Shown: positions 1 to 64,000 of the stretch, piece by piece | Layout of the letters: every line of letters starts with the position of its first letter | How positions within the stretch are numbered: the first letter of the stretch is position 1 | DNA from: Bryobacteraceae bacterium | Lineage (GTDB): Bacteria > Acidobacteriota > Terriglobia > Bryobacterales > Bryobacteraceae | DNA length: 64,000 nt | Assembly: GCA_025056455.1 (NCBI GenBank) | Contig: JANWVY010000013.1 | Location: 1 to 64,000 of the forward strand | Direction: 5' to 3' | Notes under the pieces: generated by a model | The model's input: the letters and a program-made list of their open reading frames with translations, nothing else | Databases searched by the model: none | What the model was told of the DNA's origin: nothing | Position numbers and translations under genes: made by a program

Positions 1-174
1 CGGCATGGGCGCCTCACCGGGCCGGACGAACAGAATCGCGCGGTTGATGTGGCCCTTGCGATGCCGCACGACGCGCGCAATGAGGCCCGCCGCCTGGAGC
101 CGGGCGAGCGCGCGTTCGGTGACGACGTCGTAGAGCCGGCCGTCGGCACGATAGACGGGGATGGTCGCGTTCAT
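1..174 (-). CDS. Hypothetical protein, N-terminal 58 residues only
   Basis: An open frame on the minus strand begins with ATG at 174 and runs off the left edge, giving 58 residues without a stop. It starts MNATIPVYRADGRLYDV and continues with an Arg/Ala-rich stretch (positions about 20-45) that could form a short helical DNA-binding or TA-type module. I do not recognise a named family. It lies on the same strand as the toxin-antitoxin pair upstream, separated by about 200 bases in which I see no gene. Being partial and short, it may be a real small accessory gene or chance; the absence of stops in a GC-rich stretch is weak evidence. Confidence 0.35.
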   Translation of the reverse strand, partial: MNATIPVYRADGRLYDVVTERALARLQAAGLIARVVRHRKGHINRAILFVRPGEAPMP

Positions 175-380
175 GCGGGAAGACACACGGAGAGCACGGA
201 AGCTGCGGGAAGGAGTTTCACGAGCGTCCCGGCGCTCTGGTTTGGAGGGGATGCGGTAGATTCGAGAGGCCCGCGCGCCTCTGGGAGAACACCGCGAAGG
301 TGTTCCATTTCGACTCTATCCCGACGCCACGGCTTCCGTCAAGACAAAAAACACGCAATCTGTTTCGGCGGCAAGTGGGT

Positions 381-800
381 TCAAGATCCAAGCGTTATTT
401 TCCCGCTCTTGGCAACACGGGCAACGAATGGACCATCATGGGCGTGGAGGATGCGGCAGATTGCCGGAAGAGCCCCTACGAACACCGCAGCAATCTCACA
501 ACCTCGCAGGTTGCCTGCGACGAGCACAAACACGCGTGCGCCGCTTGCTCGAAGAGCGGCGATCTCGAGCGGGCGATACCGTAGCCGCTGATCTTTCGTG
601 AGGACGACCCACTTCCGGCTTCCAACTTCGGCCAGCCAGACGTGATCCTCTTCATCGCGCTTGAAGTGGTCATCGTGGATTTCAACAGCTACGTCCGCTT
701 CGAGAAGGCTACCGCGAAGTGGTTCGATGCCCAAGGACCTGTCGATGAAGAAGACAGTGCCGTCAGGCGGCTTCGCAGCGGATCGCTTCTTCGACGGCAC
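381..800 (-). CDS. PIN-like toxin of a DUF433/PIN toxin-antitoxin pair
   Basis: Likely ribonuclease toxin of a VapBC-like module. The protein of about 139 residues opens with a short basic stretch and then FFIDRSLG, whose Asp sits at the end of the first strand as in PIN and PIN-like (DUF5615/VapC45-type) nucleases. Further acidic residues follow in DEEDHVWL and LTKDQRLR, as expected for a Mg-binding pocket. The frame is open to 911, but the upstream part overlaps the antitoxin heavily and looks out of frame. The best start is GTG at 800, which leaves a 38-base overlap with the antitoxin end (763) and suggests translational coupling. Downstream of the antitoxin is the usual order for such pairs. 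Activity is inferred from family resemblance. Confidence 0.6.
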   Translation of the reverse strand: MPSKKRSAAKPPDGTVFFIDRSLGIEPLRGSLLEADVAVEIHDDHFKRDEEDHVWLAEVGSRKWVVLTKDQRLRYRPLEIAALRASGARVFVLVAGNLRGCEIAAVFVGALPAICRILHAHDGPFVARVAKSGKITLGS

Positions 801-1488
801 GGGTCTCCAGTCGGAAGTCCTGAGCAAGTTCAGCGACGGAGTCGCCCGCCTTGTACCGCTCGTAAATCGCCGTGACGGGAATCCCCGTGCCGACAATGAC
901 CGGCCGGCCAAAGGACACCGTCGGGCTCATGACGACCAGGCGTGGGTCAGATTTCAGGGCCACATCGGACTCCGTGTCCCGAGTGAACGGGTACAGTTTG
1001 ATCGGCAGCCCGCGGGCGTCGCGTTCGATCCTTTGGAGGTAAACGGTGAGGATCTCTTTCATCGCCTGCTGCCCTTCCCGCGAAGCGTTGATCATCTGCC
1101 CGTAACGCTCAATGAAAAGATCCAATCCGTCGGTTTCAAACGCCTCTTCGATGAGCGGACGCTCCACATGGAATTCGCGCCGGACGTAGTCCAGTGCTCG
1201 ACGGACCTTGGGAAGCTTGACCCCGTGCCGGCGCCGGATGGCCACCAGCACGTGCGCTTCGACGAGGTTGATGAAGGAGAGGTAGTGTCCCTTCGGGTCA
1301 TCGAGGTGGATCACCGGCGGCGATTTGCGCGGCTGGCCGGACACTGGATAAAGCCGCCCTGATACCCAACTCCGCAGCGTGACTTCAGGCATGCGCAAGT
1401 AGTGTGCTGCCTCAGCCACAGTGTAGGCAGGATGGAAGCGCGGATCTTCCTTTCGATGGATTGCCGAAGTGAGCTTGGCGGCCATCAC
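763..1488 (-). CDS. DUF433 antitoxin with N-terminal MerR-like helix-turn-helix
   Basis: Antitoxin partner of the overlapping PIN-like toxin; 241 residues. The N-terminal third has a helix-turn-helix region (AYTVAEAAHYLRMPEVTLRS, about residues 22-41) resembling the MerR/excisionase-type winged helix found in VapB45-like antitoxins. The C-terminal 55 residues form a DUF433 domain (SFGRPVIVGTGIPVTAIYER, then the SVAELAQDF helix), which in this family forms a small helix-turn-helix used for DNA binding and toxin contact. Two DNA-binding-like modules in one chain fit autoregulation, and a cluster of palindromes lies 84-124 bases upstream (1572-1612). It is the first gene of the pair. The pair lies on the 3' side of tRNA-Ala, a common place for acquired DNA. 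Confidence 0.75.
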   Translation of the reverse strand: MMAAKLTSAIHRKEDPRFHPAYTVAEAAHYLRMPEVTLRSWVSGRLYPVSGQPRKSPPVIHLDDPKGHYLSFINLVEAHVLVAIRRRHGVKLPKVRRALDYVRREFHVERPLIEEAFETDGLDLFIERYGQMINASREGQQAMKEILTVYLQRIERDARGLPIKLYPFTRDTESDVALKSDPRLVVMSPTVSFGRPVIVGTGIPVTAIYERYKAGDSVAELAQDFRLETRAVEEAIRCEAA

Positions 1489-1790
1489 TCCTCCCGAACA
1501 TTATCAGGCTTTTGGGTTGGGATCACAAAGCTCGGCGCCGGAACAGATCCTGGGCAGCATGGGCAGCATGATTCTCTTGTATAGAGAAAATTCGTTTTTC
1601 TCCACCAGAGAAATCAACGAACACACGATGCCCATCGTGCCCATGAGGGAGAGATCCTTGTGGCGCAAGGAGATCCTATGGGGGCATAGTTCAAAGCGAC
1701 GGTGCCCATGCCTGCCCATGGTTTTGAACTCCAAATGGACTCCACAGGTGGGTGTTGGTGGATCAGCTGTCGGTAAGTATTTGAAAGGAT
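1489..1790. other. Non-coding leader between toxin-antitoxin module and tRNA-Ala
   Basis: About 300 bases without a credible gene. It holds the palindrome cluster at 1572-1612, and many copies of TGGGCA or its complement TGCCCA (two around 1553-1570, two around 1629-1645, two around 1703-1722). The first pair and the last pair form a long-range inverted repeat with one base inserted. GTTCAAA near 1687 and TTTGAAC near 1724 form another spaced inverted pair. The region could be a decayed mobile-element end or an operator region. Frames that read through the tRNA here are artefacts. Confidence 0.4.
1572..1612. promoter_or_regulatory. Overlapping GAGAA palindromes, probable operator of the TA pair
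   Basis: Three perfect inverted repeats sharing the half-site GAGAA/TTCTC follow each other: TTCTCT-N5-AGAGAA (1572-1588), GAGAAAA-N5-TTTTCTC (1584-1602) and TTCTC-N5-GAGAA (1598-1612). All have 5-base spacers and their centres are 12-13 bases apart. They cover a TATACA-like -10 (complement of 1578-1583) for the antitoxin gene, whose start is at 1488. This is the geometry of a cooperatively bound autoregulatory operator. That the antitoxin binds it is inference. Confidence 0.5.
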
Positions 1791-1866
1791 TGGTGGACCT
1801 GGACGGGTTCGAACCGTCGACCTCTTCCATGCCATGGAAGCGCGCTCCCAACTGCGCCACAGGCCC
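1791..1866 (-). tRNA. tRNA-Ala(GGC)
   Basis: A complete 76-base cloverleaf with encoded CCA (complement of 1791-1793). The 7-bp acceptor stem pairs GGGCCTG with CAGGTCC and includes the G3-U70 wobble that identifies alanine tRNAs. The anticodon stem CTTCC/GGAAG encloses loop ATGGCAT with anticodon GGC (complement of 1831-1833). The T arm is GACGG-TTCGAAC-CCGTC. An extended -10 element lies 19 bases upstream. Confidence 0.97.
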
Positions 1867-1884
1867 ACGCGGCTCAGTTCTCAC

Positions 1885-1893
1885 AGTATATCA
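1885..1893 (-). promoter_or_regulatory. Extended -10 promoter of tRNA-Ala
   Basis: On the minus strand the sequence reads TGATATACT, that is TGn followed by TATACT, an extended -10. Its downstream end lies 18 bases before the tRNA 5' end at 1866. No good -35 is seen at the usual spacing, as expected when a TGn element is present. Confidence 0.5.
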
Positions 1894-1941
1894 TGCGGCG
1901 AGGCGATAAACGCCACTGTAGCCAAAGCGATGCTTCGTCGA

Positions 1942-2619
1942 TCATAGTTCCGTGCTAGCCTCCGAAAGCAGCGCTTCACGGCTCAAAATCTCGACTTCCC
2001 GTTTCCTGACGCGGATCATCCCTTCCACCTGAAACCGGCCCAAATTTCTCGAGACAACCTCCCGCACGGTGCCAAGGCGGTTGGCGATCTCCTCGTGTGT
2101 TTCTGGCAGGACAAACTTTTCCGATCCTGCGGCGTCCGCGAACACTAGGAGTTGCTGCGCCAGGCGCTGCCGCACGCTGCCGAACGTAATTCTTTCCACA
2201 AGCCCCACCAAGTGGCGCAGCCTGGCCCCAAAGATGGCCAAAAACCTAAGCGTCACATCGGGATTTCGCCGACACATCGCAAGAAAGTCCCGGCTGAGCC
2301 ACAAAATTGCCTCTACGGGTTCGACCGCACACACCGAGGCTGGATAAGGGCCGCCATCAAAGACGGGGACCTCCGCCACAGTTGCCGGCGCCGGCTGCAG
2401 GGCTAAGACAATCTGCCTTCCGGAAGGCGTCGTCTTCAGAATCTTGGCCACACCTCCAGCCACCACCCACAGGCCTTGACAAGGTTCTCCTTCAAGAAAC
2501 AGGAATTCCCCCGGTTCATAGTGTTTGGGAATGGCGGCTGAGCATAGAAATTGCACTTCGGCGCTCGGCAGACCCGCAAACAGGTCAATCGAACCAAGGG
2601 CATGCTCAATGGGGGTCAT
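1942..2619 (-). CDS. Crp/Fnr family transcriptional regulator
   Basis: A 225-residue regulator with a cyclic-nucleotide-binding-type beta-roll (about residues 12-120, with the FLFLEGEPCQGLWVVAGGVA segment), a dimerisation helix (about 125-150) and a C-terminal winged helix (about 165-215) containing EEIANRLGTVREVVSRNLGR as the recognition helix-turn-helix. The four cysteines are scattered and do not make the N-terminal cluster of E. coli Fnr, so oxygen sensing through an iron-sulfur cluster is not supported. It is divergent from a YwiC-like gene. A perfect GTGA-N6-TCAC site lies 20 bases upstream of its ATG, so autoregulation is likely. The ligand is unknown. Confidence 0.9.
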   Translation of the reverse strand: MTPIEHALGSIDLFAGLPSAEVQFLCSAAIPKHYEPGEFLFLEGEPCQGLWVVAGGVAKILKTTPSGRQIVLALQPAPATVAEVPVFDGGPYPASVCAVEPVEAILWLSRDFLAMCRRNPDVTLRFLAIFGARLRHLVGLVERITFGSVRQRLAQQLLVFADAAGSEKFVLPETHEEIANRLGTVREVVSRNLGRFQVEGMIRVRKREVEILSREALLSEASTEL

Positions 2620-2638
2620 GGGCCACTCCGATCATAGC

Positions 2639-2652
2639 GTGACCAAAGTCAC
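2639..2652. promoter_or_regulatory. CRP-type operator GTGA-N6-TCAC
   Basis: The palindrome GTGACCAAAGTCAC matches the core of the CRP-family site (TGTGA-N6-TCACA) exactly in its GTGA and TCAC halves. It sits in the divergent region between the Crp/Fnr regulator (start 2619) and the YwiC-like gene (start 2848). Its centre is 26 bases from the regulator ATG, which fits repression of that gene. Confidence 0.55.
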
Positions 2653-2847
2653 CGCACGCCAGGCGGTTTTGTTTCATCCTCGTTATGAGTGACGGCGCTT
2701 CCGAGGGTGAAGAGCCTGATTCGTTTGGTTGGCCCGCGAGCCGGTTTCTGCTGGTCACGGCCTGGCCCTACCGTCGGATCCGCTCGTCGGATCGGGGGAA
2801 TGAAATGAAGTGGCGCCCCGCATACCAATCGGAAGGACTATTCCCGT

Positions 2848-3639
2848 ATGCTTCTGCCTCGTGAGCACGGCGCCTGGGGTATGCTGCTCATTCCGTTTGC
2901 AGCAGCTTGCCTGCTGGCCGGCCGGTGGACCAGTGACCTGTTGGTCGCGTTGCTGGCAGTTCTAGTGGTTTTTGTGCTTCGCCAGCCCTTGATCGTAGTT
3001 GGCCGGCAGCGGTGGGTGTGGCGCGATCCGCGTCCGGAAACAGAGCTGGCTCGCCGGGACTTGCTCTGGGAGATTCCGCTTCTCGCCGGATGCGGCCTTT
3101 GGCTAGCGGTGTCGTTGCCGCTCATTCCCCTCCTGCTGCTTGGAGGGATGGCTGCGGGACTGACGGGTATCGCCGTGTGGATGACTTTGCACAACCGCCA
3201 GCGATCCCTCTGGCTGCAACTGGCAAGCGCTTTCGGCCTTGGATCTTCGGCGCTGCTGGTCAGCTTGGTCTCTACCCACCAGTTTGAGACCTGGGCTTGG
3301 TGGTTGTGGATATTTTGCAGTCTCCATTCGCTGAGCGGCGTGTTAACTGTCCACGCGCGGCTCGACCAAATGGCCAGTGCACGCAACCCAAGGCTGCAAG
3401 AACAAGCCCGGCGAATGCGATGGGGGGCCGCCGCAGCGGCGTTGGCCCAACTGGCACTCGGCGCGGCGGTGGCTGGTGCGAACTGGCCGTATGCCATACC
3501 GTTCGTTTTCTCCGGTCTGTTGCATCTGGTCGAACTCTGGAGAATTCACAAACCTGAGCCCCTCAAACGGGTGGGCTTTCGAGCGCTTGCCATCTCGCTC
3601 TTGCACGCGACAGCGTCGGTGGCAGTACTGGCTCGATAA
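2848..3639 (+). CDS. YwiC-like integral membrane protein
   Basis: A 263-residue hydrophobic protein with about seven predicted membrane segments. It begins MLLPREHGAWGML, the conserved opening of the YwiC-like family, which supports the ATG at 2848. The family's biochemical function is not established. In Bacillus subtilis ywiC lies beside fnr in the nitrate-respiration region, and here it is divergent from a Crp/Fnr regulator with a shared operator-like site, so a link to respiration or redox control is plausible. Two strongly basic cytoplasmic loops (about residues 48-62 and 175-195) separate the helices. There is no partner gene downstream on the same strand. Confidence 0.75.
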   Translation: MLLPREHGAWGMLLIPFAAACLLAGRWTSDLLVALLAVLVVFVLRQPLIVVGRQRWVWRDPRPETELARRDLLWEIPLLAGCGLWLAVSLPLIPLLLLGGMAAGLTGIAVWMTLHNRQRSLWLQLASAFGLGSSALLVSLVSTHQFETWAWWLWIFCSLHSLSGVLTVHARLDQMASARNPRLQEQARRMRWGAAAAALAQLALGAAVAGANWPYAIPFVFSGLLHLVELWRIHKPEPLKRVGFRALAISLLHATASVAVLAR

Positions 3640-3651
3640 CCCCTCGTATCG

Positions 3652-4818
3652 CTACACCGCATGCGCCACCTGCCACATCACTTCCACTAGTTCACGTCCA
3701 AATCGCAGGCGGTCCTCGGGCAGCGGGAGACGCCCGAACTTTCGATGGAAACTGATTCGTTGCTCCATAAGGAAACCGCGAATACCGAAATCGCGCGCAA
3801 GACCCTGCACGACGGTCATGCGGCCCGGCACGCCAAGCGCAGTTGAAACCTCAGAAAAACTTAAAGGACGGGAGGGATCAAAAGAAGTTTGATTTAGCTT
3901 CTCAAAAAGCTTCTCAGCCAGAGCTCGGGTGGTTGCATCTGGGTTGGGCGGGCCCTCCAAGTACTCGGCGGTTTCGGTGTTGTGCAGCGAGAGGAACAGT
4001 TTGATGCGGTGGCCTTGGGAGATCCAATCCCGCATGGCCTGCCGCTGGGCAGTGATTTCGGGCATGCGTTGTGGATCCTCGACGTCCCAGTTGCGGTTCA
4101 AATCATAACCAAGCGAGTTGAAACGCACGCCTCCTCGCGCCACGCCGTCGGGATCGCACAGCGGAAAGATTTTCCAAATCGTGTTGCGACGGAGTTCCGC
4201 TCCTTGTTCGCTGAGTAAGGCCCGCACGGCTCCTTCCGCCACCCAGGAGGTGCCCGCCTCCCAGCTATGCTGCCGAAACATCAACCATACGGTTGGCTTA
4301 GAAGCTGTCCCTGCGTTCTCTGCGATGGTCCACAGAAGGAGCGGGCGATGGCCCAGGCTTTTGCCGATAATTTGGCGCTGAAAGGCAGGATGGTTCTGGC
4401 ACTCTTTCTCGAGGGCCATCAAGTCGCGGTTGGTGTAGGGAGGCACGTGCGCCAGCCAAAACACGGCAGCTTGCGGAATCACACGAACCCGCAACTTCGG
4501 CTCGTTGGCGTCGTAATCGTAGTCGGTGACGTGGCGCCAAGAGGTTTGATCTTCTCGAATCACGGGAGGTGTGTCCTGGGTGATGGCGCCGCGGTTAGGA
4601 CGATAGTTGTATTCACCGGGTAGGTCCACCAGGTCGAAAAGAATCTTTTGTCCAGGCGTTGCGCCCTCCACGCGAAAGCTGTACCAATTGGCTTGGCGGT
4701 TCCGGCCGTCCTGATCTTTTTCGCCTTTCACCCCGAGTCGGAGATGCGCCGGGCCCACACGTTCGTAGTAACCCAAGTTGCCGCCTTCGAAATTCGTTTC
4801 CAGCGTGATTGCTGGCAT
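3652..4818 (-). CDS. Cytosolic-carboxypeptidase-like M14 metallopeptidase
   Basis: A 388-residue zinc carboxypeptidase of the M14 family, resembling the Nna1/CCP (AGBL) subfamily because a beta-sandwich domain (about residues 1-125, rich in aromatic residues such as NWYSFRVEG) precedes the catalytic domain. Zinc ligands are visible as H184-x2-E187 (RQHSWEAG) and H279 (LSLHNTET). Asn241-Arg242 in DLNRNWD bind the substrate carboxylate, and a Glu near the end (FLMEQRISF) can act as the general base. I use the internal ATG (MPAITLETNF) at 4818 rather than 4851 because the upstream residues are not family-like. There is no signal peptide, so it should be cytoplasmic. In bacteria the physiological substrate of this subfamily is unclear. 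Confidence 0.85.
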   Translation of the reverse strand: MPAITLETNFEGGNLGYYERVGPAHLRLGVKGEKDQDGRNRQANWYSFRVEGATPGQKILFDLVDLPGEYNYRPNRGAITQDTPPVIREDQTSWRHVTDYDYDANEPKLRVRVIPQAAVFWLAHVPPYTNRDLMALEKECQNHPAFQRQIIGKSLGHRPLLLWTIAENAGTASKPTVWLMFRQHSWEAGTSWVAEGAVRALLSEQGAELRRNTIWKIFPLCDPDGVARGGVRFNSLGYDLNRNWDVEDPQRMPEITAQRQAMRDWISQGHRIKLFLSLHNTETAEYLEGPPNPDATTRALAEKLFEKLNQTSFDPSRPLSFSEVSTALGVPGRMTVVQGLARDFGIRGFLMEQRISFHRKFGRLPLPEDRLRFGRELVEVMWQVAHAV

Positions 4819-4871
4819 GCCAAAAAGGTAACACAAGCGGAGCGCAATCACGCTATGCTGAAAGTTCCAAC

Positions 4872-5315
4872 ATGAGTGACCCCGTCCACGAGTTTTCCGT
4901 CACCCTGCGCCACTTAAAAGACTTCGAATTTCTCGTCAAGTTTGACAAGCCGGAAGGGCTGGAGATGACGACCGATGAGAGCCCGCCACTCGGCCGGGAT
5001 GCGGGTCCAAATCCATCACGACTGCTGGCGGCTGCTGTTGCCAACTGTCTCAGTGCGAGCCTTTTGTTCGCATTTCGCAAAGCCGGGGTGGCGATTGACG
5101 GCTTGGAAACCGTTGTGACCGTAAAGATTGTGCGCAACGAGAACCGGCGGCTACGGGTGGGCAAGATGACGGTGGTGCTTCATCCTCAGGTTCCTGGGGA
5201 GGAACTGGAGAAGGCGCGCGCAGCGCGCGCTGTGTTTGAAGATTTCTGTACAGTCACGCAAAGCGTTGCTCGCGGCGTGGACGTCGAAGTGAAGGTGAAA
5301 GGAATCGATGCGTAA
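4872..5315 (+). CDS. OsmC family protein (peroxide-reductase-like)
   Basis: A 147-residue OsmC/Ohr-fold protein. The two redox cysteines expected of the family are present in AVANCLSASLLF and FEDFCTVTQSV, so thiol-dependent peroxide reduction is possible, although many OsmC paralogues have unknown substrates. I start at the ATG at 4872 (MSDPVHEFSV); the longer frame from 4809 overlaps the promoter region of the divergent peptidase. The end overlaps the phosphofructokinase start by 8 bases, so the two are translationally coupled in an operon with the following methyltransferase. Confidence 0.85.
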   Translation: MSDPVHEFSVTLRHLKDFEFLVKFDKPEGLEMTTDESPPLGRDAGPNPSRLLAAAVANCLSASLLFAFRKAGVAIDGLETVVTVKIVRNENRRLRVGKMTVVLHPQVPGEELEKARAARAVFEDFCTVTQSVARGVDVEVKVKGIDA

Positions 5316-6489
5316 GAGAATTGGCATTCTCACCGGCGGCGGCGATGTGCCGGGTTTGAACTCCGTGATCAAGGGGGTGGTTTACCGGGGCAGTGAAATC
5401 GGATGCGAAGTGATTGGCATCCGGCGCGGCTGGGAAGGTCTGACCCACGTTAACTTGGAAGACCCTGAAAGCAGAAATCGCTACATTCTTCCGTTGAACC
5501 GGGAAAACACGCGCACGATCGATCGCACAGGCGGTACTTTCTTGCATTCTTCCCGCACCAACCCCTCGCAGATGAAAACGGTCCCCGATTTTCTGAAGGG
5601 AGTGGAGTTTCCCGTCAAAGAAAAGACCAAGGGCGGCGTGACCACCGTTGTCTACGACATGACTTCTCAGGTACTCAAGAACCTGGAAAAGCTGAACATT
5701 GATTATTTAATCGCCATTGGGGGAGACGATACGTTGAGCTACGCCGCCAAGCTGGACAAGGCGGGCGTGAAGGTGATCGCCATCCCCAAAACCATGGATA
5801 ATGATGTGCGCAACACCGAGTACTGCATCGGGTTTTCTACGGCGATTACCCGCGCCATGGACGCCATTCAAAGGCAGCGATCGACGGTCGGCTCACATGA
5901 ACGCATTGGAATCTTTCGTATCTTCGGGCGCGATGCCGGCTACACGGCTCTCTACACCGCTTATGTGACTTCGGTGCGCTGTGGAATCCCGGAATATAAG
6001 TTCGATTTGCACAAAATGATCGACCTGTTGATCCGCGAAAAGAGAGAGAACCCGAGCAACTACAGCTTAGTAATTTTGAGTGAGGGAGCCGAGTGGCAGG
6101 GCTACCAAGTCCGCGAGTATGGCGAGCCGGACGCCTATGGTCACCGCAAGAAAATGAGCGTCGCCGAGGATTTCAGCGACCAGGTCCGGGCTTTGACCAA
6201 CGAAGAGACTATTGTCAGCGATCTTACCTACGACTTGCGGTCTGGAGAAGCGGATTTTGTGGACAAGCTGGTAGCCACAACCTTTGGCAACATGGCCCTG
6301 GACTGCATCATCGCCAACAAATTTGGCGTGATGATGGCCATTCAAAACGGCTGCTATGCGACGGTTCCGATACCCGATCCAGCCTTAGGCCCGCGCAAAG
6401 TGGATGTGGAAACGATGTACAACACCGAGCGCTACCGGCCCAACTACGCGGGTAAAGTAGGCCTTCCCATCTTCCTCACCAGACCCTAG
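5308..6489 (+). CDS. 6-phosphofructokinase, pyrophosphate-dependent type
   Basis: Phosphorylates fructose 6-phosphate in glycolysis; 393 residues. It shows the family's N-terminal ILTGGGDVPGLN loop, the phosphoryl-donor motif GGDD (residues 138-141) and the PKTMDND loop with Lys at residue 161. In this family GGDD together with that Lys marks use of pyrophosphate rather than ATP, because the second Asp blocks the ATP alpha-phosphate pocket. It reads from an ATG at 5308 with AAAGGA upstream and overlaps osmC by 8 bases. A membrane H+-pyrophosphatase at 27900-30104 fits a PPi-based energy economy. PPi use is deduced from residues, not measured. Confidence 0.9.
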   Translation: MRKRIGILTGGGDVPGLNSVIKGVVYRGSEIGCEVIGIRRGWEGLTHVNLEDPESRNRYILPLNRENTRTIDRTGGTFLHSSRTNPSQMKTVPDFLKGVEFPVKEKTKGGVTTVVYDMTSQVLKNLEKLNIDYLIAIGGDDTLSYAAKLDKAGVKVIAIPKTMDNDVRNTEYCIGFSTAITRAMDAIQRQRSTVGSHERIGIFRIFGRDAGYTALYTAYVTSVRCGIPEYKFDLHKMIDLLIREKRENPSNYSLVILSEGAEWQGYQVREYGEPDAYGHRKKMSVAEDFSDQVRALTNEETIVSDLTYDLRSGEADFVDKLVATTFGNMALDCIIANKFGVMMAIQNGCYATVPIPDPALGPRKVDVETMYNTERYRPNYAGKVGLPIFLTRP

Positions 6490-6490
6490 C

Positions 6491-7126
6491 GTGCTCTCCT
6501 GGCTTCAAAGGCTCTGGCGGGGTGGCTCGCAGGTCACCCTGGACCAAATCCGACGCTGTTTCGATGAGGCAGCGGCTGACGAGGAACATTTCCCGTCCAC
6601 GATCGACCCGCGCATCCTCCACGTCAAGCTGATCTTGAGCTATCTGGGTGATCTTGCGGGTCGGCGTGTGCTTGACGTGGGTTGCGGGAAAGGACGTTTT
6701 GCCCGGGTTTTGCAAGAGACCCACCCGCAAGCAGAAATCTACGCCTTCGATCTCTCGCTCAAGATGCTGAGCTATGCGCCGGCACAGCTCAGGCGGGTGG
6801 CCGGCACGATGACGCAACTGCCTTTTCGAGACGCCTGTTTTGACGGAGTTTACGCAACCGAGTCGCTCGAGCATGCGGTTGCGATTGAGCGCGCTGTGAG
6901 CGAAATGTGTCGTGTATTAAAACCCGGGGGCCGCTTGGTGATCATCGACAAAAATGCGGAGCAGTGGGGAAAACTCAAAACGCCGGAATGGGAAAAATGG
7001 TTCCGCCGTGAGGAGCTAGAGACGCTGTTGCGCCGCGATTGCCGCCAGGTTTCAAGTCAGTTTCTCTCCTACTGGGAGGATGTGGAGCCGGATGGCCTGT
7101 TTTTGGCCTGGCTTGCGCGAAAATAA
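6491..7126 (+). CDS. Class I SAM-dependent methyltransferase
   Basis: A 211-residue methyltransferase of the Methyltransf_11 type. The SAM-binding glycine loop is VLDVGCGKGRFA (about residues 60-71), the acidic strand-2 end is IYAFDLSLKML, and the strand-4 region is GVYATESLEHA followed by CRVLKPGGRLVIIDK. It starts with GTG one base after the phosphofructokinase stop, so it is the third gene of the osmC operon. The substrate cannot be told from the sequence; proteins of this shape methylate small molecules, quinones or lipids. It ends 23 bases before the TonB receptor. Confidence 0.85.
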   Translation: MLSWLQRLWRGGSQVTLDQIRRCFDEAAADEEHFPSTIDPRILHVKLILSYLGDLAGRRVLDVGCGKGRFARVLQETHPQAEIYAFDLSLKMLSYAPAQLRRVAGTMTQLPFRDACFDGVYATESLEHAVAIERAVSEMCRVLKPGGRLVIIDKNAEQWGKLKTPEWEKWFRREELETLLRRDCRQVSSQFLSYWEDVEPDGLFLAWLARK

Positions 7127-7149
7127 GCTCAATTTGGTAACATCCCTTT

Positions 7150-10100
7150 ATGACGTTCAGGGGTACGCTCGTCCTTTTTGTTTTGCTCTCGTTGAGCCTT
7201 CCGTCGAGCTACGGGCAAGGCACTACCTCGAAGGCCTTCGGAGTCGTGCAGGACTCTTCCGGAGCCGTGGTGCCAAACGCTACGGTGCGGATGATTCACG
7301 AGGGTACCAACGCTACCTTCACCACCGTGTCTTCGGAAGCGGGCACCTTTGGCTTTGAGGCGCTTCAGCCGGGTCCGTACACGGTGACGGTCGAAGCTGC
7401 CGGATTCAAGAAATTTACCTCCCGCGGTAACCTGGTGACGATCGGACAGCCAACCACGGTGCGCGTGACGCTCGAGGTCGGTGAAGTCAACCAATCGGTG
7501 GAAGTTGCGGCGGTCGCTGAAACCGTTCAAACGTCAAGCTCCGGTAACTTTGGCAACTTGCTGACCGGAGATCTCATCCGCGAATTGCCCATAGTGGGAA
7601 CGCGCGGCCGCAATCCTTTGGAGCTGGTGCTGCGACAGCCCGGCGTTGTGGCGGGGGCCAACACGGGGGGTGGCGTGCACGTTCACGGCGCCCGCGATCG
7701 TGCCTGGAACTTCACGCTGGATGGAATTGACACCAATGAGACTAGCGCTGGAGGAGCAAACTTCTCGCCCCTGCGCACGAATCCCGATTCGCTGGCCGAG
7801 TTTCGCGTCATCACAGGGAATACAACGGCAGAGTTTGGACGCAACAGCGGCGGGCAGGTGGCGATGGTGACTCGCTCCGGAACCAACGAAGTTCACGGAT
7901 CTTTGTTTTGGTTCTATCGCACCCCACGGTTAAACGCCAACGAGTGGGAGAATAATTTGAACCGTCTCGGCAAGCGGCAATTCGTGCAGCAAATTCCTGG
8001 CTTCAGCATGGGTGGTCCCATCCAGAAAAACCGGACATTTTATTTTGGCAACTTACAAGTGCTGCGGGCCCGGGAATCGGCGCAAGTCGATCGTACCGTT
8101 TATACGCAGACCGCGCGGCAAGGCATCTTTCGCTATGTGCGAGGGGGGCGAAATACGCCGTTTGGAGCGCCTGGCGCCTCGATTGACGCCAACGGCAACC
8201 CGCTGCCGGAGCTGAGCATCGGTTCGTACAACATCTTTGCGAACGATCCGGAGCGCCGAGGTTTAAATGCGCGCATTCGGAGTTTGATTGAAGCCACGCC
8301 CTTGCCCAACAACTTTACTGGCGGCGACGGATTGAACACCGCGCTATTTACTTTTACGGCTTTGCAGCTCGAGCGGCAATACGATGCGACGATCAAGATC
8401 GACCACATTTTGAACGCCAAAAATACGGTGTATGCTCGCATTGCTTGGGGACGTCAGGACACCAACTGTGACCGCGTAAACGGAGGCACGCCCTTCTTTC
8501 CCGGCGGCGGCTGTGTGGTGAACACGGAACGTGATCCCCGAAATCTCGCGTTCAACTGGCGCACGAATCCTTCGCCGCGATGGACGAACGAACTCGTTGT
8601 GGGTCAAAACACCTTTGCCTTCGACTTCGTCATACCCACGGCTTCGCTGGACAAGATCACTCTGACCGGTGCACCCGTGACCATCCCAGAAACTTTCGAC
8701 TTCGGCAACAAAAGACGCTTAACAACGTGGCAATTTGTGGATAATCTGTCTTACTTCCGAGGGGCACACGCCTTCAAGTTCGGCACCAATCTCCGGTTTC
8801 AGCGGCACGTCGATACGCGCGGGTCCATTGGAGGTGCGAACGCTACGCAATCGGTCAATTTTTCCCGCCTCATCAACACTGTGGATCCAGCACGGTTCGC
8901 CCTGCCGGCCGACATCAATGTCCAGTTTGACCGGCCCGCGCTCGAAAGCAGCATCAACTACATGCTTGGACGGGTGGGTTCGACCACACGCGGCTTTCCT
9001 TCGCGCGGAGATCAGTTCGTTGCGGGTCTCTATAACTTTGACGCTCGCTTCCCAGAGTATGACTTTTTCGCGCAGGACACCTGGAAAGTCCGGAAGAACC
9101 TGACCCTCGACATCGGCTTGCGTCTGGAGATGAAACTGACGCCGAGGAGTTCGCCGAGCGGTCGAATCCGGCGACCCAATCAAGCGGCCGTGCACGGCGG
9201 AACGCCTTCAACGACCCTGCGATGGGAGACCGGTGAGCTCTACCCAAACCAGCTGTGGAATTTTGGCCCCTCCTTTGGCTTTGCCTGGGATCCGTTTGGC
9301 AAGGGCAAAACCTCGATCCGGTCCAACTACCGAATCGCGTATGACCGGTTGAATACGTTTGTCCTTTCCTCTTCCGTGTTTCAGAATTTGCCGGGCCAAG
9401 TGCAGGGGGTTGTGAATCAAGAATACGGACAAAATGGCGGTCGGCTAGACGGGCTGCCGGTGTTGACGCCTCCGACCGTGCGTCCGAGTGAGCTAGCCCA
9501 ACCAGCCCCCTTCTCTCTGAACGCCATCACTGTGGTCGATCCCAACTTTGAGGTGCCGACGACTCATCAGTGGGCCTTCAGCATCCAACAAGAGGTGGCG
9601 CCGCGTACGGTCCTCGAGGTGAGTTATATTGGCCGCCGGGCGCACAACCTCTACGGGGCTTACAACGCCAATCAAACCGAGATCATTCGCAACGGCTTTG
9701 TCGACGCTTTCCGCACCGTGGCTGCAGGCGGCGAGTCAGATCTCATCAACCGTCTGACACTGCCCGACACGCGGCGCGGAGCGAACGAAACCGGATCGGC
9801 CATGTTACGCCGGCTGTTCCCCTCTGAGTTGCGGAATAACGCAGTGGGCACGATTGCTTCCGATCTCGCACGGCGCATCCAGGGTGGGCGCTCGCTGTCG
9901 GACCTGGCGGGTTTTGGTCCCTTCTTCTTTGTGCCCTATCCCCAATTCACAGGGGCGCTCAACGTGCTAGACACCAACGATTTTTCCACCTACCATGCCC
10001 TCGAAGTGCAGATTGAGCGCCGCTACCACAACGGTGTGACGGCTCAACTCAGCTATACGCTGTCGAAATCCTTGGACACACGCTCGTTCGATCCGGCTTT

Positions 10101-10758
10101 CACCGTGGTTTCAACCGGCAATGCGCAGTCGGCCTCGTCGACGCCCTTTGACATCAACAACCGCCGCTTGAATTACGCTCTCTCGGATTTTGACCGTACC
10201 CACGCAGTTCAGAGCTACTTCTCCTACGAATTACCGTTTGGTAAAGGAAAGAGGTTCGCCTCCGGGGTTGGAAGCTTGGCCAACCGCTTGGTCGCTGGCT
10301 GGCAAGCGAGTGGATTTTTCACCCTTGTGTCTGGGCGGCCGATGACGGTTTATTCCGGGTTCAACACGTTTGCTAACGTCGTGCAGTCAACTGGCAGCTG
10401 CAATGGGTGTACGCGCAGTGAAGGCGGAGTTTTTGATGGGCCAGGAGGTTTTATCTGGTACTTTGATCAGAACACCATCAACAAATTCCAAACCCCAGCT
10501 GCGGGCGATCTGGGAAATACGGGACGCAACTTCTTCCGCGGACCAGGTTCGTTCAACATGGATATCTCGTTCCGGAAGATGACCGACATTTCCGAGCGTT
10601 TCAAACTTGAATTGAGGGCGGATATGATCAACTTCACGAATACGCCCACATTCGGCTTTCCGACGCTCACGGTGAGTTCCACGATTTTCGGCCGGATTCG
10701 CGATACGCTTGCCAGCGGGTCCCGCAAGATTCAGCTCGGCGCGAAGATCCACTTCTAA
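7150..10758 (+). CDS. Oar-type TonB-dependent outer-membrane receptor
   Basis: A 1202-residue outer-membrane protein of the type abundant in acidobacteria. Domain order: signal peptide (1-24, ending SYGQG), carboxypeptidase-regulatory-like Ig-fold domain (about 25-110, GVVQDSSGAVVPNATV), TonB plug (about 125-235, with GVHVHGARDRAWNFTLDGID) and a long beta-barrel to the C-terminus ending in Phe. The plug contains the FRVITGNTTAEFGRNSGGQV segment typical of this family. These receptors import large nutrients or are involved in envelope functions; the ligand is unknown. No SusD-like partner, TonB or ExbBD gene is nearby, so the receptor is an orphan here. The ATG at 7150 has no strong Shine-Dalgarno. 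Confidence 0.92.
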   Translation: MTFRGTLVLFVLLSLSLPSSYGQGTTSKAFGVVQDSSGAVVPNATVRMIHEGTNATFTTVSSEAGTFGFEALQPGPYTVTVEAAGFKKFTSRGNLVTIGQPTTVRVTLEVGEVNQSVEVAAVAETVQTSSSGNFGNLLTGDLIRELPIVGTRGRNPLELVLRQPGVVAGANTGGGVHVHGARDRAWNFTLDGIDTNETSAGGANFSPLRTNPDSLAEFRVITGNTTAEFGRNSGGQVAMVTRSGTNEVHGSLFWFYRTPRLNANEWENNLNRLGKRQFVQQIPGFSMGGPIQKNRTFYFGNLQVLRARESAQVDRTVYTQTARQGIFRYVRGGRNTPFGAPGASIDANGNPLPELSIGSYNIFANDPERRGLNARIRSLIEATPLPNNFTGGDGLNTALFTFTALQLERQYDATIKIDHILNAKNTVYARIAWGRQDTNCDRVNGGTPFFPGGGCVVNTERDPRNLAFNWRTNPSPRWTNELVVGQNTFAFDFVIPTASLDKITLTGAPVTIPETFDFGNKRRLTTWQFVDNLSYFRGAHAFKFGTNLRFQRHVDTRGSIGGANATQSVNFSRLINTVDPARFALPADINVQFDRPALESSINYMLGRVGSTTRGFPSRGDQFVAGLYNFDARFPEYDFFAQDTWKVRKNLTLDIGLRLEMKLTPRSSPSGRIRRPNQAAVHGGTPSTTLRWETGELYPNQLWNFGPSFGFAWDPFGKGKTSIRSNYRIAYDRLNTFVLSSSVFQNLPGQVQGVVNQEYGQNGGRLDGLPVLTPPTVRPSELAQPAPFSLNAITVVDPNFEVPTTHQWAFSIQQEVAPRTVLEVSYIGRRAHNLYGAYNANQTEIIRNGFVDAFRTVAAGGESDLINRLTLPDTRRGANETGSAMLRRLFPSELRNNAVGTIASDLARRIQGGRSLSDLAGFGPFFFVPYPQFTGALNVLDTNDFSTYHALEVQIERRYHNGVTAQLSYTLSKSLDTRSFDPAFTVVSTGNAQSASSTPFDINNRRLNYALSDFDRTHAVQSYFSYELPFGKGKRFASGVGSLANRLVAGWQASGFFTLVSGRPMTVYSGFNTFANVVQSTGSCNGCTRSEGGVFDGPGGFIWYFDQNTINKFQTPAAGDLGNTGRNFFRGPGSFNMDISFRKMTDISERFKLELRADMINFTNTPTFGFPTLTVSSTIFGRIRDTLASGSRKIQLGAKIHF

Positions 10759-10789
10759 AGAGAAGTTTTCTCAGACGGGATGTGTTAGG

Positions 10790-10812
10790 GGGCGGGAGAT
10801 TCCCTTCCGCCC
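10790..10812 (+). terminator. Possible hairpin terminator after the TonB receptor
   Basis: GGGCGG (10790-10795) and CCGCCC (10807-10812) form a 6-bp perfect stem around an 11-base loop in the short gap before priA. No run of T follows, so it would be an inefficient intrinsic terminator or only an mRNA 3'-end hairpin. Confidence 0.25.
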
Positions 10813-10851
10813 GCGCGGTTGGCTAGACTGGACGGCGGCTACGCAACTGAA

Positions 10852-13263
10852 ATGCCAGCCTACTGCGATGTCAGTCTGCCCGTTCCGCTTGATCAGCCCT
10901 TTACCTATTCGCTGCCGGAAACCTTGCAGCAGAGGGCCCGGCGCGGCTGTCGCATTGTGGCGCCCTTGGGCGGACGCAAACTGGTTGGCGTGATTCTTCG
11001 CGTGCATGATGATCCGCCCGGGCGAGAGGTACGCGAGACCCTCCGCCTGGTAGACGAAGAACCAGTTTTCGACGAAGACCTGCTCTGGCTGGCGGAATGG
11101 ATTGCCCGCTATTACTGCGCGCCTCTGGGGGAAGTGCTTCGGGCCATGACGCCACTTTCCTCCGAGGTCCGGACCGCCAAGGTGTACGCTCTGACGGACA
11201 CCGGCCGCGCCGTGGCGCGACAACTGCTGCTGGCTCAAGACAACGATCCGGCCGCCGTAATCCTTAAACTGCTCGAAAAACGCCCATTCTCAAGCTCCTA
11301 CTTGGCGAAGAAAGTTCCCGCGGCTCAGAAAACCTTGCAATCGTTAAAGCGTAAGGGCTGGATCGAGATCGAGGAAACGGCCGCTGGACGCGACCCGTTG
11401 CGGGCGCCCTCAACGAAGTTGATCGTGGAGCGTACGGCTGGCGCGCAGCCGGTGGCGAAACTGAGCAAACCGGAACGAGAGCTGTTCGCGTATTTGGAAC
11501 TTCATCCCGGCGCTCATCTCCTGGCGGATGTCGAGAAAGCCGTCAAGAAGGCGGCGAGAGCGGCGAGAAGCCTTGCCCGCCGCGGACTGCTGACGCTGCG
11601 GCCTGACACGCTGGTCGAGATCCGAGCCCAGCCAGTTCAGGAGCATGTGTTGAATGAGCACCAGCAAAGAGCCTTCGAGGCGGTGTGCCAGTCCTTAGAA
11701 TCAGGCGGCTATCAAGCGTACTTGCTCCAAGGTGTGACTGGCTCGGGCAAAACCGAGGTCTATATGCGCTGTATTGGAGCCGCCCTTTCTCAAGGCCGTG
11801 GCGCTCTCATGCTCGTGCCCGAGATCGCTCTGACGCCCGCTGTCAGTGGACAGTTTCTAAGCCGGTTTGGTGATCAGGTGGCGATTTTGCACTCGGCCTT
11901 CAGCTCGGCCGAACGCGCCGAACAGTGGCGCCAGATTCAGGACGGCAAGGCGAGGGTGGTTGTAGCGACACGGTCCGGCGTTTTTGCCCCCGTGCAGAAT
12001 CTAGGTCTGATTATTGTCGACGAGGAACACGACGGCAGCTATAAGCAAGAAGAGACGCCCCGGTATCATGGCCGTGACGTTGCCGTCATGCGCGCTCGCC
12101 ACAGCCGGGCGGTCGTCCTGCTCGGTTCCGCTACGCCCAGCCTTGAGAGCCGGTATAACGTCCAGCGCGGCAAATACACCTTGCTCGAACTACCTGAGCG
12201 GATCGCTGGCCGGCCGATGCCAGAAGTGGAAATTGTGGACATGCGTCAGGAGTTTCTCGAGACCCGTACGCTGGCTGTCTTCTCCCGCCGTTTGGTCGAT
12301 GCGATTCAACTCCGGCTCGAGGCGAATGAGCAAGTCATCCTGCTGTTGAACCGCCGCGGATTTGCTAGCTTCGTTGCCTGCCGTAGTTGCGGCTCGCGCT
12401 TGGAGTGCGTCAACTGTGCAGTGACCCTAACCTATCACCACCGCGAGCGGCGAATGCTGTGCCACTACTGCGGCTATACGGAACGGCCTCCGGCACACTG
12501 CCCGAAGTGTGAGAGCGAGTATGTGCAATTCCTTGGCGCTGGGTCCGAACGGGTGGAGAATGACCTGCACCTGCTGTTTCCGCGTGCTCGCATCGTACGG
12601 ATGGACCGCGATACGGTGAGCGGAAAGCGCAGCTATGAGCGCATCTTGCAGGGGTTTCGCGCGCATGAATACGACGTGCTGGTAGGCACGCAAATGATCG
12701 CCAAAGGACACGATATTCCGAAGGTCACGCTGGTGGGGGTTGTGTCCGCTGATATCGGGCTTGGAATGCCGGATTTCCGGGCCGCCGAGCGTACCTTTCA
12801 ATTGCTAACGCAAGTGGCCGGGCGCGCCGGGCGCGGGCATTTGCCGGGACAGGTGGTCATCCAAACCATGAATCCTGACCACTACGCTATTCGCTTCGCT
12901 GCGGCTCAAAATTATATGCAATTTTTCGAAAAAGAGCTGCAATTTCGGCGCATGATGCGCTACCCGCCGTTTACAGCGCTCGCCAAGATCCTGGTGCGCA
13001 GCAAAAGCCAGGCTGAGGCGATGGAAATGGCGACAGAAATTGGCAAGTTTTTCGGCCCGCAGCCGAAAGAGGTGAAGCTGCTCGGTCCTGCGGAAGCACC
13101 CATTCCGAAGCTCAAGCAAGAGTTTCGCTACCAGCTGTTATTGAAGGCCGCCAGCCGGACCAGGCTAAACGAGCTGCTGCAAAGTTTGCGGGCCTTCGCA
13201 CTAGCGAAAGGCTGGCCTTCCACCTCGCTGATTCTGGATGTCGACCCGCTGACGCTGCTGTAG
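10852..13263 (+). CDS. priA: Primosomal protein N' (replication restart helicase PriA)
   Basis: 3'-to-5' superfamily 2 helicase that reloads the replisome at stalled forks. About 803 residues from the ATG at 10852 (MPAYCDVSLP); a TTG-started form 33 bases longer is possible but less likely. Visible features: N-terminal 3'-end-binding domain (VPLDQPFTYSLP), Walker A GVTGSGKTEVYM, DEEH box followed by GSYKQEE, zinc-binding cysteines CRSCGSRLECVNC and CHYCGYTERPPAHCPKC inserted in the second helicase half, and motifs GTQMIAKGHDIP and VAGRAGRG. All catalytic elements are intact. It stands alone between the TonB receptor and a GNAT gene. Confidence 0.97.
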   Translation: MPAYCDVSLPVPLDQPFTYSLPETLQQRARRGCRIVAPLGGRKLVGVILRVHDDPPGREVRETLRLVDEEPVFDEDLLWLAEWIARYYCAPLGEVLRAMTPLSSEVRTAKVYALTDTGRAVARQLLLAQDNDPAAVILKLLEKRPFSSSYLAKKVPAAQKTLQSLKRKGWIEIEETAAGRDPLRAPSTKLIVERTAGAQPVAKLSKPERELFAYLELHPGAHLLADVEKAVKKAARAARSLARRGLLTLRPDTLVEIRAQPVQEHVLNEHQQRAFEAVCQSLESGGYQAYLLQGVTGSGKTEVYMRCIGAALSQGRGALMLVPEIALTPAVSGQFLSRFGDQVAILHSAFSSAERAEQWRQIQDGKARVVVATRSGVFAPVQNLGLIIVDEEHDGSYKQEETPRYHGRDVAVMRARHSRAVVLLGSATPSLESRYNVQRGKYTLLELPERIAGRPMPEVEIVDMRQEFLETRTLAVFSRRLVDAIQLRLEANEQVILLLNRRGFASFVACRSCGSRLECVNCAVTLTYHHRERRMLCHYCGYTERPPAHCPKCESEYVQFLGAGSERVENDLHLLFPRARIVRMDRDTVSGKRSYERILQGFRAHEYDVLVGTQMIAKGHDIPKVTLVGVVSADIGLGMPDFRAAERTFQLLTQVAGRAGRGHLPGQVVIQTMNPDHYAIRFAAAQNYMQFFEKELQFRRMMRYPPFTALAKILVRSKSQAEAMEMATEIGKFFGPQPKEVKLLGPAEAPIPKLKQEFRYQLLLKAASRTRLNELLQSLRAFALAKGWPSTSLILDVDPLTLL

Positions 13264-13368
13264 GGAAACTAGAGGGCAGACAGGTCTGGTAAGAACTGCT
13301 TTGCCCGTTCCGCCTTGCTCAAGGTTGGGTTTGACGGCGGCGAGTCGAGTCTGTTCTAATCCTCGCCA

Positions 13369-14151
13369 GTGAAAGACTATGAGCTGGTCAATGAGAATTT
13401 GCGCTGTGCTCTAGCCGCCTTTGCAAACGTGGGGCCCGCCGGCTGCTTGGAGCGCCGGGAGGGGTTTCAACTTGTCTATTGCGGAGCGCCATTCGGACTT
13501 TTCAACACCGTCAATTTGGCGCGGCCGCCCGAACGGGGGGAATTTGAGGAGATCTTGAGGCAGGCGCGGGCGTGGTTTTCGCGCTTTGAGACCCCGTGGT
13601 CGATTTGGTTCTGTGACGATTTCTTCGATCCAGTGCAACGGCGCCGCAGCCGGATTTCGCTCGCCACAGCGGGTTTGAGAAAAGCGATTGACGCACCGGG
13701 GATGATCGCCCCGCAGCTGCTCCCTGCAAACCGCAGCCTTCCGGCTTTGGACTGCTGCTGTGTAGGCGATGAGAGGACACGCCAGGACTTTGCCCAGCTG
13801 ATGTCGCTCGCCTTCCAGGCGCCAGAGGGGTTAGCCCAGGCCGTGTATGGCTCGGAATCGCTGTGGCGAGGACCGATCCAAGGATGGATTGCCTATGCCT
13901 TTGGATCAGCAGTTTCTGCGGCAGCCATTGTCATTGGCGGTGGATCCATTGGAGTCTATGCCGTTGCTACCCATCCCCTTTTTCAACGCCAAGGATTTGG
14001 CGAGGCCGTTGTGCGCCACGCCGTAGAGGAAGCCTCCAAGCGCACCGGGATTCAACGCAGTGTGCTTCAATCTTCTGCGATGGGCTACCGGCTTTACGCC
14101 CGCCTGGGTTATCGGCAGGCAGGCCGCTTCCTGGTGTATTCGCACTCCTAA
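13369..14151 (+). CDS. GNAT family N-acetyltransferase
   Basis: A 260-residue protein beginning with GTG at 13369. The C-terminal half carries a GNAT fold: a strand (GGGSIGVYAVATHPLFQRQ) leading into the acetyl-CoA pyrophosphate loop RQGFGEAVVRHAV (about residues 207-219), and the final strand-helix YRLYARLGYRQAG. The N-terminal half (about 1-130) looks like a degenerate, non-catalytic second GNAT-like half or a substrate-specific domain. The substrate is unknown. It ends 78 bases before the ABC permease pair and just before a small GGCCC/GGGCC hairpin (14153-14168), and so is probably a separate transcript. Confidence 0.75.
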   Translation: MKDYELVNENLRCALAAFANVGPAGCLERREGFQLVYCGAPFGLFNTVNLARPPERGEFEEILRQARAWFSRFETPWSIWFCDDFFDPVQRRRSRISLATAGLRKAIDAPGMIAPQLLPANRSLPALDCCCVGDERTRQDFAQLMSLAFQAPEGLAQAVYGSESLWRGPIQGWIAYAFGSAVSAAAIVIGGGSIGVYAVATHPLFQRQGFGEAVVRHAVEEASKRTGIQRSVLQSSAMGYRLYARLGYRQAGRFLVYSHS

Positions 14152-14229
14152 GGCCCGGACCTGGGCCAGGAATTGAACCTGTGATCCCCGAGGGAACATG
14201 TAGGCAAATTGCGCGTATTCTGGAATTGA

Positions 14230-15504
14230 ATGCAAGTTCATCTGCCGAATTTGACGGCTTGGTATAAGTTTACGACTGCCATCTCGCTGGCCTTGGATTC
14301 GCTGCGGGCGCACAAACTCCGGACTTTTCTGACCCTGTTAGGTGTCATTGTGGGTGTTTCTAGCGTCGTCATGGTGGGGGCAGCCATTGAGGGCATGGGG
14401 ACTTACGCCGAAGTGACGACGTCCAAGGTTTTTGGCAACGATAGCTTTCTCGTGGCCCAGCTAGCCAACCTAGGACGAACCACCCGCAAAGAACGGGCGG
14501 AAAAATTACGTCGCAACAAGCCCATTCGTGAAGGCGATCTCGAATACCTCCGCGCCACGACCGGCGACCGGATCTACTACAGTCCCTATACCCAGACGGT
14601 CGATGACGTGAAGCGCGGCAACCTCACCTTTGAAGCGGCAACCGTTCTTGGTGTCTCGGCCACCTTGCCCGAAATCCGTGAAGTCCCGATTGTAGATGGA
14701 AGGTTCTTCACCGACCAGGAGGAGCGCAACCGCCAGCCGGTGGCCGTGATCGGCGACGAGCTGCGCGTCATGCTGTTTCCGGACACTTCTCCCGTGGGCG
14801 AAACGATCAAAATCAAAGGAATCGACTTTATCGTCGTTGGTGTGCAAGAGAAGCTGGGCTCTAGCGGAGCGCGGACCAACCAGGACAACCCGGTTTACAT
14901 TCCCGCCACCCTGTACTTCAAGCTTTACCAGCGACGCAACGCTGGCTTTGCCGTGTTCGGCAAAGCAAAACCCGAGAGCGGGCTTTCCATGGAAGAGGCT
15001 CTGGATCTAACGCGCGTCGCCCTTCGAACCCGGTTCCATGCGCTTCCAAACCAACCGGACAATTTCGACACCTTGACCCCAGACTCGATTCGCTCGTTCG
15101 TGGAGAACATTCTTGCGTTGATCTCAGCGGTTGTCGTACCCGTGACTGCGATTTCTCTGGTGGTCGGCGGAATCGTCATCATGAATATCATGCTGGTCAG
15201 CGTGACCGAGCGCACGCGGGAGATTGGCATTCGCAAGAGTGTGGGCGCGCGCCGCTCTGATATCTTACTTCAGTTTTTAATTGAAGCCGTCCTGATGTCG
15301 GCCCTGGGGGGTGCGATTGGGCTGGCGCTTGGCAGTGGCGTTCTAACATTTGCCTCGCGCTTTTCCGAAGTCCCTTTGCGTGTAACGGCGCCCTATGCGG
15401 TTCTGGCTCTCCTCGTCTCGAGCGCCGTAGGCATTATGTCGGGTTGGTATCCAGCTTCGCGAGCTTCCAAACTAGATCCTGTCGTGGCTTTGAGGGCGGA
15501 GTAA
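14230..15504 (+). CDS. MacB-type ABC transporter permease (first of pair)
   Basis: A 424-residue FtsX/MacB-family permease. Layout: one N-terminal membrane helix after the amphipathic ALDSLRAHKLRTFLTLLGVI segment, a large periplasmic MacB core domain (about residues 50-270), and three C-terminal helices, beginning with VVPVTAISLVVGGIVIMNIM followed by the conserved VSVTERTREIGIRK coupling region. Such permeases act as mechanotransmitters for efflux or lipoprotein/peptide export and need an ATPase. No ATP-binding protein and no adaptor protein is adjacent. It precedes a close paralogue by one base, which suggests that the two form a heterodimer. Confidence 0.9.
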   Translation: MQVHLPNLTAWYKFTTAISLALDSLRAHKLRTFLTLLGVIVGVSSVVMVGAAIEGMGTYAEVTTSKVFGNDSFLVAQLANLGRTTRKERAEKLRRNKPIREGDLEYLRATTGDRIYYSPYTQTVDDVKRGNLTFEAATVLGVSATLPEIREVPIVDGRFFTDQEERNRQPVAVIGDELRVMLFPDTSPVGETIKIKGIDFIVVGVQEKLGSSGARTNQDNPVYIPATLYFKLYQRRNAGFAVFGKAKPESGLSMEEALDLTRVALRTRFHALPNQPDNFDTLTPDSIRSFVENILALISAVVVPVTAISLVVGGIVIMNIMLVSVTERTREIGIRKSVGARRSDILLQFLIEAVLMSALGGAIGLALGSGVLTFASRFSEVPLRVTAPYAVLALLVSSAVGIMSGWYPASRASKLDPVVALRAE

Positions 15505-15505
15505 G

Positions 15506-16756
15506 ATGCGCATTGATCCAGTCGAAAACATCAAACTTGCTCTGGACGCGGTCTGGAGCCACCGGGTGCGGTCCGCCCTGACCATTCTCGGCATCGTGAT
15601 TGGCATCACGACCGTCGTGACGGTATCCAGCCTACTGACCGGTCTGCGGAAAGGCATCGTGATCTTCTTTCAAGAATTCGGCCCCGACAATATCTTTGTG
15701 AGCCGTTATAGCGGCGACCCCAGTGCTCCCCCGCGCCAAAAGGAGGTGCGGCGCCGGCCCATCCGGCCCGAATATGCGGAAATCATCAAGAAGCTCTCGC
15801 CTTCCACCGAAGATGTAGGCGTACAGTTATTCATTCCTCCTTTCGTAAACCGCCAGCCAATGGTGGCCCGTGTCCCCGGATTCGAATCCGACCGGGTTAA
15901 TTTAGCTTCGTGCACGGCCAACCAGCTCAGCTTTGCCCCCCGCGAACTCTCGGCCGGGCGTGTCTTTACGCCCGAAGAAGATTCTCGCATGGCACGGGTT
16001 GGCTTAATTGGGGCCAGTTTGGCGGAAGCCCTGTTTCCGGATGGAAAGGCGCTTGGAAAGCAGGTCACAGTGGACGGGGCCGAATATACGGTAATTGGAG
16101 TCTTCGCCCCCGCCAAGGGTGGTTTCTTTGGCGAGAACGGTCTGGATTATCAGTTTCTGATTCCCTTCCAAACCGCTCGAATGCGCTATCCACAGCTAGA
16201 CAATTTCTTCCTTACGGTCAAGGCCAAGGCCGGGCTTCGCGATCAAGCCTACGATGAAGTGCAGACCATCTTGCGCAAAATTCGCCGGGTCCCACCGGGG
16301 GCAGAGAACGATTTCGCCATCTCCACCGCGGACCAGATCATCCGCAGCTTTGATCAGCTGACTGGAGTGGTCTTGCTGGTATCCACAGCACTTTCCGGCT
16401 TAGGGCTCCTTGTTGGCGGGATTGGCGTCATGAACATCATGCTGGTAAGCGTGACGGAAAGGACAAGAGAAATCGGCGTGCGAAAGGCGATTGGCGCAAG
16501 GAGGGTGGACATCGTTCTCCAGTTTCTCGTTGAAGCAGTGACGTTAACTGGGGTGGGGGGCCTCATTGGGATCGTCTTCTCGATTATTGTCACTATGCTG
16601 GTTGGGGCGCTTGTGCCTGCGCTTCCCTCTGAGGTCCCACCGTGGGCGGTTGTGGCCGGCTTTCTGGTGAGCGTGAGCGTCGGCTTGTTTTTCGGCGTCT
16701 GGCCCGCCATGAAGGCCGCCCGTCTGGATCCGGTCGAAGCGCTACGCTATGAATAG
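15506..16756 (+). CDS. MacB-type ABC transporter permease (second of pair)
   Basis: A 416-residue paralogue of the preceding permease, with the same order of N-terminal helix (AVWSHRVRSALTILGIVIGI), periplasmic MacB core and three C-terminal helices around LVGGIGVMNIMLVSVTERTR. The ATG at 15506 lies just after the stop of the first gene, and its end overlaps the NfeD-like gene by 8 bases, so the three genes form one operon. It has no nucleotide-binding domain of its own; the ATPase must come from elsewhere in the genome. Many acidobacterial genomes hold numerous permeases of this kind. Confidence 0.9.
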   Translation: MRIDPVENIKLALDAVWSHRVRSALTILGIVIGITTVVTVSSLLTGLRKGIVIFFQEFGPDNIFVSRYSGDPSAPPRQKEVRRRPIRPEYAEIIKKLSPSTEDVGVQLFIPPFVNRQPMVARVPGFESDRVNLASCTANQLSFAPRELSAGRVFTPEEDSRMARVGLIGASLAEALFPDGKALGKQVTVDGAEYTVIGVFAPAKGGFFGENGLDYQFLIPFQTARMRYPQLDNFFLTVKAKAGLRDQAYDEVQTILRKIRRVPPGAENDFAISTADQIIRSFDQLTGVVLLVSTALSGLGLLVGGIGVMNIMLVSVTERTREIGVRKAIGARRVDIVLQFLVEAVTLTGVGGLIGIVFSIIVTMLVGALVPALPSEVPPWAVVAGFLVSVSVGLFFGVWPAMKAARLDPVEALRYE

Positions 16757-17216
16757 GAGAGGGCCGTGGAGCTTGGCCGCGTTGCTGTGCAGCCGTGCTT
16801 CCGCGATGGGTTTTCTGCCGATGCCTTTCTGCAACACCGATTTGGCCTATGCAGCAATTTTGACGGGTTTGCTGCTGATTTACGGAGAGTTAGCGCGACC
16901 CGGAACGGTGCTGCTCGGTGTTGGCGGAGCCGTGTTGTTCTTGTTGGGATGGGCCTCGCTGGCAGGCCGGGTGCGACCCCTAGGGCTTTTTTTGTGCTTG
17001 CTCGGTACGATGGCGGTTGTCCTCGGCGCGGTTTTTCCGTGGCGGGGCTATGTCGGTTTGGCTGGCGGGGTTATACTCGCAATAGGGGCTCGGACCCTGA
17101 CGACTCCGCCCGTGAGTTGGGCTGTGGCGTGGGTCTTGTCGGCGCCATTTGCTGTTCTGAGTAGCCGGCTTTTAGCAATCGTGATCCAGGCGCGAATCAA
17201 CAAGCTCCTGCTTTAG
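16749..17216 (+). CDS. NfeD-like small integral membrane protein
   Basis: A 155-residue protein with four or five predicted membrane segments. The stretch ILTGLLLIYGELARPGTVLL resembles the membrane region of NfeD proteins, which are usually partners of SPFH/stomatin proteins or fused to ClpP-like proteases. Here the soluble OB-fold C-terminal domain of full NfeD is missing, and neither a protease nor an SPFH gene is adjacent. It overlaps the second permease by 8 bases. The start may be the ATG at 16749 or the internal ATG at 16806 (MGFLPMPF). The role in the permease operon is unknown. Confidence 0.55.
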   Translation: MNRRGPWSLAALLCSRASAMGFLPMPFCNTDLAYAAILTGLLLIYGELARPGTVLLGVGGAVLFLLGWASLAGRVRPLGLFLCLLGTMAVVLGAVFPWRGYVGLAGGVILAIGARTLTTPPVSWAVAWVLSAPFAVLSSRLLAIVIQARINKLLL

Positions 17217-17331
17217 ATCGAAGCGGCCCTAGTTTGGCGGGGACGAAGCGTCGATATATGCTCGAAGGGGAGCTCCCGGCCAGCGCTGGGTCTCCGGGGA
17301 GAGTAAGTTGCTGACACGACAGGAACAATCC

Positions 17332-18048
17332 ATGACAAGAGCCGATGACGGAGAATTTGAATTAATTCTCGGCAACAAGCAACTGTTAAGCGTCTTCTTC
17401 GTAGTGGTGATGCTGTTAGGAGTATTCTTCGCGATGGGCTACATCGTGGGGAAAAACTCGATTCCAGCAGAAGCCTACTTATCGAAAAAAACCGAACCGA
17501 TCCGGGTTGACCCGCAAGCCTCCCAAAGCAGCCGTTCGCCCGTAGCGGAAACGCCCGTTGCGCGGCCAGTTCCCCCAGTTGTGGGGGAGGCGAAACCATC
17601 CCAGCCGCCCTCGCCGGCTCCAACTCCCAGTGAAACGGCCTCATCTGCGGTCCGGCCAGACCCCTTAGCTGACGCTCGCTTGGCGCCTCGGGCCAAGGAG
17701 GGAAGCGCGCCCGAGAGCCCAAAGACTTCGCCCGAAGTCAAACGCGAGCCAAAGGCCACAGAGACTCCGCGCCCGGTGCGGAAAGAGGAAGCAAAAGGGT
17801 CTGGCGTGATGGATCCGGTTTCCGGTAAGAGCTATCTTCAGGTTGTCGCCACGACTCGCGCCGATTGCGAAATCGTGGTCGATGTGTTGAAGCGCAAAGG
17901 TTTTCCCGCCATCATTACGCCCGGTCCAAACGAGAAACTCTTCCGCGTGCTGGTGGGCCCGCTCGAGGATTCTGCCGCCATCGCGAGGACTCGCGCGGAA
18001 CTGGAAAAAGCTGGATTCCAGAAACCCTATCTGCGAAAGCAGCCCTAA
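17332..18048 (+). CDS. SPOR-domain membrane protein
   Basis: A bitopic protein of 238 residues. After a short cytoplasmic tail (MTRADDGEFELILGNKQ) comes one membrane helix (about residues 18-40, SVFFVVVMLLGVFFAMGYIV), then a long Pro/Ala/Glu-rich periplasmic linker (about 50-155) and a C-terminal SPOR domain (about 160-235, SYLQVVATTRADCEIVVDVL ... FRVLVGPLEDSAAIARTRAE). SPOR domains bind denuded septal peptidoglycan, so a role in division or cell-wall remodelling is likely. I use the ATG at 17332; a TTG 24 bases earlier is possible. It ends 6 bases before lipA. Confidence 0.85.
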   Translation: MTRADDGEFELILGNKQLLSVFFVVVMLLGVFFAMGYIVGKNSIPAEAYLSKKTEPIRVDPQASQSSRSPVAETPVARPVPPVVGEAKPSQPPSPAPTPSETASSAVRPDPLADARLAPRAKEGSAPESPKTSPEVKREPKATETPRPVRKEEAKGSGVMDPVSGKSYLQVVATTRADCEIVVDVLKRKGFPAIITPGPNEKLFRVLVGPLEDSAAIARTRAELEKAGFQKPYLRKQP

Positions 18049-18054
18049 AATTCC

Positions 18055-19038
18055 TTGTCGGATCTAATTCAGATTCAGGACTGGAAACCAAGCGGATTGA
18101 GGCAGCACGACACGATCGATGCGCCTCCAGGCCCAAGGCAACGTGTCGCCAAGCCGCGGCTACCTGATTGGCTGCGCAAAGGCCAAACGCACTTTGAGTC
18201 CGTAACTTTGCTCAAACAGCAACTCCGCAGGCTGCGCCTGCACACGGTTTGCGAGTCGGCTCGGTGTCCGAATTTGCACGAATGCTTCCACCGTGGCGCC
18301 GCAACCTTCATGATTCTCGGCAATCTTTGCACCCGCGGTTGCGGTTTTTGTTCTGTACCCAAGGCGTCGCCAGAAAAACACACGTTCACGCTCGATCCCG
18401 ACGAGCCCCGCCATATTGCTCAAATGGCGGCTAATCTGCGTTTGCGCTACGTTGTGATTACCAGTGTGAACCGCGACGATCTAGAAGACGGCGGCTCGGC
18501 TCATTTCGCACAAACCGTTCGGGAAGTCCGCCGGGCGTTACCTCAAGCTCAGGTCGAAGTCTTAACACCGGATTTCTGCGGCGACCTTCGAGCTGTGGAA
18601 CGCGTCTTAGATGCGGGTCCGCACGTCTTCAATCACAACATGGAGACGGTGCCACGGCTCTACCGCCGCGTACGTCCCCAAGCTGACTATCTGCGCTCGT
18701 TGCGGGTTTTGGCGCACGCGCGCCAATATCGCCCCGAGGTCTTAACCAAGTCTGGCTTCATGGTAGGGCTGGGAGAGACGGAGCAGGAGGTTCACCAGCT
18801 CCTGCGCGATTTACGCAGCTGTGGTGTGGATGTGGCAACCATCGGCCAGTATTTGCAACCCACACGAAGGAACCTCCCGGTTGTGGAATACGTGAGTCCG
18901 AAACAATTCGACGCCTATCGAGATTTTGGCTTATCGCTAGGATTCCGGATGGTATTTTCCGGTCCCTTTGTGAGATCCTCGTACATGGCCGATCTGGTCA
19001 AAGACCAAGCGGTCCCGCACGAGGTCTCCCGAACGTGA
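18055..19038 (+). CDS. lipA: Lipoyl synthase
   Basis: Radical-SAM enzyme that inserts two sulfur atoms into octanoyl groups on E2 and H proteins. 327 residues from a TTG at 18055; no closer ATG preserves the N-terminus. Both clusters are complete: auxiliary cluster cysteines C66, C71, C77 (CESARCPNLHEC) and radical-SAM cysteines C92-x3-C96-x2-C99 (CTRGCGFC). The RSSYMADL segment near the C-terminus supplies the conserved Ser ligand. The last four bases overlap the GTG of lnt. No lipB (octanoyltransferase) is in the window. Confidence 0.96.
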   Translation: MSDLIQIQDWKPSGLRQHDTIDAPPGPRQRVAKPRLPDWLRKGQTHFESVTLLKQQLRRLRLHTVCESARCPNLHECFHRGAATFMILGNLCTRGCGFCSVPKASPEKHTFTLDPDEPRHIAQMAANLRLRYVVITSVNRDDLEDGGSAHFAQTVREVRRALPQAQVEVLTPDFCGDLRAVERVLDAGPHVFNHNMETVPRLYRRVRPQADYLRSLRVLAHARQYRPEVLTKSGFMVGLGETEQEVHQLLRDLRSCGVDVATIGQYLQPTRRNLPVVEYVSPKQFDAYRDFGLSLGFRMVFSGPFVRSSYMADLVKDQAVPHEVSRT

Positions 19039-20492
19039 AACCTCTTCTTCTTGCGCTCGTGAGCGCCGTTTTGACCATCCTCGTTTTTCCCCGTTTTGAG
19101 CTGACGTGGCTTGCTGGAGTTTGTCTGGCGCCCCTCATCTTGGCCTGCGCGCACGAGGCTCGGCCTGCGGTCCGGCTGGGATTTGGCTGGGCGGCGGGAA
19201 TTGTCTACTGGTGTGGTGTGTGTTACTGGATCCAGCCGGTGCTAGCCAACTACGCCAGCATGAGCCAGCCGCTGGCGTGGTTTACCTTCCTGTTGTTTGG
19301 AATTGGCAAGGGCGTTCATTGGGCGGTGTTTTGCTGGGCGGCAGGCTATCTGGTGCCTGCGTCATGGGCAGTTCCCGCCGTGGCGGCCTTGTGGACTGGG
19401 ATTGAGCGCACGAATGCGATTAGCTTTGTCTGGCTCCCGCTTGGCAACGCTGGCCTGGAGATGGGAATTCCCATGCGGCTTGCCCCGCTCGTGGGCGTGT
19501 CCGGGCTATCGTTTGTGTTCGCCACCATGAACGTCGCCGTGGCCTTGCTGTTGCTCCGGCGTCCCCGGCGGCACTTGCTTCCTCTAGCAGGGTTACTCTT
19601 TCTGTTTTTGCTGCCAGAGCTACCCGAGGCTGAGAAACCCGCTGCGACGGCGGTGCTCATTCAACCCAACATTGAGGAACGACAAGAGTGGACCGCGGAA
19701 TTCACCGAGCACACCATCCGCAGTCTTGCCCTGCTTTCTTTGGAACATGCAACGGAGGATCGAAGCAAGCCTGCGGAGGTGATTGTCTGGCCGGAAGTCC
19801 CAGCGCCGTTTTATTTTACGGACCCCATGTTTCGCGACCAAGCGGAACAACTGGCCCGGGTGACACAAACTTCGTTCTTGTTTGGCGCAGTCGGGCGTCA
19901 TCCGTCAGGAGCGCCCACCAACTCCGCCTTTATGGTTGGACCTGACGGTAATTTCGTGGCGCGCTATGACAAGGTGAACCTGGTGCCGTTTGGCGAGTTT
20001 GTTCCCAGCGGCTTTTGGTGGATTGAGAAGATTTCATCCGAGTCAGGAAATTTCGTAGCCGGATCAAGACGTGTGCTGTTTCCTTCGCGCCAGGGGAGTC
20101 TCGGCGTTTTTATTTGCTATGAGTCGGCCTTTCCGAACTTCGTGCGGCAGTTTGTGGCAGACGGGGCTCAAGTGCTGGTGAATCTTTCAAATGATGGTTA
20201 TTTTGGCCGCTCAGCGGCGCGGGAGCAGCATCTGTGGCTGGCGCGAATGCGTGCGGCGGAAAACCGCCGCTGGCTCATCCGGGCTACGAACGACGGAATT
20301 TCTGCGGTGATTGATCCCGCAGGCCGGCTGGCGCAGCAATTCGCTCCCCTCAAGCGCCTGTCGGCCAAAGCGCGCTTTTCCTACCGCAGCGACCAAACTC
20401 CCTTCTCGAAATACGGGGACTGGTTTGCCTGGAGCTGCCTGGTGGCCGGGGCTCTCAGTGGTGTGCTTTCTTGCAGATGGCGACCGAGCTAG
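19035..20492 (+). CDS. lnt: Apolipoprotein N-acyltransferase
   Basis: Inner-membrane enzyme that adds the third acyl chain to lipoproteins; 485 residues. About six to eight N-terminal membrane segments precede a nitrilase-fold periplasmic domain (about residues 200-450) with the catalytic Glu in WPEVPAPFYF, Lys in RYDKVNLVPFGEF and Cys in FICYESAFPNF, and a final membrane helix near the C-terminus. GTG start with GAGG upstream; it overlaps lipA by four bases. This confirms a diderm envelope. Confidence 0.95.
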   Translation: MKPLLLALVSAVLTILVFPRFELTWLAGVCLAPLILACAHEARPAVRLGFGWAAGIVYWCGVCYWIQPVLANYASMSQPLAWFTFLLFGIGKGVHWAVFCWAAGYLVPASWAVPAVAALWTGIERTNAISFVWLPLGNAGLEMGIPMRLAPLVGVSGLSFVFATMNVAVALLLLRRPRRHLLPLAGLLFLFLLPELPEAEKPAATAVLIQPNIEERQEWTAEFTEHTIRSLALLSLEHATEDRSKPAEVIVWPEVPAPFYFTDPMFRDQAEQLARVTQTSFLFGAVGRHPSGAPTNSAFMVGPDGNFVARYDKVNLVPFGEFVPSGFWWIEKISSESGNFVAGSRRVLFPSRQGSLGVFICYESAFPNFVRQFVADGAQVLVNLSNDGYFGRSAAREQHLWLARMRAAENRRWLIRATNDGISAVIDPAGRLAQQFAPLKRLSAKARFSYRSDQTPFSKYGDWFAWSCLVAGALSGVLSCRWRPS

Positions 20493-20578
20493 GCCCGCTC
20501 GCCAACTCACGGAATGACAGCGGTCGCCACCGGGCCAGCGCAAGGTTCTCTCAAACCAAAAACTGAAACAGTGATATA

Positions 20579-20590
20579 TGTATTGATACA
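20579..20590. promoter_or_regulatory. Palindrome upstream of the IclR regulator
   Basis: TGTAT-TG-ATACA is a perfect 5-bp inverted repeat 28 bases before the IclR-family ATG at 20618, in an AT-rich island (20571-20590) unlike its surroundings. Such short palindromes near a regulator start are often autoregulatory operators; binding by this regulator is unproven. Confidence 0.3.
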
Positions 20591-20617
20591 CTCCACCAGA
20601 TTTTGAGCAGCATATTG

Positions 20618-21379
20618 ATGGAAACGAAATCGACGCCTCCCTCCCGGGCGCTTGCAAAAGGGCTTGATTTGTTAGAAGTGCTGCGGGTCGAGTCTCATCC
20701 CTGCGCTCTGCGCGATCTTGCCGCTGCCATTGGTTTAGGGAAAGCCTCGACCCTCCGGTTGCTCAAAACTTTAATTGCGGCTGGCTTTGTGGCATCGGAC
20801 GGGCAAGGGCGGTATGCGCTCAACGGTCGCTGGGTGTCGGGGGCAAGCCAGGTCTGGATCCGCCGCCTGAGCGAAGCGGCGCTGCCGGAAATGCGACGTT
20901 TGAATGAGGACTTAGCGGAAACCGTGAGCCTAGCGGCTTTGTACGGAGATCACATCCGCGTGGTGGAGACGCTCGAAAGTCCGCGTCACATTCGCATGTC
21001 GAATTACCGTGACCGCATCTTGCCACCGAACGCCTCCTCGCTAGGAAAAGCCATTACTGCCTTTCAGGAGCCCGAGGTGCAGGCTCGCTTGTTATCGGTT
21101 TACGGCATCTACCGCCAGACGAAACGCACGATCACCGATCCGGTCGAGATCCGGCAGCATTTGGCCCGGATTCGAGATCGCGGTTGGGCCTATGAGATGG
21201 AGGAAACTGTGCCCGGAGGCTGTTGTTTTGCCTCTCCGATCGTTCTGCCCTCTGAGCCAGTGCGGTCCGCAATCAGCGTTTCGCTTCCCGTGGACCGGCT
21301 AACGACGGCGCTCCGCAAACGTCTTCCGGCCATGCTGACCAATGCCGCGGAAAACATCAGCAAGGCGCTCCGCCGGTGA
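20618..21379 (+). CDS. IclR family transcriptional regulator
   Basis: A 253-residue regulator. The N-terminal winged helix (about residues 8-65) contains ALRDLAAAIGLGKASTLRLL as the recognition helix-turn-helix; the C-terminal IclR effector-binding domain (about 80-250) has the typical GDHIRVVETLESPRHIRM strand pair and GWAYEMEETVPGGCCFASPI pocket region. The ATG at 20618 is preferred over a TTG at 20603. IclR regulators control catabolic genes; the sulfatase gene 166 bases downstream on the same strand is the obvious candidate target. A 12-base palindrome lies upstream. Confidence 0.9.
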   Translation: METKSTPPSRALAKGLDLLEVLRVESHPCALRDLAAAIGLGKASTLRLLKTLIAAGFVASDGQGRYALNGRWVSGASQVWIRRLSEAALPEMRRLNEDLAETVSLAALYGDHIRVVETLESPRHIRMSNYRDRILPPNASSLGKAITAFQEPEVQARLLSVYGIYRQTKRTITDPVEIRQHLARIRDRGWAYEMEETVPGGCCFASPIVLPSEPVRSAISVSLPVDRLTTALRKRLPAMLTNAAENISKALRR

Positions 21380-21545
21380 TTGGTTTGAACGTTTCATTTC
21401 TAAAACACGGGATACGTGGGCCTCATGGTAGGCTTGTGGTGAATTTGGGCCAGCGGCGAGCTTCAAGAATTTAGCGAGTAACGCGGTAGGATCAAGGGCC
21501 CTAGGGCAATGAACCGCTCCATCGGCACTGCTCGGAGAAGACAGC

Positions 21546-23165
21546 ATGATGAATCGAAGACAATTTCTGCATTCCTGGGCCACCGCAGCCTTACCGTCTC
21601 TAGCCGCCAAGCCCAATTTGATTGTGATTCTTGCTGACGATATGGGCTACTGCGATTTGGGCTGCTATGGAAGCGAAATTCGCACGCCCAATCTCGACCG
21701 CTTGGCCTCCCATGGAGTGCGTTTCACACAGTTCTACAACACAGCGCGCTGTTGTCCGACGCGCGCCTCTTTACTCACGGGCCTCTACCCGCACCAAGCT
21801 GGTGTGGGCCATATGGTGGACAATTCCCGGCCATTTCCGGGCTACCGCGGCGATCTGGCGCCTCACACGGTGACTATCGCCGAGGCGCTGAAGCCCGCAG
21901 GCTACCGGACCTACATGGTCGGAAAATGGCATGTCACTCCGGTGACTCCCTCCAAACACAACTGGCCTCGCCAGCGAGGATTCGACCGTTTTTATGGAAC
22001 GATTCACGGAGCAGGGAGTTTCTACGATCCGGTTACTCTGACCCTTGACAGCCAACCGGCAGAGCCTGCTAGTCCCGATTATTTTTACACCGACGCTCTA
22101 GCTCACTACGCCAGCAAGTTCATCCAAGAGACTCCGCCCCACCAGCCTTTCTTTCTCTACGCGGCTTTTACCGCGCCTCACTGGCCGTTGCACGCCCTCG
22201 AGCCGGATATTGAGCGCTACCGGGGCCGCTACAAAGAAGGCTGGGACGTCTTACGGCGAGAGCGTCATGAGCGCATGATCCAAATGGGGATTGTCGACAA
22301 ATCCTGGCGTCTGACACCGCGGGACCCCCGGGTTCCTGCGTGGAAGGAAGCCCCACAGCGGAAGTGGCAAGAGCGCCGAATGGAGGTCTACGCGGCCATG
22401 ATCGACCGTCTGGACCAGTGCATCGGGCGCATCGTCGACACCCTGGTGCGCCAAAACCAGCTTGACAATACGTTGATCCTCTTCCTTTCGGATAACGGCG
22501 GCTGCGCCGAAGAGCTTGGTCCTCACATGGTGGCGCGCCACGTTCCGAAGCAAACGCGGGAGGGCCGGCCGGTGCTGCCGGGCAACCGCCCCGATCTAAT
22601 GCCTGGGGGCCCACATACGTATCAGAGCTACGGTCAGGGCTGGGCCAATGTCTCCAACACTCCCTTCCGCTTGTACAAGCACTGGGTTCACGAAGGGGGA
22701 ATCGCTACGCCCTTCATTGTTCACTGGCCCGCCCGGATCAAAAATCCAGGAAGTCTGAATCATGATCCCGGCCACGTGATTGACATTCTGCCAACTTGCT
22801 TGGAAGCGGCCGTAGCCAGCTATCCTAAGGAGCGACAAGGTAGGTCGACGCCGCCGGTTGAAGGAAAGAGTCTGGTGCCTTGTTTTGAAGGGAGAAAACG
22901 GGCCTCTTACCCTGCTCTCTATTGGGAGCATGAAGGCAACCGGGCCGTGCGCGAAGGAGATTGGAAACTGGTTTCGCGCTACCCAGATCAATGGGAACTA
23001 TTCCACATGCGGGCGGACCGCACGGAAACCAACGATTTGGCCAAGCAAGAGCCTGAGAGGGTGGAACGGATGGCCGCGCACTACCAAGCTTGGGCTTCGC
23101 GCGCCCAAGTGGTTGCCTGGGAGGAGGTGTTAAAGTCGCCGCGGCTGGCGCTCCCTGAAGGCTAG
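21546..23165 (+). CDS. Sulfatase (formylglycine-dependent, arylsulfatase-like)
   Basis: Hydrolyses a sulfate ester; 539 residues. The active-site signature CCPTR at residues 69-73 has the Cys (C69) converted to formylglycine in this family, followed by ASLLTGLYPH. Metal-binding Asp pair LADDMGYCDLGCYG (residues 31-32) and the FLSDNGG motif are present. The N-terminus MMNRRQFLHSWATAALP has a twin-arginine-like signal, suggesting export. The natural substrate, probably a sulfated polysaccharide or arylsulfate, is not evident. It follows an IclR regulator; no glycosidase is nearby. An FGE-type activating enzyme is needed and is not seen in the window. Confidence 0.93.
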   Translation: MMNRRQFLHSWATAALPSLAAKPNLIVILADDMGYCDLGCYGSEIRTPNLDRLASHGVRFTQFYNTARCCPTRASLLTGLYPHQAGVGHMVDNSRPFPGYRGDLAPHTVTIAEALKPAGYRTYMVGKWHVTPVTPSKHNWPRQRGFDRFYGTIHGAGSFYDPVTLTLDSQPAEPASPDYFYTDALAHYASKFIQETPPHQPFFLYAAFTAPHWPLHALEPDIERYRGRYKEGWDVLRRERHERMIQMGIVDKSWRLTPRDPRVPAWKEAPQRKWQERRMEVYAAMIDRLDQCIGRIVDTLVRQNQLDNTLILFLSDNGGCAEELGPHMVARHVPKQTREGRPVLPGNRPDLMPGGPHTYQSYGQGWANVSNTPFRLYKHWVHEGGIATPFIVHWPARIKNPGSLNHDPGHVIDILPTCLEAAVASYPKERQGRSTPPVEGKSLVPCFEGRKRASYPALYWEHEGNRAVREGDWKLVSRYPDQWELFHMRADRTETNDLAKQEPERVERMAAHYQAWASRAQVVAWEEVLKSPRLALPEG

Positions 23166-23249
23166 CTGTTTGCCATCACCGGACGCGTGAGCGACCGGCC
23201 GTAGTTGCCGCCTAGTGCGAGGAGTTGAGAGCTTTGAGTCGTGACGGAA

Positions 23250-23326
23250 TGGCGCGCCCGGAGAGACTCGAACTCCCGGCCTGATGGTTCGAAGCCATCC
23301 GCTCTATCCGGCTGAGCTACGGGCGC
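23250..23326 (-). tRNA. tRNA-Arg(TCG)
   Basis: A 77-base tRNA with encoded CCA. The acceptor stem GCGCCCG pairs with CGGGCGC; the anticodon stem GATGG/CCATC encloses the loop CTTCGAA with anticodon TCG; the T arm is CCGGG-AGTTCGAGTCTCT-region with the invariant TTCGAGT. It reads CGA-family arginine codons. Confidence 0.95.
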
Positions 23327-23334
23327 GTACCTTT

Positions 23335-23340
23335 ATTATA
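23335..23340 (-). promoter_or_regulatory. -10 element of tRNA-Arg
   Basis: A perfect TATAAT (minus strand) lies 8 bases upstream of the tRNA-Arg 5' end, in an otherwise GC-rich gap. No clear -35 is seen 16-18 bases further upstream. The expected start site would leave only a very short 5' leader. Confidence 0.45.
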
Positions 23341-23375
23341 CGAGGGTTGGCCGGCCTTAGCGCCTTGCTCTCCGC

Positions 23376-26300
23376 TCAATCCCCAATTGCGCCAGCCGAT
23401 CCAGGTTGGGCCGCAGGCGCCGCCTTGCGTCCTGCGATCCAGGCCCCAAGATCATCAAAGAGCGAGTAGGCTACCGGCGTCACGATGAGCGTCAAGAGTA
23501 ACGACAAGCTCTGACCTCCAATGACAACAATGGCAATCGAGCGCCGCTCTTCTGCACCAGGGCCAGCTCCCAAAGCGAGCGGCAACATGCCAGCAACGAG
23601 CGTAAGCGTGGTCATCAAGATTGGGCGCAAGCGGTCGCGATTGGCTTGCAGGATTGCGTCTAGCCTCGACAGACCTTCGCGGCGCAAGTTATTCGTGTGA
23701 TCAATCTGGAGAATCGAATTCTTCTTCACGACGCCAAACAAAACTAGAATGCCCAAGGCGGAATAGAGGTTCAGCGTATCGCGAAAGAACCAAAGCGAAA
23801 GAAATCCAAAGGGAACTGCAAGCGGCAGGCTCAGAAGAATCGTCACTGGGTGCACCAAGCTCTCAAATTGCGATGCCAGGATCATGTACATGAACGCGAT
23901 GGACAGCAGGAATGCCAGCAGAAATTCGCCAAACGTGCGCTCAAACTCGCGGCCCCGCCCGATGACCGTCGTGGAATAGGCGGTGGGCATGTTCAGTTCC
24001 GCAGCCGCCTTCTGCATCTCAGCCAGACGATCGGCCAGCGCAAAGCCGGGAGCGATGTTCGCCCGGATACCGACTTGGCGCTGGCGGTCGAGGCCTTCGA
24101 TGCGATAGGCCGTGACGCCCTCCTGGATCTTCACGACATTGTCTAGCCGGACCATCTCTCCATTTCGGGCCTGTACATAGAGCTTTTGAATGGCGCTTGC
24201 GTCTCGGCGGTCGACACCGGTCAGCCGTACCTCAACGTCATAGTCCTCAGCCAGGCGGTCGTCGCGAAAACGAGAAACTTCATCATCACCTCCCACCATG
24301 ATGCGCAGACTGCTGGCAATCTCTGCGGCGTCCACTCCCAAGTCGGCGGCTCGGTCGCGGTCAATATAGACACGCAATTCAGGTTTGGTGAGGCGCATCG
24401 TCGTGTCCACATCGACGAGCCCCGGAATTTGCATGGCTTTCTGCCGCAGTTGTTCGCTGAAGCGGTTTAGGGCTTCCAGTTCCGGCCCGCGAATCGAGAA
24501 ATCGATATCAACGGGCGCCGAGCCCTGGCTGATGGACTGCGAGTTTCGCACTTGAATGCGAAGTTCGGGGAACCGTTTCAAGCGAGCGCGAATGGCCTGC
24601 ATCACGTCGCGCTGCGAGTAAATGTTTTGAAATGCTTCCCAGGGTTTTCCTTCCAGCGTTTTCCGCCAAAGCCGTCCGAGAGAAAAGACGCGTTCCTCAA
24701 TGGGCTGGATCCGAATGAAGAGCTGCGCATTGTTGACTGCACCGAGATAGCTCGCCCCCATGGTGGCTAGTACATGTTCAATACCCGGCAAGGTGCGAAT
24801 CTCTTCCTCGACGCGGCGCGCCACCTCATCCATGGATGCCAGTGTGGCGCCCTCGGGCGCGTTAACCGACATCTCAAACTCCCCTTCGTCTACATTCGTG
24901 GGAATGTATTCTTGGCGCAGCAACTTGTACAAGGGAACATTCGATGCGATGACTGCTAACGCACACAAGCTGACCGTCAGCCGGTGACGCATGGCCCAAG
25001 CCAGCATGGCCGTGTAAACGCGGTCCACCCAAGCATAGAATCCGCGCCGTGAATGGGGATGACCGGCAGAGGAAATCCGCGTCAACATGCGGGAACTCAT
25101 CATGGGTGTGAGACTGAAGCTGACCAAAAGGGACACAAGAATTGCGGCTGCTGAGGTCACTCCAAAGCTGTATAGAAAGCGACCAGAAATACTGCTCATA
25201 AAGGAAACCGGCAGGAAAATGACTACCAGGCTGAGGGTGGTCGCCATGACCGCTAACCCAATATCTCGCGTCGCTAGCACAGCGGCCTGCATCGGGGGCA
25301 GGTTTTTCTCCTCAATGAAGCGGAAGATGTTTTCGAGCACCACGATGGCGTCGTCAATCACTACGCCCACCATCAAGACTAAGGCCAGCATCGTAATGTT
25401 GTTCAGCGTGAAGCCAAACATGCGCATGACGCCAAAGGTGGCAATGATCGAGGCGGGAATGGCTACGGCCGCGATTGCCGTTGAGCGCCAGTCACGCATG
25501 AACAACAACACCACGAGCGAAGCCAAAATACTGCCCAGAATCAGGTGCAGCTGAACTTCGTGAAACGCTGCTTCGATATACCGCGATTGATCCTGTACGA
25601 TGTCGAGCTTGACTCCAGGAGGAAGTAGTTCTCGGATGCGAGGCAGCCGCTGCTTCACGTTGTTGATCACTTCCATGGTGTTGGCGCCGGACTGGCGGCG
25701 CACCTGAATGGCCACGCCAGGCTGCCCGTCGTAGCGCGCTGCCGTACGCTGTTCCTTATGACCGTCCTCAGCGTAGCCGATGTCTCGAATTCGCACCGGC
25801 GTGTTCCCGATCGTCGCCACCACGAGATCGTTAAATAAGCGGGGATCTGGAAACCGCCCCAGAGTGCGCAGCACGAGCTCGCGGTGGCCCTCATCCACGC
25901 GGCCGCCAGGAATTTCTGCATTTTGCCGGGCGACGGCGTCGCGCACGCGAAGGATGGGAATTTTGTAGGCGGCAAGCCGGTTTGCGTCCACCCACACATT
26001 AATGGCGCGGCGCTGGCCGCCAATGAGCGTCACCTGGCCGACACCGCCCACCGACTCAATCGAATCCTTCACTTCCCGGTCAGCGAGCTCGTACAGCTCC
26101 CGTGCGGTCTTATTTCCAGACAACACAAGACTCAGAATGGGTGAGGCTTCCGCGTCGAGCTTGCGGATCAGCGGCGGCTTGGCGTCACGCGGCAACAGGC
26201 TGATTACGGTCGCGACGGCATCGCGTACGTCTTGGGCCGCAACATCGATGTTTCGTTTGAGCGAAAAGGTAATGGTGATGATCGACTGGCTTTCTGTTGA

Positions 26301-26552
26301 GGTGGAGCGGATGTTTTCAATGCCCTCTACCGTCGCTACCGCATCTTCAATCCGCCGTGTGATGCTGCTTTCGATTTCTTCGGGCGAAGCGCCGGGCAGT
26401 AGGGTGCGCACACTGACGATGGGCAGATCCACATCGGGGAAGCGGTCGATGCCGAGCTTTGTGTAGGAGACTGCGCCTACGACCACCAGGGCCAAAATCA
26501 GCATGACGGCGAACACCGGCCGTGCGACGCATACTTCTGCGAGCTTCTGCAT
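23376..26552 (-). CDS. RND efflux transporter, HAE1 family inner-membrane pump
   Basis: A 1058-residue AcrB-like proton-driven pump with twelve membrane helices and two large periplasmic loops. Visible: N-terminal VCVARPVFAVMLILALVVVG, the TM4 proton-relay Asp pair in GVVIDDAIVVLENIFRFIEE, the TM10 Lys in FGVVKKNSILQIDHTN, and duplicated halves joined near residue 520. The TM4 DD pair and TM10 Lys fit a multidrug/hydrophobe exporter (HAE1) rather than a heavy-metal (HME) pump. Its ATG directly follows the TAA of the adaptor gene, so the two are coupled. No outer-membrane factor (TolC type) is adjacent. Confidence 0.95.
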   Translation of the reverse strand: MQKLAEVCVARPVFAVMLILALVVVGAVSYTKLGIDRFPDVDLPIVSVRTLLPGASPEEIESSITRRIEDAVATVEGIENIRSTSTESQSIITITFSLKRNIDVAAQDVRDAVATVISLLPRDAKPPLIRKLDAEASPILSLVLSGNKTARELYELADREVKDSIESVGGVGQVTLIGGQRRAINVWVDANRLAAYKIPILRVRDAVARQNAEIPGGRVDEGHRELVLRTLGRFPDPRLFNDLVVATIGNTPVRIRDIGYAEDGHKEQRTAARYDGQPGVAIQVRRQSGANTMEVINNVKQRLPRIRELLPPGVKLDIVQDQSRYIEAAFHEVQLHLILGSILASLVVLLFMRDWRSTAIAAVAIPASIIATFGVMRMFGFTLNNITMLALVLMVGVVIDDAIVVLENIFRFIEEKNLPPMQAAVLATRDIGLAVMATTLSLVVIFLPVSFMSSISGRFLYSFGVTSAAAILVSLLVSFSLTPMMSSRMLTRISSAGHPHSRRGFYAWVDRVYTAMLAWAMRHRLTVSLCALAVIASNVPLYKLLRQEYIPTNVDEGEFEMSVNAPEGATLASMDEVARRVEEEIRTLPGIEHVLATMGASYLGAVNNAQLFIRIQPIEERVFSLGRLWRKTLEGKPWEAFQNIYSQRDVMQAIRARLKRFPELRIQVRNSQSISQGSAPVDIDFSIRGPELEALNRFSEQLRQKAMQIPGLVDVDTTMRLTKPELRVYIDRDRAADLGVDAAEIASSLRIMVGGDDEVSRFRDDRLAEDYDVEVRLTGVDRRDASAIQKLYVQARNGEMVRLDNVVKIQEGVTAYRIEGLDRQRQVGIRANIAPGFALADRLAEMQKAAAELNMPTAYSTTVIGRGREFERTFGEFLLAFLLSIAFMYMILASQFESLVHPVTILLSLPLAVPFGFLSLWFFRDTLNLYSALGILVLFGVVKKNSILQIDHTNNLRREGLSRLDAILQANRDRLRPILMTTLTLVAGMLPLALGAGPGAEERRSIAIVVIGGQSLSLLLTLIVTPVAYSLFDDLGAWIAGRKAAPAAQPGSAGAIGD

Positions 26553-27743
26553 TTAGCGCTCCACTTCGACCCGTTGTCCGGCAACGAAGCGATCCGAGGG
26601 ATTGAGAACAAGCTCGTCGCCTGGCTGCAAGCCTTCCAAAATCACGATGCTCCCATCGCTGAGCTTACGGCCTAAACGGACAATTCTCTCCGCCAAGACG
26701 CCGTTTTGAACGATAAAAACCCGTTCGACTCCGGCAAAGCTCAACACCGAGCGAGGAGGTACCGCGATGCCTCGGGCGTTGGGATCGACGGTGATTGTAG
26801 CTTCAACAAAAGAGCCTGGCTTCAATTGGGCCTCCTCGTTGGGTATTTCCCCTTCAATTACGAGTGAGCGGTTCTGGGCTTCCATGGCGGGACTGAGGCG
26901 CATGACACGCCCTGGTTTTGGCGATTGCTGGCCCTCCAAGAGGAGATCAATTCTTTGCCCTGCACGAATCTTAAACGCCTGCCGCTCCGGCACCTGTAAC
27001 CGCACGCGGATAGGATGCCAGCGGACGAGAACAGCCACTGGGGCGTTCACGGTGAGGAATTCGCCGAGGGTGGCCAGCCGTTGGACGATGGCGCCGCGAA
27101 ACGGTGCGCGAACTACGGTGTCCGCTAGCTGTTGCTTTGCCAGCGCCACCTCCGCGCGGCGTTGCAGGATCTCGGCCTTGGTCCGGTGCACCTCCTCTAC
27201 TGCGGCCTGATAACGCGCTTCGGCTGCTTGCAGGGTCACCAGGGACTTTTGATAATCCACGTTGGACACGATACCTTGCTTGAAGAGGTTGGCAATGTTT
27301 TGGCCAATCAGCGTGGCCTCTTTCAAAGACGCTGCTGCCTGCCGGACAATCGCAGTGTTCGCCGGTGCGATATCGTCGCTGTCATTCGGGCCTAAGCCCA
27401 GCCGGGCGCGGGACTGCTCGAGCGCGGCCTCCGCTTGCCGCAGCTTCAGCTCATAATCTTCTTTTTCGAGCTCTGCAATCACGTCCCCAGCCTCTACGCG
27501 GCTGCCGAGATCCACGCGTAAGTCGGCCAGCCGGCCCGCCACCTTGACGCGTAGCGTAGCCTGATCCTCGGCAATCAGCTCGCCCGTCGCCGCAACAATT
27601 TCCGGGACAAGTTGTGTGGAGATGCGCAACGTTCGGACGGGGACTGGCTTGGAGGGCGCCTTGGCTGTGACCGTAGAGTTCGAGTAGGGCCCGCTACAGG
27701 CGACACAGAGCAGGCCCATCACGGGAAGAAAAAATCGCATCAC
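26553..27743 (-). CDS. RND efflux periplasmic adaptor (membrane fusion protein)
   Basis: A 396-residue adaptor linking the RND pump to an outer-membrane channel. N-terminal signal with Cys in GLLCVACSG (about residue 16) suggests a lipoprotein. The two lipoyl half-motifs (ATLRVKVAGRLADLRVDLGS and VVRAPFRGAIVQRLATLGEF) flank a long alpha-hairpin coiled coil (about residues 95-200), followed by beta-barrel and membrane-proximal domains (ending GLQPGDELVLNPSD). Gene order adaptor-pump is typical for this family. There is no regulator in the immediate neighbourhood. Confidence 0.93.
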   Translation of the reverse strand: MMRFFLPVMGLLCVACSGPYSNSTVTAKAPSKPVPVRTLRISTQLVPEIVAATGELIAEDQATLRVKVAGRLADLRVDLGSRVEAGDVIAELEKEDYELKLRQAEAALEQSRARLGLGPNDSDDIAPANTAIVRQAAASLKEATLIGQNIANLFKQGIVSNVDYQKSLVTLQAAEARYQAAVEEVHRTKAEILQRRAEVALAKQQLADTVVRAPFRGAIVQRLATLGEFLTVNAPVAVLVRWHPIRVRLQVPERQAFKIRAGQRIDLLLEGQQSPKPGRVMRLSPAMEAQNRSLVIEGEIPNEEAQLKPGSFVEATITVDPNARGIAVPPRSVLSFAGVERVFIVQNGVLAERIVRLGRKLSDGSIVILEGLQPGDELVLNPSDRFVAGQRVEVER

Positions 27744-27899
27744 TGGTTAGGCGACCATTCTCTCACAGCCGTTACGAGCCGAGGAGCGGCGCCAGTGAAA
27801 TGTACTGCGGGGCGCCGTGCCACCGAGATGAAAAAGAAGCGCAGCTTGGCTACTGAACAAAAGATCCTAGCCTTCCACGCAGATCGCCACAGCTAGCTT

Positions 27900-30104
27900 T
27901 TAGATGAAGAGCGGCGCAGCAACCAGGGTGATGGTGCTCAGCAGCTTGATTAGCACGTGAATCGAAGGACCGGCTGTATCCTTGAAGGGATCACCCACTG
28001 TGTCTCCGACCACGCTGGCTTTGTGAGCGTCTGACCGCTTTCCACCAAACATTCCCGTTTCGATATATTTCTTCGCGTTATCCCAGGCGCCTCCACCGTT
28101 GTTCATCAGCAGCGCCAGCAGAATACCGCTAATGGTCCCCACCATGAGGAACGCAGCAACCGACGAGGCTCCAACGGGAGTCGTATCATGCGCGGTCGAA
28201 AAATTGCGGAAAATTACGCCTACGAGAACGGGCGAAACGACGGGCAAAATCCCGGGCAGAACCATCGCTTTCAAAGCGCCCTTGGTAACGATGTCCACGC
28301 AAGTCCCATAATCGGGATCAGAGCTACCCTGCATGATGCCCGGGTTGGCTCGGAACTGCCGCCGAACTTCTTCAATGACCGTTTGCGCGGCTTGCCCGAC
28401 CGCGCGAATTGCAAAAGCACTGAACAGAAAGACCAGCATGGCGCCAAGCAACGCGCCCACAAAGACCGGCACGTTGCCAATGTCAATCGTGAACTTGATG
28501 TTGCGAAGCGCATCCTCGGGGGCCATGTTCTGCATCTTGCCCAGCGCGATTTTTACTTCATCGATATAGGCCGAAAAAAGCAAAAAGGCTGCCAAGGCAG
28601 CTGAACCAATCGCATAGCCTTTCGTAAGAGCCTTCGTGGTGTTCCCTACCGAATCAAGACGGTCGGTCCGTTCGCGAATCTCTTGCGGCTGCTTGGACAT
28701 TTCAATGATGCCGCCGGCATTATCAGTAATTGGCCCGAAGGTGTCCATGGCTAGAATGTAGGCGGCGGTTGAGAGCATGCCCATCGTAGCGATTGCCGTT
28801 CCGTACAGACCTGCGGCTTCGGGGGATACTCCGGGAAGCCCCGCTGCGACACCCAAATAATACGAGCCCATGATGGCTGCTGAGATGACCAGTACCGGCA
28901 AAGCCGTACACTCCAAGCCGACGGCGAAGCCGGTAATGATGGTGGTGGCAGGGCCCGTCTTGCAACTTTCTGCAATTTCTTTCACCGGACGATATTTGTA
29001 TTCGGTGTAGTATTGCGTGATGTAAACAAAGGCAAAACTCGTGACAATTCCGATTACGCCCGCCAAAAACAGCATCAAGTTTCCTTGCAACAGAATTTGC
29101 ACCGCAGCGTAGAAGCCAGCCATGGCCAGCAAGGTCGTGACATAATAGCCACGGTTCAGGGCATTCATGGGGTCTTCATCCTCCTTGGTGCTGACGACAA
29201 AGACGCCTACAATCGAGGCAATCAGACCGAAGGCGCGAGCAAGCAAGGGGAACATAACGCCCTTGACGCCAAATACTGGATATAAAGAGACGCCGAGAAT
29301 CATGGCGCCGATGTTCTCGGCGGCCGTCGATTCAAAGAGGTCCGCCCCACGGCCCGCGCAGTCGCCGACGTTATCGCCTACGAGGTCGGCAATGACGGCT
29401 GGGTTGCGCGGATCATCCTCTGGGATGCCGGCTTCGACTTTGCCGACCAGATCCGCCCCCACGTCGGCCGCCTTGGTATAAATGCCGCCGCCAAGCTGGG
29501 CGAACAGAGCCACAAAACTAGCGCCAAAACCGAAGGCTACGATTTGGGAGGGTACAGTTTTTGGATCGTCTAAACCGCCAAAGGCGAGGAAGAGGACGCC
29601 AACCCCGAGCAGCGACAACGCCACCACGCTCAATCCCGTGACCGCGCCACCGCGCAGGGCGATTTGAAGCGCTTTGTTCAAGCTCGAACGGGCAGCCGAA
29701 GCCGTGCGGATATTCGTGCGGATGGAAACCCACATGCCGCTAAAACCAGCCGCCAGTGAGCAGGCAGCGCCGACAATAAAGGAGATCGTCATCCGGGTCG
29801 CTAGAGTGGTGTCTCCCGTGCCCGCCGAATAGGCGACAAAGACGATGACCGCGGAGACGACCGCGAGAATCAAAATTGTCTGGTTCTGACGCCGCAAGAA
29901 GGCTTCAGCGCCGGCTTTGATGGCGTTGGAGATTCTCTGCATGGCCGGTGTTCCAGAGTCCTGGCTCAGCACGTACTTGGAAAAGAAAGCGGCCACGCCG
30001 AGGGAAAGAACGCTAATTCCCAAAGTGACGAAAAGATAAGTCTGTCCGCCCTCATCCACGGCTTGTAGAAGCACGGACCATGCGGACATGTCAAAAACGT
30101 ACAT
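27900..30104 (-). CDS. hppA: Membrane-bound proton-translocating pyrophosphatase
   Basis: Couples PPi hydrolysis to ion transport across the membrane; about 734 residues and about sixteen membrane segments. The substrate site is seen in DVGADLVGKVEAGIPEDDPR and DNVGDCAGRGADLFES, and the C-terminal VVGDTVGDPFKDTAGPSIH. The segment GNTTKALTKGYAIGSAAL has Lys at the position where K+-dependent enzymes have Ala, which marks the K+-independent, H+-pumping class. I start at the ATG at 30104 (MYVFDMSAW), which has GAGGAGG 8 bases upstream; the frame is open to 30200. It complements the PPi-type phosphofructokinase at 5308. Confidence 0.95.
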   Translation of the reverse strand: MYVFDMSAWSVLLQAVDEGGQTYLFVTLGISVLSLGVAAFFSKYVLSQDSGTPAMQRISNAIKAGAEAFLRRQNQTILILAVVSAVIVFVAYSAGTGDTTLATRMTISFIVGAACSLAAGFSGMWVSIRTNIRTASAARSSLNKALQIALRGGAVTGLSVVALSLLGVGVLFLAFGGLDDPKTVPSQIVAFGFGASFVALFAQLGGGIYTKAADVGADLVGKVEAGIPEDDPRNPAVIADLVGDNVGDCAGRGADLFESTAAENIGAMILGVSLYPVFGVKGVMFPLLARAFGLIASIVGVFVVSTKEDEDPMNALNRGYYVTTLLAMAGFYAAVQILLQGNLMLFLAGVIGIVTSFAFVYITQYYTEYKYRPVKEIAESCKTGPATTIITGFAVGLECTALPVLVISAAIMGSYYLGVAAGLPGVSPEAAGLYGTAIATMGMLSTAAYILAMDTFGPITDNAGGIIEMSKQPQEIRERTDRLDSVGNTTKALTKGYAIGSAALAAFLLFSAYIDEVKIALGKMQNMAPEDALRNIKFTIDIGNVPVFVGALLGAMLVFLFSAFAIRAVGQAAQTVIEEVRRQFRANPGIMQGSSDPDYGTCVDIVTKGALKAMVLPGILPVVSPVLVGVIFRNFSTAHDTTPVGASSVAAFLMVGTISGILLALLMNNGGGAWDNAKKYIETGMFGGKRSDAHKASVVGDTVGDPFKDTAGPSIHVLIKLLSTITLVAAPLFI

Positions 30105-30383
30105 TTCGTGAACCTCCTCGAAGCGGGTAAGCGCCTTGGGGATGCCCAAGAGCCTTCGCCCGACCAGCCCGCGAAAGCTCTCCCAAGATCTGTCGCGCAT
30201 CCAACCAACCGCAATACCTTCAGCCGGGAAGATTCACCTTGCGGGCAAAATTAGGATTACTAAATCAGGGCTCAGTTAATCATGATAACGATACTCCACT
30301 CGCTGTTCTTGAAGCAAACTCGCTGCGAGCGAGCGCAGCCGCCCAAAACGCGAGATCGAAGCGACTGCGCTACACTCGGCACC

Positions 30384-32966
30384 ATGACCCGCTCTCGGCT
30401 GCTCCTCGTTGTGTTGTGGCAAGCAACGCTTCTTAGCGCCGCGGTTTTGCCCACTCCTGAACAGTTTGCCGGTTTCCGAATGGGCGCAGACCGCAAGCTG
30501 CTGCGGTGGGAGCGCATCGTCGAATATATGAGGCTAGCTGCTGCATCCTCGCCCCGGGTGAGAACCGAGGAGCTTGGCAAAACATCCAACAACCACCCAT
30601 ACATTTCCGTAACGATCAGTTCACCGGAGACCTTAGCGAACCTCGAAGGCTACCGCGCCACCCAACGACGTCTCACTTACTCGGCAAATCTGGCCGCCGA
30701 GGAGGCCGCTCAACTGATGGCGAACCACAAAGCCATCGTGCTGATTACGTGCAATATTCACGCTACCGAAATCGGCTCAAGCCAGATGGTCTTGGAGCTC
30801 GTGCACCGGCTGGCTACGGAGGATTCTCCTTACATCCGGCATCTGCTGGACAACGTGATTCTCGTGCTGGTGCCCTCAGCCAATCCTGACGGACAAATTC
30901 TCGTCACTGACTGGTACAACCAAAACTTGGGTACGCCCTACGAAGGCAGTTCGATGCCTTGGCTCTATCACAAATACACGGGGCATGACAACAACCGCGA
31001 CGCCTTCATGAATACCCAAATCGAAAGCCGCATCTTAAACAAACTGACTTACAAAGATTGGCTGCCCCACGTCTTTCTGGACGAACACCAGATGGGGAAT
31101 CTGGGTGCCCGCATATTCGTTCCGCCGTTCAAAAACCCGATCAACCCGAATGTCGACCCTGTGATTTGGCAGCTGAACGGGATGTTTGGCTACGCCATGG
31201 GGAACGCCCTGCATGAAAAAGGCTACACGGGCATTATCAACGATGTGATGTACACCAGCTGGTGGCAAGGTGGCTTTGTGATGCAGGCTTGGTGGCACAA
31301 CATGGTGGGGCTATTGACCGAGGTGGCGAGTGTCGCCATTGCGACTCCCGTTGACCAACAGCGCGCCCGGCCTGGCGAAACAGTGGCCGGCCCGGAGCCG
31401 TCCGCCGAACAGATGCGGGCCCGTGACCCGCGCCAGCCGCTTCCCCCTCCGCGTGATACTACGCCCCGCAACAATTACCCACGTCCCTGGTTAGGCGGGC
31501 GTTGGACGCTGCGGGATATTGTCGATTATGAACTGGTGGCCACCTTCGGGTTGCTCGAGGCCGTTGCCAATCACCGTCACACCTTGATCCGGAGCATCTA
31601 CCAGCTGAACCGTAGGCAGATTGAAATAGGCGCTCAGCAACCGCCCTACGCCTGGGTGATTCCTGCCACGCAACATGATCCTCCGGTGGCGACACGTCTA
31701 GTGGAAATCCTGGACGAGCTGGGAGTTGAAGTGCATCGCGCAGTCGAAACGTTTCAGGCTGCTGGCCGGAGCTTCCCCGCGGGTAGCTGGGTGGTGCTGA
31801 TGTCGCAGCCCTATCGCGCCTTTGCCAAAGATCTGCTCGAAAGACAATCCTATCCCGTCCAGCGCACAGCTTCTGGAGCTATCGAGCGGCCCTATGATGT
31901 GACAGGGTGGACGTTGCCCTTGCAAATGGGCGTTGAGGCGATTGAGGTGGCTAACCGCTTTGAGGCAAAGCTCGAGCGCGCGAGTTCCTTTCCCCTGCCA
32001 GCCGGTAAGTTTTCCGCCTCTTCTCAACCAGCGGCCTGGCGTGTCGGGCGCGAGACGAACAACACGGCGATTGCTATCAACCGTCTTCTCAAAAGCGGCG
32101 CGCAGCTTTCCGTCGAAACCACGGGCTCGGTGCTCGTGCGCGGAGATCGCCGAATTCGAGAACAGTTAGAGGAATATTCGCGATTACTAGGCATTTCCGT
32201 CGAGGGTCTTGAATCTCCGCCTCCTGCTGGCCGGCGCTTGAAGGCGCCGCGTACTGCGCTCTACCAGCCCTGGACGGCAAACATGGACGAGGGATGGACA
32301 CGGTGGCTCTTAGAGCAATACGAATTTCCCTACACCACGATTCATAACAAGGAGATTCAAGCGGGCGGCTTGCGCGAGCGCTACGATGCAATCTTGCTAG
32401 CTGATCAGGCTAAGGATTCGATTGTCAACGGATTCAACACGAATTTCACCCGTCCCGAGTATCGAGGCGGAATTGGCGCAGATGGCGTGCGCCACTTACG
32501 CGAATTTGTGCACAGCGGAGGAACGCTCATTGCGCTAGGGCAAGCCGGATTGTTGCCCGTTGAGGAATTTCCTCTGCCCCTAAAGAATGCGCTCAAAGGC
32601 CTGCGTCCGGATCAATTCTCCTGTCCTGGTTCCATTTTGCGCGTCTTCGTTGATCCGGCGCATCCAGCTGCCTACGGTATGCGAAGAGAAGCATCGGCTG
32701 TTTTTTATAACGACGTGGCATTTGAACCTGCTCCGGGCTTAGGTGATGCGGTGGTGCGTGTCATTGCCCGATATCCTTCCTCGCGCCTTCTTGAGAGCGG
32801 CTGGATTGGCGGCGAAGAGTTTTTGCAAGACAAAATTGCCGCTGCTGAAGTCACCTTCGGCAAAGGGAAAGTATTGCTGCTCGGCTTCAGCGTTCAGAAC
32901 CGCGCCCAGCCCCATGGCACGTTTAAACTTCTTTTCAATTCGATTTTTCTGGCCGGGATGGAATAA
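30384..32966 (+). CDS. Secreted M14 family zinc carboxypeptidase
   Basis: An 860-residue exported peptidase. Signal peptide at residues 1-19 (RSRLLLVVLWQATLLSAA). The M14 catalytic domain spans about residues 35-330, with zinc ligands H126-x2-E129 (NIHATEIGSS) and H235 (LDEHQMGNLG); SANPDGQ and DNNRDAF carry substrate-binding residues. The C-terminal half (about 420-850) includes a class I glutamine-amidotransferase-like fold segment (LREFVHSGGTLIALGQAG), common in large M14 proteins of acidobacteria. The ATG at 30384 is chosen for the signal peptide; the upstream extension is non-hydrophobic. It is divergent from hppA. Confidence 0.85.
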   Translation: MTRSRLLLVVLWQATLLSAAVLPTPEQFAGFRMGADRKLLRWERIVEYMRLAAASSPRVRTEELGKTSNNHPYISVTISSPETLANLEGYRATQRRLTYSANLAAEEAAQLMANHKAIVLITCNIHATEIGSSQMVLELVHRLATEDSPYIRHLLDNVILVLVPSANPDGQILVTDWYNQNLGTPYEGSSMPWLYHKYTGHDNNRDAFMNTQIESRILNKLTYKDWLPHVFLDEHQMGNLGARIFVPPFKNPINPNVDPVIWQLNGMFGYAMGNALHEKGYTGIINDVMYTSWWQGGFVMQAWWHNMVGLLTEVASVAIATPVDQQRARPGETVAGPEPSAEQMRARDPRQPLPPPRDTTPRNNYPRPWLGGRWTLRDIVDYELVATFGLLEAVANHRHTLIRSIYQLNRRQIEIGAQQPPYAWVIPATQHDPPVATRLVEILDELGVEVHRAVETFQAAGRSFPAGSWVVLMSQPYRAFAKDLLERQSYPVQRTASGAIERPYDVTGWTLPLQMGVEAIEVANRFEAKLERASSFPLPAGKFSASSQPAAWRVGRETNNTAIAINRLLKSGAQLSVETTGSVLVRGDRRIREQLEEYSRLLGISVEGLESPPPAGRRLKAPRTALYQPWTANMDEGWTRWLLEQYEFPYTTIHNKEIQAGGLRERYDAILLADQAKDSIVNGFNTNFTRPEYRGGIGADGVRHLREFVHSGGTLIALGQAGLLPVEEFPLPLKNALKGLRPDQFSCPGSILRVFVDPAHPAAYGMRREASAVFYNDVAFEPAPGLGDAVVRVIARYPSSRLLESGWIGGEEFLQDKIAAAEVTFGKGKVLLLGFSVQNRAQPHGTFKLLFNSIFLAGME

Positions 32967-32969
32967 AGG

Positions 32970-34532
32970 CTACAGTTTCGTAGCGATCGATTTGGCCTGC
33001 AAGAACTGCAACAAATAATCCGGACCGCCAGCTTTGGAATCGGTTCCTGACAGATGAAAACCTCCAAAGGGGTGAGCGCCTACCATGGCGCCGGTGCACT
33101 TGCGGTTGATGTAGAGGTTGCCGACAAAAAACTCCTGTTTAGCCCGGGCAATCTTCTCCGGATTTTTGGTATAGACGGCGCCGGTCAGGCCGTATTCGGA
33201 ATCGTTCGCGAGTTCAAGCGCGTGATCAAAATCCCGCGCCCTGGTGACCGCTAGGACAGGTCCGAAGATTTCCTCTTGAAAAAGCCGGTGACGAGGCTCA
33301 ATTTCGGCGAACACTGTTGGTTCGACGAAGTATCCTTCGCCGGGCGGAACACCGCCCCCGCACACCAACCGGCCTTCGCCCTTTCCAATTTCAATGTAGT
33401 TGAGAATCGTTTTCCGCGCCCTTTCATTAATTACCGGGCCGAGATCGTTGCCATATTCCTCCGCTGGCCCCTGGCGCAGGCCCACCACGCGCGCCTTCAA
33501 TCGATCGAGAAATTCGTCGTATACCTTGCTGTCGACAATCGCGCGCGAGCAGGCGGAACATTTCTGTCCTTGAAACCCGTAGGCCGAAACGACGACGCCC
33601 GCAACCGCCTGATCGAGGTCCGTCTCGTGGTCGACGACAATGGCGTCTTTGCCTCCCATTTCCGCTACTACCCGCTTGATCCAAATCTGGCCTTTTTGTG
33701 GCCGGGCAGCCAGCTCGTTGATGCGCAGGCCAACATCCTTGGATCCGGTGAAAGAGACAAAGCGGGTGAGAGGATGCTCCACTAAGGCGTCGCCCACCAC
33801 GCTTCCGCTCCCCGTTAGCAAGTTGACGGCTTGCGAAGGGAAACCAGCTTCGAGCAACAACTCGACAAACTTAGCGGCAATGGTTGGGGTGTCGCTTGAA
33901 GGCTTAATCACAACCGTGTTGCCCGCCACTAAGGCCGCCATGGTCATGCCCACCAGGATTGCTAGCGGAAAGTTCCAGGGGGGGATGATGACACCGGCGC
34001 CGAGCGGCAGGTAAACCAGCTCGTCATGCTCACCGGGCATCTGAACCAGCGGCTCTGGGCTGGCAAACCGGACCATTTGCCGCGCGTAGTACTCGCAGAA
34101 GTCAATCGCTTCGGATGTATCGGCTTCCGCTTCGGGCCAGTTTTTGCCGGCCTCGAGGATCAGCCAGGCGTTAAACTCGTCTTTGCGCTCGCGAAGCAGA
34201 CGGGCGGCCTGAAGGGTGAGGTGTACGCGCTCTTCATAGGGAGTCCGGCTCCAAGATTTGAAGTAGCGATGCGCTGACTCTACGGCACGAGCCGCCAGTG
34301 CCGGGTCCGCTTTCTGATGCAGGCCGACGATCTCGGAAGGATGCGAAGGATTTAGGGAAGCAAACACCCCGCTACCCTTCACTCGTTCGCCATGGATCCA
34401 TAAATCGTATTCCTGACCAAGCTGGGAACGGACCTTGGCGAGAGCCTCCTCCATGGCTTGACGGTGGGAGGGAAGAGAAAAGTCCCGGTAAGGCTCATTC
34501 CGGAATGTTTCCATCTTGGGTAGCGGCGACAT
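32970..34532 (-). CDS. L-glutamate gamma-semialdehyde (1-pyrroline-5-carboxylate) dehydrogenase
   Basis: Oxidises glutamate semialdehyde to glutamate with NAD+ in proline and arginine catabolism; 520 residues. Aldehyde-dehydrogenase signatures: catalytic Cys in GFQGQKCSACSRAIV, general-base Glu in VAEMGGKDAIVVD, the Asn in IIPPWNFPLAI and the NAD-fold VSFTGSKDVGLRI. The length and the sequence LWIHGERV near the N-terminus fit the RocA/PutA-type enzyme rather than generic aldehyde dehydrogenases. The ATG at 34532 follows the YtxH stop by three bases; an ATG at 34514 is an alternative. No proline dehydrogenase gene is adjacent. Confidence 0.9.
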   Translation of the reverse strand: MSPLPKMETFRNEPYRDFSLPSHRQAMEEALAKVRSQLGQEYDLWIHGERVKGSGVFASLNPSHPSEIVGLHQKADPALAARAVESAHRYFKSWSRTPYEERVHLTLQAARLLRERKDEFNAWLILEAGKNWPEAEADTSEAIDFCEYYARQMVRFASPEPLVQMPGEHDELVYLPLGAGVIIPPWNFPLAILVGMTMAALVAGNTVVIKPSSDTPTIAAKFVELLLEAGFPSQAVNLLTGSGSVVGDALVEHPLTRFVSFTGSKDVGLRINELAARPQKGQIWIKRVVAEMGGKDAIVVDHETDLDQAVAGVVVSAYGFQGQKCSACSRAIVDSKVYDEFLDRLKARVVGLRQGPAEEYGNDLGPVINERARKTILNYIEIGKGEGRLVCGGGVPPGEGYFVEPTVFAEIEPRHRLFQEEIFGPVLAVTRARDFDHALELANDSEYGLTGAVYTKNPEKIARAKQEFFVGNLYINRKCTGAMVGAHPFGGFHLSGTDSKAGGPDYLLQFLQAKSIATKL

Positions 34533-34535
34533 GCA

Positions 34536-34799
34536 TTAGCCTTGTACGAGCTTCCGGCCGCTTTCAAAGAGTTCTGCTGCCTCGTCAGCCATCTTGCGGC
34601 CGCGTTCGAAGATTTCCCGCCCGCGTTCCATTAACTCCCGGCCTGATTCGCCCAGTTTTTCTTTCCCTCGCTCTGCGCTTTCTCCCAAGCGGCGGCGAGT
34701 TTCGGCCCCCGAGGCGGGAGCAAACAGCAGCGCGATTGCAGCGCCCAACGCTGCGCCAGCGACAAACCAAGCGACCCGGCTTGTATGATCTTCCTTCAT
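34536..34799 (-). CDS. YtxH domain-containing small membrane protein
   Basis: An 87-residue protein with one N-terminal membrane segment (VAWFVAGAALGAAIALLFAP) followed by the family's SGAETRRRLGE sequence and an amphipathic helix of Arg/Glu/Lys-rich heptads (RERGREIFERGRK), typical of the YtxH/gas-vesicle-GvpP-like group. The function of such proteins is unknown; general-stress association is described for Bacillus YtxH. The ATG at 34799 has AAAGGA upstream; the first eight residues of the longer frame are unlikely to be used. It precedes the P5C dehydrogenase by three bases, so the two are co-transcribed. Confidence 0.75.
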   Translation of the reverse strand: MKEDHTSRVAWFVAGAALGAAIALLFAPASGAETRRRLGESAERGKEKLGESGRELMERGREIFERGRKMADEAAELFESGRKLVQG

Positions 34800-34909
34800 G
34801 CGCAAGTTCCTTTCCCTCCCCATTGTAGCCAGCCGGGGCCTGATCTTAACGGGCGCGAGTTGGTTTTGCTGACCAACGCCCCGCTAGACCATTGGGATAT
34901 GGTTGAAGT

Positions 34910-35560
34910 ATGGAAGAGAACAAGCAAACGCCCGCTCCTGTCGATGCCTCCCACGAACTAGATCTTGAGCCGGTCTTTACGGCTGTTGGTGCTGACGCCG
35001 AACTGGAGGCTCTGGCCATCCACTCCATGCTCGAGGCCAATGGCGTTCACGCCGTGGTTGTCGGCTCTTCCGCTTTGCCCAATCTCCCGTTTGAAGTCCG
35101 GGTCCCGAGCGAGGAGAGGGATTTGGCGCTGCGGTTAATTGAAGAGGCGAAAGCGGCTGGGCCGGCCGCAGCGGAGGAAGCCGAACAACAACAGCCCTCC
35201 TACACTCCGGGTGTGCTCGAGCGAGCGATTCCCACGCTACCGTCGTTGAATCTTGATGAGTCGCTTGCCTGTTATCAGCAGCTCGGATTTCAGCTGACTG
35301 CCCGTTATGGAGATGACTACGCCATCCTTAGCCGGGATGAGGCCGAGATTCACTTATTCAGCTTAGACGACGAGCACGTGGCCAAGAACTCTGGCTGCTA
35401 TTTTGTCGTGCGCGACGTTGAAAAGCTCCACAACGAAATTGTCGCCAACGGGTACACCCAGATTGGAGCTGTGGAGGAAAAGCCTTGGGGGATGCGTGAG
35501 TTCACGCTCCAGGACTCAAGCGGCAACTGTTTGCGTTTTGGCCAGCGCGTGAGGGAATGA
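34910..35560 (+). CDS. DUF2007-VOC (glyoxalase-like) fusion protein
   Basis: A 216-residue cytoplasmic protein made of two recognisable parts. Residues about 17-83 (LEPVFTAVGADAELEALAIH ... EVRVPSEERDLALRLIEEA) match the DUF2007 putative signal-transducing domain; residues about 100-212 (RAIPTLPSLNLDESLACYQQ ... WGMREFTLQDSSGNCLRFGQ) form a VOC (glyoxalase/bleomycin-resistance) fold. The VOC half retains His (IHLF) and Glu (REFTLQD) at plausible metal positions but the substrate is unknown. ATG at 34910. It is flanked by genes on the opposite strand. Confidence 0.8.
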   Translation: MEENKQTPAPVDASHELDLEPVFTAVGADAELEALAIHSMLEANGVHAVVVGSSALPNLPFEVRVPSEERDLALRLIEEAKAAGPAAAEEAEQQQPSYTPGVLERAIPTLPSLNLDESLACYQQLGFQLTARYGDDYAILSRDEAEIHLFSLDDEHVAKNSGCYFVVRDVEKLHNEIVANGYTQIGAVEEKPWGMREFTLQDSSGNCLRFGQRVRE

Positions 35561-35594
35561 TCTCCGGCTGAAATGCCGTCTCAACGCTCGACCA

Positions 35595-37112
35595 TCACTC
35601 ACCCGTGTTCCACGGATGTTTTTTCGGGGTGGGATGGGGATGGGTGTCGGGAACCAGGAACCCTCCGCTGACCAGCTCCGCGAGTGCATCAGCGAAGGCT
35701 TCTATGGGAGTTTCTGGGGAAAGCGCGCCTTGTTCGACGAAATGACGGTAAACATCAAGACCGGTCATCTTCCCGGCGGGTTTTGGCAAAAGATAAGCAG
35801 CCCAGGGCTCGACCTCCCAGCTGCTGCGATAGGGATGCTTGACGGAAAGCACCTGGCCTTGCATCTCCCAGTCGCCATCGCCGGGCGTATGACGCATAGT
35901 CAGCTCCACGGGGCCCGCCTTTAATTTCGAATGGAGCACCATTTGGCGTGCTTCGCCCTTTGCGCGCAGCGTTTCCCATTGGATGAGCCACTCGAGTTCT
36001 TGCGGGCCAGAATAGGGTCCGTGCTCGCGGCGAGCTGTAAAAACGGTGCGCGGTTCTGCACGCCGTTGGATTACGATCATGCAGGCCAGGAAGCGATAGA
36101 TCCGGGCACGGTCGAAAAACTGTTTCCAGCGCGACAGTTCCTCGGTCCCAGACTGAGAACGCAACAAACTCGTACTGACATAACCCGCTGGATCCAAGGT
36201 TTGGATCACCGCGAGGGCAATGTCAAACTCAGCCTGGTGAGCGCCAAGCCACCGGCGCAGCCGGACCTCCATAGGCCCCTCCTCGCGGTCGGAGCCTAGG
36301 CAACGGCAGTAAAATCTGCCGCCTGGCGCCAGATAGCTGGGAAGTTCTTGAATTAGCCGGCGCGTAATCTGTTCCCCATCCTGCCCGCCGGCGTGAAAGG
36401 TCCAGGTGTGATCCAGAACGGGCACAAAAGGCGGATGGGCAGCAATGCGGTCAAAGGTCAGGTCTCCCGCTGGCTCGTAGAGATCTCCCTGGCGCGCGGT
36501 GAAATTGGAGATTCCATTCAAGCGGCTGCTGAATTGAGCGAAAGCGGTCGAACGCTCTGTAATATCGAAACTATAGGCGTGCTGGGCAAAATTTTTCGCC
36601 GCAATGAGAGCTGCCGCACCCGAGCCTCCGCACACTTCAAGATACCGCTGGCAGGGAAAGAGAGGCAGAAACGGCAGGTAGGTCAGCGCGTTTTTCGTAT
36701 CCGGCGGAAAGACCACATCGTCGGCAAAGCCCTGGTCCCGGTGCTCCGCGGGTAGCCAGTGGTCGGAAATGATGTAAAGCTCAAACATCGGACGAATGCG
36801 AACGCTGCCTTGTAAGCGGCCGTCAGCGCTGGTTTGCAGCAGCCCGAGACGTTCCAAACTCGTTACCCCCTGACTGCCAAACAGGGCCAGCAGATGCTCC
36901 CGTGTGGTCGAGGCGCTTTTGAGAAACAAACCAATGAGTGCTTCCTGCGCGTCGGATTCAGCCGGAAGGTGATTGGGTTTTCCGTACGGGAGGAAAGGAT
37001 TTCGCCCTTCTTCATACCGCTTGCTCACTTCCTCATCCGTAAAGCCGTGATCCAGAAACAATTGACGGACCCGCTGGAATTCTTCATCCGTACCAAACCG
37101 AATGGGAATCAT
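35595..37112 (-). CDS. Class I methyltransferase with PrmC/RsmC-like core
   Basis: A 505-residue protein. Residues about 1-125 form an N-terminal helical region of unknown type; the core (about 130-300) has a SAM-binding loop YLEVCGGSGAAALIAAK, an acidic FDITERS strand end and AHPPFVPV at the position of the NPPY motif of HemK/RsmC-like N6/N2 methyltransferases (here His replaces Asn). The C-terminal 200 residues are unlike known domains, with a winged-helix-like end (TGLDVYRHFVEQGALSPETP). The altered NPPF motif makes the substrate type uncertain. No operon partner. Confidence 0.7.
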   Translation of the reverse strand: MIPIRFGTDEEFQRVRQLFLDHGFTDEEVSKRYEEGRNPFLPYGKPNHLPAESDAQEALIGLFLKSASTTREHLLALFGSQGVTSLERLGLLQTSADGRLQGSVRIRPMFELYIISDHWLPAEHRDQGFADDVVFPPDTKNALTYLPFLPLFPCQRYLEVCGGSGAAALIAAKNFAQHAYSFDITERSTAFAQFSSRLNGISNFTARQGDLYEPAGDLTFDRIAAHPPFVPVLDHTWTFHAGGQDGEQITRRLIQELPSYLAPGGRFYCRCLGSDREEGPMEVRLRRWLGAHQAEFDIALAVIQTLDPAGYVSTSLLRSQSGTEELSRWKQFFDRARIYRFLACMIVIQRRAEPRTVFTARREHGPYSGPQELEWLIQWETLRAKGEARQMVLHSKLKAGPVELTMRHTPGDGDWEMQGQVLSVKHPYRSSWEVEPWAAYLLPKPAGKMTGLDVYRHFVEQGALSPETPIEAFADALAELVSGGFLVPDTHPHPTPKKHPWNTGE

Positions 37113-37189
37113 CGCCAGGTCACCTCCGAGTGATTTTGTTCAGTTGTTTTTTTCCTGTGCTCAGGCAATCCGCTTTGCTCGCCGACTCA

Positions 37190-39274
37190 TTATTTTGCAA
37201 ACAAAAAAATCCCAACCACGATCAGGATCAAAAACAAAACTCCGAAGACGATCAGGGGCCATTTGGGTTGCGGCTTGGCGGCTGGCGCGGGTTTTGGAGC
37301 AGGCGCCGCAGCTGGCGGTTTAAGCGAATCTGCGGGCCGCTGAATTAAACGTGTGTATTCGCTGGGACCTGCTTCGGGACGAGACGCGATGGGCTGTGAC
37401 TCCGGCACAGCAAAGGATTGAGTTGCTGAGGCGAAGGGGGAGGCTGTGAACAGCGGAGGAGGAGCTGGGGGTGGAGCGGAGGCGGCGGGACGGTCGCCCG
37501 GTCCGAACAGCTTCGAGTATTCATCTTGCACGGATGGAGTCGTCGGGCCAGGGTAAGGGCGCTGCGGAATCGCCCCGACTGGGCCTGGTTGAAACGGACT
37601 TGCTGGAGGAGCTGCGAGCGGAGCGCTAGTGGTACCGGGCATTCCGAAAAAAGGTTGTCCAAGGGGCGGAGTCGCCGCTGGAGCGCTCCAGGGATGAGGA
37701 GGCTGAGGCGCGGGCCCAGCAGGTGCGCCGTGTTGGCCGAAGGCGACAGGGGGCGGCGGTAAGGTGGGCTGCCCGAGCGTCGGACCGCCAAAAACCGAGG
37801 CAGGTGGCGAGGCGATCGGAAGCGGCTGCTTGGGCGCGGCTGGAGGAAACCCACCCGGAGCGCTGCTGGGCGCCGGCGTGGTCGCTCCCGGAAATAGAGG
37901 TTCCCCCATCGGAGCGGCTGGAGGACTCTGAAACATGCGCGTAAACTCCCCTGCCGGTTGTGCGGGCGGAGGTTGCGAGCCAGAAACGGAGGACGGGGGT
38001 GCTGCTGGAGTTTGAAAAAGCCTCGTAAATTCGCCCGGCGGAGTGGTGGTGGGGGGGCTAGGGCTGGGGGGACCGGTCAAGGGTGTGCTAGCCGGTGTGG
38101 TTACAGGCGGGACCATCGAAGGCGACGGCGCTGGCGGACAAAAGTTGGAAAACATCCGGGTAAATTCACCCGCTGCTTCTAGTCTCGAAACGGCTGAGGT
38201 TTCCGGTACGGAGTGGCTGGCCGGAGCTCCCGCACCAAAACCGGGCAGTCCGCTTGAGGGAGCAGCCGGCGGAGGCGTGGCAAATAACCTCGTGAATTCC
38301 CCGGCCTCCACTGCGGGTGGTGCAGCCAGCGCTTGAGGCTGGTCAACAGGCGGCGGAGTGGCTGGTGGTGGAGGCAAGTTTGAGCCGGTCGTTTGTGGGT
38401 TTGAACCTGGTGCGACAAACAGTCGGGTGAACTCGCCAGCGTCTGCCGCGGGCGCCAGGGTCTCGGGCGGCGACGGTATCGCGGCTGACTCACCCGCTGC
38501 CAGAGCTGGCAAAGGGGAGCCCGGCGCGCGAAACAAGCGGGTAAACTCACCACCTTCCATTTCGCCTTTTACGCTGTGAGATGCCGGTGCAGGGAACCCC
38601 CCTGCCGCAAGTGGTAAATCCTTCTTCTCGTTAGCAAACTCGCCGCCGACAGGCGGCATGGCTGGAGAGGGTGTGGCTCCCACGGGCTCCGGGGCAGGCG
38701 CGGGGGACTGGAACAATCGCGTAAACTCACCAGGTTGTGTCTCTGGCTGCTGCGGTTGCTGCGGTCTCGCTTGCGCTTGAAGCAAATCTGCGCTAGGGTC
38801 TTTGCCTCGCGGCGCCGGTGGCGGTGCGGCAAACGGCCCCCCTTCGCTCGAAGGCGTGGATGAGACTGGCGGCGTAGACCTTGGCGCTTCTTGCGAAGGT
38901 TGCGCGGGGGGTGGGGACACAGGGATTTTCCAGCGCCCCACTCGGGACAGGGGATCATACGCTGGTTTTGGCGGAGCTGGAGCCGGTTTTTGGGTCGCTA
39001 GCCATTCCCGAAAGTTCTGAAAACCCTCGAGCGGCAGGGTCACCACAAAGGGTGTTCCCAAATGTTCGCCGTACTCGAGCAAACGTGTGCAATCTCTAGG
39101 GCTGAGGCGCTTCACCTCAGCAAACAACTCGAGCGGAGGTTCTGTCTTGCCCGGCAAGCCGACAAAAAGATGAATTTCCACGAACCGGCCGGTTGCGTTT
39201 TCGCGCCCTCGAAACGTTTTGATTCCGTCATCATGAACTGGCTCGAGCAGCTCGTACTTCTCATATAAGCTCAT
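37190..39274 (-). CDS. Proline-rich membrane-anchored protein with GEFTR[L/M]F repeats and degenerate kinase N-lobe
   Basis: Not a family I can name; 694 residues. Residues 5-93 align by eye with the N-lobe of the two kinases encoded nearby (KYELLEP, GRFVEIHLF, LLEYGEHLGTPFVV), but the VAIK lysine is replaced by His, the glycine loop is lost and there is no catalytic loop or C-lobe. Residues 94-670 are Pro/Ala-rich and carry nine copies of one peptide: GEFTRLF or GEFTRMF at 182, 242, 280, 325, 369, 414 and 442, then DEYSKLF at 584 and SEYTRLI at 638. The C-terminal helix (672-692) would anchor it in the membrane with the long arm on the cytoplasmic side. It is divergent from tssK, separated by 446 bases. 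I infer a scaffold of the secretion system. Confidence 0.85.
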   Translation of the reverse strand: MSLYEKYELLEPVHDDGIKTFRGRENATGRFVEIHLFVGLPGKTEPPLELFAEVKRLSPRDCTRLLEYGEHLGTPFVVTLPLEGFQNFREWLATQKPAPAPPKPAYDPLSRVGRWKIPVSPPPAQPSQEAPRSTPPVSSTPSSEGGPFAAPPPAPRGKDPSADLLQAQARPQQPQQPETQPGEFTRLFQSPAPAPEPVGATPSPAMPPVGGEFANEKKDLPLAAGGFPAPASHSVKGEMEGGEFTRLFRAPGSPLPALAAGESAAIPSPPETLAPAADAGEFTRLFVAPGSNPQTTGSNLPPPPATPPPVDQPQALAAPPAVEAGEFTRLFATPPPAAPSSGLPGFGAGAPASHSVPETSAVSRLEAAGEFTRMFSNFCPPAPSPSMVPPVTTPASTPLTGPPSPSPPTTTPPGEFTRLFQTPAAPPSSVSGSQPPPAQPAGEFTRMFQSPPAAPMGEPLFPGATTPAPSSAPGGFPPAAPKQPLPIASPPASVFGGPTLGQPTLPPPPVAFGQHGAPAGPAPQPPHPWSAPAATPPLGQPFFGMPGTTSAPLAAPPASPFQPGPVGAIPQRPYPGPTTPSVQDEYSKLFGPGDRPAASAPPPAPPPLFTASPFASATQSFAVPESQPIASRPEAGPSEYTRLIQRPADSLKPPAAAPAPKPAPAAKPQPKWPLIVFGVLFLILIVVGIFLFAK

Positions 39275-39720
39275 GGCTTGCGCGGTCCCCCTCGGTTTGT
39301 TTCCGCGGAGATTGCATGTTGTTCGGGCAGCAGGCAGAAATCTCTCCGATCAGCGCCTGCGCCGGTTAGCCGCCACCTGATCGATTCAAGAACGGGTTGG
39401 CTCGACTCACTCGAGCGCGGCTATGACCCGACGCCCTCAGTATAACGGCCTCGCCCGGCCTTCGACCCAAAAAAATTTCTCCGAAACGATTTCGGTCGGA
39501 AGATAAACTCTGAATCTTGCCTCTTCATAAACGCGTATCGGCTCGCAAAATCCCCTCGCTCGCGTTTGGAAAAATTGCTGGAGCGGGACGTCTCGCCTAA
39601 CCTGCGGTCCCTGGAAGGCCGGACGCAGCACTCAGCCTTTTGCCTCCAGCGCCAGAGGCCGAACCCCCTGGCTATGTTAGAGTATACTGGCGGCAAGTCG
39701 CAAATTCGCGCCATCCATCT
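39275..39720. other. Divergent intergenic region between the repeat protein and tssK
   Basis: 446 bases without a credible gene. It contains a perfect inverted repeat CCGAAA-CGA-TTTCGG at 39481-39495, a TATACT-like -10 for tssK at 39683-39688 (inside the 8-base palindrome AGTATACT, 33 bases before the ATG), and a TATACT-like box on the other strand near 39440. No good -35 or sigma-54 GG-N10-GC element was found. Frames here are short and unlike proteins. Confidence 0.4.
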
Positions 39721-41079
39721 ATGAAAAACCTTTCCAGGGTTGTGTGGTCGGAGGGGATGTATCTCGGGCCGCACCATTTCCAGGTGCAGAATCGCTATTT
39801 TGAAGACTCGATCCGCTTTGTCACGACGAACCTGTGGTTTGAATCCTACGGCTTAGTTGGACTCCAGCTGGATGCGGATGCACTGCGCAACGGAACGGTG
39901 TCGCTGACGCATGCCCGGGGCATTTTCCCCGATGGTCTGATCTTCCACATGCCAGACTCTGACCCGTTGCCCCCGCCGCGCGCCATCGCCGACATTTTCC
40001 CTCCCACAAGGGACAAGCTACGAGTCATGCTCGCCGTTCCATCCCGCAAGCCAGATGGGGTCAACTGTGTTCCCGTGGAAGACGCTGCCGCGTCGCCTGG
40101 TGTTCGCTTCTGGGCTGAAACCAAAATTCTCTACGATGAGACCACGGGCCGCGACGAAAAGCCCGTCAAGCTAGGCCGTAAAAACATTCGTTTGGCGCTC
40201 GAAACGGAGGTGCGCGAGGATGAAGTTTCGTTTCCCATCGCACGAGTCATGCGCGATGGAGCCGGCGGCTTTCTCTATGATCCCGAATATATTCCTCCGT
40301 GTGTGGATCTGGCCGCCAGCGACCGCTTGATGCTGATGGTCCAGCGGCTGGTTGAAATCCTGGAAGAGAAAAGCGCAGCGCTTTCGGTAGGCAAGAAGGC
40401 GACAGGCAAAAGCTGGGCCGAATTTTCCACTTCCGATATTGCTCGCTTCTGGATGCTACACGCCGTCCATGCCGCACTACCCTGCCTGCGACACCTTCTG
40501 CTGACGCGGCGGGGACATCCCGAAGAACTTTATTCCGAGATGGCTCGTCTCGCCGGTGCGCTTTGTACGTTCGCTCTTGATTCCCATCCGCGATCCATCC
40601 CACTCTACGATCACCTCAACCTGGATGTCTGCTTCCAGACCCTGGACAGCCACATTCGCCGGCATCTGGAGACGATTGTTCCCACCAACTGTATCCCGAT
40701 CCCCCTCCAAAAAGTGGGGGATTACTTCTGGCAGGGTGAGATTCAAGACCAGCGTGTTCTGGACCATGCCCGCTGGGTGTTCGCCATCTACTCCCAAATC
40801 GGGGAAGCGGAGGTGATTCTGCGGACGCCCGCGCTTGTGAAGATCTGCTCCCAGAAATACATCCAGGAACTGGTACGGCGTGCACTCCCCGGCCTAGTGC
40901 TGACCCATCTCAAGATTCCGCCCGCGGCAATTTCTGCACGTGCCGACACGCAATATTTCGGCGTCAGCCGCGCTGGCCCGTGTTGGGAAACGATCGTCTC
41001 GACCAGACAAGTCGGAATTTACGTGCCTGGCGAGTTACCCTCGCCACGCATTGAGCTATTGGTCGTCTTGGAATCATAA
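39721..41079 (+). CDS. tssK: Type VI secretion baseplate subunit TssK
   Basis: A 452-residue TssK, the trimeric baseplate component that links the T6SS baseplate to the TssL-TssM membrane complex. The diagnostic N-terminus VVWSEGMYLGPHHFQVQNRY is intact, followed by the shell domain and, near the C-terminus, the membrane-complex-binding region (RADTQYFGVSRAGPCWETIV ... GIYVPGELPSPRIELLVVLE). I start at the ATG at 39721 (MKNLSRVVW), since the frame upstream is a TTG-initiated non-conserved extension. It is followed after 11 bases by tssL. Other baseplate genes (tssE, F, G) are not in the window. Confidence 0.95.
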   Translation: MKNLSRVVWSEGMYLGPHHFQVQNRYFEDSIRFVTTNLWFESYGLVGLQLDADALRNGTVSLTHARGIFPDGLIFHMPDSDPLPPPRAIADIFPPTRDKLRVMLAVPSRKPDGVNCVPVEDAAASPGVRFWAETKILYDETTGRDEKPVKLGRKNIRLALETEVREDEVSFPIARVMRDGAGGFLYDPEYIPPCVDLAASDRLMLMVQRLVEILEEKSAALSVGKKATGKSWAEFSTSDIARFWMLHAVHAALPCLRHLLLTRRGHPEELYSEMARLAGALCTFALDSHPRSIPLYDHLNLDVCFQTLDSHIRRHLETIVPTNCIPIPLQKVGDYFWQGEIQDQRVLDHARWVFAIYSQIGEAEVILRTPALVKICSQKYIQELVRRALPGLVLTHLKIPPAAISARADTQYFGVSRAGPCWETIVSTRQVGIYVPGELPSPRIELLVVLES

Positions 41080-41090
41080 ACGAGGTTCGC

Positions 41091-41813
41091 ATGTCAACCC
41101 TAGCTGCTCCAAGCAGTGCTACCCCTTCGCGGCAACCGGAAAATTTGGCGCTCGTGTTTCAGGAAATCTTGACTGTGATTGAGCGCATGCGCTCCCACCG
41201 GCAGCCCATTAGCGATGCCGGTGTGTTTCGCCAGCAAGTGCGCGAAGCGCTGAGAGCTGCCGATCAAGAAGCTCGTCGGAGGGGCTACACCGCGGAGGAT
41301 ATTCAGTTAGCCATCTTCGCCGTGGTGGCCTTTTTGGATGAAACTATCCTCAACTTGCGTTTACCCGTGTTTGCAGATTGGACTCGCCAGCCGCTGCAAG
41401 AAGAGCTTTTTGGCCATCACATTGCGGGCGAGGTGTTCTTTCAAAATCTCCAAACCCTGCTGGGCCGGAATGATTCACAGCAGCTGGCCGATCTGCTCGA
41501 GGTCTATCAGCTTTGCCTTCTGCTCGGCTTTGCCGGCCGCTACGCGATCGGAGGACGAGGCGAATTACGCGCCATTATTGAAGCGACGGCGCTCAAAATC
41601 AAACGAATCCGCCAGTCGAACGCAGAAATCTCGCCTCGCTGGCGACTTCCCGCCGAAACATTCAACTTCGCGACGGTTGATGTTTGGGTGAAGAGACTGC
41701 TGTATGGCGCGATTGCGTGTGTGGCCGTTACGGTCCTGCTGTTTGTCATCTATAAGATGTCGCTAGCCAGCGGAATCTCAAGCCTTCGGGAACTCACCGC
41801 ACAAGCTCGGTAG
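41091..41813 (+). CDS. tssL: Type VI secretion membrane-complex protein TssL (DotU/IcmH family)
   Basis: A 240-residue DotU-family protein. The cytoplasmic hook domain spans about residues 15-185 and shows the conserved AVVAFLDETIL and LELFG-like EELFGHHIAGEVFF segments; one membrane helix near the C-terminus (about 203-224, LLYGAIACVAVTVLLFVIYK) leaves a tiny periplasmic tail. There is no OmpA-like peptidoglycan-binding extension, so anchoring to the wall would need another protein. GAGG precedes the ATG; 9 bases separate it from tssM. Confidence 0.93.
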   Translation: MSTLAAPSSATPSRQPENLALVFQEILTVIERMRSHRQPISDAGVFRQQVREALRAADQEARRRGYTAEDIQLAIFAVVAFLDETILNLRLPVFADWTRQPLQEELFGHHIAGEVFFQNLQTLLGRNDSQQLADLLEVYQLCLLLGFAGRYAIGGRGELRAIIEATALKIKRIRQSNAEISPRWRLPAETFNFATVDVWVKRLLYGAIACVAVTVLLFVIYKMSLASGISSLRELTAQAR

Positions 41814-41822
41814 GAGGAGTCC

Positions 41823-44800
41823 ATGCAGCTGTATTGGAGGACCGTAATTGGCTACATCTTCATGATGGTATGCGCGGCCATCGCCACCGAAGTGTATAAG
41901 GTCGGCGGGGAACACTCTCGCACGATTCTTTACTGGCTCGGGCTGCTGGGATTAACTTCGACCGCTTTTCTTTATTTCTTCCAGTCCAAATTTGATCAGT
42001 GGCGCGAGCGGCGAAAACTCGCCAAACAAGGGGGTGCAGCCGCCGATGCTGCCACTGCGGAGGGCTCACCGGGTGCTGCCGCCGAGGGCGCGGGAGACAT
42101 CGACCTGTTGGTCAAAGACGCGGAAGCCAAGCTGCAAGCTTCTCGTCTCGGACCGAAGGCCACCATGAGCGGCTTACCCGTGATCTTCCTGGTGGGCGAT
42201 CAAAATAGTACGAAAACGACCGTCATGGTCCATTCCGGCCTGGAACCAGAACTGCTTGCCGGACAGATCTACCAGCAGGACAACCTCATTGTTCCCACGC
42301 GGTCGGCCAATTTCTGGTTCGCCAAAAAGGCGATCTTTGTCGAAGCGGGCGGTCCGCTTTGGGGTAACGATGCCGCCTGGACGCGACTTCTGAAAAAACT
42401 CGCTCCACCAAAGCTAAAATCCGTCTTCAAAAACGAAGCGGTTGCCCCACGGGCCGCTTTGCTTTGTGTCGATCTTGAGCGTTTCCTCCAGCCGGGCGCC
42501 TCCGACGCGATGGCTGCCGCTGCGCGAGGAGTGCAGGCGCGCTTGCAAGAAATCTCCACCACGTTCGGCATTAACTTCCCCGTCTACGTGCTGTTTACGC
42601 GAGCCGACCGCGTGCCTTTCTTTCTCGACTTCGTCCGCAACCTCTCCAATGAAGAAGCTACCCAGGTTTTCGGCGTAACTCTGCCCATGCGCTCCTCGCA
42701 GGGCGGTGTCTACGCCGAGGAAGAAACTCAGCGCCTGAACCAGATGTTTAATGAGCTCTTCTACTCGTTGTGCGACAAGCGCATTGAGTACTTGCCGCGC
42801 GAAAATGACGCCGAACGCTTGCCAGGTTGCTATGAATTTCCGCGCGAATTTCGAAAATTGCGCGCGAGTTTAGTCCAGTTCCTCGTTGATGTCGGCCGGC
42901 CCAGCCAGCTGTCAACTAGCCCTTTCTTGCGCGGTTTCTACTTCACGGGCGTTCGTCCGGTGATTGTTTACGACGTTGCCCCCAACCCTGTGTTTCAGCG
43001 CCAGCAGCCATCCCCCTTTGACCCCAGCAGTGGCGCCACTCGCATGTTCAAACTCAGCGAGGTGACTGCGCCGCCCGTGGCTGCCCCGCAGCAAAGTGGA
43101 GGGCGTAAAGTTCCGCAATGGGTTTTCTTAAGTCATCTGTTCCATGACGTCATTCTCGAGGACCGAGCGGCTCTCCGCGCCAGTGAAGCAAGTACGAAAA
43201 CCAGCGGGATGCAGCGCGCTTTACTCGCCCTTGCTTCCCTGCTTGCTCTCTTTTGGTCTCTCGGCATGACCATTTCCTACTTCAACAACCGCGCTCTCGA
43301 AAAACGCATTCTCGAGGAAGCGCGCCAGCTCAACGCCGTCCGGCTGGCTGCAAATTCGCTTCCCTCTGAGAGCGATCTAAAGCGACTCGCGGACCTGCGC
43401 GTGGAGCTCCAGAAACTAGGCCAGTGGCAACGGCAAGGTCGCCCGTTTTTTTACGGTTTTGGGCTTTATGTGGGAGACTCCCTGTACCCGCTTGCTCGGA
43501 AGGCTTATTACAACGGATTTGAACGTCTGCTGTTTGAGGAAACCCAACAGCGGCGCATGCTCACGACGTTGCAAGGCCTCCAACCGGGGCCCGATCAAGC
43601 CCAGGACAAGTGTGGCTATGTTTACGACACACTGCGCGCCTATCTGATTACGACTTCCCAATGGCGCCGTGTCGCCCCGCAGGCTGAGCAAGATCGACTG
43701 CGCAGCCTTCTCCAGGCACGTTGGACCGAGGGAAGAGAACAAGAGATTGGCGAATCACGCGCCAAAGCCGCGCTCGATGAATTTACTTTCTACTCAAGCG
43801 ACCTGAGCCGCGGCAATCCCTATTCGGAGACAGAAGATGGGCGCGGCGTCCACCAAGCGCGCCTATTCATGTCCCAGTGCTCGGGTTTAGAAGCCATCTA
43901 CAACCGTTTGATCGGCGAGGCCAGCGCCGCTAACCCTACCGTGAACTACAACGCCAAATTCCCTTGGACTAGCGCCGTGGTGCGCAACAATGTCGATATT
44001 CGCGGAGCGTTTTCAAAATCGGGCTGGGACTGGATGCGAAAACGTCTCGCGAAAGCCGATGACTTGGCTGGCGAGGAGTGGGTGCTCGGACCAATCGAAA
44101 AGTATCCCCGTTCGGCCGTCAATGCCGCCACCCTCGTTTCGGACCTGTGGACTCGCTACTCAACAGATTTCATCCAGCGCTGGCGCGACTACTTCAACAA
44201 GCATACGCTTGTGCTGGGGTACAGCTCTCCGAGTGATGCTGCTGCGAAGCTCAAAATTCACTCCGATACCCGGGCGCCAGTCCTCTATCTGATCGGCCTG
44301 GCGAGCCAGAACACTGCCGTTGAGCCATCGAATGAAAAGTACGCCGCTAAGGTTCGAGAGGCCTTCTATTGGGCTCATACCATTGTTCCGCCCGGGAATG
44401 ATTTCCTGCTTCCCAACAACCGACCCTACGTGACTGGCTTGCAAGGTTTACAGATTGCGGTCGAAGCGGCTGCAGCGAAACCCGATGACGCCATGCTCGT
44501 TCAGGCCACCGAAACCAAAAAATTGGAGGCCTTAGCCATGGTGGGACAAGTGGCCACCTTCAGCCGCGCCGATCTCGAGGGCAAACTGGATGCCTCCATT
44601 CGCGAACACATGGAGCGGCCAATCCGCGCCTTGAGGATCGAACCACCGAGCCCGCTGCGTAGCGCCAATGCCGCCGCCGGCGAAATGTGTAAACAGTTCA
44701 ACGTCATTACCAATAAGTTCCCCTTCAACCCGAGGGTGAAGCCCGAAGTGACGGTTGCTGAGCTAAACGACTTGCTCCAGCCGCCGAGCGGAAAATTCTG

Positions 44801-45350
44801 GGCTTTTTACGAGACCCACCTCAAACAGTTCTTGCAACGCAACGGAACTCCTGTCCCCGGAGCAGCCGTGCAGTTCAATCCCCAGTTTCTCAATTTCTTT
44901 TCTCAAGTGGTCCGTCTCTCTGACGCTCTGTACAAAGCTGGACCCAATCCCACACTGAACTACTCGATCCAGCTGGTCGAGGTCCGGTTTGAACTGGATG
45001 GTTCGAAGGCGACGACAGGCACCCTCACTGTGGATGGAAAGGTAGCCCGCCTGGGCGGACCTCCCACCCCGTTTGTGTGGACTGGCATTCCTTCGCACTC
45101 GGTTAGCTTCAACTACAACAACATTCCCGCTTTTGCGGAAACTGGCCTGTGGGCGATCTTCCGCTTTTTTGTCGACGCCAACGTCTCCGGCTCAGGTGGG
45201 AACTACGTCATGATCTGGCCCGTAAAGGGCGGCACCTCCGAGCGGCCGATCGCCAACGCGCGCTTCCAGGTGGACCTCAGCGGGGCCCCCGCCGTTTTTG
45301 ATAAAAACTTCCTCAGCGGCTTGCGTTGTATTGCAAACGTTGGCAAATAA
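41823..45350 (+). CDS. tssM: Type VI secretion membrane-complex protein TssM (IcmF family)
   Basis: The large inner-membrane component of the T6SS trans-envelope complex; 1175 residues, within the family's usual size. Two N-terminal helices (about 7-25 and 31-52), a cytoplasmic GTPase-like domain (about 110-400) and a third helix (463-487), followed by the periplasmic domain ending in beta-rich sequence (SGGNYVMIWPVKGG). The nucleotide-binding loop is GDQNSTKTT at residues 125-133, where the usual Gly before Lys is Thr, so binding may be impaired. AGGAGG precedes the ATG. No tssJ lipoprotein gene, its usual outer-membrane partner, is nearby. Confidence 0.95.
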   Translation: MQLYWRTVIGYIFMMVCAAIATEVYKVGGEHSRTILYWLGLLGLTSTAFLYFFQSKFDQWRERRKLAKQGGAAADAATAEGSPGAAAEGAGDIDLLVKDAEAKLQASRLGPKATMSGLPVIFLVGDQNSTKTTVMVHSGLEPELLAGQIYQQDNLIVPTRSANFWFAKKAIFVEAGGPLWGNDAAWTRLLKKLAPPKLKSVFKNEAVAPRAALLCVDLERFLQPGASDAMAAAARGVQARLQEISTTFGINFPVYVLFTRADRVPFFLDFVRNLSNEEATQVFGVTLPMRSSQGGVYAEEETQRLNQMFNELFYSLCDKRIEYLPRENDAERLPGCYEFPREFRKLRASLVQFLVDVGRPSQLSTSPFLRGFYFTGVRPVIVYDVAPNPVFQRQQPSPFDPSSGATRMFKLSEVTAPPVAAPQQSGGRKVPQWVFLSHLFHDVILEDRAALRASEASTKTSGMQRALLALASLLALFWSLGMTISYFNNRALEKRILEEARQLNAVRLAANSLPSESDLKRLADLRVELQKLGQWQRQGRPFFYGFGLYVGDSLYPLARKAYYNGFERLLFEETQQRRMLTTLQGLQPGPDQAQDKCGYVYDTLRAYLITTSQWRRVAPQAEQDRLRSLLQARWTEGREQEIGESRAKAALDEFTFYSSDLSRGNPYSETEDGRGVHQARLFMSQCSGLEAIYNRLIGEASAANPTVNYNAKFPWTSAVVRNNVDIRGAFSKSGWDWMRKRLAKADDLAGEEWVLGPIEKYPRSAVNAATLVSDLWTRYSTDFIQRWRDYFNKHTLVLGYSSPSDAAAKLKIHSDTRAPVLYLIGLASQNTAVEPSNEKYAAKVREAFYWAHTIVPPGNDFLLPNNRPYVTGLQGLQIAVEAAAAKPDDAMLVQATETKKLEALAMVGQVATFSRADLEGKLDASIREHMERPIRALRIEPPSPLRSANAAAGEMCKQFNVITNKFPFNPRVKPEVTVAELNDLLQPPSGKFWAFYETHLKQFLQRNGTPVPGAAVQFNPQFLNFFSQVVRLSDALYKAGPNPTLNYSIQLVEVRFELDGSKATTGTLTVDGKVARLGGPPTPFVWTGIPSHSVSFNYNNIPAFAETGLWAIFRFFVDANVSGSGGNYVMIWPVKGGTSERPIANARFQVDLSGAPAVFDKNFLSGLRCIANVGK

Positions 45351-45391
45351 AAACGGTCGCGACCTCCCTAACGCGCTAGAATGAGGGTGGC

Positions 45392-46816
45392 ATGGAGCTT
45401 CCAGCCAGAATCGGTAAGTATGAGCTGCAAGAGTTTCTAGGCGGTGGGATGTCCCACGTCTACAAGGCGCAAGATACGGTGCTGGGTCGGACAGTGGCAG
45501 TGAAAATCCTCACCGAGGCAGGTTGCGCCGATCCAGAAACTAAAGCCCGGTTCCTGCAGGAAGCGCGCACGGCTGGAAATTTCTCCCACGACAACATTAT
45601 TAACGTCTTTGATTTTGGCGAGGATCAGGGGCGTCCCTTCATCATCATGGAGTTTCTTCGAGGTGAGACGCTCAAGGAGGCCATTCGCGGAGGCCGCACC
45701 GGCGACCTTTACAAAAAGTTGGACATCGGTCTCCAGCTGGCCAAAGCCCTGGATTACATCCACTCCAAAAAGATCGTCCACCGCGACATCAAGCCCGACA
45801 ACGTGCACATCGACGCTTCCGGAAGAGTCAAGTTGATGGATTTTGGAATCGCCAAGTCCCAAAACGTCGCTCTCACCCGAGTGGGCTTTACCCTTGGGAC
45901 GCCTTACTATATGGCTCCGGAGCAAGTGCTTGGCCAGCAAGTTACCGCTCTGGTGGACGTCTATGCTTGGGGCATTATGATGTTTGAGCTGCTGACTGGC
46001 GTCAAACCGATTTCCGGTGAATCCATCGACAAAGTCTTTCAGCAAGTCCTCAACGAGCCCCTAAATCTCGAACCGCTTCGCACGCGGGGGATTCCCGAAC
46101 CGCTGATCGATCTGATTCGCCGGTGCACTGCGAAGAATCCCTCCGAGCGTCCCTCCGGCTTCGGTCTGATTTGCGCGGAATTAGAGAGAATCATGGACGC
46201 GCTCAGCCCAACCTCCTACGGACAAACAGGCTCTACCTCAAGCCGGATCTTCAATCCCACGTCAAGAACGGAGATCCCATCCACCAGCCCAGCCCCCCAA
46301 ACGGCTCCGAAGCTTTCTGCTCCACCCAGTGAGCCCGGCCTGCCACTCCCGCCTCCCACCCCCACTGAGCTTCCAGTTGGGATTTCTCAAACACCGCTTG
46401 TGGGCAGCAGCATGGAAGCTGGCGTTTCTTTGGCCGGACCGCTTCCGGATTTCAGTTTCCGTCCGGATCCACCTGCTGCTGCGCCGAATCCGGTTGGGCC
46501 TCTTGTTCCACCTCCTCGACAACACCCAGGCCCCCACACTGCAACGAGCCCAGCCTCGTCGCCGTCCTACCGGTCCCCATCTTCTCCCTCCAGTCCCTCG
46601 TACGGATCCTCCCCTCTTTCCCCCTCTCACGCTGCAACACCCCGGTCATCCGAACCTCCGGCCGCCCCAATCGAAGGACTGCCCGATTGGATTCTTTCGT
46701 TACCCCCTCAATTCCGCACCCAAGCCTGGTTCACCATCCTTTCCGCCATTGGCGTCATCCTCGGCATGTTCCTGATTGTCGTCATTCTCAGGCTTCTGAT
46801 GCGCCTGGTTTTCTAG
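45392..46816 (+). CDS. Ser/Thr protein kinase linked to the T6SS locus
   Basis: A 474-residue Hanks-type kinase. Active residues are intact: GGGM loop (17-20), Lys38 (VAVKIL), HRDIKPDN with Asp132, DFG at 150-152 and APE at 175-177. A Pro/Ser-rich linker (about 275-440) leads to a single membrane helix (about 448-471) at the extreme C-terminus, so the kinase faces the cytoplasm with no extracellular sensor. It lies 41 bases after tssM. In other T6SS loci the PpkA kinase phosphorylates Fha-type proteins to activate assembly; a similar role is inferred. Target candidates include the GEFTR repeat protein. Confidence 0.92.
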   Translation: MELPARIGKYELQEFLGGGMSHVYKAQDTVLGRTVAVKILTEAGCADPETKARFLQEARTAGNFSHDNIINVFDFGEDQGRPFIIMEFLRGETLKEAIRGGRTGDLYKKLDIGLQLAKALDYIHSKKIVHRDIKPDNVHIDASGRVKLMDFGIAKSQNVALTRVGFTLGTPYYMAPEQVLGQQVTALVDVYAWGIMMFELLTGVKPISGESIDKVFQQVLNEPLNLEPLRTRGIPEPLIDLIRRCTAKNPSERPSGFGLICAELERIMDALSPTSYGQTGSTSSRIFNPTSRTEIPSTSPAPQTAPKLSAPPSEPGLPLPPPTPTELPVGISQTPLVGSSMEAGVSLAGPLPDFSFRPDPPAAAPNPVGPLVPPPRQHPGPHTATSPASSPSYRSPSSPSSPSYGSSPLSPSHAATPRSSEPPAAPIEGLPDWILSLPPQFRTQAWFTILSAIGVILGMFLIVVILRLLMRLVF

Positions 46817-46823
46817 ACTCTCT

Positions 46824-48629
46824 ATGCATTTGCCCGCGGCGTTCGGGAAGTATCAGCTCGAAAAGTTGTTAGGCGGAGGCATGTCGCAGGTCTACCAAGC
46901 CACGGATACTGTACTGGGCCGGACAGTCGCCATCAAAATCCTCTCAGCGGAGGGTTGCCGGGATGAAGACGCAAAAACGCGTTTTCTTCTCGAAGCCAAA
47001 ATGTGCGCCAGCATTACGCATGACAACATCATCCGGGTGCACGACTACGGTGAGATCGATGGCAGACCGTTTATCGTCATGGAGTTTCTTACCGGCGAGG
47101 ACCTCCGCAGCGCGATTCAAGCTGGACGATTAGGCGGTATTAAAACGCGATTAGAACTCGCTCTCCAGGCCGCGCGCGCGCTCGGCCATGTCCATAAACA
47201 GAACATCATTCATCGCGACATTAAGCCAGAAAATCTCCATATCGATGAAACTGGCCGCCTGCGGTTGATGGACTTTGGTATTGCAAAAGCTGCCAACTTG
47301 TCCCTAACCAGGACTGGCTTTGCCGTTGGCACGCCCTATTACATGGCGCCGGAACAGGTGCTTGGCAAGCCTGCGACACCGGCGGTAGATATCTATGGCT
47401 GGGGCCTGTTGCTGTATGAGCTGCTTGCTGGCCAGCGGCCCCTCTCGGGCGATAGCATTGAGGTGCTCTTTTTCCAAATCCTCCATCAGCCCCTCGATCT
47501 CAGTCCTTTGCAAGCTTTGTCGGATGTGCCGGCCGAAGTCATCGATTTGATCCGGCGCTGCACGGCCAAAAATCCGGAAGATCGCCCGGCGAACTTCGAT
47601 ATCGTCATTGCGGAACTAGAAGCGGTGCTGAGAAATCTAGATCGTGGCACGCAAAGACCAGTCGCTTCTGCCGATTCTGTGTTGCTGCCTCCTCGCACGA
47701 TGGCCGACGCTTCTCCCTTCACGGCAAACGTGACGCACGAGCCCCAGCCTCCCCCCTCCACCTCGCCGCTTCTATCCACCCGGTTCCAGCCCAAATCGCG
47801 GTTCCTGCTCGTGGGTGCGGGTCTCGGCTTGTTGGCTGCCGTCGCCCTCGCGATTGTCCTCCGAGGCAATCGCGAACGCCAGACGGCGGAATCTTCGAAA
47901 GCAGTGGCTCCAGCTGCCTTTGCCCTCCCAGATCGCTACAGCGACCCTATCACGGGCGCCGAAATGATCTTAATCCGGGAGGGTTACTTCTTATTTGATA
48001 AAGAAGCGCGGCGGGAATATCTCGACGCTTTTTACATTGACCGGACGGAGGTCAGCAAAGCGCAATGGAGCCGCTATGCCCGCGCCCGCGGCTTGCCTCC
48101 GCCGGACGGCGACCCCGACGAACCCGTGGTGAACATTACGATCGGCGAAGCAAGGCAATTCGCCACCTGGGCCGGCAAATCCTTGCCCAACGCCCGGCAG
48201 TGGGAAAAGGCCGCCCGAGGTCTAGACGGAAGAACTTTTCCCTGGGGAAACGACACCACGACCTGGAAGGCGAATCTCCGCGGCACAGCTGGCTTACCAC
48301 CCCAGCAGGTGCAACCTGTCACAGCGGAACTGGGCGTGAGTCCTTTCGGTCTTCTAAATGTTGCCGGAAACGTGTGGGAATATGTTGACGAACGCCGCCC
48401 TCCGAGCCTGGCGTTCTTAGAATTCTTAAAAGCCCGTCAAATCAAAGTCGGCCCAAATGACGAGTTCTACACCATGCGTGGCGGCTCCTTCAACTCTAGC
48501 TTAGAAACCGCCGTCGTCTACGAATTTGCGCCTGTGCTGGCTGAGCAGCGGTCGGCCGAGGTCGGCTTCCGCTGCGTCAAACCCGCAAAACTCGTCGAAC
48601 AAGAACTCCGAAACTCGACCACACGTTAA
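46824..48629 (+). CDS. Ser/Thr protein kinase with extracytoplasmic SUMF1-like domain
   Basis: A 601-residue transmembrane kinase 7 bases after the first one, with key residues at identical positions (GGGM 17-20, Lys38, Asp132, DFG 150-152, APE 175-177), so the two are tandem paralogues. A helix at about 327-346 places the C-terminal half outside the cytoplasm. That half (about 370-592) is a formylglycine-generating-enzyme-like (SUMF1) fold, seen in AFYIDRTEVSKAQWSRYARA, WEKAARGLDGRTFPWGND, NVAGNVWEY and VGFRCVKP. It lacks the Cys pair of active FGE, so it is more likely a ligand-binding sensor. Likely partner of the T6SS regulatory pathway. Confidence 0.92.
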   Translation: MHLPAAFGKYQLEKLLGGGMSQVYQATDTVLGRTVAIKILSAEGCRDEDAKTRFLLEAKMCASITHDNIIRVHDYGEIDGRPFIVMEFLTGEDLRSAIQAGRLGGIKTRLELALQAARALGHVHKQNIIHRDIKPENLHIDETGRLRLMDFGIAKAANLSLTRTGFAVGTPYYMAPEQVLGKPATPAVDIYGWGLLLYELLAGQRPLSGDSIEVLFFQILHQPLDLSPLQALSDVPAEVIDLIRRCTAKNPEDRPANFDIVIAELEAVLRNLDRGTQRPVASADSVLLPPRTMADASPFTANVTHEPQPPPSTSPLLSTRFQPKSRFLLVGAGLGLLAAVALAIVLRGNRERQTAESSKAVAPAAFALPDRYSDPITGAEMILIREGYFLFDKEARREYLDAFYIDRTEVSKAQWSRYARARGLPPPDGDPDEPVVNITIGEARQFATWAGKSLPNARQWEKAARGLDGRTFPWGNDTTTWKANLRGTAGLPPQQVQPVTAELGVSPFGLLNVAGNVWEYVDERRPPSLAFLEFLKARQIKVGPNDEFYTMRGGSFNSSLETAVVYEFAPVLAEQRSAEVGFRCVKPAKLVEQELRNSTTR

Positions 48630-48732
48630 AAAAACAAAAACAAAAATTTTCTAAACCTTCTCCTCTCCCTTCCGAAATGTCTACTGGGGGGCGCCAGCAC
48701 AGCCAAGGCCCCGCGGGCAGGAGGTCAGGGAG

Positions 48733-48777
48733 CAAGGGGCGCAAGGGGATCAAGGGGGGCAAGGGGCGCAAGGGGCG
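48733..48777 (+). repeat. Five 9-bp CAAGGGGNN units with G-quadruplex potential
   Basis: Units beginning CAAGGGG start at 48733, 48742, 48751, 48760 and 48769. Five tracts of at least four G separated by 3-5 bases meet the textbook pattern for an intramolecular G-quadruplex in DNA or in the flgM-proximal mRNA. Formation has not been shown. Confidence 0.6.
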
Positions 48778-48835
48778 CGGAGGCAGGGGGCGAGGGGAGC
48801 AAGGGGGCACGAGGCAACAGAAGCGAGCACAATAG

Positions 48836-48910
48836 AAGCGAGGACAGATGAAGCGAGGACAGATGAAGCGAGGACAGATGAAGCGAGGACAGATGGAGCG
48901 AGGACAGATG
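48836..48910 (+). repeat. Five-copy 15-bp tandem repeat upstream of flgM
   Basis: The unit AAGCGAGGACAGATG occurs four times exactly and a fifth time with one change (GAGCG). Degenerate partial copies precede it (48820-48835). Each unit contains GAGG, four bases and ATG, like a miniature ribosome-binding site plus start codon. The period is a multiple of three, so copy-number change preserves reading frame. Confidence 0.9.
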
Positions 48911-48940
48911 CGGCGAGAGCACAAAACTTGGCGCTTATGA
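48848..48940 (+). CDS. Putative repeat-encoded leader peptide overlapping flgM start
   Basis: The 15-bp repeat encodes three MKRGQ units, then MERGQ and MRREHKTWRL; 30 residues from the first ATG after an in-frame TAG at 48833. The stop TGA (48938-48940) overlaps the flgM start ATG (48937-48939) as ATGA, the classic arrangement for translational coupling. Each of the five units supplies its own GAGG and in-frame ATG. The peptide is very basic. There is no homology support; it may be translated mainly to control flgM, or not at all. Confidence 0.4.
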   Translation: MKRGQMKRGQMKRGQMERGQMRREHKTWRL

Positions 48941-49380
48941 AAATCTACGATCCATCGCAAAATCCGCTGGCAAGCGAGCCAGCAGGCCAAAAAAACCATG
49001 CTTCCAACGGTCCGAATCAAGCCGGCGGACCAGGCGCGCAACCAGAGATTGAGACAACTTCCCGGTTGCCTCAGCGGGCCGCCCGCATGAGTCCGCGGCC
49101 AGGTTTCGACCGAATCCACTCCACGGCTTACACCCGGATGGATTTGACATCCTCCACCCGTCGCGTGGAACCCGCGGCTTCCAACCAGACCGATCAGGTA
49201 CAGTTGTCAAATTTGAGCCGCGAGCTTCGCCTGCTTAGCGAAGAAACTGCGGAACGAATCGAGCAAGTCGAACAGCTCCGCGCTGCCTACCGCTCCGGAA
49301 CCTATCAGCCCGACATCACAGAAGTTAGCCGGCGCATCATCGATGAAGCGCTTCACACGAGCCCTCAAGCGGGCTGGTAA
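48937..49380 (+). CDS. flgM: Flagellar anti-sigma-28 factor FlgM
   Basis: Holds back the flagellar sigma factor until the hook is complete and FlgM is exported. 147 residues, longer than the roughly 100 of enterobacterial FlgM because of a Ser/Pro/Gln-rich N-terminal extension. The C-terminal sigma-binding helices are recognisable: DQVQLSNLSRELR, RIEQVEQLRAAYRSGTYQPD and SRRIIDEAL. The start is the ATG at 48937 (MKIYDPSQNP), overlapping the stop of the repeat-encoded leader; a TTG at 48928 is less likely. flgN, flgK and flgL follow. Confidence 0.88.
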   Translation: MKIYDPSQNPLASEPAGQKNHASNGPNQAGGPGAQPEIETTSRLPQRAARMSPRPGFDRIHSTAYTRMDLTSSTRRVEPAASNQTDQVQLSNLSRELRLLSEETAERIEQVEQLRAAYRSGTYQPDITEVSRRIIDEALHTSPQAGW

Positions 49381-49494
49381 TTCGAGCAAAACAATATTGG
49401 AGATCGGAGAAGCAAACAAGCGAGAAGATTGAAAAATAACTTGCTGCCACGAAACTTGAGGGATTTCAGGCCGGAATGCAAAGGACGACGGACG

Positions 49495-49552
49495 CGGAGA
49501 CAGCAGATCCGGAGTTGCAGACCAGGAGGCAGCAGATAAGGAGGCAGCAGAT
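49495..49552 (+). repeat. Four degenerate 15-bp repeats supplying the flgN Shine-Dalgarno
   Basis: Units begin at about 49495, 49510, 49524 and 49539; the last two share AGGAGGCAGCAGAT exactly. The last unit supplies the flgN Shine-Dalgarno and the start of its ATG. The unit resembles the flgM repeat (GAGG followed closely by CAGAT) and has the same period. Confidence 0.65.
49538..49544 (+). promoter_or_regulatory. Shine-Dalgarno deciding the flgN start
   Basis: AAGGAGG, six bases before ATG at 49551, is the strongest ribosome-binding site in this region and argues for a start here rather than at 49476. Confidence 0.6.
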
Positions 49553-50129
49553 GACAAGCCAGAGCCAAACTCCACCACAAATCCCCCAGCCGCAGCTGCT
49601 ACCGCGAGAAATTTCACCTCCGGACGTCGCGCAGCCAACGGCCCTTGAGCCTTCGCCGTCGGCTGCAACCGGTTGCAACAGTCTAGGATGTTCCCTCCTC
49701 GTTTCAGAGGTGCGTCAGATCCGTTGTCTAATTACCCAAACCCGAACAAACGACGCCTGGACGCGCTTGCCCGACGTGAATCAACATCTCCAGCAAGCAG
49801 CAAAACGGCTAGAAACCCTGAAAAACCAGCTTCAAAGCGAAATTCAGCGTAGCCAAACACCTGCTAGAACCTCCTCGGAGGCGGAGGCTGCTACATCTGC
49901 AGGCCAAGACGAGGAATTGCGAAGACAACTCCTGGAACTTCGCCAAGAGCTCAATTTCGCCGAGGCGGTTCATCATCAAGCCGCAATGCTTCTGCAGGGC
50001 TGGGCGCAAACGCTGGCCGAGCAACTCCAGCTCGACCTTGCAACTTCCTATGGCCAAGAAATGTCTCCCCACACCCGGTTCGAGGAGCTCCTCGCAGGCA
50101 ACCCCCGCCGCCCGCTGGCAGTAGGCTGA
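49551..50129 (+). CDS. flgN: FlgN-like flagellar export chaperone
   Basis: A 192-residue, mostly helical Gln/Leu-rich protein between flgM and flgK, the usual place of flgN, the cytoplasmic chaperone for the hook-filament junction proteins FlgK and FlgL. Residues about 95-170 form long amphipathic helices with a FlgN-like pattern (RRQLLELRQELNFAEAVHHQ). Residues 1-45 are a disordered Pro/Gln tail. Identification rests on position and helical pattern as much as on sequence. Start chosen by the AAGGAGG site; the extended frame would translate the repeats. Confidence 0.6.
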   Translation: MTSQSQTPPQIPQPQLLPREISPPDVAQPTALEPSPSAATGCNSLGCSLLVSEVRQIRCLITQTRTNDAWTRLPDVNQHLQQAAKRLETLKNQLQSEIQRSQTPARTSSEAEAATSAGQDEELRRQLLELRQELNFAEAVHHQAAMLLQGWAQTLAEQLQLDLATSYGQEMSPHTRFEELLAGNPRRPLAVG

Positions 50130-50150
50130 ACAACTAAGGAGGCGCAAACC

Positions 50151-51506
50151 ATGAGCCTGTTCGGAGCCTTGATGTCTACGGCCGGCGCATTGCGCGCCTA
50201 TGAACAATCGCTTCAGGTCATCCAAAACAACGTGACCAATGCCGACAGTCCAGGATTCGTACGCCAGCGGCTCTATTTCACCCCCAAAAAACTCGATCTC
50301 CAACAGGGACTTCCGGGAGGAGTTGCGATTGGAGACCTGATCTCCAGCCGCGACGCCTACGCCGAGCGCAATGTCTGGCGCCAAGCCCATCTGTTCGGCC
50401 GCTCGGCTCAACAGGCCGCGGACCTCGAACAGATCGAACCGTCGTTCAAAATTGCAGCCGGCGCCGGCCTTGCCGGAGCCATGAACCTGTTCTTCAACGC
50501 TGTCTCCAGCTGGAGCGTGAACCCCAACGACCCCGTCGCAAGACAAGTGGTGTTAGATCGAGCAAGCGCCACCGCCCGCGCTTTCCAAGAAAACGCTATC
50601 GCGCTGGGTGAAGCCAGATATTCAATCGACCGCCAAGTGCGGGATACTGTTTCACGAATCAATCAAATCGCCCTCCGCCTCCAGCAACTCAACGTCGAAC
50701 TTCGCAGCGACGCCCGCAAAAGGCTGGATCCCTCGATCGATGCCCAAGCCTACGCCACCCTCGAAGAGCTGGCGCAGTATGTTGATTTCACAGTCCTCAA
50801 GGCCGAGGACGGTAGCTTTAGCGTATTGCTGGGCGGTCAAACACCACTAGTGCTCGGCGACAAAGCGCGCTTCGTCGAAGCTGACTTTTCCACCCCCGAA
50901 ACCGCGATCCTGAACGACTCCGGCCAAGACATCACCTGGCAACTCGCGGGTGGTTCGCTCAAGGGCCTGCTAGAAACAAAACGAGAGCTCTTACCCGCCT
51001 ACGAGGGCGAATTGAACCGGCTCGCCCTAAGCTTCGCCGAAAATGTGAACGCGATCCTCGCCAGCGGCCTGGACCAAAGCGGCTCTTCCCCGACCCTGGA
51101 CCTGTTTACCTTCGACCCGCTCCGGCCTGCTGCCACCTTGAAAACCAACCTTCTTCAACCACAAGATCTTGCCGCTGCGAGCCCGACCGCTCCTGGAGGA
51201 AACGCCAACGCGCTACGTCTGGCCGCCCTGGCCACCGCGAACACCATTTCCGACCTCAGCTTCACAGAGTTTTACGGACAACTTGCCGCGCGCGTCGGAA
51301 AAGACCTCGCCTACTTCAGAGAAGCGAAAACTCTCCAACAGCAGCTTCTCAACCAGGCCCGAACCCTGCGCGAACAACAATCCGCTGTCTCCCTCGATGA
51401 GGAAGCCGCACGCTTGATTGAAGCGCAACGCGCGTATCAGGCAAATGCCCAGTTGTTTCGTGTCCTAAATGAACTCACTGATACCTTGATTGGACTCCTC
51501 AGGTGA
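50151..51506 (+). CDS. flgK: Flagellar hook-associated protein 1 (FlgK)
   Basis: First hook-filament junction protein; 451 residues, shorter than the roughly 550 of E. coli FlgK, implying a reduced central domain. N-terminus (MSLFGALMSTAGALRAYEQS and IQNNVTNADSPGFVRQRL) and C-terminus (LIEAQRAYQANAQLFRVLNE) are the conserved coiled-coil D0 helices of hook proteins. AAGGAGG precedes the ATG. flgL begins four bases after the stop. Confidence 0.93.
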   Translation: MSLFGALMSTAGALRAYEQSLQVIQNNVTNADSPGFVRQRLYFTPKKLDLQQGLPGGVAIGDLISSRDAYAERNVWRQAHLFGRSAQQAADLEQIEPSFKIAAGAGLAGAMNLFFNAVSSWSVNPNDPVARQVVLDRASATARAFQENAIALGEARYSIDRQVRDTVSRINQIALRLQQLNVELRSDARKRLDPSIDAQAYATLEELAQYVDFTVLKAEDGSFSVLLGGQTPLVLGDKARFVEADFSTPETAILNDSGQDITWQLAGGSLKGLLETKRELLPAYEGELNRLALSFAENVNAILASGLDQSGSSPTLDLFTFDPLRPAATLKTNLLQPQDLAAASPTAPGGNANALRLAALATANTISDLSFTEFYGQLAARVGKDLAYFREAKTLQQQLLNQARTLREQQSAVSLDEEAARLIEAQRAYQANAQLFRVLNELTDTLIGLLR

Positions 51507-51510
51507 CACC

Positions 51511-52443
51511 ATGATGCGAGGGATCTCAGCAACTACCGAAAAATTCCTGCTCGACCTGGAACGGTTGCAAAAGCGCTCCGCGAAAGCCCAACAACAGCTT
51601 TCCTCAGGCCTCAAAATCACGAAGGTCTCCGATGCCCCAGACGAAGTCTCGCGTCTCTTAATAGCTCGGGCAAACCTTGCTTCCGTCGTACAAACCCAGC
51701 AAAACCTTGGCCGGGTCAAACTCGAGGTTGATACGGCCGAAAAAGCCCTTCAAAATGCCGTTAGCCTGCTCGAACGGGCTCGCACGCTCACCGCGCAAGG
51801 CGCCAACGACCTGCAAGGTCCTGCCACCCGAAGACAGATCGCCAGCGAGTTGCAAGGGATCCTAGAACGGCTCGTTGCAGTGGCCGCCACCGCTGTCGAA
51901 GATCGCTATCTGTTCAGCGGAGATTCCGATCAAACGCCACCTTATGAACTCGATCTTTCGACCAACACCGGAGTGGGGCCTTATCAGGGTTCAGCACCCA
52001 ACCGGATGATTGCCGACACTAGCGGCTTGCTTTTTTCCATCGCTCAAAGTGCGGACGTCATTTTTGACGCCCCCGATCCGGAAAACAAAGTTTTCGCTGC
52101 CGTCCAAGGAGCACGCCGCGCTCTTCTTGCCGTCGACCAGCCGACAGATCCCCCAGACCCCACCATTCCCACCGTGGCCCAGGCGCTGCGCCAGCTTGAA
52201 ACCGCCAACCGCTACTTGAACCAGCAGCTGGCCTCCTACGGGCTGATCCAAAACCGGGTACGCGAGGCGCTCGACGCCGCTACCCGGCTTGAAATCAGCC
52301 AGCGGGCTCAAATCGCTGAAATCGAGGAAGCGGATTTGGCGCAAGTGGCAGTAGAGCTTACCCAAACCCGCACCGTGCTCGAAGCTGCTCTCCAAGCGCG
52401 CGCCGCCAACCCCAGGCGAAGTTTGTTTGACGTGCTTCGCTAA
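51511..52443 (+). CDS. flgL: Flagellar hook-associated protein 3 (FlgL)
   Basis: Second junction protein, flagellin-like; 310 residues. The N-terminal helix region (SAKAQQQLSSGLKITKVSDA) and C-terminal helix (ADLAQVAVELTQTRTVLEAA) are the paired flagellin-fold helices, and the central part (FSGDSDQTPPYE) fits FlgL. The ATG at 51511 is preferred over a TTG at 51490 within flgK. Last gene of the flgM-flgN-flgK-flgL group; no flagellin gene follows. Confidence 0.93.
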   Translation: MMRGISATTEKFLLDLERLQKRSAKAQQQLSSGLKITKVSDAPDEVSRLLIARANLASVVQTQQNLGRVKLEVDTAEKALQNAVSLLERARTLTAQGANDLQGPATRRQIASELQGILERLVAVAATAVEDRYLFSGDSDQTPPYELDLSTNTGVGPYQGSAPNRMIADTSGLLFSIAQSADVIFDAPDPENKVFAAVQGARRALLAVDQPTDPPDPTIPTVAQALRQLETANRYLNQQLASYGLIQNRVREALDAATRLEISQRAQIAEIEEADLAQVAVELTQTRTVLEAALQARAANPRRSLFDVLR

Positions 52444-52527
52444 GCTCACTCTCACTTTCGATAAACTACCGAACCTCCGGCTAGTGGTTTCACGTGCGCC
52501 GGGGCCGCCCTCCCACTGCTCCCCCAA

Positions 52528-52542
52528 GGGGCGCTCTGCCCC
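52528..52542 (+). terminator. Weak hairpin after flgL
   Basis: GGGGC and GCCCC form a 5-bp perfect stem with a 5-base loop, 85 bases after flgL. No T-run follows. Confidence 0.25.
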
Positions 52543-52654
52543 GCGACTAACCCGACCGAAACCCTGACTTCCCGAATCAACCGGCCTAGCTGGCGAACGC
52601 CAGGCCAGCCCACTCTACGTGTGTTTTTTCCGCCGGGTGGCAGTTTTCACCGTT

Positions 52655-52684
52655 TTGCACACGGATTCGCTGGCGCGGGATAAT
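52655..52684 (+). promoter_or_regulatory. Putative promoter of the NHL-repeat gene
   Basis: TTGCAC (52655-52660) and GATAAT (52679-52684) are separated by 18 bases. The -10 overlaps an upstream in-frame ATG at 52683, so transcription from here would leave the ATG at 52740 as the first usable start, consistent with the signal peptide. Confidence 0.4.
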
Positions 52685-52739
52685 GAAAACATTGGGGTGC
52701 AAGTTCGCGTCCCTCGCCCCCCTTTTCGAAAGAGAACCC

Positions 52740-55700
52740 ATGAGACTTTCGCCAACGATCGCCCTGTTAGTGATGGGCGCCTGTCTTTTTCCGGTTAGCA
52801 ATCTAGCTCAGGTTGATCTGAACCTCGTGACTTCGCGCGTGATCGGGCAGCAGCAAGTACAGATCTTTTCCACGTCCCCGAACTTGGTGGAGGGCCGGGA
52901 ACTGTACTTCCCAGCCGCGGTTGCGGTTGATACGTCTACCTCTCCACCCATTCTGTATGTGGCGGATCGGGGAAATAACCGTGTGCTAGGCTGGCGCAAT
53001 GCTCTTGCTTTCGAAAATGGGGCGCCAGCCGATGTGGTAATCGGCCAGCGCGATCGTTTCTCAACCTTGCCGAACGGACCGGGTACCACTTTCACAACGG
53101 GTCTATCCCTGCCCGCCGCTGTGGCCGTCGACGCCAGCGGCAACCTGTATGTTGCGGATAGCGGCAACAATCGAATTCTGCGATTTCCTCGGCCTTTCGC
53201 CCAGCCCGATGACTTGAAGTTGCCGGATATGGTGATTGGCCAGCCCAATTTCAGTAGCAACCGGCCGAATGAAGGCAACCAAACTCCGAGTGCGTCAACG
53301 TTAGCGCTCAACTTCGGGGGAGGCCGCATCTTCCGCTCAGGCCTCGTGTTTGATGCCAGCGGAAACCTTTGGTTTTCGGATGCTGGCAACAACCGGGTCC
53401 TACGTTATCCAGCGGCTGCTTTACAACGCGGTCAAAATCAGCCCGCTGCCGACGTGGTTCTCGGTCAGTTTGCTTTTAACACAGCCACTCCGAATACCGC
53501 AGGCGCGAACAACAAAGCGACCATGACCGCGCCAAGCGCCCTGGCGATCGATCCGCTGGGAAGACTTTACGTTTGTGATGCGCTTGCGCGCGTCCTTGTG
53601 TATACAACCACTTCAACCGGGGCTTCCGCGGCGCGTATTATGGGTGTGCTCGTTCTCCAGTCGGGTCAGCCAGCACCTCCTCCTGTCAACGAGATAGCGA
53701 TTGGCGGAAGCTCGGGTAACATCCCCGCGCAAGGTGTCTTCATTGCTGGAGGTACACCCTTCGTCGTCGACACTGGAGCGCACCGGATTGTCCGTTACGA
53801 TCCGTTCGAGTCCTGGCCCACAGAATCTGCATCGTTTTCTCCACCCGGCCGACAGGTTTTTGGTCAGCCGGATTTCACCTCCTTCCGTCCCAATCGCGGA
53901 AATCCTGAAGCTTCGGCCGTTGGCTTCCATGCACCGGGCGCCGCCGTTGTCCTAAACAACGAAGTTTATTTAGTCGATGAGCTGAACCACCGCGTATTGG
54001 TGATTCCGATTTCGGGCGGAGCGCTGGGTAGCGCAACACGTGTGGTTGGACAGTCGGATTTCTACCAGTCAGCGCCGAACTATATTGATGGTCGAGAATT
54101 GTTTCTATTTGCGGGCTTTGAAGGTTTGTCAGGTTTTTCGGGGGTGGTGACTGGCGGGGCTGGGATGGTGGTAGACACCCGCTCGAATCCGCCGCGCCTC
54201 TACATTGCCGACACGTATAACCACCGGATCCTAGGCTACCGGGACGCTCGTACTGCCAAGCAGGGTGACAGGGCCGATTTGGTGATCGGTCAACGGGACT
54301 TCACTCGCGCCCTCATCAATGAGCCCTCGAATGATATTAACCAAGTCACCAACACGGGCCTAGCCTTTCCGGCTGGCTTAGCTGTGGACGCGGCCGGAAA
54401 TCTCTACGTCGCCGATTCAGGAAATGGCCGTGTTCTTCGCTTCCCGAGGCCTTTTGATCAAACCGGCCGGATTGTACCGGATCTGGTTTTGGGTCAAACG
54501 AGCTTTTTCAGCAAAATCACCGACGCTACCTCCCGGACCATGGCGAGACCCTACGGTTTGGCGTTTTCAGTTGATGGTCACCTGTTGGTATCGGACGCGG
54601 CCCACAACCGGATCCTGCTGTTCCGTCGGCCGCCCGGGGGAGACTTCTCGAATGGTCAGGCAGCGGACCGCGTGATCGGCCAGGCCGATTTTACCTCCAT
54701 CACTGCCTCAAACCAGCCAAACCGGTTTGCAAGTCCTCGCTCGATCACCATCGACACCGATGACCGCTTATATGTGGCTGATGCCGGCAACAACCGCATC
54801 GTGATCTTTGATCGCGTTACTGTTGCCGAGAACAATCCGTCGCCAGCGTTGACGATACCCAACATCTCGAGTCCCCATGGCGTTTTCGTCAGTCATCGTA
54901 CTGGCGAGCTATGGGTGACCAACACGGCCGCCAGCAACCCTCAGATGCTCCGCTACCCAAAATATATCGACATGGTTGTGCAGGGCGCTCAGCCCAACTA
55001 TCGCATCCCCATGACCACGAATCCCATCATGGTGACGCAGGATGCTGCCGGCAATTTGTTGGTGGGGATGAGCTCCAACCGTGTGGAAATGTTTTTCCCC
55101 GGATTGATCCGCACGAATGCTGCCAGCCAGCTGTCGACCTTTGCTCCTGGTTCGTACGCCACCATTAAGCCGGTTCCAGGCGCAAGTTTTGGAGAAACTA
55201 CGCTGGTGTTCGACCAGGCGCCGAATCCTATTCCCATGCCAACCACGCTGGGAGACCTCACCGTCCTGGTGAATGATGTTCCGGCACCGCTTCACTTCGT
55301 CTCACCTGGGCAGATTAACTTCATCATTCCGCAAGCAACGCCTACGTCGGGAATTGTTGATGTTGTTGTGATGCGGCAATCCACCGGACAGATTCTCGCC
55401 ACCTCTGCCATCTCGATGAGTTCAGTCGCCCCAGCGTTTTTCACCACATCAGGCGATGGGAACGGACAAGTGGCGGCACTGAACCAGGACGGCACAATTA
55501 ACTCGCCAGTGAACATGATTCCCCGCGGCGGTGTGATTACTGTGTTTGGTACTGGCGTGGGGCTTGTTCCCGGGCTGCCGCCCGACGGAGTGCCTGTTCC
55601 GGGACCCTTGCCAACCACAAGCGAAGTGAGGGTGCTCATTGGTACAGCCTTTGTCGAGCCGGGTGATATTCTCTATTCCGGCATGGCGCCCACCTTAATC

Positions 55701-55844
55701 GGCGTATGGCAGCTAAACGTGCGGGTGCCTGAGCGGGTTGCTCCAAGTCCCCAGGTCCCCTTCGTGGCCACCGTCAATAGCGTACCCAGCAACAGTGATC
55801 CCACGGGGCGACGCGTAGTGACGACCATCGCCGTGCGGCCCTAG
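52740..55844 (+). CDS. Secreted NHL-repeat beta-propeller protein with TIGR03437 C-terminal domain
   Basis: A 1034-residue exported protein. Signal peptide 1-23 (MRLSPTIALLVMGACLFPVS...AQ). Residues about 25-780 contain many NHL-like blades recognisable by repeated phrases such as VDASGNLYVADSGNNRILRF, FDASGNLWFSDAGNNRVLRY and VDAAGNLYVADSGNGRVLRF, alternating with DxVIGQ-type strands, likely two six-bladed propellers. Residues about 800-1030 are the domain called TIGR03437 (FAPGSYATI, LHFVSPGQINFIIP, VFGTGVGL), restricted mostly to Solibacter-type acidobacteria. The role is unknown; propellers usually bind protein or carbohydrate at the cell surface. Confidence 0.88.
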   Translation: MRLSPTIALLVMGACLFPVSNLAQVDLNLVTSRVIGQQQVQIFSTSPNLVEGRELYFPAAVAVDTSTSPPILYVADRGNNRVLGWRNALAFENGAPADVVIGQRDRFSTLPNGPGTTFTTGLSLPAAVAVDASGNLYVADSGNNRILRFPRPFAQPDDLKLPDMVIGQPNFSSNRPNEGNQTPSASTLALNFGGGRIFRSGLVFDASGNLWFSDAGNNRVLRYPAAALQRGQNQPAADVVLGQFAFNTATPNTAGANNKATMTAPSALAIDPLGRLYVCDALARVLVYTTTSTGASAARIMGVLVLQSGQPAPPPVNEIAIGGSSGNIPAQGVFIAGGTPFVVDTGAHRIVRYDPFESWPTESASFSPPGRQVFGQPDFTSFRPNRGNPEASAVGFHAPGAAVVLNNEVYLVDELNHRVLVIPISGGALGSATRVVGQSDFYQSAPNYIDGRELFLFAGFEGLSGFSGVVTGGAGMVVDTRSNPPRLYIADTYNHRILGYRDARTAKQGDRADLVIGQRDFTRALINEPSNDINQVTNTGLAFPAGLAVDAAGNLYVADSGNGRVLRFPRPFDQTGRIVPDLVLGQTSFFSKITDATSRTMARPYGLAFSVDGHLLVSDAAHNRILLFRRPPGGDFSNGQAADRVIGQADFTSITASNQPNRFASPRSITIDTDDRLYVADAGNNRIVIFDRVTVAENNPSPALTIPNISSPHGVFVSHRTGELWVTNTAASNPQMLRYPKYIDMVVQGAQPNYRIPMTTNPIMVTQDAAGNLLVGMSSNRVEMFFPGLIRTNAASQLSTFAPGSYATIKPVPGASFGETTLVFDQAPNPIPMPTTLGDLTVLVNDVPAPLHFVSPGQINFIIPQATPTSGIVDVVVMRQSTGQILATSAISMSSVAPAFFTTSGDGNGQVAALNQDGTINSPVNMIPRGGVITVFGTGVGLVPGLPPDGVPVPGPLPTTSEVRVLIGTAFVEPGDILYSGMAPTLIGVWQLNVRVPERVAPSPQVPFVATVNSVPSNSDPTGRRVVTTIAVRP

Positions 55845-55872
55845 ACAGTCTGGCTGGTTCGAAGTAAGCGCT

Positions 55873-55902
55873 CAAGCCAGAGGTTGTCAAGTCTCTGGCT
55901 TG
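55873..55902 (+). terminator. Ten-bp perfect hairpin after the NHL gene
   Basis: CAAGCCAGAG (55873-55882) and CTCTGGCTTG (55893-55902) pair perfectly around a 10-base loop, 29 bases after the stop. It is followed by GGGG and not by T residues, so it is either a U-tract-free terminator or an mRNA-stabilising stem. Confidence 0.5.
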
Positions 55903-56028
55903 GGGTGATAGGCGCGGATGGTGCGGCGTCCGGTCTTGTGCACGAGCCTTTCGCAAAAACGCGAAGTCCAGCCTGCAAACAGCGTGCTGGCCGCTGCATT
56001 CACGTTATAGTGAAACTTTCGGCTGCTT

Positions 56029-57039
56029 ATGAAAATCACAGCCCAAGCGCCCTGCCGCGTTGATTTGGCGGGAGGAACCCTCGATATTTGGCCGCTGTAT
56101 TTATTTCATCCCAACGCCGTAACGGTCAATTTTGCCGTCAACCGCTACACGCGCTGCTGGATTGAAACCCACAACTCGCGCAAAATCATCCTGCGTTCGC
56201 GCGACTTAGGCCAAGAAGAGATCTTTGACTCTCTCGATCAGCTCAAGAAAGCCAAGTGCTACAAGCTGCCCTTACTGGCCACCCTCGTAGATTTCTTTGA
56301 GCCAGCTTGCGGTTTCCAATTGGAGACGGACTCGGAAGCGCCAGCCGGGGCTGGAATCTCCGGTTCCTCAGCGCTCATTATCGCCCTGGCTAGCGCCCTC
56401 AACAAATTGTGCGGCAGGGGCTATTCGCTGGAAAAAATCCGCGAAATTGCGCAGAACAACGAAGCGCGAATCATTCGCGTGCCAACGGGGTGCCAGGATT
56501 ACTATCCGGCCATGTATGGAGGTGTCAGCGCAATTGAAATGGACTGCGCCGGAGTGCGCCGGAAGCCCATCCCTGTGGACCTCGATGATTTCAACCCTAG
56601 AATCTTGCTGGCTTACACGGGAGAACCGCGAAATTCGGGAATCAATAACTGGGAGGTCAACAAGGCCTACCTCGATGGTGACCGGCGCGTCCATCGCAAC
56701 TTTGCCCAGATCGCAGCGATTGCGAATGCGATGCGGGCCGCGTTAGAACGCAGCGATTGGTCCGCTGTTGCTCGTCTACTCCGCCAAGAGTGGTCCCATC
56801 GAAAGAAGAATGCGCCCGGAATCAGCACTCCTTTGATCGATCGGTTAGTCGACGTCACGCGTCGCGCCGGGGCGATGGGTGCCAAAGTATGTGGCGCTGG
56901 CGGAGGCGGCTGTGTGTTCTTCTTGGTTAAACCCGGCAGCCAGGAGCAAGTCGCTCGGGTCATTGAACGCGAGGGAGCGCAGGTTCTACCGGTTGTTGTT
57001 GCCCCGGTTGGCGTCCGGGTGAAATCCACGGCTGAATGA
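56029..57039 (+). CDS. GHMP family sugar kinase (HddA-like)
   Basis: A 336-residue small-molecule kinase. Motifs: N-terminal APCRVDLAGGTLDIWPLY, ATP loop PAGAGISGSSALIIALASAL (about residues 105-124), and C-terminal KVCGAGGGGCVFFL. The opening and the NSGINNWEVNKAY region resemble D-glycero-D-manno-heptose 7-phosphate kinases, which make GDP-heptose for surface polysaccharide. Substrate specificity is inferred by similarity and fits the polysaccharide cluster that begins 1.9 kb downstream. A TATAGT -10-like box lies 18 bases before the ATG. Confidence 0.8.
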   Translation: MKITAQAPCRVDLAGGTLDIWPLYLFHPNAVTVNFAVNRYTRCWIETHNSRKIILRSRDLGQEEIFDSLDQLKKAKCYKLPLLATLVDFFEPACGFQLETDSEAPAGAGISGSSALIIALASALNKLCGRGYSLEKIREIAQNNEARIIRVPTGCQDYYPAMYGGVSAIEMDCAGVRRKPIPVDLDDFNPRILLAYTGEPRNSGINNWEVNKAYLDGDRRVHRNFAQIAAIANAMRAALERSDWSAVARLLRQEWSHRKKNAPGISTPLIDRLVDVTRRAGAMGAKVCGAGGGGCVFFLVKPGSQEQVARVIEREGAQVLPVVVAPVGVRVKSTAE

Positions 57040-57070
57040 AACCGGTCATGGCGCTGGGACTCAAGGCGCC

Positions 57071-58045
57071 GTGCTACGTTGGGGGGAATCGATGATCCCG
57101 CCTACCGCTGGGCCGTTACAACCGGCAGAGATCCCTATATTCGGAATCCTCGTTCGTGCGGCTGTATTCGCGTTCCTGGCAGTTGCGGGTTTGTCGTTCT
57201 TTGGACCACTCATGGTTCCCATTGGTGGCTACTTTGTGGCTGCTGCTTTAAGCACCTTCACAGCGGCGGCCCTTGCTAACGCCCTGGCGCTTCGGGTTTG
57301 GGAGCGGGCGCCGCTCGCCGCGGTGGGCCTCAGTTGGACTCGCGCCTCGGGCCGAAATTTAGCTCTTGGATTCGCAGGCGGCGTAGGTGCGAGCGTCGTT
57401 GTGCTCGGATTGCCGCTGCTGGTTGGCGCGGCAGAGTTTCAAAAATTGCCGGAGGGCTCCTTCCGTTGGCCGAGCCTGCTTTTTGTAGCGGTTGTACTGT
57501 TGTTTGGCGCTGTGGGCGAAGAGCTGTTATTTCGCGGCTATGGATTTCAACTGCTCTTAGGGCGGATCGGCGAGTTCGCCACCATCCTACCGTCGGCAGT
57601 ATTGTTCGGTTTAGCTCACTCCAACAACCAGCATGTTTCTTGGCTGGGGATGATGAACACCTCGCTGTGGGGTGTTCTGTTTGGCCTGGCGTTCTTGCGC
57701 AGCCGGGATCTATGGTTGCCGATTGGATTACATTTTGGCTGGAATCTTGCCCTGCCACTCTTTGGCGTAAACCTGAGCGGCTTTACAATGAATGTGACGG
57801 GCTACGCCATCGAGTGGAAGATTGGCCGGCTATGGAGCGGCGGGGACTATGGGCCCGAGGCGGGTCTGCTGTGCACCATGGTTCTCGGAGGTCTGTTCTA
57901 CGCTCTCCAGAAAGCCCCGGTGGAGAAACAAACGTCCCTGCTCTACCAGCCCGGCGACGAGGAGGTGGAAGATGCTTCCGGTTGCCCTCAGCATCGCGTT
58001 GATCTTGACCAGCCACTTACAGGCCGGCCGCAAACTGACCGATGA
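57071..58045 (+). CDS. CPBP family intramembrane glutamic endopeptidase
   Basis: A 324-residue membrane protein with about seven or eight helices and the CAAX-protease/bacteriocin-processing (CPBP, Rce1-like) catalytic motifs: EELLFRG (Glu150, Glu151, Arg155), F-x3-H (Phe179-His183) and H-x3-N (His221-Asn225). Starts at GTG 57071; an ATG at 57092 is an alternative. The last 25 residues are polar and overlap the next gene by 74 bases. The substrate is unknown; in bacteria such proteins are linked to bacteriocin immunity or membrane-protein cleavage. Confidence 0.85.
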   Translation: MLRWGESMIPPTAGPLQPAEIPIFGILVRAAVFAFLAVAGLSFFGPLMVPIGGYFVAAALSTFTAAALANALALRVWERAPLAAVGLSWTRASGRNLALGFAGGVGASVVVLGLPLLVGAAEFQKLPEGSFRWPSLLFVAVVLLFGAVGEELLFRGYGFQLLLGRIGEFATILPSAVLFGLAHSNNQHVSWLGMMNTSLWGVLFGLAFLRSRDLWLPIGLHFGWNLALPLFGVNLSGFTMNVTGYAIEWKIGRLWSGGDYGPEAGLLCTMVLGGLFYALQKAPVEKQTSLLYQPGDEEVEDASGCPQHRVDLDQPLTGRPQTDR

Positions 58046-58757
58046 GGAACGTCTGGAGATCATCCGGGGTCTGACGGCTGAGTACGCTACGCTCAAAGTT
58101 CTCCTGCCTCGCTCCAAAAAACCCTTACCCATTCAAACCAATGGCTCTTACGACAAACAGGCCTGGGAGCAGGCCAACAAAGAGCTCGGTCCGGCAGGGC
58201 GGCCGGGCGATGCGGTCCAGATCACGAAAGTGACTCTGGAGGATGACCGGATTCTGTTGGAAATCAACGGCGGCCTCAAGAGTGGAACCAAATGGTATGA
58301 CCGCATCGAAGTGGGCATGGGAACCCGCACTCGTCCGGTGAACCCTAGTGGCACGCCCACGCTGGGCACCAACCTGGCGTTAATTTTTCCCAAAGGTGTG
58401 CCTGCACTCGGCGCGGGCGATATCAAAAAAATGCTCTTGCCGATCATGGACTTCGAAAAGCGCAGCGCCACCGAACAATTCATCGATACGCTGCCGCCAG
58501 AAATCCAGCGGGCGGTGAAAGAACAGCGTGTGGTGGAGGGGATGGATAAAGATACCGTGATTCTCGCGATCGGGCGGCCTCGCTCGAAGAGCCGCGAGGT
58601 CAAGGATGGTTTGGAGCTCGAGGATTGGATCTACGGCGTCCCCCCCGGCAAAGTGACCTTCGTGACCTTTCATGGCAACAAAGTGATTAAGGTCAAAGAG
58701 ATGTACGCGGGTCTCGGCGGCTCCGTGGCGGATCCCCTCCCACCACCCCTGTACTAG
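57972..58757 (+). CDS. Secreted protein with C-terminal SmpA/BamE-like domain
   Basis: A 261-residue protein with a signal peptide (MLPVALSIALILTSHLQAG). The ATG at 57972 has GGAGGT five bases upstream, and overlaps the CPBP gene by 74 bases in another frame. The middle (about residues 55-170) is a beta-rich region of unknown type. The C-terminal part (about residues 195-245, VEGMDKDTVILAIGRPRSKS followed by WIYGVPPGKVTFVTFHGNKV) matches the fold pattern of SmpA/OmlA/BamE domains: a helix after GMxKDxV and a three-stranded sheet. Probably periplasmic or outer-membrane associated; not recognised beyond that. Confidence 0.75.
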   Translation: MLPVALSIALILTSHLQAGRKLTDEERLEIIRGLTAEYATLKVLLPRSKKPLPIQTNGSYDKQAWEQANKELGPAGRPGDAVQITKVTLEDDRILLEINGGLKSGTKWYDRIEVGMGTRTRPVNPSGTPTLGTNLALIFPKGVPALGAGDIKKMLLPIMDFEKRSATEQFIDTLPPEIQRAVKEQRVVEGMDKDTVILAIGRPRSKSREVKDGLELEDWIYGVPPGKVTFVTFHGNKVIKVKEMYAGLGGSVADPLPPPLY

Positions 58758-58939
58758 CCGTTTAGGGCTCCGAGCCCAGCTGCCCTATCCCCCGGATTCC
58801 CCGTGCCGGCGCACGATCGTGCCAATTTGGCCCGGTTGTGCCGTCTTGGTATTCCCATTCGACACATCTTTATGACCCCGTTCCCAGCATTCCGAGCAAT
58901 CTTGTTCTCTTGCAAAGGCCCGCTCAATTGGCATCTCTC

Positions 58940-60178
58940 ATGCCTTTCGACGAACCGGCGATGGAATCCATGCGAGCCAGCAACGCAGGCCCTTCTGTAA
59001 GAATTCTTCACGTACTTGGTGATTCGAAATTTGGGGGAGCTTCGCTGGGAATTCTGCGCTTAGCGCGCTATTGGCGCCTGCTTGGCTGGGAGGTTGCGGT
59101 ACTAGCGACGGACCCAAACTTTCAGGAAGCGGCCGCCCAGCTGGATATTTCCGTCATCCCACTGGATGTGATTTGGAGGCGGATTCATCCACTGAAGGAT
59201 CTTTGTGGTCTGTTTCGCCTCATTCGCTTTTTGCGTTCTCAGCCGTACACAATCGTTCACACGCACACAACGAAAGCGGGCTTCGTGGGCCGAATTGCTG
59301 CCCGGCTGTCCAGCGTTCCCATTGTTGTTCACACCGCGCATGGCTTTGCATTCCATGAGGGATCGTCTCGCTTACGCATTGCCTTTTATGTTTTGTTAGA
59401 ACGCTTTGCCTCTTGGTTTTGCGACAAGGTCGTCACCGTTAGCGACTTCCATGCTGTCTGGGGAAAGCGGCTAGGGATTGCTGCGGCCGAAAAAATCCAA
59501 TCCATTTCGAACGGAATTCCAGATATGCCTCCCCAAGCGGCAGGCCGCCGGCCTGCAATTCGAGATTCTTTAGATCTCTCCCGTGACACGCTCATGTTGC
59601 TCACCCATGGCCGTCTTGCTCCTGAAAAAGGCCTGGAGGATCTACTCGAGGCGATTGCTATTCTGCGGTCTTCCGCCACCCCAAAATTCAAACTGTTTCT
59701 TGCCGGAGCGGGGCCGCTCGAGGAGGTCTTACGGCGGCAGGTACGCCGACTCGCGCTTGAGGACCTAGTGTCTTTCCTCGGTTTCCGAAAGGACACTCAC
59801 GAGCTGCTGATCGCTGCAGATCTCGTGGTGCTTCCTAGCTGGCGGGAAGGCCTATCGATCGCCTTGCTTGAATCGATGGCTGCTGGTTGCGCCATTGTCA
59901 CAACCTCGATCGGACCGAACCGCGAGCCAACGCGGGACGGAAAATGTGCCTGGCTTGTGCCCCCGAAATGTCCCAAAAAACTTGCCGCAGCCATCGAAAC
60001 GCTTCTCAAAGATGCTGAACTGCGCCGCCACTATGGTGCGCTGGCTAGAACCGCCTTTGAAGAAACCTATTTTCTTGACCGGATGCTTCAAGGCTACGAA
60101 CAGCTTTATCGAACTCTCTTGGAGGAAAAAGAAATTGCGTTCTCAGTTCCTGCCCTACAGCCTTCCCACCATCGGTGA
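58940..60178 (+). CDS. Glycosyltransferase family 4 protein
   Basis: A GT-B glycosyltransferase of about 412 residues. N-terminal domain opens with VRILHVLGDSKFGGASLGIL and contains VHTHTTKAGFVGRIAARLS; the C-terminal GT1-type domain shows LTHGRLAPEKGLEDLLEAIA, FLGFRKDTHELL and the catalytic E-x7-E region SWREGLSIALLESMAAGCAI. It transfers an activated sugar to a lipid-linked or polysaccharide acceptor. The start is uncertain: ATGs at 58940, 58961 and 58970 all precede the conserved part and none has a strong Shine-Dalgarno. The end overlaps the aminotransferase by 44 bases. Confidence 0.85.
   Translation: MPFDEPAMESMRASNAGPSVRILHVLGDSKFGGASLGILRLARYWRLLGWEVAVLATDPNFQEAAAQLDISVIPLDVIWRRIHPLKDLCGLFRLIRFLRSQPYTIVHTHTTKAGFVGRIAARLSSVPIVVHTAHGFAFHEGSSRLRIAFYVLLERFASWFCDKVVTVSDFHAVWGKRLGIAAAEKIQSISNGIPDMPPQAAGRRPAIRDSLDLSRDTLMLLTHGRLAPEKGLEDLLEAIAILRSSATPKFKLFLAGAGPLEEVLRRQVRRLALEDLVSFLGFRKDTHELLIAADLVVLPSWREGLSIALLESMAAGCAIVTTSIGPNREPTRDGKCAWLVPPKCPKKLAAAIETLLKDAELRRHYGALARTAFEETYFLDRMLQGYEQLYRTLLEEKEIAFSVPALQPSHHR
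60121..60125 (+). promoter_or_regulatory. Shine-Dalgarno deciding the TTG start of the aminotransferase
   Basis: GGAGG lies nine bases before TTG at 60135 inside the end of the glycosyltransferase gene, and the conserved aminotransferase sequence (FLPYSLPTIGEEEI) begins just after that TTG. No ATG in that frame lies close. Confidence 0.55.
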
Positions 60179-61331
60179 GGAGGAAATCCGCGAGGTGGTC
60201 GACAGCATGCGGTCAGGTTGGTTGACCACAGGCCCCAAAGTCCGCCGCTTCGAGGAGGAATTTGCCGCTTACGTTGGCGCGCGCTACGCCGTGGCGGTCC
60301 ATTCTTGTACCGCCGCCCTCCATCTCTCGCTTGCTGCTCTAGGCATTGGACCCGGCGATGAAGTGATCGTGCCCACCCTCACTTTTTGCGCCACGGCGAA
60401 CGTCGTGATTCACCTCGGAGCGCGGCCGGTCTTGGTAGACGTCAACCGGCATGGCTTGATGGACCTGGATGCGGCGAACCGGGCTCTCACGCCGCGTACG
60501 CGGGCTATCGTCCCCGTCCACTATGCGGGTCAAGCTTGCGAGATGGAGGAGATTCTGCAACTTGCCCAGCGGCACGGATTGAAGGTGATCGAAGACGCTG
60601 CGCACGCCGTTGGTGCCGAGTACCAGGGGCGCAGAATCGGTTCTTTCGCCAACGCGACGGCCTTCAGCTTTTACGCAACGAAAAATATGACCACTGGAGA
60701 AGGCGGCATGATCACCACGGACGACGCCGAACTGGCCTCAAGGATTCGCCGCCTCGCTTTACACGGCATGAGTCGCGACGCTTGGAACCGCTATTCGCAA
60801 ACGGGGTCCTGGTACTACGAGGTGCTCGAACCGGGTTTTAAATACAACATGACGGACATTCAAGCCGCGATCGGCTTACACCAACTGCGGAAACTCGACG
60901 GCTTCATTTGCCGACGCAGAGAGCTTGCCGGTTTCTACCGGCGCAGGCTTGCCGATCTCCCCGAACTAGAGCTTCCGGAGGAGCTTCCTGGGAGACGGCA
61001 TGTTTACCACCTGTTCCCGATCCGCCTTTCGACAACTCTCAACCGCAGCCGGTTTATTGACGAGCTGAAGCGGAGAAACATCGGGGCGAGCGTGCATTTT
61101 ATTCCCCTACATCGACACCCTTACTACAGCAACGACCCCGCGAACCAGGTCACCCGCTTTCCCAAGGCCGAGCGCCTGTACGAAGGCCTGGTGTCGCTCC
61201 CCTTATATCCTTCCATGAGCGACCCGGACGCAGAAGACGTTGTAGAAGCTGTTCGAGAAGTCGTGATTCAAAACCGCTCTGAGTCTGCGTCTCAGCTGAT
61301 GCCGCTCACCCTGGAGGGCGCATGTCGATAA
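60135..61331 (+). CDS. DegT/DnrJ/EryC1 family aminotransferase
   Basis: PLP-dependent sugar aminotransferase of 398 residues, making an aminodeoxy sugar nucleotide. Conserved: EEIREVVDSMRSGWLTTGPK, AVAVHSCTAALHLSLAALGI, the PLP-binding Lys183 in FYATKNMTTGEGGM, and the C-terminal HVYHLFPIRL and GASVHFIPLHRHPYY. TTG start with GGAGG; the frame stays open upstream but that part is not protein-like. It overlaps the glycosyltransferase by 44 bases and the epimerase by 10, so the three form an operon. The sugar substrate is unknown. Confidence 0.92.
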   Translation: MRSQFLPYSLPTIGEEEIREVVDSMRSGWLTTGPKVRRFEEEFAAYVGARYAVAVHSCTAALHLSLAALGIGPGDEVIVPTLTFCATANVVIHLGARPVLVDVNRHGLMDLDAANRALTPRTRAIVPVHYAGQACEMEEILQLAQRHGLKVIEDAAHAVGAEYQGRRIGSFANATAFSFYATKNMTTGEGGMITTDDAELASRIRRLALHGMSRDAWNRYSQTGSWYYEVLEPGFKYNMTDIQAAIGLHQLRKLDGFICRRRELAGFYRRRLADLPELELPEELPGRRHVYHLFPIRLSTTLNRSRFIDELKRRNIGASVHFIPLHRHPYYSNDPANQVTRFPKAERLYEGLVSLPLYPSMSDPDAEDVVEAVREVVIQNRSESASQLMPLTLEGACR

Positions 61332-62929
61332 CGCGAATTTTCGGGGAAACCACCTGGCGGCAAGCCATCCCTCGCATTTTTGCCGACTTGGTTTTGGTTC
61401 ACGTTGCCGCGTTGACTTCGCTTGCGGCGGTGGCCATCTGGCAGTCGCTGACGCCAAGCGGCGCGGATCCCCTGCGGTTGTATGCTGCGTTCCGCCGATT
61501 TTACCTGGAGTCGTTTCTGCCTCAATCGGCGTTGTTCCCCATGGTGTTCTTGCTGTTTGGTTTCTACCACCGTTATCGGACCTATACGCTGGCGAATAAA
61601 CTGATTGTGCTTTCCAAAGGCGCAACGGTCGCGACGTTGCTGTACTTATTCCTTAGTTTTCTGGTTGACCGTTCGGATCATCTTTCGCGCAGTGTTTCAC
61701 TTGCCTTTGTCCTTCTGGTCAATGTCTTCACCGTCGGCGCCCGTTTGCTCAAGATGTTGATGCGCGACGCCCAGGCTGGCTATGGGGCTTTCACCAAAAC
61801 GGTTGAAGCAGCGGTTGTCCACGATGCTCAGGATAAGGCGCCTGTGCTTGTGGTGGGCGGGGCGGGCTACATCGGTTCGATCTTGTGCCGGAAATTGCTC
61901 GCCCAGGGCAAGCGCGTGCGACTGTTTGACAGCTTTGTCTATGGTGACGCCGCTGTGCGAGAACTTTTTGGCCAGCCTCGGTTCGAGCTGCGTATTGGAG
62001 ATTGTCGGAACATCCAGAGCGTCGTAGCTGCTGTGTCAGGCGCTGGTTCGATTATTGACCTAGCGGCGATTGTTGGGGACCCAGCTTGCGAACAGGACCG
62101 AGCTGCTGCTCTCGAAATCAACTACGCAGCGACTCGAATGTTGATTGAAATCGCAAAGGGCCATGGCGTGGAGCGCTTCCTCTTTGCTTCCTCTTGCAGC
62201 GTGTATGGCGAGACGGAAGAATTGTGCGATGAACGCTCTTGCCTCCGGCCAATTTCTTTCTACGCGCAAACGAAGGTCGACAGTGAAAAAGCGCTTCTTC
62301 AAGCAAAAGATGGTCGTTTCCGTCCAACGATACTCCGCCTCGCCACTGTTTTCGGGGCTTCCTACCGCCCTCGCTTCGACTTGGTGGTCAATCTTCTGAC
62401 GGCGAAGGCAGTTCGGGAGGGAGTAATTACGATTTACAACGGCGAGCAGTGGCGGCCCTTTATTCACGTGGCCGACGTCGCAGAAGGTTTTGTGAAGGTG
62501 CTCAAAGCCCCCCTCGATGTTGTGGGCGGGCAGATCTACAATGTCGGCGATTCCCGACTCAACTATACGTTATCCCAAGTAGCCGCGGTGATTCAAAAGT
62601 TAGTTCCCGGAACAAAAATTGAACAGATCGAAAATCCCGATCGCCGGAATTATCGCGTGAGCTTTGAAAAAATCCGACGGGAATTGAATTTTGTTTGTTC
62701 CATGACACTTGAGCAAGGGATAGAAGATCTCCGCCAGGCGATGGTCTCGGGACAAATTGCAGACTACAACGATCCGCGCTATCACAACCAGCGCTATCTC
62801 AAGGCGGCTGGTAGGTTGGCTTCGCAGCAAGAAGTTGATGCGCAAGTGATGGCGGCCTTCTCCGCGGCGCTGACCAACCAGCAAGCCCTAGTTTCCGACA
62901 CGCCGCTGGAATTCCCCGTTCGGACCTGA
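61322..62929 (+). CDS. Membrane-anchored NAD-dependent sugar epimerase/dehydratase
   Basis: A 535-residue two-part protein. Residues about 15-160 hold four predicted membrane helices, resembling the N-terminal membrane domain of WbpM/PglF-type proteins and polyprenyl-phosphate sugar transferases. Residues 175-500 are an extended short-chain dehydrogenase/reductase: NAD loop GGAGYIG (179-185), LDLAAIVGDPACE region, and the catalytic Tyr314-x3-Lys318 (FYAQTKVD). Unlike WbpM, the SDR keeps a Tyr and looks like a UDP-glucose 4-epimerase relative. GGAGG precedes the ATG. Acts in nucleotide-sugar conversion for surface glycans. Confidence 0.85.
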   Translation: MSITRIFGETTWRQAIPRIFADLVLVHVAALTSLAAVAIWQSLTPSGADPLRLYAAFRRFYLESFLPQSALFPMVFLLFGFYHRYRTYTLANKLIVLSKGATVATLLYLFLSFLVDRSDHLSRSVSLAFVLLVNVFTVGARLLKMLMRDAQAGYGAFTKTVEAAVVHDAQDKAPVLVVGGAGYIGSILCRKLLAQGKRVRLFDSFVYGDAAVRELFGQPRFELRIGDCRNIQSVVAAVSGAGSIIDLAAIVGDPACEQDRAAALEINYAATRMLIEIAKGHGVERFLFASSCSVYGETEELCDERSCLRPISFYAQTKVDSEKALLQAKDGRFRPTILRLATVFGASYRPRFDLVVNLLTAKAVREGVITIYNGEQWRPFIHVADVAEGFVKVLKAPLDVVGGQIYNVGDSRLNYTLSQVAAVIQKLVPGTKIEQIENPDRRNYRVSFEKIRRELNFVCSMTLEQGIEDLRQAMVSGQIADYNDPRYHNQRYLKAAGRLASQQEVDAQVMAAFSAALTNQQALVSDTPLEFPVRT

Positions 62930-62975
62930 GCCAGAGAGAAAGAGGGAAAAAATTGCTCGTCGAGGGGTTGCTTCC

Positions 62976-64000
62976 ATGCAGTTCATCTTGTTAGCCCTCT
63001 TAACGGGCTCGACCCTGACCATGTGGGTGGCTGGCTGGTGGGCTCAGTGTCTCTTTGAACTTGCGATCTTTGTCTTCGCTGCTTATCTGGCCTGCCGGCA
63101 TCGACCTGGTGGGAGTGAACTGACGGCCGCTGGGCTATTCGCCGTACCGGCTCTGTGGGGCGCCGGCCAGCTTGCCTTCGGTGTCACCGTAGATGGCGCC
63201 GCTACGCTGCAAGAGCTGCTGCAGTGGACCTCCTTGGCTGCGACGGCCTTCTGCGCCGGAGTCCTGGCCAGACGGCAGGCGGCGGCACGCCCCATCATCG
63301 TTTCACTGGCGTTGGCAGGTTGCGCCATCGTCGTGTTTGCGCTGGTCCAGTTTTACTCTTCTGCGGGCCATTTCTTCTGGCGCTGGCCAAGTGGTGAGCC
63401 GCAAGTCTTTGGGCCTTTTCACAGCCGCAACAATTTTGCTTCCTTTTGTTGTTTGATTCTGCCCTTAACACTCTGGCGTTCGGTTCAAAAGTCTGACACC
63501 GTCACCCTATGGGTGATCTTCTCTGCGATTCTTGTTTCGGGTGCGGTGGTCTCTGGATCTCGCGCCGGTGCGTTTTTGGCGATTGCAGAAACCATCGTTT
63601 TTCTGTTCTGGCTCCCAAAACGCCGACTGGCAACTCCCCGCCATTCGCTCGCCTTGCTGGCTGCGGTCTCCTTGGCGGTGGTGGTTGTGGGTTGGGACAC
63701 GCTGGCCGGCAAAATCAACCAGCAAGACCCGCTGCGTTACCGACGTGAAATTGCGCAATCAGCCCTGGCCATGCTGGTTGCCAAGCCTTGGACGGGCTTT
63801 GGTCTGGGCACTTTCTCTCAGGTCTATCCCGCCTACGCAAAATTCGATACTGGCCTGCTCGTGAATCACGCTCATCAGGAATGGCTCGAGTTTGCCTCCG
63901 AGGGCGGCGTGGTTTTGGGGACGTATCTCGCGGTCCTGGCGATCTGGTTGTCGCGGCTGGCAGTGACCCACCTCTGGGCAGTTGGCATTCCTGCTCTCTG
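62976..64000 (+). CDS. O-antigen ligase-like polysaccharide membrane protein (partial)
   Basis: ATG at 62976 and open to the right edge (341 residues visible). A polytopic protein with about nine predicted helices seen; GPFHSRNNFASF and the later WTGFGLGTFSQVYPAYAKFD and NHAHQEWLEFASEGG are hallmarks of the Wzy/WaaL/O-antigen ligase family, with the long periplasmic loop between helices. The His/Arg in these motifs contact the undecaprenyl-linked substrate in this family. It is 47 bases after the epimerase and belongs to the same cluster. Function as polymerase or ligase cannot be settled from this part. Confidence 0.85.
   Translation, partial: MQFILLALLTGSTLTMWVAGWWAQCLFELAIFVFAAYLACRHRPGGSELTAAGLFAVPALWGAGQLAFGVTVDGAATLQELLQWTSLAATAFCAGVLARRQAAARPIIVSLALAGCAIVVFALVQFYSSAGHFFWRWPSGEPQVFGPFHSRNNFASFCCLILPLTLWRSVQKSDTVTLWVIFSAILVSGAVVSGSRAGAFLAIAETIVFLFWLPKRRLATPRHSLALLAAVSLAVVVVGWDTLAGKINQQDPLRYRREIAQSALAMLVAKPWTGFGLGTFSQVYPAYAKFDTGLLVNHAHQEWLEFASEGGVVLGTYLAVLAIWLSRLAVTHLWAVGIPAL

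Follow-up and report, generated by a model that had tools for sequence, protein, structure and literature searches.

How a T6SS chooses its assembly sites, and how cargo-loaded spikes are delivered to its membrane complex, are open questions. They bear on a gene in a 64,000-nucleotide stretch of a Bryobacteraceae genome (contig JANWVY010000013.1, positions 1 to 64,000; hereafter the window). The gene is transcribed divergently from tssKLM and encodes a protein in which one short threonine-containing peptide is repeated many times. The gene and its elements were located as follows.

37190–39274, minus strand: GEFT protein (the motif-array protein), 694 aa, tail-anchored
38987–39274, minus strand: kinase N-lobe-like domain, aa 1–96, without catalytic Lys and without C-lobe
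38711–38731, minus strand: GEFTRLF, aa 182
38531–38551, minus strand: GEFTRLF, aa 242
38417–38437, minus strand: GEFTRLF, aa 280
38282–38302, minus strand: GEFTRLF, aa 325
38150–38170, minus strand: GEFTRMF, aa 369
38015–38035, minus strand: GEFTRLF, aa 414
37931–37951, minus strand: GEFTRMF, aa 442
37505–37525, minus strand: DEYSKLF, aa 584 (DEYQKLF, NEYEKLF or DEFSKLF at the same site in relatives)
37412–37429, minus strand: SATQSF, a class-II element, aa 616–621 (GATQSF, GATGAF or SATQVF in relatives)
37343–37363, minus strand: SEYTRLI, aa 638 (SEYTRLF or SEYTRMF in relatives)
37199–37261, minus strand: C-terminal TM anchor, about aa 672–692, from hydropathy; hydrophobic tails are conserved in relatives

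The first-pass annotation had reported a nine-copy array at window positions 37343–38731. Seven exact GEFTR[L/M]F copies and two diverged ones were found there as described; the spacing was corrected from 28–140 to 28–142 residues, and SATQSF was added as a tenth element. The same annotation had called the rest of the sequence featureless, a description withdrawn on account of the N-lobe-like domain, the SATQSF element and the C-terminal anchor. In 2000 shuffles of the linker the motif was matched 0.03 times on average and once at most, against seven matches observed. A Pfam search of the protein returned no domain; the N-lobe was visible only by profile comparison and fold. Literature searches for GEFTRLF and GEFTRMF gave no matches, and no prior description of such a Thr-motif array protein was found in the literature.

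For motif conservation a non-redundant set of 71 linkers, totalling 30,847 aa, was used; it contained FT..F 481 times, compared with 4.75 in shuffles, and relatives had about 3–15 copies per protein. The consensus was [GSD]-E-F-T-x-[ML]-F. Motif instances were collected by a pattern with fixed flanks and the Thr position left free. Thr occupied its position in 90% of instances and Ser in about 1%, figures that include Thr-free sites within arrays and miss Thr-free arrays, since the array proteins themselves were chosen by a Thr-containing pattern. Some sites carried Ser, Gln or Glu for Thr (DEYSKLF, DEYQKLF, NEYEKLF). Position +1 was variable (R 66, Q 13, K 9, A 5, S 4), position +2 was M, L, F, I or V, and position +3 was F in 96%.

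A related motif was found in TssM, encoded on the divergent side of the locus by the third gene of tssKLM.

39640–41079, plus strand: TssK (T6SS_VasE), the divergent neighbour, E 1e-132
41091–41813, plus strand: TssL (DotU), E 1.5e-48
41823–45350, plus strand: TssM (IcmF)
43032–43049, plus strand: GATRMF in the TssM linker, predicted cytoplasmic

The window TssM reads SSGATRMF in the linker between the NTPase domain and the third TM segment. TssM topology is known and sets this linker on the cytoplasmic side, hence the placement given above. All but three of 67 distinct TssM linkers matched the pattern [AS]T..F (64, against 1.4 expected), and the rest of the linker was divergent. The core common to the array protein and TssM is T-x-phi-F, where phi is hydrophobic; of the array consensus, TssM and class-II motifs retain Thr and Phe at +3 and have lost Phe at −1 and Glu.

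FHA domains bind phosphothreonine and not phosphoserine (PMC3146460), and an array of Thr with hardly any Ser therefore fits phosphothreonine read by FHA domains. The best reading of the GEFT protein is as a T6SS-dedicated inner-membrane multivalent phospho-scaffold, one that we judge evenly poised between right and wrong; its phosphorylation, FHA binding, N-lobe role and cargo recruitment would all be predictions. The main rival, possible and clearly the less probable of the two, is docking independent of phosphorylation. Here E-[FY]-T-x-[ML]-F would be a short amphipathic peptide of F-x-x-phi-F type that binds some T6SS component, for example TssK or the kinases, or an aromatic sticker that, set in Pro/Ala spacer sequence, forms a membrane condensate in place of the Fha scaffold. 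Conservation of Phe at −1 and +3 and of a hydrophobic residue at +2, retention of the aromatic frame in the Thr-free DEYQKLF and NEYEKLF, and the sticker-and-spacer layout all agree with it, as does the report that PpkA and Fha form T6SS condensates (PMC12607579). Against it, Thr is as well kept as Phe −1 and is hardly ever replaced by Ser, Val or Ile, and it is Thr and Phe +3, not Phe −1 or Glu, that persist in the TssM and class-II motifs.

The phospho-scaffold reading calls for kinases, and the first-pass annotation had named two across the operon as active. Both have intact catalytic motifs, in keeping with that call as far as sequence can tell.

45392–46816, plus strand: PK1, Ser/Thr kinase, Pro-rich linker, C-terminal TM
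46824–48629, plus strand: PK2, Ser/Thr kinase, TM, FGE-sulfatase domain

PK1 has the layout of the GEFT protein (kinase part, Pro-rich linker, C-terminal TM). No T-x-x-F motif was evident on inspection of the PK1 and PK2 tails. The kinase-TM-FGE-sulfatase fusion in a tssKLM operon might join a PpkA-like kinase to a periplasmic sensor; a link of its FGE-sulfatase domain to TagR was considered, and a literature search gave no support for it. Alignment of the N-domain profile to PK1/PK2 with hhalign gave probability 95.5 and E 1.3e-8 over 89 columns. The AlphaFold model of the domain had a pLDDT of 83, and all 50 Foldseek matches listed were protein kinases, each with probability 1.0, E values between about 2e-3 and 7e-3 and a TM-score near 0.5 of the query. 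The position of the beta3 Lys is His (His35) in 43 of 50 relatives. Given this His and the missing C-lobe, the profile and model identify the domain as a kinase N-lobe without its catalytic half, predicted to be catalytically dead. It resembles Hanks-type kinases and pseudokinases in N-lobe fold and in profile similarity to PK1/PK2; unlike them it is an N-lobe only, lacks catalytic Lys, HRD and DFG, and is continued by a disordered array that ends in a TM segment.

A dead N-lobe together with many substrate sites could also act as a sponge or brake that titrates the kinases and delays phosphorylation of TssM. The motif core common to TssM, the homology of the N-lobe to the neighbouring kinases and transcription divergent from tssKLM are in line with such a role. 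We consider it improbable: copy number ranges widely (about 3–15), with no sign of tuning against TssM.

The distribution of the gene and its linkage to tssKLM were examined next. The array protein was found in 26 of 61 genomes, 25 of them within the same family. In the 26th, G049, the N-domain alone is present: a similar N-lobe-like domain there (L103:3787–6798) belongs to a 1004-aa protein of different architecture that lacks the motif array. Matches to motif-coding DNA added three carriers (G016, G018, G019). Of 105 matches to GEFTRxF-coding DNA in the 61 genomes, 103 lay at the array locus, the exceptions being a single match each in G000 and G012. On contig C11 of the window's own genome, a 133-aa frame contains one GEFTRVF, which was taken as chance. 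With a broader DNA pattern in 297 Acidobacteriota genomes, single matches were near chance and clusters occurred only in G000, G173 and G333.

A scan of genome contigs with the N-domain of a single protein returned no matches, and a TssK alignment was therefore used as bait. It yielded 80 named loci: those of Bryobacterales, Bryobacteraceae and Solibacteraceae, and others in MAGs that are mostly Acidobacteriota. The N-domain was encoded divergently upstream of tssK at 63 of these, with conservation of the array, and at 47 of the 61 with at least 2 kb of upstream sequence; L137 likewise has array and anchor. Downstream of tssK, TssL was found at 72/73 loci, TssM at 62/62 and a kinase at 38 of the 50 loci whose DNA extends far enough; at the other 12 no gene following tssM could be recognised as a kinase. 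G044, from another family of the order, and G173 and G333, from a distant one, show this gene order too, and synteny spans three families (f1, f3, f34). The T6SS sheath gene tssC lies at contig C4:88413, 24 kb past the window. The T6SS link proposed at first pass is thus real and recurrent, and the array protein is a conserved T6SS-linked family.

Several further genes were noted around these loci. Two distant TssK paralogues are present in the window's own genome (C29:126318–127595 and C4:39775–41067); both occur in many relatives, often flanking the array gene, and MTS-type methyltransferase genes adjoin both (window 35595–37112; L112:15149–18208). A second, divergent TssC/VipB-like gene (C11:583538–584425, E 4e-60) possibly belongs to another contractile system. 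FlgK-like and flagellin genes (window 50151–52443) lie directly downstream of the T6SS and kinase genes.

Strong TssK matches (E below 1e-100) were obtained in 32 of the 61 genomes. The array protein was present in 28 of these 32 and in one of the other 29 (G005), raw counts uncorrected for kinship. In G005, a genome 79% complete, neither TssK nor TssC was found, and motif carriers are otherwise linked to the T6SS. Its orphan copy (L082:9633–10607; 325 aa) has four motifs and an ATRLF site and lies away from tssK. This copy is what speaks for a general membrane scaffold whose adjacency to tssK is incidental, a reading that the three-family synteny and the kinship-uncorrected contrast of 28/32 with 1/29 make more improbable still than a sponge.

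The first-pass annotation had ascribed the array to selection on the protein and not to recent duplication, on the ground that codons differ in every copy. All nine copies do differ at the DNA level (Gly as GGT, GGC or GGG; Arg as CGA, CGC, CGG, AGG or CGT), and a tandem-repeat array of the motif sought at the DNA level within the gene was not found. Across six ortholog pairs the 275 motif codons showed no residue change and 79 silent changes (29%), whereas the residue changed in 379 of 2501 spacer codons (15%) at an equal silent rate. Purifying selection acts on the motif peptide. The second half of the earlier claim was narrowed, as adjacent repeat units are near-identical in L088 and L107, where local duplication produces copies. 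These units are the one point in favour of a neutral low-complexity repeat kept by DNA duplication, a reading refuted by the motif-codon comparison; the lack of a common DNA-level repeat among the window copies also counts against it.

For the phospho-scaffold the next element would be a reader. The first-pass annotation had suggested an FHA protein of the T6SS; a search for PF00498 at the T6SS loci of nine carrier genomes found no FHA gene, and the suggestion is not supported in that form. Two FHA proteins are encoded in the window's own genome. One, FHA-GAF-SpoIIE, is a phosphatase located away from the T6SS locus; the other is an FHA-DUF4123 fusion. A PP2C phosphatase of the PppA kind was not seen among the annotated genes of the window. 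DUF4123 is a domain of T6SS effector adaptors. G030, G014 and most of the window's genus carry such fusions. In G019 (L116:5212–6820) a PAAR gene is followed by the gene of an FHA protein whose C-terminal domain is DcrB-like (Pfam E 0.002), possibly a T6SS chaperone that reads phosphothreonine; G018 and G044 have homologues over its full length. In carriers other than the window's genus, G014, G018, G019, G030 and G044, FHA-adaptor fusions were not found.

The FHA-DUF4123 fusions fall into two subtypes. One, in relatives, has the canonical phosphothreonine-binding residues (GR, SxxH, NG) and mostly carries RTSTVLF, RTSTALF or RESTEMF between the FHA and DUF4123 domains. The other, which includes the window's own genome, has VGS or VGK for VGR and is without the motif. 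The own-genome fusion (contig C23, L111:5684–6601) reads VGS, with the phosphate-binding Arg lost. A tie of FHA to the T6SS in the clade is supported by the fusion of FHA to effector-adaptor domains, the PAAR neighbour and the motif-bearing linkers; the reader in the window's own genome is putative. The proposal of phosphothreonine reading thus stands in part: Thr predominates over Ser as FHA reading would leave it, and the own FHA adaptor is without the canonical Arg.

Known systems were compared with this arrangement. In Agrobacterium, PpkA phosphorylates TssL Thr14 and Fha binds pThr14 with a Kd of 0.5–1.6 mM, which secretion requires (PMC3953482). The likeness to this PpkA/PppA/Fha pathway lies in Hanks-type Ser/Thr kinases encoded with T6SS genes (PK1 and PK2 in the window), in candidate phosphothreonines on inner-membrane T6SS components, and in FHA domains in T6SS-related proteins. 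Unlike that pathway, FHA is here fused to effector adaptors, and Thr is carried by TssM and by a dedicated display protein with many copies, not by TssL. Because the T6SS loci of the nine genomes searched yielded no Fha gene, full membership was not assigned; the best-supported placement is as a variant of the T6SS threonine-phosphorylation pathway particular to this lineage. In Acidovorax, PpkA and Fha condensates recruit T6SS parts (PMC12607579), as would the membrane-associated multivalent recruiter proposed here, although the proteins are different. In the FHA protein GarA/OdhI of Actinobacteria an ETTS phosphorylation motif adjoins the FHA domain (PMC12321487). Motif and FHA are in one protein, as in the STVLF-bearing FHA-DUF4123 adaptors. 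The GarA/OdhI motif continues as ETTSVF, again a Thr motif with a hydrophobic residue and then Phe after it; GarA/OdhI differs as a soluble metabolic regulator with one motif, outside the T6SS. We propose, by analogy, a multivalent counterpart of the Agrobacterium and Acidovorax precedents, in which many weak pT-x-x-F sites would be held on a membrane anchor beside TssM; the phosphate, the reader and the N-lobe partner are all putative.

In this mechanism the C-terminal anchor would fix the GEFT protein in the inner membrane, and the disordered Pro/Ala linker would show many copies of T-x-[ML]-F, mostly GEFTRMF. The dead kinase N-lobe may recruit or activate the co-encoded kinases, perhaps via N-lobe pairing, and these would phosphorylate the Thr residues of the array and of the TssM linker. 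FHA proteins, including FHA-fused effector adaptors where present, would then bind pT-x-x-F, and many weak sites could jointly draw adaptor and spike cargo together at the TssM membrane complex. Extended further, and only tentatively, this would amount to a T6SS phospho-code: a single T-x-phi-F phosphothreonine signal on display protein, TssM and adaptors, written by kinases and read by FHA adaptors for multivalent cargo loading, with the N-lobe as recruiting module.

The retention of a kinase N-lobe without its catalytic half is itself of interest. A multi-site Thr display protein and the same motif in TssM would offer a directly testable answer, from an understudied phylum, to how assembly sites are chosen and loaded spikes delivered. 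With as many as about 15 motif copies, the array of the Bryobacteraceae, which are soil bacteria, resembles a switch of their type VI secretion weapon that works by multi-site phosphorylation and docking.
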